Part shown: piece by piece, positions 1 through 7,851 of the stretch
Layout of the letters: every line of letters starts with the position of its first letter
Numbering within the stretch: position 1 is the stretch's first letter
NCBI GenBank assembly: GCA_937988795.1
Contig: CALKHY010000136.1
Span: 1-7,851 of the forward strand
DNA from: an uncultured Candidatus Saccharibacteria bacterium
Lineage (GTDB): Bacteria > Patescibacteriota > Saccharimonadia > Saccharimonadales > UBA4665
DNA: 7,851 bases
Direction: 5' to 3'
Program-made: the position numbers and the translations under genes
Notes under the pieces: generated by a model
Databases searched by the model: none
What the model was told of the DNA's origin: nothing
Seen by the model: only the letters and a program-made list of their open reading frames with translations

Positions 1-344
1 ATCATCAGATTGGTCGGCTCGTGCAGATACTGGATGCCGACGAACGTTTCGCGCCACTTGTCCAAATCGTCGTGCGTGAATGGCACGGCGGGCACGCCAA
101 ACTCCACCATCAGCGGATGCGGCTCGCCTTTTTTGCGGTAGGTATCGAACTCTTTTTTGAACAGCTCATCAACGGCTTTGTTGAGGGAGAACGGCGGACT
201 GTCAGGACGCTTGATCTTCATGCGCACGTCCAGCCAGAAGCAGCGCGGACACTGCATAAACAGCTCGATCTTGCTGCGGCTGACTTTATACGCAGTTTTC
301 TGTCCCGGCTTATACGGAATTGACCGCTCCCTCCAGTAATTCAT
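1..344 (-). CDS. PD-(D/E)XK nuclease-like protein, N-terminal part (gene continues beyond the window)
   Basis: The minus strand is open from an ATG at 344 to the window edge, giving the first 114 residues. The N-terminus contains SRSKIELFMQCPRCFWLD (about residues 22-39). This resembles the opening motif of RecB/AddB/Cas4-type PD-(D/E)XK proteins, in which a Ser-rich helix start is followed by a CPxxF/W segment. The following FSLNKAVDELFKKEFD (about residues 54-69) resembles a hypothetical PD-(D/E)XK protein family I recall as common in CPR genomes. The catalytic D...(D/E)XK residues would lie beyond the edge, so nuclease activity is inferred and not seen. The start lies 8 nt after the HAD gene's TAG stop, with no clear Shine-Dalgarno, so translation is probably coupled to the upstream genes. 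The antisense plus-strand open frames here are shadows. Confidence 0.72.
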   Translation of the reverse strand, partial: MNYWRERSIPYKPGQKTAYKVSRSKIELFMQCPRCFWLDVRMKIKRPDSPPFSLNKAVDELFKKEFDTYRKKGEPHPLMVEFGVPAVPFTHDDLDKWRETFVGIQYLHEPTNLM

Positions 345-352
345 CGTAAGGA

Positions 353-976
353 CTATTGTAGCAGACTCACCAGATCCATCGGCTTGTCGATGATAGCAAA
401 CGGCTTGGCCTTGCGAAGTTCCTCCTGGTTAAACCCACCCCAGGTTGTGGCGATGCCTTTTATCCCTGCCCGGTCGGCTGCTTCGACATCTAACGCTTCA
501 TTGCCAACATAATAAGTTTCTGACGATTTCATCATGTTGCGGCGCAGCATTTTTTTAAGCGCCCGTGTTTTAACGGCAGTGCTGGCGTAGTAGACCGTAG
601 CCACCTCGCCAAAAAACCGCTCCATACGATGATGCTTCAGAAAAATCTGCACGTTTTCTTTATAGTTCGAAGTCAATATGTACATACGATGCCCCGCATC
701 CTGCAGTGCGCGCAGCATGGGCACAACGCCCTCGCATGGCGCAACTTCTGTCATGCGCGGCGTCATGCGGCGCCGAACAAAAAGCATGAGTATCGGCATA
801 TACCAGTACGCGATCCCCAGTCGGCGCATGGCAGTCAAAAGCGGCAGCTCCCGAAGCCGATTAATCTTCCGCGATGGCAACCGCCGGGTCCCAGGCGCCA
901 ATTTGTACGACACATCCACCACGAGCGGAAATGTATCCGCCAGCGTGCCATCGAAATCAAAAATTACATTCGCCAT
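353..976 (-). CDS. HAD-superfamily hydrolase, phosphoglycolate phosphatase-like, with altered motif IV
   Basis: This is a 207-residue cytoplasmic HAD phosphatase. Motif I is DFDGT (nucleophile D7, acid/base D9), motif II is the ILTSN stretch (residues 100-104), motif III is the lysine at about 136 in AVKTRAL, and motif IV is YYVGNEALDVEAADRAG (155-171). A helical cap of about 70 residues lies between motifs I and II, as in the Gph/PGMB subfamily. Length is normal for the family. In motif IV the usual first acid (GD) is N159, while D163 is retained. That leaves one acid for Mg2+ binding and could alter metal affinity or activity. The ATG at 976 lies 3 nt after the stop of the heliorhodopsin-like gene, so the two are almost certainly co-transcribed. 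The substrate cannot be told from sequence: small sugar phosphates or phosphoglycolate are typical for the subfamily. Confidence 0.88.
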   Translation of the reverse strand: MANVIFDFDGTLADTFPLVVDVSYKLAPGTRRLPSRKINRLRELPLLTAMRRLGIAYWYMPILMLFVRRRMTPRMTEVAPCEGVVPMLRALQDAGHRMYILTSNYKENVQIFLKHHRMERFFGEVATVYYASTAVKTRALKKMLRRNMMKSSETYYVGNEALDVEAADRAGIKGIATTWGGFNQEELRKAKPFAIIDKPMDLVSLLQ

Positions 977-979
977 TAC

Positions 980-1873
980 CTAAGCCTGCAGTGCTCCCGC
1001 AAAGATCTGAAGTGCCAATATGACTGCGGCAGTAAAACCAAGCAGCATAAATCCCCGCTCGGCAAACAGGCTGTCCGCCCATCTGCCCCGCCGCCTTAGC
1101 CGGAGGAAGTAAGCCAGCGCAAAGGCAACTGTAAACAACAGCATACTACCGTATATGAAATACATGTAGGCCGGCAAATTGCCGCCATACACAATGGTTC
1201 CGCCCAAGGTCAGAGCTATGACAACGACAGGCAACGCGGCCGCGCCAAGCGCAGCAATTGCCACATATTTGCGCAGTTTGCGCCCCGGTCCAATCAGGTC
1301 AACTACTGTCGCAAGCGATCCCAATATGGCTAATGACGCGAAAATCAACAGCAGGTATCCAATATCAGATATACCGCTCAGTGCTGTGATAATTGCCGCC
1401 GCCACTCCGGCGCCCAAACCAAAGCCAACCCAACGCAACTTGTTGACGCCTTGGTCCAGCCACGCCTCGTAGTGCTTGCGCCACACAGTCGGCAATAGAA
1501 TAAACAACGCCGCAAAAACAACCAAAAACTTCGCCACCAACCACGACACGTTAATATCGGCAAGGTGGCGCGTGGCCGTAGCCAGCACTTCCTTGCCGCC
1601 GGCAGCCTCAGTGGCAAGCACATCTTTGGCCAGATATTGCGTCGTTAGCGGCACCGTAGACGAATTACCGGCTATAACAATCGCAATAGCCAGTACAAGC
1701 AGGACAGCGCCAAGCCGCAGACTTAGATTCCTGAGTCCACGCTTCTGCTCTTCCGTGTTTCGGGTGGCGGGAACCGATACCTTGACTGCTGTCGATTTGG
1801 TCGCAGTCGCACTTTTTTTACTTTGATTTTTTGTTTTTCGGGAAGATTCCCTCGTAGTTGTTTTTGCTGTCAT
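980..1873 (-). CDS. Heliorhodopsin-family seven-helix membrane protein lacking the retinal lysine
   Basis: The ATG at 1873 gives 297 residues. A Lys/Thr/Ser-rich tail of about 50 residues is followed by seven hydrophobic helices (about 52-70, 109-128, 147-165, 168-190, 203-229, 234-257, 272-294). Compared from memory with heliorhodopsin 48C12, it shares the PLTTQYL segment after helix 1, LRWV at helix 3, GISDIGYLLLIF at helix 4, PAYMYFIYGS at helix 6, and RGRWADSLFAER then ALQIFAGAL at helix 7 (family: GKW..YL.GER then AWQIFSGTL). The Schiff-base Lys (K241 in 48C12) aligns with A283 (codon GCA, 1025-1027). The counter-ion Glu (E107) aligns with G150 (codon GGC, 1424-1426). Helix histidines are also absent. 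It therefore should not bind retinal in the normal way; its role is unknown. The basic N-terminus fits the inverted heliorhodopsin topology (N-terminus inside). The frame extends to a TTG at 1924, but the -10-like box 7 nt before ATG 1873 favours the shorter start. It lies downstream of msrA and is joined to the HAD gene. Confidence 0.85.
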   Translation of the reverse strand: MTAKTTTRESSRKTKNQSKKSATATKSTAVKVSVPATRNTEEQKRGLRNLSLRLGAVLLVLAIAIVIAGNSSTVPLTTQYLAKDVLATEAAGGKEVLATATRHLADINVSWLVAKFLVVFAALFILLPTVWRKHYEAWLDQGVNKLRWVGFGLGAGVAAAIITALSGISDIGYLLLIFASLAILGSLATVVDLIGPGRKLRKYVAIAALGAAALPVVVIALTLGGTIVYGGNLPAYMYFIYGSMLLFTVAFALAYFLRLRRRGRWADSLFAERGFMLLGFTAAVILALQIFAGALQA

Positions 1874-1886
1874 ACTCAAAACTATA
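1874..1886 (-). promoter_or_regulatory. -10 box for the heliorhodopsin-like gene (probably leaderless)
   Basis: TATAGT at 1886-1881 on the minus strand lies 7 nt before ATG 1873. A transcript starting at the usual distance would begin at or very near the ATG. No good -35 is seen 16-18 bp upstream. The same layout occurs before four other genes here. If correct, the TTG at 1924 is not the start. Confidence 0.45.
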
Positions 1887-1927
1887 GCACCTCTAGCGTC
1901 TGCCGTATACCGAATTGCAGCCAATAC

Positions 1928-2419
1928 CTATTTAACAGGAACGTATGGAACGTGACACATACCAATACCGGTACGCTCAGTGAATTTTTGGTGATAAGGT
2001 TCAGCTTCGTAGAACTTGCCGGCCGGCTCTATTTGAGTAACAACCGGCTTGTCCTTCTCTTTCTGTACCTTATTGCGGATTTGAATGGCGTCTCTGCGCT
2101 GCTCTTGGTCGAAGTAAAAAATGGCCGAGCGGTACTGGTCCCCGACATCCGGTCCCTGGCGGTTGAGCTGCGTCGGGTCGTGCATGCGAAAGAAATGCTT
2201 TAGAAGCGTCTCATAATTCACCTTATCCGGATCAAACTCAATGAGCGCCGCTTCGGCATGGCCGGTCGCTCCAGTGCAGACATCGTCGTAAGTCGGATTT
2301 TCGGTATGGCCGCCGGTATACCCCACCGTCGTCTTCACCACTCCAGACACTTGGTCAAAGTAATACTGCACCCCCCAGAAGCATCCTGCCGCGAATAGTG
2401 CCTTCTCTAGCTTCTTCAT
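1928..2419 (-). CDS. msrA: Peptide-methionine (S)-S-oxide reductase MsrA
   Basis: A 163-residue cytoplasmic enzyme that reduces methionine-S-sulfoxide in proteins and free methionine, using thioredoxin-type electrons. The family active site GCFWG is at residues 12-16, with catalytic Cys13. Other signatures are TVGYTGGHTENPTYDDVCTG (31-50), TGHAEA (52-57), HDPTQLNRQGPDVGDQYRSA (80-99) and the YHQKF segment near 142. C48 and C155 (in GIGMCHVP) are candidate resolving cysteines. Length matches the single-domain MsrA family, with no MsrB fusion. The frame runs upstream to a TTG at 2452, but ATG 2419 (MKKLEKALFAAGCFWG) matches the normal N-terminus and lies 8 nt after a TATACT box. It is divergent from the TrmB-type regulator and lies 54 nt upstream of the heliorhodopsin-like ATG. 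The function call is very secure. Confidence 0.97.
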   Translation of the reverse strand: MKKLEKALFAAGCFWGVQYYFDQVSGVVKTTVGYTGGHTENPTYDDVCTGATGHAEAALIEFDPDKVNYETLLKHFFRMHDPTQLNRQGPDVGDQYRSAIFYFDQEQRRDAIQIRNKVQKEKDKPVVTQIEPAGKFYEAEPYHQKFTERTGIGMCHVPYVPVK

Positions 2420-2433
2420 ACATTTGTAGTATA
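2420..2433 (-). promoter_or_regulatory. -10 box of msrA
   Basis: TATACT at 2433-2428 on the minus strand is followed by 8 nt and then ATG 2419. There is no room for a Shine-Dalgarno, so the mRNA is probably leaderless or has a leader of 1-2 nt. No convincing -35 lies at the right distance; a TTGAGT further up would leave only 13 bp. Confidence 0.5.
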
Positions 2434-2505
2434 CCAACCTGCCCGCACTCAAAGAGTAATAATCCCAACCCCGCGGTCCTCTAATCGCAAGCTATGCATC
2501 TAAAA

Positions 2506-2515
2506 TGTCCGGACA
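2506..2515. promoter_or_regulatory. Perfect 10-bp palindrome in the msrA-trmB divergent region
   Basis: TGTCCGGACA is self-complementary over all ten bases. It lies between the two divergent genes, about 90 bp from the msrA start and 115 bp from the regulator start. It could be an operator for a dimeric regulator. A palindrome this short can also arise by chance, so confidence is low. Confidence 0.25.
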
Positions 2516-2535
2516 ACTCTTGTACTTCCGGGTAA

Positions 2536-2612
2536 TTGTGTGCATTTCATCGCACAGTTATGCTAAAACTTGTGGCAAGCTTGTGTAAAACTGTTGTGCA
2601 AATAGTGCACAA
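2536..2612. promoter_or_regulatory. Cluster of TTGTG elements upstream of the TrmB-type regulator, with one perfect inverted repeat
   Basis: TTGTG occurs at 2536-2540, 2570-2574, 2581-2585 and 2594-2598, and inverted as CACAA at 2608-2612. The last pair forms a perfect inverted repeat, TTGTGC (2594-2599), 7 nt, GCACAA (2607-2612). It covers the expected -35 region and stops 6 bp before the -10 box. A looser pair, TTGTGTGC and GCACAG, lies at 2536-2543 and 2552-2557. This is the expected arrangement for an autorepressed promoter, and the wHTH protein encoded just downstream is the obvious candidate binder. The element is visible; the regulator assignment is inference. Confidence 0.5.
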
Positions 2613-2618
2613 CTCTGC

Positions 2619-2630
2619 TATACTACGCTT
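2619..2630 (+). promoter_or_regulatory. -10 box of the TrmB-type regulator gene (leaderless)
   Basis: TATACT at 2619-2624 is followed by exactly 6 nt and the ATG at 2631, so transcription should begin at the start codon itself. No Shine-Dalgarno is present. The inverted repeat at 2594-2612 lies directly upstream over the -35 area. Confidence 0.6.
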
Positions 2631-3428
2631 ATGCTAACGGACGTGGCTGCTATACGATCCTACTTTGCCAAGCTCGGCCTAGAGCCGGAGGTTGCCGATA
2701 TCTACCTTGCTCTGCATACCCACGGCCCGCAGACCATCTCTGAACTATCACGCAACTCCAAAGTAGAGCGCACTCGTATCTACCGCCTGATTGACCACCT
2801 GCTCTCTAGCCATCTCATAGAAGTCGAAACGCGGCATAAAAGGACCATTATTAAGGCCGCTCCCATTGCCAATCTCAATATCCTTATTACTCAAAAAGAG
2901 CAGGAATTGCGTAGCCTACAGGATGAACTAGGCCTTATCCAGCAGGTATTGGCTCGCAACAGTCTCTCCAGCCCGACAACACGCGCGCAGTTTTACAGCG
3001 GCAAAGAGGGTGTGCGCCAAATGTTATGGAATGAACTGCGTGCAAAAAACGAGATAGTAGGCTATGCTAACCGGATACTCGAAGAGGTAACTGGCAAAAC
3101 ATTTATGGAGCGCTGGACAGATGAGTTTGAGGCGCGCGGACTACAGGCACGGATTTTACTCAATGATGAGTTTGTGGAGAGCTGGCAGGCCGGCAAAAAC
3201 ACTGTCGGCACCGACCGGCGCGTCAAGAATATGGCGTACCATTATCTGCCCGACTCCGTCTTTAAGATTACGCACCTTTCTGATGTCTACGACGATGTGG
3301 TCGTATATTACCAGTGGAAAGACAATGATGTCTTTGGACTGGAAATCTATAATAAAGACATTGCTGACGCCCAGCGCGCCTTCTTTGAGATGCTATGGGC
3401 CAAGTCTAGGCCAGAAACCCGATTTTAA
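2631..3428 (+). CDS. TrmB-type winged-helix transcriptional regulator
   Basis: A 265-residue cytoplasmic DNA-binding protein. Residues 1-80 form a winged helix-turn-helix (YFAKLGLEPEVADIYLALHT, ISELSRNSKVERTRIYRLID, then a wing ending about residue 75), as in the TrmB/MarR-like N-terminus. Residues about 85-108 are a heptad-like helix (QKEQELRSLQDELGLIQQVL), a probable dimerisation coiled coil. Residues 117-260 form an alpha/beta effector-like domain (AQFYSGKEGVRQMLW) of the kind that follows the HTH in TrmB-family proteins. The ligand is unknown. The start is set by the ATG 6 nt after a TATACT box. The gene is divergent from msrA and 86 nt upstream of the surface-protein start. Autoregulation through the TTGTG repeats is likely, and control of msrA or the surface protein is possible. 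Numerous CPR genomes carry such single regulators. Confidence 0.85.
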   Translation: MLTDVAAIRSYFAKLGLEPEVADIYLALHTHGPQTISELSRNSKVERTRIYRLIDHLLSSHLIEVETRHKRTIIKAAPIANLNILITQKEQELRSLQDELGLIQQVLARNSLSSPTTRAQFYSGKEGVRQMLWNELRAKNEIVGYANRILEEVTGKTFMERWTDEFEARGLQARILLNDEFVESWQAGKNTVGTDRRVKNMAYHYLPDSVFKITHLSDVYDDVVVYYQWKDNDVFGLEIYNKDIADAQRAFFEMLWAKSRPETRF

Positions 3429-3440
3429 GCTTAAGAAATA

Positions 3441-3469
3441 TTGACTTTACAATAATATTAGTATATAAT
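3441..3469 (+). promoter_or_regulatory. Strong sigma-70-type promoter of the surface-protein gene
   Basis: TTGACT (3441-3446), a 17-bp AT-rich spacer and a perfect TATAAT (3464-3469) lie just after the regulator's stop codon. Transcription should begin near 3474-3477, giving a leader of about 40 nt. It is the closest match to consensus in the window, so high expression is expected. Confidence 0.88.
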
Positions 3470-3477
3470 TACAGCCA

Positions 3478-3506
3478 TCCTCCGTTTATGAGGGTTTTGA
3501 GAGGAG
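3478..3506 (+). promoter_or_regulatory. Shine-Dalgarno of the surface-protein gene and a complementary sequence at the mRNA 5' end
   Basis: GAGGAG (3501-3506) lies 8 nt before ATG 3515 and decides that start over the in-frame ATG at 3488, which lacks a ribosome-binding site. TCCTC at 3478-3482, essentially the 5' end of the predicted mRNA, is complementary to GAGGA at 3501-3505. The overlapping CCTC (3479-3482) can instead pair with GAGG (3490-3493) and leave the Shine-Dalgarno free. The Shine-Dalgarno is secure; a switching role is speculative. Confidence 0.7.
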
Positions 3507-3514
3507 TGAATCAG

Positions 3515-4174
3515 ATGAAGCATCTTAAGCTTGGTCTTGCTTCAGGCGTTGCCGGTGTTATGCTGGCGGTGGGTGTTACTGCACCTGCGTTTGCATGGCA
3601 CCCAGAGATTAAGATCACTAAGTACGTTACGAATGTAACAGAGGGCGGCCAAAAAGAAGACGCCAACGACGCGTCCAAGGCCGTCAAGGTTAAGCCGGGC
3701 GACATTATTGTCTACACCATTGTCGTCGAAAACCCGGCTAAGCCGGCTAAAAATGAATACAACGACCTCCACTTTACCAAGATGACCGACAACCTGCCCG
3801 AGGGCGTTGAGCTGGTAGACAACCCGGCCAAGCGCCAGATTGTCGAGGACCTTGGCGTCCTGAAGCCGGGCGACAAGGTTACTAAAGAGTACAAACTCAG
3901 GGTAACGAGCAAAAAGAACGGCGATGTTATTCGCAACGAGGCCTGCGTAAGCGGTAACAGCAAGGTCAAGGACGCGCCACGCAAGGACTGCGACCCAGCC
4001 GTCATCAAGGTCAAGGCTCCGTCCAAGCCGGTGCCGCCGAAAGAAGAGCCGAAAGAACCGGAAGTGCTGCCTACGACCGGTCCGGCAGGCGCCATTATGG
4101 GTGCCGGTGCCGTTACCATCCTCGGCTACCTCGGCAACCTGCTTCGCCTGAAGTCTCGCCAGAACCGCTTCTAG
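3515..4174 (+). CDS. Secreted, cell-wall-sorted surface protein with an isopeptide/DUF11-type domain and LPTTG motif
   Basis: A 219-residue exported protein. A signal peptide (basic MKHLK, hydrophobic core to about residue 24, AFA at 25-27) probably cleaves after residue 27. Residues about 31-167 form one Ig-like beta-sandwich of the DUF11/isopeptide type: ITKYVTN near the start, VKPGDIIVYTIVVENP (58-73), LGVLKPGDKVTKEYKLRV (113-130), and NEACVSG (141-147). K36 and N141 are in the positions expected for an intramolecular Lys-Asn isopeptide bond. C144 and C159 could form a disulfide. A Pro/Lys/Glu linker (168-183) leads to LPTTG (185-189), a hydrophobic segment and a basic tail, the classic sortase substrate ending. 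It should therefore be anchored to the wall of a monoderm cell. A very strong promoter and Shine-Dalgarno, with lysine mostly AAG, suggest an abundant protein. It could be a pilin-like or S-layer-like subunit; the exact role is unknown. Confidence 0.87.
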   Translation: MKHLKLGLASGVAGVMLAVGVTAPAFAWHPEIKITKYVTNVTEGGQKEDANDASKAVKVKPGDIIVYTIVVENPAKPAKNEYNDLHFTKMTDNLPEGVELVDNPAKRQIVEDLGVLKPGDKVTKEYKLRVTSKKNGDVIRNEACVSGNSKVKDAPRKDCDPAVIKVKAPSKPVPPKEEPKEPEVLPTTGPAGAIMGAGAVTILGYLGNLLRLKSRQNRF

Positions 4175-4191
4175 GTTGTCATAGAACATTC

Positions 4192-4217
4192 AAGAGCCCC
4201 TTCGGGGGCTCTTTTTT
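4192..4217 (+). terminator. Rho-independent terminator after the surface-protein gene
   Basis: A perfect 9-bp stem, AAGAGCCCC (4192-4200) and GGGGCTCTT (4205-4213), with a TTCG tetraloop, runs into a T tract (4212-4217). It lies 17 nt after the surface-protein stop and overlaps the stop codon of the convergent glycosidase gene. It lacks a T tract on the minus strand, so it should act mainly on plus-strand transcripts. Confidence 0.95.
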
Positions 4218-5550
4218 ATAACGAATGTGAGTGCAGGAGATCGATGGTGAGGGCTGCCGTCCAGGAGAATGACGGAGCACCCGCCGGACTGCCGTCTGTC
4301 GGCGAGAAATACTCATACATGCCGCCCTTTGCTACCATCCCAAGCGTCTTTTGGCGCAAAAGATGAGCCTCGCGCTTCTGCCCATTGCGCTCCAGGCCGT
4401 CGGCAACCATCCAGTTGGTATTCACCCAGGTTGGCCCCTGCCAGTAGCAGTGTGGCTTAAAGTATGGCGAATTGAGGGGTGCGCTAGGGATGGGATATTC
4501 GGCACCGAATGTTTCGGGGTTATGTAGGTGTTTAAGCAGGGCTTTTACTCTCTCTTTCGGCAGCTTCTGGGCGTAGAGCGACAAAAAGGTGGCAACACTC
4601 GACACCTTCACAAGCTCACCCGTTACATGGTTGCGGGGATAATACTGTCCGGTCTCTTCGTCCCACAGGCTCTCTAGTGCTTGCGGGGCGCGCTCCATGG
4701 CGCACTGGATGATATCTGGCAATTCTTCACCTAGTTCTGCTGCAATTGCCGCTAAATGTTTATTCGCCCGCATCAAAATGCAGTTTATGATGAGGCTATC
4801 GATTTGCAGTCGGTGTTTGGCCATTATCGCCACACTGTCGTACTTCAGGCGACGCAGGCTGCGGATATGGCTATAAACAGCATGTAAATCGACTGTCGAT
4901 ATACGCTCATCTGCCGGCACGGCCGCCGTATCTTTCCGAAAACGCTCCAGGACCTTATCAAGGCCGGCGGCGGCAGCCAGGCGCGCCCAGAACGGCATGG
5001 CGTACTTGTGTACGATTTCCATCCACGGCGGCGTATTGTCCATACCTGTTTCCCAGGAATGCACCACTACGACCAACCCATCGCCATCCGGGTCGCGCTC
5101 GCGGTAAAACCATTCGTGCCAGGCCAGGATTTTGGGATACATTTCCCGGTACCATTTTCGGCGCTCTCTTGGCGTTAACAATTCGCCAATACGCACTGTA
5201 GCCTCGGCAGCCATTGGCGGCTGCGTGATGCCAGTGGTTTCAATATCGCGCGGTGCATTCAGGCTCGTTTTACTGCTCTTCCACCTTTCTGGTCCAGCAT
5301 GATAGCCTTTAGCGTCCGAAAAAATAATGTGCGGCACCATGCCGTTTTTCCACTGGGCGCGGAATGGCGACCTGACCTCCGCCATTGCCCGCTTAACATC
5401 ATAGTGCCTTAGGCCGATCGCAATAAAAAAGCTGTCCCACAACCACTGGTGCGGATATAGACTGATCGACGTCGGGCGCGTCCACCCCTCCCCCATATCA
5501 TTTTTTGCCAACACCGCCCGGGCTTCCTCAAGCAAGTCCATCTTATGCAT
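4216..5550 (-). CDS. GH63/mannosylglycerate-hydrolase-like (alpha/alpha)6-barrel glycoside hydrolase
   Basis: A 444-residue protein from ATG 5550 with no signal peptide, so probably cytoplasmic. Hallmarks of the MGH1-like/GH63 trehalase-fold family appear in order: YPHQWLWDSFF (32-42), ETGMDNTPPW (168-177), YWQGPTWVNTNWMV (369-382) and GMYEYFSPTDGSPAGAPSFSW (410-430). By family analogy, D171 in ETGMDN is the likely general acid and E413 in MYEYFS the likely general base. Family members hydrolyse alpha-glucosides or alpha-mannosides such as glucosylglycerate or mannosylglycerate; which one cannot be told here. The frame extends to a TTG at 5643, but that lies in the promoter's -35 box. ATG 5550 has GAGAGGG 3 nt upstream (5561-5555), which is close. 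ATG 5541, 12 nt from it, is a real alternative. It has its own promoter and faces the surface-protein terminator. Confidence 0.85.
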   Translation of the reverse strand: MHKMDLLEEARAVLAKNDMGEGWTRPTSISLYPHQWLWDSFFIAIGLRHYDVKRAMAEVRSPFRAQWKNGMVPHIIFSDAKGYHAGPERWKSSKTSLNAPRDIETTGITQPPMAAEATVRIGELLTPRERRKWYREMYPKILAWHEWFYRERDPDGDGLVVVVHSWETGMDNTPPWMEIVHKYAMPFWARLAAAAGLDKVLERFRKDTAAVPADERISTVDLHAVYSHIRSLRRLKYDSVAIMAKHRLQIDSLIINCILMRANKHLAAIAAELGEELPDIIQCAMERAPQALESLWDEETGQYYPRNHVTGELVKVSSVATFLSLYAQKLPKERVKALLKHLHNPETFGAEYPIPSAPLNSPYFKPHCYWQGPTWVNTNWMVADGLERNGQKREAHLLRQKTLGMVAKGGMYEYFSPTDGSPAGAPSFSWTAALTIDLLHSHSL

Positions 5551-5614
5551 ATACCCTCTCAATGACCCTGCTACCGGCCAATGATTATGTAACAATCGCC
5601 CACTATTAGCCACG

Positions 5615-5643
5615 ACTATACCGCGCCAGGGGCAGATATTCAA
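5615..5643 (-). promoter_or_regulatory. Promoter of the glycosidase gene
   Basis: On the minus strand, TTGAAT (5643-5638), a 17-bp spacer and TATAGT (5620-5615) match the sigma-70 layout well. Transcription would start near 5608, leaving a leader of about 58 nt with GAGAGGG just before ATG 5550. It makes the gene independent of the hydrolase upstream, whose stop is at 5662. Confidence 0.65.
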
Positions 5644-5661
5644 TGTTACAAATGTTGTGTT

Positions 5662-6498
5662 TTAGTGTCTGTTGAGACTTGTGTTGACACCGCGCTTTTT
5701 TGCGCTCCCCTTTAAGAGGTTGGCCAGATACCGGGCGGAACGCGCCGAGATACCGTGCATATCTGTGACCAGGTGCAACTTAATGTTTTTATTGGCATGA
5801 AACATCTCCCGCACTCCTTGACGGATGACGACAAAATCGAGCCGGCCGTACACAATGTCTGTCGGTATTGTCATGCCTTTTAGTTCGTAATACGTTCGCT
5901 GCTCCAAAATGGTGTTGCGCAAACTCTGCTCGAAGGGATACCACTCTTCCTTGCTCAGATGCAGGCCGGATAGTTTGCGTGCCATGCGCCACATGAGCCT
6001 ATTCTCGACATGCGCCAGTTCCGGGTGCGACGCAATGTATTCAAACAGCGCCCTGTAGCGCGCACTGCGCTTACCATGCCCCGGAAAATCCGGCACCTCT
6101 CCCAGAAGCGGCGGTTCATATAATATAAGACGCTTAACCAGCTTGGGCCTAGTGGCCGCCAGGTGCGCCGCAACCAAACAGCCCATGGAATGTCCGACAA
6201 AATGGACCGGGCCGTCTATACGCTGTCGCTTTAACAGCGCCAGCACCATGCGGGCGTGCTCCTGAACAGTATACTTGCCCCACTGCGGTTTGGGCGACAT
6301 GCCAAAACCAAGAAGATCCGGAGCGATGATTCGCCAACGATCAGGCGGAAGCTCCTCGATCAGCCGCCGCCAAACGTCCTTGCTTGCCGCCAGACCGTGC
6401 AGCAAAACCACTGCCTGCCGGCCGTACCCGGCCTCGATAAAATCAAGGCGGTACGGCCGGCCGAGCAGACGATGCCAAAGGGTGTCAAGGAATCCCAC
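5662..6498 (-). CDS. Alpha/beta-hydrolase-fold enzyme
   Basis: A 278-residue soluble serine hydrolase. The oxyanion-hole motif LLHGLAASKDVW is at 32-43, APDLLGFGMSPKP at 59-71, and the nucleophile elbow VGHSMG at 101-106 with S104. The acid is probably D221 in YGRLDFVV and the base H248 in DMHGIS, completing the triad. A helical cap lies at about 135-205. The fold and triad fit esterases, lipases and C-C hydrolases; the substrate is unknown. The start is GTG 6498, 6 nt after TATACT, so the mRNA is probably leaderless; an ATG two bases upstream is in another frame. The last 15 residues are basic and beyond the fold. It follows the DUF378 gene by 27 nt. The window's longest perfect inverted repeat in coding sequence lies in codons 13-28. 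Confidence 0.88.
   Translation of the reverse strand: MGFLDTLWHRLLGRPYRLDFIEAGYGRQAVVLLHGLAASKDVWRRLIEELPPDRWRIIAPDLLGFGMSPKPQWGKYTVQEHARMVLALLKRQRIDGPVHFVGHSMGCLVAAHLAATRPKLVKRLILYEPPLLGEVPDFPGHGKRSARYRALFEYIASHPELAHVENRLMWRMARKLSGLHLSKEEWYPFEQSLRNTILEQRTYYELKGMTIPTDIVYGRLDFVVIRQGVREMFHANKNIKLHLVTDMHGISARSARYLANLLKGSAKKRGVNTSLNRH
6417..6461 (-). repeat. 12-bp GC-rich inverted repeat inside the start of the alpha/beta-hydrolase gene
   Basis: GCCGGCCGTACC (6417-6428) and GGTACGGCCGGC (6450-6461) are perfect complements separated by 21 nt. In the mRNA they would form a 12-bp, mostly G-C stem about 37-81 nt from the GTG start. They encode GRPYR and GYGRQ, so repeated codon use for similar residues may explain it. 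Confidence 0.6.
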
Positions 6499-6510
6499 AT
6501 ACTCAGTATA
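6499..6510 (-). promoter_or_regulatory. -10 box of the alpha/beta-hydrolase gene (leaderless)
   Basis: TATACT (6510-6505, minus strand) is followed by 6 nt and GTG 6498, the same geometry as the TrmB-type gene. No good -35 is seen at 16-18 bp. The box lies between the DUF378 stop (6526) and the hydrolase start. Confidence 0.5.
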
Positions 6511-6525
6511 GCCGACCTGGAGCTA

Positions 6526-6732
6526 TTAACGCTCACGGTTTACTCGCATAAACGTGAACAGGAGATAGAGCGCCGACAAACCGACCGCGCCGTAAATTAT
6601 CCGGGATGCCAGAGATTGCGCACCAAAGATCTGGTCAACCAGATTGTAATCGAAGAAGCCGACCAATCCCCAGTTAATGCCGCCAATAATGACAAGCAGG
6701 TACGCCAAAATGTCTATAAAGTTCATTCTCAT
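6526..6732 (-). CDS. Small DUF378-type membrane protein
   Basis: A 68-residue protein with two membrane helices (about 5-27 and 43-64). The first helix carries the family-typical IIGGINWGLVGFF (15-27), followed by DYNLVDQIFG and a second helix with a short basic tail (RVNRER). This matches DUF378 (YuzA-like) proteins, which have no known function. ATG 6732 is preceded by GAGGT (6745-6741) with an 8-nt gap, a proper Shine-Dalgarno, so it is preferred over ATG 6726. It follows the KTSC-Ham1 gene by 65 nt on the same strand and may be co-transcribed with it. Confidence 0.87.
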   Translation of the reverse strand: MRMNFIDILAYLLVIIGGINWGLVGFFDYNLVDQIFGAQSLASRIIYGAVGLSALYLLFTFMRVNRER

Positions 6733-6745
6733 AGGCCCGCACCTC
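6733..6745 (-). promoter_or_regulatory. Shine-Dalgarno deciding the DUF378 start
   Basis: GAGGT at 6745-6741 on the minus strand lies 8 nt before ATG 6732. This contrasts with the hydrolase and KTSC-Ham1 genes on either side, which have a -10 box at that position and no Shine-Dalgarno. Confidence 0.65.
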
Positions 6746-6797
6746 GTTTACCTATCCACCCAGCTTACTTCTTTTGGGTGTTTGAGACTATGAGGTT

Positions 6798-7601
6798 TTA
6801 CACCTTGCCAAGTTTGCGCTGCAGGCTGTACCACCTGGCAAACTCGTACCACACGCTGTCCTTAGGATCGATGCTGGAGACGCCCGACCCTTCCCTGATT
6901 TCGGCCAAGGTCTTCGTCTGGCCGGCATTGATAACAACCCTGTCGATACTGTAGCGGCTGTTGCCTCTAGCCTCTTGGGCGATCGTTCCGTAAAAATCCT
7001 TGGAGAATGCCTTTGATCTCTTGCCGTCATAGTATACAACGGTATGCGTCCGGATAACCGTCCTGTCAGTTTTGCCCGCCATAAGCGCCAGAAAATCTTC
7101 GGCGCGGAACCAGTCGGAGACGTATCGCATATATGCACCCGGAAAACCTCGAAGTGCCAAAATATTCCAAAATGTATCCTGTACAATAACTGGACGCTTG
7201 GCCAGACGATACGCCTCTTTTGCTTTATGTACGGCTATTTTTTCGGTGTCGAACCCCTGGATTTCGTCTACCGGCAAATCCAGTTGTTCAAGCTCAATAC
7301 CAAACTCCTGCAAAACCGCCTGCGCGTCGTAGAACTTGTGTTCATTGCCGGTGACTAACGCCAGTGTTTGCCACGCCGGTGCTTTTTCTTCGTTCACCCG
7401 CTCGTATCGATAATGTTTGTTGATGTGGGCGTAAAAATACTCGCCATACGAATCAGCCTTCAGGAAAAGATCATACACGCGCTGCTCGACATCGAAATAC
7501 TGGTACACGCGGTTTTCCTTAAACTCAACCTCGAGTATGCGCGTTTTTGGGTCGTACCCAATCGAAACAATATCCGAAGACTCAACTGGAATCCGCTGCA
7601 T
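6798..7601 (-). CDS. KTSC domain fused to a divergent Ham1/RdgB-type nucleoside triphosphate pyrophosphatase
   Basis: A 267-residue cytoplasmic two-domain protein. Residues 3-69 are a KTSC domain (SSDIVSIGYDPKTRILEVEF, VYQYFDV, LKADSYGEYF), a small domain of uncertain, possibly nucleic-acid-related, function. Residues 79-265 resemble Ham1/RdgB enzymes, which hydrolyse ITP, XTP and dITP to the monophosphate: LVTGNEHKFYDAQAVL (82-97), DEIQGFDTEKIAVHKAKEAY (112-131), VQDTFWNILALRGFPGAYM (140-158) and KTLAE (230-234). Kept are TGN with K89, acidic E113 and D142, and D220. Changed are the usual DSGL (here DTFW), the GFGYDP loop (here RYSIDR) and the SHR base-recognition motif near the end (not found), so substrate preference may differ. 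The start ATG 7601 lies 6 nt after TAGACT. lysA ends 33 nt upstream, and the DUF378 gene follows. Confidence 0.87.
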   Translation of the reverse strand: MQRIPVESSDIVSIGYDPKTRILEVEFKENRVYQYFDVEQRVYDLFLKADSYGEYFYAHINKHYRYERVNEEKAPAWQTLALVTGNEHKFYDAQAVLQEFGIELEQLDLPVDEIQGFDTEKIAVHKAKEAYRLAKRPVIVQDTFWNILALRGFPGAYMRYVSDWFRAEDFLALMAGKTDRTVIRTHTVVYYDGKRSKAFSKDFYGTIAQEARGNSRYSIDRVVINAGQTKTLAEIREGSGVSSIDPKDSVWYEFARWYSLQRKLGKV

Positions 7602-7613
7602 GCAGTTAGTCTA
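7602..7613 (-). promoter_or_regulatory. -10-like box of the KTSC-Ham1 gene (leaderless)
   Basis: TAGACT (7613-7608, minus strand) is followed by 6 nt and ATG 7601, repeating the spacing seen at the TrmB-type and hydrolase genes. TAGACT is a weaker match than TATACT and no -35 is evident, so read-through from lysA is also possible. Confidence 0.35.
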
Positions 7614-7634
7614 CCATGAAACCTCGGGGAATAA

Positions 7635-7851
7635 TTACTCGGCTGCTTCGCCAACTTGCAGCGTTGCAAACAAATCATTCAGTGTTTCGGCACGCCGGAT
7701 AAGCCGGACAGTGCCACCGGACTCAAGCAGCAGCTCCGCGGAACGCAGCTTGCCATTATAGTTAAAGCCCATGGCATGCCCGTGCGCGCCAACCGTATGG
7801 ATTGCCAGGTAATCGCCGATTTCTGTATGCGGCAGCCGGCGGTCGATGGCG
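7635..7851 (-). CDS. lysA: Diaminopimelate decarboxylase, C-terminal part (5' end beyond the window)
   Basis: The minus strand is open from the window edge to a TAA at 7635, giving the last 71 residues. GDYLAIHTVGAHGHAMGFN and the following YNGKLRSAELLL match the C-terminal beta-barrel of PLP-dependent diaminopimelate decarboxylases. In these the GA(Y/H)G...YN segment lies at the active site and contacts PLP and the partner subunit. IRRAETLNDLFATL is the usual tail. The enzyme converts meso-diaminopimelate to L-lysine. The PLP lysine and the N-terminal TIM barrel lie outside the window, so catalytic completeness cannot be judged. GAHGHAMGFNYNGKLR is closer to the lysA variant I recall from Bacteroidetes than to the E. 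coli type. Related ornithine/arginine decarboxylases of the fold are less likely. Confidence 0.85.
   Translation of the reverse strand, partial: AIDRRLPHTEIGDYLAIHTVGAHGHAMGFNYNGKLRSAELLLESGGTVRLIRRAETLNDLFATLQVGEAAE

Follow-up and report, generated by a model that had tools for sequence, protein, structure and literature searches.

The window, that is the whole stretch of 7,851 nucleotides that was analysed, derives from an uncultured Candidatus Saccharibacteria bacterium and contains, on its reverse strand, four genes in the order msrA, heliorhodopsin (HeR), HAD phosphatase, nuclease. The msrA gene (1928..2419), coding for a peptide methionine sulfoxide reductase (PF01625, E 1.8e-63), is located 54 nt upstream of the HeR gene (980..1873); the latter encodes a protein of 297 amino acids with seven transmembrane helices and the heliorhodopsin fold, which lacks both the retinal lysine and its counter-ion. 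Only 3 nt downstream of the HeR stop codon lies a gene for a HAD-family phosphatase (353..976; PF13419, E 1e-26), for which the best NCBIfam name is phosphoglycolate phosphatase, with a score far below the cut-off. A PD-(D/E)XK nuclease gene runs into the edge of the window, so that only the N-terminal part of its product is encoded, at 3..344 of the same strand; this part is 76% identical to the protein found at locus L126 (genome G212), which matches PDDEXK_1 with an E of 4.5e-13. A TGcTATAGT string at 1881-1889, 7 nt before the HeR ATG, resembles a leaderless extended -10 promoter; it is not listed by the sigma-70 scan. Elsewhere in the window, a gene for a TrmB-type regulator (2631-3428) precedes one for a DUF11-type secreted protein (3488-4171), whose end, formed by LPTTG, a hydrophobic stretch and a basic tail, looks like that of a sortase substrate; a single open reading frame at 6798-7601 joins a KTSC domain to a Ham1-type NTP pyrophosphatase.

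The assignment of the HeR product to the heliorhodopsin family, proposed in an earlier note on this DNA, is borne out by profile searches: the protein scores 126.4 bits with PF18761, for a curated cut-off of 26.7, and 114.4 bits with NF038020, the NCBI equivalog model for HeR, for a cut-off of 100. The profile of type-1 rhodopsins, PF01036, gave no match to the window protein up to E 1. The predicted structure displays seven helices and the two-strand A-B loop typical of heliorhodopsins, and the structural match spans the whole bundle. Residues 1-36 (1766..1873, reverse strand) form a Lys/Thr/Ala-rich N-terminal tail, predicted to be disordered (pLDDT <50 for residues 1-35), which would be cytoplasmic by analogy with the family topology; the basic B-C, D-E and F-G loops, together with this basic tail, agree with a predicted topology having the N-terminus inside and the C-terminus outside. 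Such a tail was considered as a trait of lysine-less proteins and rejected, as it is also carried by proteins that keep both the helix-7 lysine and the helix-3 glutamate (hereafter K/E). In the lysine-less HeR of L001 and L117, the N-terminus is extended by about 124 residues rich in lysine.

At the position of the Schiff-base lysine (K238 in TaHeR, whose numbering is used for these sites and for the pocket) the window protein has Ala283 (1025..1027, reverse strand), and at that of the counter-ion (TaHeR E108) it has Gly150 (1424..1426, reverse strand). The SxxxK motif of helix 7 is thus replaced at both ends, with Gly279 instead of Ser and Ala283 instead of Lys, and helix 3 does not carry the glutamate. 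The two residues had been located in the earlier note by an alignment that proves right to the residue; no lysine is placed by alignment at the helix-7 Schiff-base position, where Ala283 stands. A possible relocation of the retinal lysine to Lys115 in helix B was also evaluated, and this residue is no general substitute, since it is a lysine in only 32 of 51 clade rows. The cap salt bridge is kept: Arg147 (1433..1435, reverse strand), corresponding to TaHeR R105, is found in 51/51 clade rows, and its partner Glu272 (1058..1060, reverse strand), corresponding to E227, in 50/51; in TaHeR this ion pair is described as lying at the end of the Schiff-base cavity (PMC9385722). The protein belongs by descent among the heliorhodopsins; lacking two residues that define the photoreceptor, it should not be filed as one. 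The same residues suggest that the window protein probably binds no retinal.

Two protein searches, in which roughly 8000 candidates sharing most words were scored, yielded 59 distinct entries (50, then 9 more), including the window protein and its near-copies. The lysine column contains A in 44 entries, S in 8, T in 3, V in 2 and K in 2; the counter-ion column contains G in 42, A in 7, T in 3, S in 2, E in 2, and L, I and M in one each. Lysine is therefore absent from the former in 57/59 entries and D or E from the latter in 57/59, both residues being replaced in 56 related proteins besides the window protein; the two K/E entries, P0057 and P0058, are distant matches with 31 and 33% identity. 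The clade set used for further comparisons comprises 51 or 52 rows, with exclusion of the near-identical P0002-P0005, mostly of P0006, of the partial P0059 and of the K-bearing P0057 and P0058. Both residues are gone in 46/46 clade rows of the alignment, and the question raised in the earlier note, whether the Ala283/Gly150 loss marks a clade, can be answered positively. Among 80 loci fetched, those not titled Saccharibacteria had K and E in 76/76 cases; 47 stretches of viral contigs fitted a pattern, and no relative was found among them.

PF18761 is present in 100 of 392 genomes drawn from the class Saccharimonadia. With the clade profile, matches were obtained in 111 of 392 genomes at the level of the order and in 24 of 93 from the family to which G001 belongs; the 392 genomes of each search are a draw from the larger class or order. 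After de-duplication, 151 distinct Saccharimonadia genes were obtained: 105 are K/E, 37 are non-K/E and 9 are partial. The non-K/E genes include 22 without the lysine and 15 that keep it with an altered counter-ion; D or E is found at the counter-ion column in 12 of the 37. Scored for a same-strand PD-(D/E)XK nuclease gene in the 5 kb downstream, 33/34 non-K/E and 19/68 K/E genes have one (Fisher p 3e-12), 3 non-K/E and 37 K/E genes being unscorable for short downstream DNA; L124 is the sole scorable non-K/E gene without it. The TrmB regulator is common to the window, L126 and L131, the DUF11 protein to the window and L126, and lysS, serS and rlmD are further core genes at these loci. Because this order is shared, the HeR genes of the locus are orthologues in place and not stray copies. 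Paralogy or gene transfer is disfavoured by the trees, in which the locus genes group together, separate from off-locus genes, TaHeR and 48C12. The operon neighbours are less constant: a same-strand msrA at most 400 nt upstream is found in 13/37 non-K/E and 4/105 K/E genes, and one on the opposite strand at that place in 5 non-K/E genes, while HAD is found within 100 nt in 6/37 non-K/E and 10/105 K/E genes.

Phylogenetic analyses were performed after removal of the two trait columns. In three trees the window clade is recovered with support of 99 (41 rows, L126 included), 100 (19 rows) and 100/99 (13 rows), and it sits among K/E locus genes; monophyly of the locus genes with respect to off-locus genes and the two reference proteins is supported at 99 in the 19-row-clade tree, from which L147 and L149 were excluded and redundant rows thinned, and at 100/99 in the 13-row-clade tree, which was built without 11 rows that were long or unsure, 5 K/E locus rows and the clade rows past the twelfth. 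In the latter, the presence or absence of the lysine needs 8 changes, 7 of which are forced by strongly supported branches, and a single clade of all lysine-less rows, a group defined once the earlier trees were known, is rejected with a p-AU of 2.9e-11; the alignment is less sure for the fast-evolving lineages. The changes alone do not separate loss from gain; the direction is probably that of loss, since all outgroup rows are K/E and the exact lysine is unlikely to be regained. A second fast-evolving Saccharimonadia lineage occupies the same locus (L125, L127, L129, L135-L137, L139, L142 and L268); here the Schiff-base column is occupied by K, R or Q, and the counter-ion column by D, Y, S, I or M. 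The trait thus belongs to the Saccharibacteria locus as a whole, with several parallel losses, a finding larger than that stated in the earlier note.

Erosion extends beyond the chromophore site to other positions of the retinal pocket. Identity reaches 95% or more among 68 K/E genes at 51 columns. Of these, 21 still carry the residue in 80% or more of 42 clade rows, and the other 30 fall below that level; the lost near-invariants include K238, E108, H82, Y109, S112, M142, G146, G167, G171, F203, F206, S234 and W243, with F74 (79%), L241 (76%) and A237 (74%) only partly lost. In the clade rows, H82 is changed to Phe or Tyr, the three glycines G146, G167 and G171 to Ala and others, and H23, just below the 95% mark in K/E genes, to Leu in 94%; R105, W106, E227, P174, Q244 and F246 are kept. 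Mean column identity is 0.42 in the clade against 0.72 in K/E locus genes for helix F, and 0.60 against 0.79 for helix G. The extracellular A-B loop (residues 69-108; 1550..1669, reverse strand), with beta strands predicted by AF2 at 73-83 and 97-108, shows the opposite trend, with 0.61 in the clade against 0.45 in the K/E locus orthologues. No other element has gained as much conservation in the clade (p 3e-7 versus the helices; 3e-4 at a stricter redundancy filter), with near-invariant T77, Y80, D84, L86, R102, H103 and D106. On the sequence comparison, conservation appears to have shifted toward the surfaces and away from the ligand pocket.

New residues are also found on the cytoplasmic side. 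In the D-E loop (residues 195-202, GPGRKLRK; 1268..1291, reverse strand) the clade has specific basic residues: position 198 is K or R in 44/51 clade and 10/105 K/E genes, position 202 in 43/51 and 1/105. In the F-G loop (residues 258-267, RLRRRGRWAD; 1073..1102, reverse strand) Arg258 is clade-specific, K or R being present in 50/51 clade and 1/105 K/E genes. Net charge is 3.3 versus 1.8 for the D-E loop and 3.3 versus 2.5 for the F-G loop in clade and K/E genes, respectively; since the B-C loop is less basic in the clade (1.8 versus 3.0), the three loops together reach only 8.4, against 7.4 in K/E genes. Moreover, positions 200, 260 and 261 are basic less often in the clade than in K/E genes, and L126, a clade member, is without most of the basic residues of the D-E loop. 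Basic residues have been partly relocated, as read from the alignment, and not solely gained.

A protein that has lost its chromophore site could be a functionless relic heading for loss. The decayed pocket is what such a fate would produce, and K/E-type genes broken into pieces do occur in Saccharimonadia, at L120 and L121; but even clade rows that are no more than 34% identical to the window keep an open frame, 12 columns are invariant among the 46 clade rows, the new residues are fixed across the clade, and the lysine-less L142 and L268, a pair from a lineage of the locus other than the window clade, give a dN/dS of about 0.1, with a dS of 1.96 that is near saturation. A dead gene is accordingly unlikely, in line with the intact frame pointed out in the earlier note, and the slimmest chance is left to a relic. 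The protein could otherwise be a subunit of mixed dimers, tuning a retinal-binding heliorhodopsin encoded elsewhere in the genome, similarly to what has been suggested for type-1 Rh-noK (PMC10308929). Indeed, a K/E gene elsewhere accompanies the non-K/E gene of the locus in some genomes (e.g. G188, G328 and G319); however, a single heliorhodopsin match and no type-1 rhodopsin match are found both in G001 and in G212, the latter a member of the window clade with a contig of 1,450,269 bases, making a mixed dimer improbable. Of 56 genomes tested, three gave type-1 rhodopsin matches, and each of these is a K/E locus genome. The retinal synthesis profile PF15461 matched 0/56 genomes; its absence is weak evidence, because none of 14 built-in controls matched either, and 1 of 14 actinobacterial genomes did.

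Two further readings give the protein a ligand of its own. The former pocket might hold another small hydrophobic molecule, such as a lipid, a carotenoid, a quinone or free retinal, whose binding would be signalled to a partner; the helix bundle is kept, polar sites of the pocket have become hydrophobic at positions 23 and 82, and non-light sensing was proposed by Becker in 2016 for type-1 opsins without the site (PMC4915679). This is unlikely, though, as a dedicated ligand site should be held, and helices D-G, which line the pocket, have lost conservation relative to K/E genes, with larger residues at the three former glycines that would narrow the cavity. Alternatively, the conserved A-B loop might bind an outside target (a host cell, matrix or an ion), in a cell-surface receptor or adhesion protein. 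The tightening of this loop and the nearby gene for an LPxTG-like surface protein, though on the other strand, are consistent with such a role; no secreted partner gene is fixed beside HeR, however, and the loop forms the dimer in known heliorhodopsins (PMC9385722), which alone could explain its conservation, so that a surface receptor appears rather unlikely. It may nevertheless be an external ligand, and not the dimer, that accounts for the conserved A-B loop.

The best explanation, to which we assign a probability of about 0.48, is that of a heliorhodopsin-derived seven-helix protein acting independently of light, as a dimer that docks or regulates a cytoplasmic partner at the membrane. It is favoured by the shift of conservation to the surfaces and by precedents for AbHeR, TfHeR and the A-B loop. 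By analogy with known heliorhodopsins, in which this loop is reported to be required for the dimer and its deletion to abolish retinal binding (PMC9385722), the A-B loop would keep the dimer together, and the basic cytoplasmic loops would hold on to a soluble protein, in the way published for the heliorhodopsins that bind glutamine synthetase or photolyase. The operon neighbours, MsrA or the HAD phosphatase, would be the first candidate partners; this is the weakest step, being based on position. The msrA adjacency is only a weak pointer, because it holds for 13 of 37 non-K/E genes and 4 of 105 K/E genes, and it may reflect inherited gene order, because the loci also hold lysS, serS and rlmD; no literature pairing "heliorhodopsin" with "methionine sulfoxide reductase" was found. 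The ancestor would have been a light-tuned regulator whose protein-protein role was retained when the pigment was lost. The retinal-free function suggested in the earlier note is thus supported as the best inference, because both chromophore residues are lost, the frame is intact and conserved and the loss is clade-wide; its choice among a sensor, a scaffold and a binder of another ligand is narrowed by the shift to the A-B loop and to two cytoplasmic loops, and is not settled. More tentatively, and as a view we would put forward with some doubt, the main job of the HeR at the Saccharibacteria locus could be performed without light: the sites would have been dropped repeatedly (at least 7 changes), the large window clade would have fixed the loss and been rebuilt as a light-blind docking platform with new surfaces inside and outside, and retinal would be optional, tuning a more ancient protein-protein function.

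Retinal-less opsins of type 1 are well described (PMC4915679, PMC10308929, PMC7714340). A published clade of lysine-less heliorhodopsins was not found in the open-licence literature, and none is shown in the accessible portions of PMC8612252, PMC11109279, PMC9296517 and PMC8406219; PMC7714340, however, reports about 600 Rh-noK among 5,558 microbial rhodopsins "including HeRs", so that earlier counts may already include lysine-less heliorhodopsins. The broad survey of PMC9601134 is described as keeping only sequences with the TM7 lysine, and that of CPR genomes in PMC9166423, which lists 80 heliorhodopsins in Saccharimonadia, as checking SxxxK, the commonest motifs being SLVAK, SLIAK and SFVAK. 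Surveys requiring the lysine cannot see the lysine-less group, which is a warning for annotators. Conversely, NF038020 passes the lysine-less protein, and P0003, a database copy of the window protein, is named heliorhodopsin HeR; both are a likely source of wrong photoreceptor annotation. As the role of heliorhodopsins is largely open, a constrained clade without the chromophore site represents a natural experiment on the light-free work of the scaffold.

With heliorhodopsins such as TaHeR and 48C12 (PF18761) the window protein shares the profile and structural match over the whole bundle, the A-B strands, Arg105/Glu227, W106, Q244 and the tail end of helix G; it differs in the absence of the helix-7 lysine, of the helix-3 counter-ion and of the histidines of the Schiff-base cavity, and in the change of 30 of the 51 near-invariant columns. 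Type-1 Rh-noK and opsin-related proteins (Becker 2016; Yamauchi 2019; freshwater FArhodopsins) also form clades of lysine-less proteins with the opsin fold (PMC4915679, PMC10308929), and the likeness is one of analogy only: the window protein matches heliorhodopsins and not PF01036, its counter-ion is gone as well, and the losses occurred in parallel at one locus. A functional comparison would be with regulatory heliorhodopsins, namely AbHeR with glutamine synthetase, TfHeR with photolyase and OcHeR with OmrDE, for which binding of an operon-encoded partner by the seven-helix protein has been proposed (PMC9529153, PMC9769723, PMC11109279). AbHeR is reported to bind glutamine synthetase through basic residues of a cytoplasmic loop, lowering its Km from 27.05 to 12.75 mM in the dark and 9.46 mM in the light (PMC9529153), and TfHeR to bind photolyase through charged cytoplasmic residues (PMC9769723); conserved basic residues are likewise found in the cytoplasmic loops of the window clade, with a B-C loop less basic than in K/E genes. 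These regulatory heliorhodopsins, however, bind retinal and respond to light, whereas the candidate partners of the window protein are indicated by gene position alone.
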